From: a bacterium
GTDB taxonomy: Bacteria; Blakebacterota; Blakebacteria; Blakebacterales; Blakebacteraceae
Assembly (NCBI GenBank): GCA_025774205.1
Contig: JALGWK010000139.1
Location: 1-12,964, forward strand
Direction of reading: 5' to 3'
DNA: 12,964 nt
The translations under genes and the position numbers were made by a program. Below, piece by piece: positions 1 to 12,964 of the stretch; the first letter of the stretch is position 1, and every line of letters starts with the position of its first letter. Under the pieces are notes generated by a model that had not been told where the DNA came from, made no database searches, and worked only from the letters and a program-made list of their open reading frames with translations.

Positions 1-1716
<1,716 letters not shown>

Positions 1717-1730
<14 letters not shown>

Positions 1731-2922
1731 CGGTCACCTCCCCGTCGCCGGCGCAGTCGGGATGCTGTCGATCACGATGTTCGCCCATGGCGCGGACGAA
1801 CTCCCTGAAGAGGTAGGCGGCGTCCCTCGGTCCTGGAGAGGCCTCCGGGTGGTACTGCACCGCGAAGACCGGGTACTCGGTGTGCCGGAAACCCTCGTTG
1901 GTGCCGTCGTTCAGATTGATGTGGGTCTCCAGGAGCCCGCTCCCCCCGCTGTCGAGATCGACCGCGAAGCCGTGGTTCTGGCTGGTGATCTCGACCCGGC
2001 CCGTTTCGAGCCGCCGCACGGGATGGTTGGCTCCGTGGTGACCGAACTTCAGCTTGAAGGTCCGGTAGCCGAACACCTGGCCGAGGATCTGATGTCCGAG
2101 ACAGATTCCGAAGGAGGGAACGCACCGGGCGAGGACGCCGGCCTGCTCCACGATGCCGGGGAGCGCCGCCGGATCACCGGGACCGTTGGAGAAGACCACC
2201 CCGTGGGGATCGATGGCGATCACCTCGTCGGCGGGAGTGTCGGCCGGAAAGACTGTGACCTCGCCGCCGACGTCGACCAGTCGGCGGAGGATGTTCTGCT
2301 TCACCCCGTAGTCCATCACGGCCACCCGCAGCAAGCCTGCCGGCAGGGGTGGTTCATCCTCCGGAACCTCGACCGGGGGAGTCTGTTCCTCCGGGATCCC
2401 GAAGGGGGCCGGTGAGGGATGCTTCCACCCGTACCGTTCCGGGATCGTCACCTCGTGGACCAGGTCGCGCCCCTCCATCTCGGGTGAGGAGCGGACCCGC
2501 TCGATGAGCATATCGGTATCAGTGGAGGTGGAGACGATCCCGCGCATCGCGCCGACCGAGCGGATGTGGCGTGTCAGCGCCCGGGTATCCACGCCGGTTA
2601 TCCCGCTGACACCGTACTCGCGCAGGTAGAGGGCCAGGTCCTGACGTCCCCGCCAGTTGCTGAAGAGGTCGGAGTATTCCCGCACCACGAACCCTTCCGG
2701 CCAGACCCCTCTCGATTCATTATCCTCCGGCGTGACGCCGTAGTTGCCGATGAGGGGAAAGGTCATGACCACGATCTGGCCGGAGTAGGAGGGATCGGTC
2801 AGGATCTCCTGATAACCCGTCATGGCGGTGTTGAAGACCACCTCGCCGGACGATTCAGACTCCGCCCCGAATGATTTCCCGGGGAATACCCGGCCGTCCT
2901 CCAGCACCAGGAAAGCGTCCAC
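1717..2922 (-). CDS. carA: Carbamoyl-phosphate synthase small (glutaminase) subunit
   Basis: CarA hydrolyses glutamine and channels ammonia to CarB. The protein is 401 residues, close to the family's usual 360-400. The N-terminal CPSase domain (about 1-150) has [20 protein letters not shown] and [15 protein letters not shown]. The class I glutamine amidotransferase domain (about 198-378) has SNGPGDP, the nucleophile Cys274 in FGICLGHQ, and the His358/Glu360 pair in [11 protein letters not shown]. All catalytic residues are present. The start is GTG at 2922, supported by GAGGAG nine bases upstream; the ATGs just before it run into a TAG within a few codons. A proline- and glutamate-rich linker (about 167-195) joins the domains and is longer than in many homologues. 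It lies 44 bp downstream of hyuB, so it may be read from the upstream operon. The stop overlaps the carB start by 14 bp. Confidence 0.97.
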
Positions 2923-2931
2923 TATCGCCGG

Positions 2932-2937
2932 CTCCTC
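2932..2937 (-). promoter_or_regulatory. Ribosome binding site of carA
   Basis: GAGGAG on the minus strand lies 9 bases before the GTG at 2922. It decides this start over the nearby ATG codons, which open a frame that closes at TAG almost at once. Confidence 0.7.
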
Positions 2938-2966
2938 ATCATCAGGTCACGCTCCCTCCCGCGCGA

Positions 2967-4565
2967 TTATACTTCATCTTCCGCTTCTTTGGTTCCCTCC
3001 CGGGGAAGGGCTCCCCAGCCGCCCCCGCCCGGGGTTTCCAGTCGGATCCCCTCGCCCCGCTCCATCTGCCAGGTGCCCTTGCCGGGGAGCGGACTCTCCT
3101 TTCCATCTGCATCGAGCCTGGTGTTACGGCCCTGCTCTCCGGCCGCTCCCCCCTCGAGTCCCCAGGGACCGATGGTGCGCCGCTCGCTCAGCAGGCTCAC
3201 CGTGGCCGGAGCCCCCAGGACGATCTCCCGATGGATCCCGTCGCCGCCGGGATGAAGACCAGCTCCCCCTGACCCGCTCCGTATCCGGTAGCCGGTCACC
3301 CGGAAAGGGTAGGCGTGCTCGAGCGCCTCGATCGGGGTATTTCTCGTGTTGGTCATGTGGCAGTGGACCGCCGCAGGACCCCGGCTCCCCGGGCGCCCTC
3401 CCATACCGCCCCCGGTTGTCTCGTAGTAGGCGAACGATTCTCCGGTCCGGGGATCGATCCCCCCGATGGTCAGGTTGTTCATCGTGCCCTGGCTCGCGGC
3501 CGGGACCCGATCGGGAACGGCGCCGGCCAGCGCCCCCAGGATGACGTCCACCAGGCGCTGGCTCGTTTCGACGTTGCCCGCCGCCACCGCCGCCGGGTGA
3601 CGGGCATTCACGACCGTCCCCTCGGGAGCGATGAGGCGGATCGGCGCGAAGGAGCCGTGATTGGGCGGTACGGCCGGATCGAGCAGGCAGCGGAAGGCGT
3701 ACACCGTGGCCGACAGCGTAATGGCGTAGACCGCGTTCACCGGTCCGGTACATTGGGTGGCACTCTCCGAGAAATCGACCGTGGCTTCCTCCCCGTCGAT
3801 TGTGATGTTTACCCTGATCGGGATCGGCTCCTCGCTCAGGCCATCGTTATCGAGCCGGTCTTCGAAAGTGTACATCCCGTCGGGCAGTTCCCCGATCAGC
3901 GCCCGGGTCATCCGTTCGGCGTATCCGATGAGATGGTCCGCGTAGGCAACCGGTTCCTCCAGGCCGCGCTCATCCATCAGTTCCAGGAGGCGTCGCGCTC
4001 CGACATCGAGCGAGGCCATCTGCGCCCGCAGATCCCCTTCCCGCTCTCCAGGGGTGCGCACGTTGGCCATTATCAGCGCCGTGAGGTCGGGATCGGGTTC
4101 CTGTTCACCCTTCCGCCGGAGACGTACCGGCGGGATGCGGAGTCCCTCCTGGTAGATATCGACGGCCAGGGCCATCGAACCGGGCGCCATCCCGCCCACA
4201 TCAGCGTGGTGAGCCCGCGAAGCAACATAGAAGAGGGGACGACGTTCTGCGTACACCGGCGCCACCATGGTGAGGTCGGGCAGATGGGTGCCGCCGGCGA
4301 AGGGGTCGTTCAGAAGGACGACCTCCCCCGGCTCGAGGTGGCCATCCGCGAGCGCGGCCGCCACCGAGAGGGGCATGCTGCCGAGGTGGACCGGCAGGTG
4401 ATCACCCTGGGCGACGACCCGGCCCTCCCGGTCGAACACCGCGCAGGAGTAATCCCGGCGTTCCTTGATATTGGGGGATGAAGCAGTACGCTGGAGAACG
4501 GCTCCCATCTCTTCCGCGACTCCCGCGAAACGGTGCTTGTAGACTTCAAGGAGAATGGGGTCCAT
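2967..4565 (-). CDS. hyuB: N-methylhydantoinase B / 5-oxoprolinase family subunit (HyuB-like)
   Basis: This is the B subunit of the ATP-dependent hydantoinase/5-oxoprolinase family, which with HyuA opens cyclic amides such as 5-oxoproline or N-methylhydantoin; some relatives are the core of acetone or acetophenone carboxylases. The 532-residue length is normal for stand-alone HyuB. Family stretches seen are NIKERRDYSCAVFD (about 32-45), QGDHLPVHLGSMP (53-65), NDPFAGGTHLPDLTMVAPVY (86-105), ASRAHHADVGGMAPGSM (116-132), YETTGGGMGGRPGSRG near 378-393 and the C-terminal glycine-rich ETPGGGGWGALP. It begins with ATG 15 bp after the PfkB-like gene, so the two are probably co-translated. Its partner hyuA is not adjacent; two other genes lie between. 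The substrate cannot be read from the sequence. Confidence 0.93.
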   Translation of the reverse strand: MDPILLEVYKHRFAGVAEEMGAVLQRTASSPNIKERRDYSCAVFDREGRVVAQGDHLPVHLGSMPLSVAAALADGHLEPGEVVLLNDPFAGGTHLPDLTMVAPVYAERRPLFYVASRAHHADVGGMAPGSMALAVDIYQEGLRIPPVRLRRKGEQEPDPDLTALIMANVRTPGEREGDLRAQMASLDVGARRLLELMDERGLEEPVAYADHLIGYAERMTRALIGELPDGMYTFEDRLDNDGLSEEPIPIRVNITIDGEEATVDFSESATQCTGPVNAVYAITLSATVYAFRCLLDPAVPPNHGSFAPIRLIAPEGTVVNARHPAAVAAGNVETSQRLVDVILGALAGAVPDRVPAASQGTMNNLTIGGIDPRTGESFAYYETTGGGMGGRPGSRGPAAVHCHMTNTRNTPIEALEHAYPFRVTGYRIRSGSGGAGLHPGGDGIHREIVLGAPATVSLLSERRTIGPWGLEGGAAGEQGRNTRLDADGKESPLPGKGTWQMERGEGIRLETPGGGGWGALPREGTKEAEDEV

Positions 4566-4580
4566 TCAGTGTGTCCGTCT

Positions 4581-5594
4581 CTATCCGTCCTGGCTGTTGT
4601 CATCCTCCGCCGCGGGATCCTCGCCGGCCAGAACGGCGTTGATATCCGTGAGTGTCCCGAGGGCAAGGGCCCCCATGTGGGAGCAGGCAAAGCCGGCGCA
4701 GGCGGAGGCGAAGTAACCGGCCTCCTCGCCGTTGATCCCCCTGAGGAGCGCGTAGGAGAGGCCGCCGAAGTAGGCTCCCCCCGCGCCGGTCGGATCGACC
4801 GCCGAGGCGCCCAGGGCCTGGATCTCGTACTCCTCACCGTTGTAAGCCAGGTAGCTGCCCTCTTTGCCGGCCGTCACGACCGTGTAGCGGGAACCGTAGG
4901 TCTTGTGAAGAGCGCGACAGGAGAGCCGGGGATCCTCCTCGCCGGTCAGCTTCATCGCCGCGGTCAGACACGATTTCAGGACATCAGTTTTCTGCAGGAT
5001 GGCCTCGAGTTCCTTCTGATGTCCGATACCGGCCTCCTCCAGGAGGTAGACCGGGTCGGTGTCGAGGTCGGTGAAGATCAAGCAGTCAGCGGCGCTGGCC
5101 ACCTCGACCGCCTGCAGGGTCGTCCGGAGTGGAACTGTGGCGACGTCGGTGTGGAAGTGGAGCGAACCATCGATGCAGCCCACCATCGCGGCGTCGACCT
5201 TCTCCGGGGTCAGGTAGTTCAGGACGTTGGGGAAGATGATGATGCTCCGCTCGCCGTTCGGAGCGACCGATACCCACGAGAAGGGCGAACGCTGGTCCTC
5301 CCACCGCTCGATGCAGTGGGTCTGAACATTATCGTTCTCGAAATCGCTGAGGATGCGCGAACCCTCTTCATCGTCGCCGAGGATCCCCATCCAGGCGGCT
5401 CCAACGCCGAGGCGGGCCAGCTGGATGAGGCTCAGGGCGGTCGCCCCGCCCAGGGAGACCTCCAGCCCCTGACTGAGGACCTTCCGCTTCATGAATCCCG
5501 CTTCGGGTACCAGGGCAGTGGCGCCGCTGCCGCCGCCCTGCAGTTTCTCTTCAGCCGCTTTCCGCGGTGGACTCGATTTACGCTTGGCGTGCAT
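4581..5594 (-). CDS. Degenerate PfkB-fold (ribokinase family) protein, probably catalytically inactive
   Basis: The 337-residue protein is recognisable as a PfkB/ribokinase relative: GGATALSLIQLARLGVGAAW (49-68) and MGILGDDEEGSRI match the first PfkB signature region, VTAGKEGSYL (240-249) matches the nucleotide-site strand, and DPTGAGGAYFGGLSYAL (267-283) matches the second signature. Three hallmarks are missing. The second signature normally reads GAGD, whose Asp is the catalytic base; here it is GAGG, Gly273 (codon GGA). The NxxE motif that helps bind Mg and phosphate is replaced by CLTA (209-212). The usual first strand with its substrate-binding GxxxxD is absent: the N-terminus is a lysine-, proline- and glycine-rich stretch of about 35 residues instead. 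No frameshift near the start would restore the missing strand, and the frame is otherwise open. I therefore infer a pseudokinase, perhaps a ligand-binding or regulatory partner of the HyuA/HyuB enzyme that flanks it. The acidic tail EDPAAEDDNSQDG is probably disordered. Confidence 0.8.
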   Translation of the reverse strand: MHAKRKSSPPRKAAEEKLQGGGSGATALVPEAGFMKRKVLSQGLEVSLGGATALSLIQLARLGVGAAWMGILGDDEEGSRILSDFENDNVQTHCIERWEDQRSPFSWVSVAPNGERSIIIFPNVLNYLTPEKVDAAMVGCIDGSLHFHTDVATVPLRTTLQAVEVASAADCLIFTDLDTDPVYLLEEAGIGHQKELEAILQKTDVLKSCLTAAMKLTGEEDPRLSCRALHKTYGSRYTVVTAGKEGSYLAYNGEEYEIQALGASAVDPTGAGGAYFGGLSYALLRGINGEEAGYFASACAGFACSHMGALALGTLTDINAVLAGEDPAAEDDNSQDG

Positions 5595-5644
5595 GCTGAT
5601 TCTGTCCTGTTGTGATCCCTCTCACCCGTCCGGACCGGGGCATC

Positions 5645-6844
5645 TCAAAGCGCCGCCAGACCGGTCTCCAGGTCAGCCAGGATGTCTTCGATCTCTTCGA
5701 TCCCGACCGAAAGCCTGATCAGCCCGTCGGGAACACCCATCGCTTCACGTTCCTCCCTGCTAAACTTGTAGTGTGAGGAGACCGCAGGCAACAGCAGGGT
5801 GGTCTCGACACTGCCGAGGCTCGGCACGATTTTGATCAGTTTGAGGGAGTCAACGACCCGGTGAGCGGCGGCGAGGTCGCCGTCCACTTCGAAGGAGAGC
5901 ATCCCCCCGAACGCCGCCATCTGCCCTCCAGCGGTCTCATGGAACGGACTCGACTCCAGTCCGGGGTAGTTGACCCGCCGCACATCGGGACGCGCTTCGA
6001 GGAAGCGGGCGATCTCAAGCGCGTTCTCGCAGGCCCGCTCCACCCGCACCTTGAGGGTCTTCATCCCCCTCAGCAGGAGGAAGGCTGCCATCGGGTCCAT
6101 GATCCCGCCGAGGTCGATCAGGCGGGTACGGATCTCCGCGATCAGGTCGGTCGAACCGGTAATGACGCCCCCCGTGGTGTCACCGTGACCACCGAGGTAT
6201 TTGGTCAGGCTGTGGACCGCGATGTCGGCGCCCAGCTCGAGCGGGCGCTGCAGGATCGGCGTCGCGAAGGTGCTGTCCACCACAACCTTCGCTCCCGATT
6301 CGCGCGCGAATCCGACCGCCCTCGCGATGTCGACCACCTTCAGGGTGGGATTGGTGGGTGACTCCAGGTAGAGCAGGTCGGCACCCTCTCCCAGGGCTTC
6401 ACGCAGAACCGCTCCGTCACCCTGCTCGGAACCCACCTCCACCCAGATGACTTCCACTCCCCACGGTTCGAGTATCCGACTGAAGAATCCGGAGGAGCCG
6501 CCATAGAGATCGCGGTACGCGACCAGCCGGGCCCCGGGCCGGAGGAGGGTGAACATCACCGTCGAGATCGCGGCCATCCCCGAAGCGGCCGCGAGAGAGT
6601 TCCCGCCTCCCTCGAGAGCGGTCACTTTCTCCTCGAGCGCACGCACGGTCGGATTTCCCATCCGGGAGTAGATGTATTCTCCCTTCGGCCTCAGGAAGGC
6701 GTCTTCCAGCGCCTGGGCGGTCGGGAATCCGAAGGGCGCGGTCTGGTAGATCGGCACCGAGACAGCTCCGGTGGTGGGATCTATCTCTTCACCGGCGTGG
6801 ACTGCGCGGGTGGACAGGCCTCTCTTCAGGTTGTCATCAGCCAC
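5645..6844 (-). CDS. PLP-dependent trans-sulfuration enzyme (cystathionine gamma-synthase / gamma-lyase / methionine gamma-lyase family)
   Basis: This 399-residue protein belongs to the Cys/Met-metabolism PLP enzymes, which are usually homotetrameric and cytoplasmic. Visible active-site features are YSRMGNPT (59-66; Tyr59 and Arg61 bind the PLP phosphate of the neighbouring subunit), the catalytic Tyr114 in DLYGG, Asp190 in VVVDSTFATP (binds the pyridine nitrogen), the Schiff-base Lys215 in HSLTKYLGGHGD, and the substrate-carboxylate Arg377 in GLIRLSVGIE. Position 116 is Gly, not the Cys typical of classical methionine gamma-lyases, which leans towards cystathionine gamma-synthase/lyase or a sulfhydrylase; the sequence alone does not separate these, so no symbol is given. 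The usual DNTFATP is DSTFATP here. Translation starts at GTG 6844 with AGGAAGGA seven bases upstream. It lies 62 bp after hyuA, and that gap contains an imperfect palindrome that might be regulatory. Confidence 0.93.
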   Translation of the reverse strand: MADDNLKRGLSTRAVHAGEEIDPTTGAVSVPIYQTAPFGFPTAQALEDAFLRPKGEYIYSRMGNPTVRALEEKVTALEGGGNSLAAASGMAAISTVMFTLLRPGARLVAYRDLYGGSSGFFSRILEPWGVEVIWVEVGSEQGDGAVLREALGEGADLLYLESPTNPTLKVVDIARAVGFARESGAKVVVDSTFATPILQRPLELGADIAVHSLTKYLGGHGDTTGGVITGSTDLIAEIRTRLIDLGGIMDPMAAFLLLRGMKTLKVRVERACENALEIARFLEARPDVRRVNYPGLESSPFHETAGGQMAAFGGMLSFEVDGDLAAAHRVVDSLKLIKIVPSLGSVETTLLLPAVSSHYKFSREEREAMGVPDGLIRLSVGIEEIEDILADLETGLAAL

Positions 6845-6851
6845 GGATCAT

Positions 6852-6859
6852 TCCTTCCT
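6852..6859 (-). promoter_or_regulatory. Ribosome binding site of the trans-sulfuration gene
   Basis: AGGAAGGA on the minus strand is 7 bases before GTG 6844 and supports that non-ATG start. The palindrome at 6861-6898 ends one base upstream of it, so a protein bound there, or a hairpin in the transcript, could affect expression. Confidence 0.7.
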
Positions 6860-6860
6860 G

Positions 6861-6898
6861 GTGCCCTGTCACTCAACAACTGTCGCATGACATGACAC
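6861..6898. repeat. 38-bp imperfect palindrome in the hyuA / trans-sulfuration gap
   Basis: The 38 bases read GTGCCCTGTCACTC from the left on the plus strand and GTGTCATGTCATGC from the right on the minus strand, so the two halves are imperfect inverted copies of one motif, about GTGYCMTGTCAYKC. The plus-strand stretch 6862-6888 also matches the minus strand of 12863-12889 at 24 of 27 positions by eye. It could be a collapsed copy of the terminal repeats of the palindromic element upstream of the helicase gene, or a two-half-site operator. Confidence 0.6.
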
Positions 6899-6906
6899 TC
6901 GTCTGA

Positions 6907-9009
6907 TTATCCTTGATGGTCGAGGGTGATCAGCAGGTCGCCCCAGGAGCCGACCTCGACCCCGGCGCCGGGCGGCACGACCGTGGTCGCCGAGAATTCC
7001 TGGATCAGGAGCGGACCGGTCACGACCTGACCGGGTAAGAGCCGCTCCCGCGGGATCTGCGGCGCCTCGTGGCCCGTACCGTCCCAGATCATGGCCCGGG
7101 TCGGGAAGGATCCGGGATCGAATCCCTGTTCACCCTCTCCCCCGTCATCGATTCCGGGCAGGAGTTCATCGAGATCGGCCGCGCCCGGGCCGTGCCCCTC
7201 CACTCTCAGGGAGACCAGTTCCACCACGATTCCCGGGCGGTCATAGCCGTACCTCTCGAGGTGGGCCGCGGCGAAACGGTCTCGCGTTGCCTTCCAATCC
7301 TCTTCCGGCGCCGCCTCCCCGCTCACGGGCACGTCCACCGTCAGTTCGAACGACTGTCCGCGGTACCTCAGGTCGACCCGACGACGCAATTCGCATTCCT
7401 CCCGGGCCACCCCGGCTTCCTCCAGTCCCGCCAGCGCCTCCTCTTCGAGCCGGCGCCAGACCGTTGCCAGGGTCGCGGCGTCACCGACCGCGTCCGACCC
7501 CAGCACCGTCTGTGCCCGATCGACCCGCAGACCGGCCACCAGGGTGCCGACCGCCGACAGGAGACCCGGCTCACGCGGGACGAGTACCCGATCGACACCT
7601 ATCTCGGCTCCCAGCGCCGCCGCGTGCATGGCCCCCGCCCCCCCGAAGGCAACGAGGACATATTCCCGGGGGTCCTTCCCCCGCTCAACACTGATCTTGC
7701 GCAGCGCCGCCGCCATGGTGGTGACCGCGACCTGTATCACGCCTTCAGCGATCTCTTCCGGCGTGTGTGTTTGCGCCCCCGAAACGGCGGCTGCCGCAGC
7801 AGCCAGAGCCCGCAGCCCCTCGAGCGAAGCGGCTGAGTCGAGCTCCATGGTCCCCCCGAGGAGCCCGGCAGCAGGCAGTCGTCCGAGCACGAGGTTGGCA
7901 TCGGTGACCGTGACGCCTTCTCCGGCCGGGCCGGGTGACCTCCGGCCGTAAGCGAGTGGTCCGGGATCGGCCCCGGCGCTCTGTGGTCCGACGTTGAGAG
8001 CGCCGCCGCGGTCGATCCGCGCCAGACTCCCGCCACCGGCGCCAACGGTATGCATGTCGATCTGTTCGACGAGAAGAGGATAGCCTTCCAGCCCCCCTTC
8101 GCTGGTCTGGTGAATGGCGCCGTCGCAGAGAGCCACGTCGGTGCTCGTGCCGCCCATGTCGAAGGTGAGGATATTCGGGAAGCCCGCCCGACGGGCGACC
8201 GCGAGCGCTCCGGCGACTCCTGCCGCGGGCCCCGACAGCAGGGTGTGAACCGGTTCCCGGGCGGCACGTTCGGCCGAGAGGCTGCCGCCGCTGGAGGTGG
8301 TGATGACGAGGTCGGCCGCCCCCAGCCCCGCCCGCAGCGCTCCCAGGTAGCGACTCATGATCGGCTGGACACTCGCGTTTACGGCGACGGTAGAGGAACG
8401 TTCATACTCGCGGAAGAGGGGTATCAGTTCCGATGAACGGGTGATCGGGATCCCGGGGAATCGTTCGGCCAGCGCCTCGGCCACGATCTGTTCATGGGTC
8501 GCGTTGGCATAGGCGTGGAGGAGTGAGATCGCGATCGCTTCCGGCGGCGGGTCGAGGGAGTCGATCTGATCAATCAGGTCGGCCAGGGCCTCACTGCCGG
8601 GGGTGAGGGCCAGTTCCGCCTGGCCCTCGGGACCGATCCGCTCGGCGATTCCCAGCCGTCGTTCACCGGGGATGAGCGGAGCGGGCCGCTCGACCTCGAG
8701 ATCGTACAGGGCCGGCCGGTCCTGGCGGGCGATCTCCAGGACGTCTTCGAATCCCAGGGTGGTCACCAGGAGAGCTCGGGCCACGTTGCCGGTCAGGATG
8801 GCGTTGGTTGCCACGGTGGTCCCGTGGGCGATCCTGTCACCTCGCTGCAGGGTACCTTCGCCAAGCGTCTCCGCGATGCCGTCGAGTACGGCCCGGTACG
8901 GTCCCGCGGGGGTGCTGCTCAGTTTGTGATGCACCAGTCCGGCGGGAGTGAGCGCCACGAGGTCGGTGAAGGTCCCCCCGGTATCGACTCCGATGCAGTG
9001 TTCCCGCAT
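6907..9009 (-). CDS. hyuA: N-methylhydantoinase A / 5-oxoprolinase family ATPase subunit (HyuA-like)
   Basis: HyuA is the ATP-using subunit of the hydantoinase/5-oxoprolinase family and has an actin/ASKHA-type nucleotide fold. The 700-residue protein has the normal length and three expected glycine motifs: GVDTGGTFTDLVAL (7-20), LTFDMGGTSTDVAL (281-294) and VAFGGAGAMHAAALG (453-467). Also typical are AHGTTVATNAILTG (61-74), LLSGPAAGVAGA (257-268) and HTVGAGGGSLARID (320-333). No motif is missing. ATG 9009 lies 11 bp after galK with a GGGGA ribosome site overlapping the end of that gene, so both are likely on one mRNA. With HyuB (2967-4565) it should form the working enzyme; hydantoin, N-methylhydantoin and 5-oxoproline are candidate substrates, and the nearby sulfur amino-acid enzyme is weak support for a glutathione-breakdown (5-oxoproline) role. 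The cytoplasm is the expected location, as there is no signal peptide. Confidence 0.95.
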   Translation of the reverse strand: MREHCIGVDTGGTFTDLVALTPAGLVHHKLSSTPAGPYRAVLDGIAETLGEGTLQRGDRIAHGTTVATNAILTGNVARALLVTTLGFEDVLEIARQDRPALYDLEVERPAPLIPGERRLGIAERIGPEGQAELALTPGSEALADLIDQIDSLDPPPEAIAISLLHAYANATHEQIVAEALAERFPGIPITRSSELIPLFREYERSSTVAVNASVQPIMSRYLGALRAGLGAADLVITTSSGGSLSAERAAREPVHTLLSGPAAGVAGALAVARRAGFPNILTFDMGGTSTDVALCDGAIHQTSEGGLEGYPLLVEQIDMHTVGAGGGSLARIDRGGALNVGPQSAGADPGPLAYGRRSPGPAGEGVTVTDANLVLGRLPAAGLLGGTMELDSAASLEGLRALAAAAAAVSGAQTHTPEEIAEGVIQVAVTTMAAALRKISVERGKDPREYVLVAFGGAGAMHAAALGAEIGVDRVLVPREPGLLSAVGTLVAGLRVDRAQTVLGSDAVGDAATLATVWRRLEEEALAGLEEAGVAREECELRRRVDLRYRGQSFELTVDVPVSGEAAPEEDWKATRDRFAAAHLERYGYDRPGIVVELVSLRVEGHGPGAADLDELLPGIDDGGEGEQGFDPGSFPTRAMIWDGTGHEAPQIPRERLLPGQVVTGPLLIQEFSATTVVPPGAGVEVGSWGDLLITLDHQG

Positions 9010-9020
9010 GACGCAGTCCC

Positions 9021-10247
9021 CTATCTTTCGACCGACCAGACTCCGGCGCCTCCGGCGGAACGGAGATGATGGATCGGCGGCCGGCGGCCGAAGTTTTTCT
9101 CGAATCCGTCTGTGACCGTCTGCCGGAGCGCTTCAGCGCACTCATTATCATGGAAGACGACCGAGCAGCCTCCGAAGCCGGCGCCGGTGAGCCTGGCGCC
9201 GAAAACCCCTTCCACGGTAAGCGCCAGCTCAACGATGCGGTCGAGTTCCGGTATGCTGACCTCGTAGAGGCACGCGAGCGATTGGTGGCATTCGACCATC
9301 AACTCTCCGAACCTGACCGTGTCGCCCAGGGCGAGGCTCGTAACCCCTTCCTTCACCCGGGCAATGGCGCCGACTACGTGATCGACCCGCGAGCGGAGCG
9401 GTTCGGGGAGGAGGTCATCCACCTCCGCGAACACTTCCGGAGTCAGATCACGCAACGCCGGAAGCGGTCCGGCGACCTTCCGCAAGATAGTCAGGGCGGT
9501 CTCGATTTCCTGCCGTCGTTTCACGTATTCGCTCGCGGCAAGCTCCCTGCGTACACCCGAATCGACCACCGTCACGGCCGTCCCGGCCGGTAGATCGATA
9601 TTGTGCCAGGAGAGGTCGCGGCAATCGAGGAAGAGTGCCCGGCCTTCCTCGGCCATGAAACTCGCGAACTGGTCCATGATACCGCAGGGGACGCCGGCCC
9701 AGCGGTTCTCGGCGCGCTGACAGAGCAGGGCCGCCTCCGGTGTGGCCCGGTCATTGCTGAGGGCCAGGTAGACCGCCGCCTCGAGGGCCGCCGAGGAAGA
9801 GAGCCCCGAACCGAGCGGCACGTCACCAGCTATCACTCCGAGGCCTGCCGGGACCGGCAGGCCGGCGGCTGACATCTCGAGCGCGACGCCGGCCGCATAT
9901 CGCCGCCAGCGGTTTTCCCTGCCCCCGGCGAGTCTCTCGAAGGCTCCGTCGTCTTCCCGGTACCGGGGGAGATCACGGGGATCGATGATGAATCGGTCGT
10001 CGAAATCGAGGCTGACGAACTCGAGCATCCCCTCTGCCCGTTCGGCGAAGGCGCACGTCACCCGGCGATCCACCGCGACCGGCAGGACGTAACCATCGTT
10101 GTAGTCGGTGTGACCGCCGAGCAGATTCACCCGGCCGGGGGCAAGAGCGATCCGCGCCCGACCGCCCTCATCGGCGCCGACCAGTTCCTGCAATCCCGTG
10201 ATCGCCCGGCGGGCGGGCTCCGGCCACTCCTGCCCGAACGCGGTCAT
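9021..10247 (-). CDS. galK: Galactokinase-family GHMP sugar kinase
   Basis: The 408-residue protein has all three GHMP motifs: the galactokinase signature APGRVNLLGGHTDYNDGYVL (36-55), the ATP-binding GDVPLGSGLSSSAALEAA (141-158), and LTGAGFGGCSVVF (353-365). The catalytic Asp192 lies in CGIMDQFASF, and the pocket Tyr241 in SEYVKRR. Galactokinases phosphorylate the C1 hydroxyl of galactose in the Leloir pathway. One pocket residue is unusual: the normal GEHTDY reads GGHTDY, so the Glu that contacts the galactose C6 hydroxyl is Gly45, as in plant arabinokinases (MGGIADY). Loop 319-330 also reads ECHQSLACLYEV where galactokinases usually have SHASLRDDYEV. The substrate may therefore not be galactose. 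ATG 10247 is chosen over the in-frame codon at 10274 because it forms an ATGA overlap with the helicase stop and has GGGAG eight bases upstream. No galT or galE is in view. Confidence 0.88.
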   Translation of the reverse strand: MTAFGQEWPEPARRAITGLQELVGADEGGRARIALAPGRVNLLGGHTDYNDGYVLPVAVDRRVTCAFAERAEGMLEFVSLDFDDRFIIDPRDLPRYREDDGAFERLAGGRENRWRRYAAGVALEMSAAGLPVPAGLGVIAGDVPLGSGLSSSAALEAAVYLALSNDRATPEAALLCQRAENRWAGVPCGIMDQFASFMAEEGRALFLDCRDLSWHNIDLPAGTAVTVVDSGVRRELAASEYVKRRQEIETALTILRKVAGPLPALRDLTPEVFAEVDDLLPEPLRSRVDHVVGAIARVKEGVTSLALGDTVRFGELMVECHQSLACLYEVSIPELDRIVELALTVEGVFGARLTGAGFGGCSVVFHDNECAEALRQTVTDGFEKNFGRRPPIHHLRSAGGAGVWSVER

Positions 10248-12717
10248 GAATCCATCTCCCGTTCCCTGAACCATGCCTCCACGATCGCGGGCACCTCGCT
10301 GGCAGGTACGATCACCGGTTCGCCCCAGCCGAGGGAGTCGAGAAAGAGACGCCCGTACCGGCGGGTGAGGATCCGTGGGTCGAGTACGATCGCGATCCCC
10401 CGATCCTCACGATGCCGGATGAGCCGCCCCATCCCCTGCTTGAATTTCAATATGGCCATCGGCAGCAGCAGCCCGGTGAAGGCGTTCCCTCCCTCCCGCT
10501 CCAGTTTCTCGGCGCGGGCCTGGAGGACCGGTTCGGAGGGTACCCGGAAGGGGAGCCTGGTGAGCGCCAGCAGGCTCAGGGCTTCACCCCGGACGTCGAT
10601 TCCCTCCCAGAAGGAATCGGTCGCCAGGAGCGCTTCCCCGGCTCCGGCGCGCAGCCCCTCGAGTTCACCGTGCACTGCCTGCAGCATACCGTAGGAGGTC
10701 ATCAGGACGAGGGATCGTCCGCCGGCGGCGGTGATCACCGGCCCGAGCAGATCGACCACCGCCGACCGGTGCGCTGCCTCGGTCGGATCGGGCATGTCAT
10801 CCGGAATGAGGAAGGTCACCTGCCCGGCATGGTCGAACGGGCTCGGCAGCGAATCGGCTACCAGCCGCCCTCCCTCCAGCAGTTCGAGTCCGAGACGGGA
10901 CGAGATGTAGTCGAAGGTCCCTCCTGCCGAGAGGGTGGCGGAGGTGAGGAGGACTCCCTCCACCGCTTCGAAAGCCGACCGCGCCAGCCGCGGGCCGACC
11001 TCGATCGGCGCGGTGGACAGCGTGAGCCTCGAGCCGCCCTTCCGCGTGGTTCGGCTCTCGAGCCAGCGCACCGTCTCCCGGGATCGATGAAACGCGCCAG
11101 GGCAGCGGCGGCCGCGTTCAGCCGGTTGGTGATCGCCGAGATGTCGATGACGGGGGACTCGACCTCCTTTACGTACTCGTCACGGATCGTGCCCAGGTCA
11201 CGGAGGAGCCGTCCCAGCGAGGTCGTGAAGCGGGTGAGTTCGGTCCTGAGAGCGGCGCAGGAAACGCTGGCGTCATCACGCCAGGCCGGGCTCTCCTCTA
11301 CCTCCTCGGTCACCCGGAGCCGGTTCTCCTCCCCGCTCCCGGCCATCAGTGTCCGGGCCGCCCGGGAGAGCGATTCGAAGTGCGCCGGGATCGCCTCGGC
11401 CGCGGTTACGAGCGCCGGTCGGACTTCTGTCTCCAGCCGTTCGAGGACCCGATCGACCCGGGGATCACCTTCGGCCAGCGGCAGCAGGTTCCTCAGCAGC
11501 AGCGGCAGGAGCCCCTTCGTTGACCGGCGCCGATGCTGCAGGCGCCCCAGTTGCCGCTGCAGACCCACACTGTTGATCACGGTTCCGAAGTGGCTGGTGG
11601 CGACCTCCTCCACGTGCTGGGCCTCGTCGATGACCAGATGCGAATAGGCCGGCAGAACCGCCGTTGAAGCCGTCCCTCCCATCGCCTCCCGCAGGGCGAG
11701 ATCGGTGAAGAGGAGATGGTGGTTCACGACCAGGATGTCCGCCCCGGCGGCCCGCTTCCTGGCCCGGTAGAAATGACAGTCATTGAAGAAGGGGCAGCGG
11801 GCGCGGGTGCAGTCATCGGCCTCGGTCGCGAGCTGTTCCCACAAGCCGGGGGCGGGCGGCGGGCGCAGATCGGCGAGGCTGCCGTCACCGCTCGAGAACG
11901 CCCAGGCGGCCAGTCGGCGCAGTTCCGGCACCTCCTCATCCAGGTCGGCGAAGAGATCGGGATCTCCCCGCACTTCATCGGCTTTCCTGAGACAGGCGTA
12001 GTTCCGCCGCCCTTTGACGAGGACCGCGGTGAACTCGAGTCCCGCGCGCTCAAGCACGGGAAGGTCCGATCCGATCAGCTGTTCCTGGAGATTGATCGTG
12101 TTCGTGGAGACAACCACCCGCCGGTGGTTCCTGGTGGCCCAGAGGATCGCCGGAACCAGGTAGGCGAGGCTCTTGCCGACCCCCGTGCCCGCCTCCACGA
12201 CCACCACCCGGCCATCGTTGAAGGTGCCCGCCGCGGCCAGCGCCATCTCGACCTGGGAGGCGCGGGGCTCGTACCCCTCCAGGGCAGCGGAGAGCGGCCC
12301 ATCCGGAGCGAAGAAATCTGCCACCTCGTCCAGATCGAGTGGTTCGGTCTCCCGGGCCGGTTGCGGCTCGACCACCACGTAGATATCCCGGCAGGCGTTG
12401 TCGATGATGGCGAATCCGATCCCGTCCCGACCGAGGATGGAAGCGACCTCCAGATCGGGGCCGGAGGCCTTCACGATCCCCGAGGGATGATTATGGATCA
12501 CCAGATCACCGGGCCGGGCCGCCTGGGCCACCACCGGCACCGCTCCATCATCACCCCGGGCCGCCACCTCCGCCTCTGCCACCATCCCGTCGGGCGAGAG
12601 GCGGCCGATGAAGAAGACCTCACTCCCTCCGGCGGCAACGATCTCGCTGACGAGGGCTTCCCGTACGGCGGGAATGATCCATTCTTCGACCGGTCTGGAG
12701 GGATTATCGAGTGTCAT
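10244..12717 (-). CDS. dinG: DinG/XPD-type ATP-dependent helicase with N-terminal JAB/JAMM domain, frame broken at 11077-11079
   Basis: This is a superfamily 2 iron-sulfur DNA helicase of the DinG type, expected to unwind DNA 5' to 3' in repair. Numbered from ATG 12717, residues about 15-118 form a JAB/JAMM-like domain: Glu33 in GGSEVFFIGRL and IHNHPSGIVKASGPD, giving His75, His77, Ser85 and Asp88 in exact HxH-x7-S-x2-D spacing. The helicase follows: Walker A EAGTGVGKS (Lys182), Fe-S cysteines 242, 303, 308 and 314, Walker B VIDEAQH (364-367 is DEAQ where DEAH is usual), then, after the break, LLTSATLS (about 591-598), FWEGID (703-708) and QGMGRLIR (761-768). One G is missing in the CCCGGG at 11077-11082: the first frame ends as an unrelated tail at 10858 and the second carries the rest to TGA 10244. 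Restored, the protein is about 824 residues. The in-frame GTG at 12759 lies inside a palindromic element, so ATG 12717 is preferred, though its ribosome site is poor. It overlaps galK by 4 bp. Confidence 0.9.
10256..10260 (-). promoter_or_regulatory. Ribosome binding site of galK
   Basis: GGGAG on the minus strand lies inside the helicase 3' end, 8 bases before ATG 10247. Together with the ATGA overlap it favours this start over the longer frame from 10274. Confidence 0.6.
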
Positions 12718-12730
12718 GTTGTCGGCCGTA

Positions 12731-12890
12731 GTGTCCTGTCGCGTGACGAACGTCCGCACCGAGAGTGACGCCGGAACTGGCCGGCAAGGCGCGGCGACGA
12801 GGCATAGCGGTGGCTATGGTGAGAAGGCGCAACGCAGCCGGTCGGGATACGGCGCCACTCGAATGCGACGGTTGTTGCGTGATAGGGCAT
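12731..12890. mobile_element. MITE-like imperfect palindromic element flanked by TA
   Basis: The ends are imperfect inverted repeats of about 40 bases: the left end starts GTGTCCTGTCGCGTGACGAA on the plus strand and the right end starts ATGCCCTATCACGCAACAAC on the minus strand. They keep matching inward through TGACGCCGG (about 12765-12773) and its partner TGGCGCCG (minus strand, about 12851-12858). The centre holds a perfect 6-bp stem, CATAGC 12803-12808 and GCTATG 12813-12818, with loop GGTG. Both ends abut a TA dinucleotide (12729-12730 and 12891-12892), as expected for TA target-site duplication in IS630/Tc1/mariner-type elements. It encodes no credible protein. It fills almost the whole gap between the upstream gene and the helicase start. 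It could instead be a REP-like or regulatory palindrome. Confidence 0.5.
12803..12818. repeat. Central hairpin of the palindromic element
   Basis: CATAGC-GGTG-GCTATG is a perfect 6-bp stem with a 4-base loop. No U-run follows on either strand, so it does not look like an intrinsic terminator. Confidence 0.6.
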
Positions 12891-12892
12891 TA

Positions 12893-12964
12893 TCAATCCA
12901 GATGAAGGGTCAGCGGTTCACCGATCGGGCCCTCGGCGAACGTCAGGCCATCGATGTTCACCGC
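12893..12964 (-). CDS. 3' end of an unidentified upstream gene
   Basis: The minus strand is open from the window edge to TGA at 12895-12893 and encodes 23 residues, AVNIDGLTFAEGPIGEPLTL then HLD. The frame and codon use look coding, and the palindromic element begins 2 bp after the stop. Too little is visible to name a family. It runs in the same direction as the helicase. Confidence 0.45.
   Translation of the reverse strand, partial: AVNIDGLTFAEGPIGEPLTLHLD

Follow-up and report, generated by a model that had tools for sequence, protein, structure and literature searches.

What a hydrolase-type metal site might do at the head of a DNA helicase is the question raised by a gene on the minus strand of a 12,964-nucleotide stretch of bacterial DNA (contig JALGWK010000139.1, hereafter the window), in which, from position 12717 to about 10244, a RadC-type JAB/MPN domain is joined directly to a four-cysteine helicase of the DinG/YoaA type. 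The role of RadC-type JAB domains has stood as a question since the repair role of RadC was withdrawn, and a hydrolase site that has stayed intact and deeply conserved on a DNA motor in many phyla provides a direct handle on it. The same arrangement bears on whether bacteria own a protease-helicase dedicated to proteins that have become stuck on DNA.

An ATG at 12717 opens a minus-strand frame that passes without interruption from the JAB-like region into the DinG-type motor. The preliminary description of this DNA had placed JAMM residues at Glu33, His75, His77, Ser85 and Asp88, in HxH-x7-S-x2-D spacing, and all of them are found there. On the minus strand, Glu33, the predicted general acid-base, is encoded at 12619..12621, and the HNH-x7-S-x2-D motif occupies 12454..12495, with the codons of His75-Asn76-His77 at 12487-12495, of Ser85 at 12463-12465 and of Asp88 at 12454-12456. 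The order of the site, E-x41-H-N-H-x7-S-x2-D, agrees with the JAMM/MPN+ signature E-xn-H(S/T/N)H-x7-S-x2-D, and His75, His77 and Asp88 are the zinc ligands predicted from it. The E, H, H, S and D residues together with a bracing Asn have been shown or predicted to be important in JAMM peptidases, and Asn at the middle position between the histidines has been noted for distant JAMM relatives (PMC300881). Among 79 distinct JAB domains the expected residue is present at E33 in 76, at H75 in 78, at H77 in 77, at S85 in 77 and at D88 in all 79; the commonest residue reaches 97-100% at these positions versus a median column conservation of 42%, which argues against a chance occurrence of the motif.

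One of these domains, L043, ends before E33, which leaves 78 of the 79 readable at all five positions, and 75 of the 78 have all five residues intact. In the other three the site is degraded: L209 has E replaced by G and S by T, L210 has E replaced by D and has lost both histidines, and L211 has the second H replaced by L and S by T. The fused frame is intact in all three (877, 843 and 891 aa, respectively). These relatives resemble pseudo-JAB forms, much as in the pExoDinG class, and their JAMM domains are probably metal-free; the accessible part of the paper that deals with these helicases (Cheng 2025; PMC11981726) makes no mention of such forms.

The fold itself was assessed by modelling and by profile searches. 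AlphaFold2 modelled the domain from the window's own residues with pLDDT 93.4 and pTM 0.82, and Foldseek reached E below 0.001 solely with chains of the RadC structure 2qlc. VIA-align returned BubCD (Z 9.2), Rpn11 (8.8), AF2198 (8.5), PfJAMM1 (8.5) and RadC 2qlc (8.3), with residues 11-117/120 aligned; these Z values are moderate by themselves, but nearly all rows belong to one fold family and the profile match agrees. That match, obtained with a profile of 31 relatives, is to RadC of Chlorobium tepidum (2qlc; E 7e-8) and aligns the HNHPSG...PS..D motif, and 30 of the 31 relatives individually match Pfam RadC (PF04002) at E<=0.01. The window's own domain scores 12.5-15.8 bits with the Pfam RadC model, below the curated cut-off of 22.1, and neither Prok-JAB (PF14464) nor RadC (PF04002) gave anything above threshold in the window's genome; it is too diverged for these two models alone, which is why profiles of its relatives were used. 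A weak match to filamin-B (E 0.0065) was gone once the profile search had been done. The model and the fold searches give the domain the JAB/MPN fold expected of JAMM/MPN+ metallopeptidases, where a non-JAB fold would have overturned the earlier assignment. The region had been given as 12330-12717; the domain is indeed present there, but the fold proper comprises residues 11-117, at 12367..12687 on the minus strand.

As the preliminary description had also held, this domain is followed by the hallmarks of an Fe-S helicase of the DinG/XPD type, here all on the minus strand: a Walker A motif EAGTGVGK (residues 175-182, 12172..12195; Pfam DEAD, E 2.7e-9), four cysteines of the Fe-S domain (C242, C303, C308 and C314, 11776..11994), invariant or nearly so across 27 aligned proteins, and a Walker B motif DEAQ (residues 364-367, 11617..11628), which is DEAH in most relatives and DEAQ also in the two nearest ones, from the same family. 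Pfam detects the motor (DEAD, Helicase_C_2) clearly and the JAB region weakly, and the best NCBIfam model for the motor is YoaA, though under its cut-off. A full-length relative from Geobacter argillaceus (L017), modelled at pLDDT 88, matches the E. coli DinG-ssDNA complex 6fwr (E 3e-42) as well as XPD, CasDinG and S. aureus DinG. Sequence and model thus show the helicase fold and the Fe-S cysteines, as they do the JAMM residues and the JAB fold.

The preliminary description was right about the fusion. The frame breaks at about 11077-11080, however, and the C-terminal motor domain lies in another frame. The open N-terminal part (11080..12717, minus strand), comprising the JAB domain, the first motor domain and the Fe-S and Arch domains, shows about 72% identity to two relatives of the same family, whose alignment runs as far as 11080 and picks up again at 11077 in the other frame, six residues being missing. 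At the break itself (11077..11080, minus strand) the window has about 16 nt fewer than both near relatives, whose helicase genes have an intact frame. Beyond it, the C-terminal motor domain (10244..11077, minus strand; Helicase_C_2, PF13307, E 4.4e-34) is 64-68% identical to the same relatives. The window's genome is an assembly of 527 contigs, 86% complete, and on the same contig carB (1578-1717) is also split, its N-terminal stretch of about 47 residues being in another frame than the rest (ATIMTDPE...). Compared with known CarB sequences, the carB split looks like a short deletion, and it is probably likewise an assembly error. Two such breaks, one of them in a housekeeping gene, in an assembly of 527 contigs suggest that the helicase break has the same cause. 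Decay of the window's gene into a pseudogene, as the break itself might indicate, is improbable in view of the comparable deletion in carB, the intact genes of both relatives and the incompleteness and fragmentation of the assembly.

About 30 nt (10244-10274) are shared by the end of the helicase gene, with its stop, and the beginning of the galactokinase-like gene that lies downstream (9021-10274), which suggests that the two are co-transcribed. Further along, the minus strand carries genes for the A (6907-9009) and B (2967-4565) subunits of a hydantoinase/oxoprolinase (together 2967-9009), with a PfkB-family kinase (4581-5594) and a PLP enzyme of Cys/Met metabolism (5645-6844) between them, also on the minus strand. 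The neighbours of the helicase within the window are metabolic genes. Clustering of 33 neighbourhoods of the fusion revealed no shared partner gene, just synteny at the level of lineages (Gemmatimonadota, Treponema), and no recurrent neighbours that would hint at a crosslink or ubiquitin-like pathway. Assignment to CasDinG of type IV CRISPR systems was rejected on account of the metabolic neighbours, the lack of csf genes or a CRISPR beside the gene and the presence of the Fe-S cysteines; the PADLOC DinG models match the window protein solely via the common motor.

A survey of DinG homologues, proposed in the preliminary description as a check, was carried out in 389 genomes, at least 90% complete except for the window's own, with a domain threshold of E<=1e-12; contig scans used an alignment (A2) that includes the motor motifs. 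The domain was found in 43 of the 389 genomes, or 40 of 380 after quality filtering, with one copy per carrier genome and always fused to the motor, which indicates that JAB site and motor are maintained together. The fused open frame has at least 818 residues, the exceptions being the frame-broken window gene, the single match to the motor family in its genome, and one fragment at a contig end. Any DinG/XPD-type C-terminal motor was present in 237 of 387 genomes of a similar sample; the fusion thus accounts for about one DinG carrier in six and is found in about a tenth of bacterial species. Named carriers include Geobacteraceae and other Desulfuromonadales, Spirochaetota, Gemmatimonadota, Sumerlaeota, Dadabacteria, Fusobacteriota and Myxococcota, while none of 69 DinG-like loci on viral contigs had the JAB domain in a profile search at E 1e-3. 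Standalone RadC is absent from the window's genome (86% complete), and strong standalone RadC occurs in 35 of the 43 fusion carriers versus 225 of 346 non-carriers (about 65%), counting any match; since so many carriers also hold RadC, the fusion as a replacement of RadC was rejected.

In a tree of the motor alone, a branch with SH-aLRT 98 separates all 40 JAB-bearing helicases, together with four JAB-less ones from Treponema, from ExoDinG and the other standalone forms. The Treponema helicases (L057, L069, L078 and L091) lie inside the JAB-bearing clade, and no JAB remnant was seen in their upstream DNA, as far as the sequence reached. Since a supported branch sets the JAB-bearing helicases apart in this way, the simplest reading of these sequences is one fusion, probably followed by losses of the JAB domain inside Treponema; the tree is a quick search with a midpoint root, in which this direction is likely but unproven.

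The architecture, whose novelty the preliminary description had left unproven, is not new. A class named RadC-like DinG, with an E/H/H/D site, a modelled zinc and a YoaA-like helicase, and exemplified by Desulfuromonas soudanensis, is presented in Cheng 2025 (PMC11981726), where it is also stated that 'no research has been conducted' on it and that HolC, the partner of YoaA, is absent from its hosts. The window protein has the RadC-like N-terminal domain and the DinG motor in one chain, the metal site of one E, two H and one D (E33, H75, H77, D88), the four-cysteine Fe-S domain and a helicase closest to YoaA. On its sequence and models it is almost certainly a further member of the class: an Fe-S helicase of the DinG/YoaA type whose N-terminal JAMM domain is of the RadC type and has the full set of zinc-hydrolase residues. 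What appears to be new, as far as the literature was searched, are the figures for prevalence, the finding that the domain is always fused and in single copy, its probable origin in one event with losses in Treponema, the variants with degraded sites and the coexistence with standalone RadC.

As to function, the reading that we favour, at a probability of about 0.35-0.38, is that the helicase would load on single-stranded DNA and translocate 5'-3', like other XPD/DinG helicases; on meeting a protein bound to the DNA tightly or by a covalent link, the motor would pull on it and unfold it, the JAMM zinc site would then cut a peptide or isopeptide bond in it, and a blocked fork or DNA-protein crosslink would be cleared. 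Zinc binding, peptidase activity, the substrate and the coupling of motor and peptidase are what we infer here. This mechanism is favoured by the JAMM residues, intact across many phyla, by a fold nearest RadC and the zinc peptidases BubCD, Rpn11 and PfJAMM1, by the full-length model with its matches to DinG on ssDNA, XPD and DinG of S. aureus, and by the constant single-copy fusion. That the catalytic Glu and Ser are conserved speaks for hydrolysis in particular. It is modelled on FANCJ, of the same Fe-S helicase family, which on translocating runs into a crosslinked protein and unfolds it for cleavage by the metalloprotease SPRTN (PMC12279946), with the division of labour put into one chain. 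Against it stands the lack of conserved neighbour genes for a crosslink or ubiquitin-like pathway. No literature linking DinG or RadC to DNA-protein crosslinks was found on RadC-like DinG in the library searched. That the class as a whole serves as a single-chain crosslink-repair enzyme, its helicase unfolding the adduct and its JAMM protease cutting it, is unlikely.

Loss of the JAMM domain in several Treponema and its degradation in three relatives indicate that it is an accessory and that the hydrolase is dispensable in some lineages. Lineages that lose the JAMM site yet keep the helicase lend some weight to a different reading, in which the JAB domain serves regulation or substrate recognition by binding protein or DNA, its metal site is structural and the protein acts as a YoaA/DinG-type helicase; pExoDinG offers a parallel, since it keeps an N-terminal pseudo-exonuclease without the full catalytic set, according to PMC11981726. 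We regard this as possible though doubtful, because intact sites far outnumber degraded ones and include the catalytic Glu and Ser, which a purely structural metal would not need. The structural matches to BubCD, which belongs to a bacterial ubiquitin-like pathway, and to PfJAMM1 and Rpn11 could instead point to an isopeptidase that removes a ubiquitin-like tag from DNA-bound proteins, yet no ubiquitin-like, E1 or E2 genes recur in the 33 neighbourhoods and the broad single-copy distribution resembles that of a housekeeping helicase rather than of a conjugation operon, so that such a role has a slim chance. Equally hard to credit is a RadC-type activity brought to the helicase and possibly exerted on DNA, as a nuclease or in binding of DNA structures: RadC is the closest family in sequence and in the PDB profile match, but according to PMC11981726 it appears by phenotype unrelated to DNA repair and DALI finds no nuclease relatives of the RadC-like domain, and most carriers have a RadC of their own. 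Of the three roles that the preliminary description had suggested, nuclease, peptidase or recognition module, the nuclease is the least likely, as the nearest characterised folds are peptidases. Relatives whose JAB domain has decayed or been lost provide natural controls.

Compared with known systems, the window protein differs from other RadC-like DinG proteins in nothing essential to the architecture, having DEAQ in place of DEAH and a frame broken in the assembly. With RadC (PF04002; 2qlc) it shares the JAB fold and the HNH-x7-S-x2-D motif, but RadC stands alone, normally with its own N-terminal region, whereas here the domain is fused to a helicase. YoaA and DinG of E. coli have the same kind of Fe-S XPD-family motor, but without the N-terminal JAB domain. 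ExoDinG of Bacillus and Staphylococcus likewise combines a DinG helicase with an N-terminal enzymatic domain, but that domain is a DEDD 3'-5' exonuclease in place of JAMM, and its helicase forms a separate branch; with a JAB domain and no DEDD exonuclease, the window protein does not belong there. FANCJ and SPRTN provide the functional analogy of an Fe-S helicase of the XPD family that acts together with a zinc metalloprotease, although they are two proteins, SPRTN has another protease fold, and action of the bacterial protein on crosslinks is a proposal; if the mechanism is true, RadC-like DinG would be their one-protein counterpart in roughly a tenth of bacterial species.
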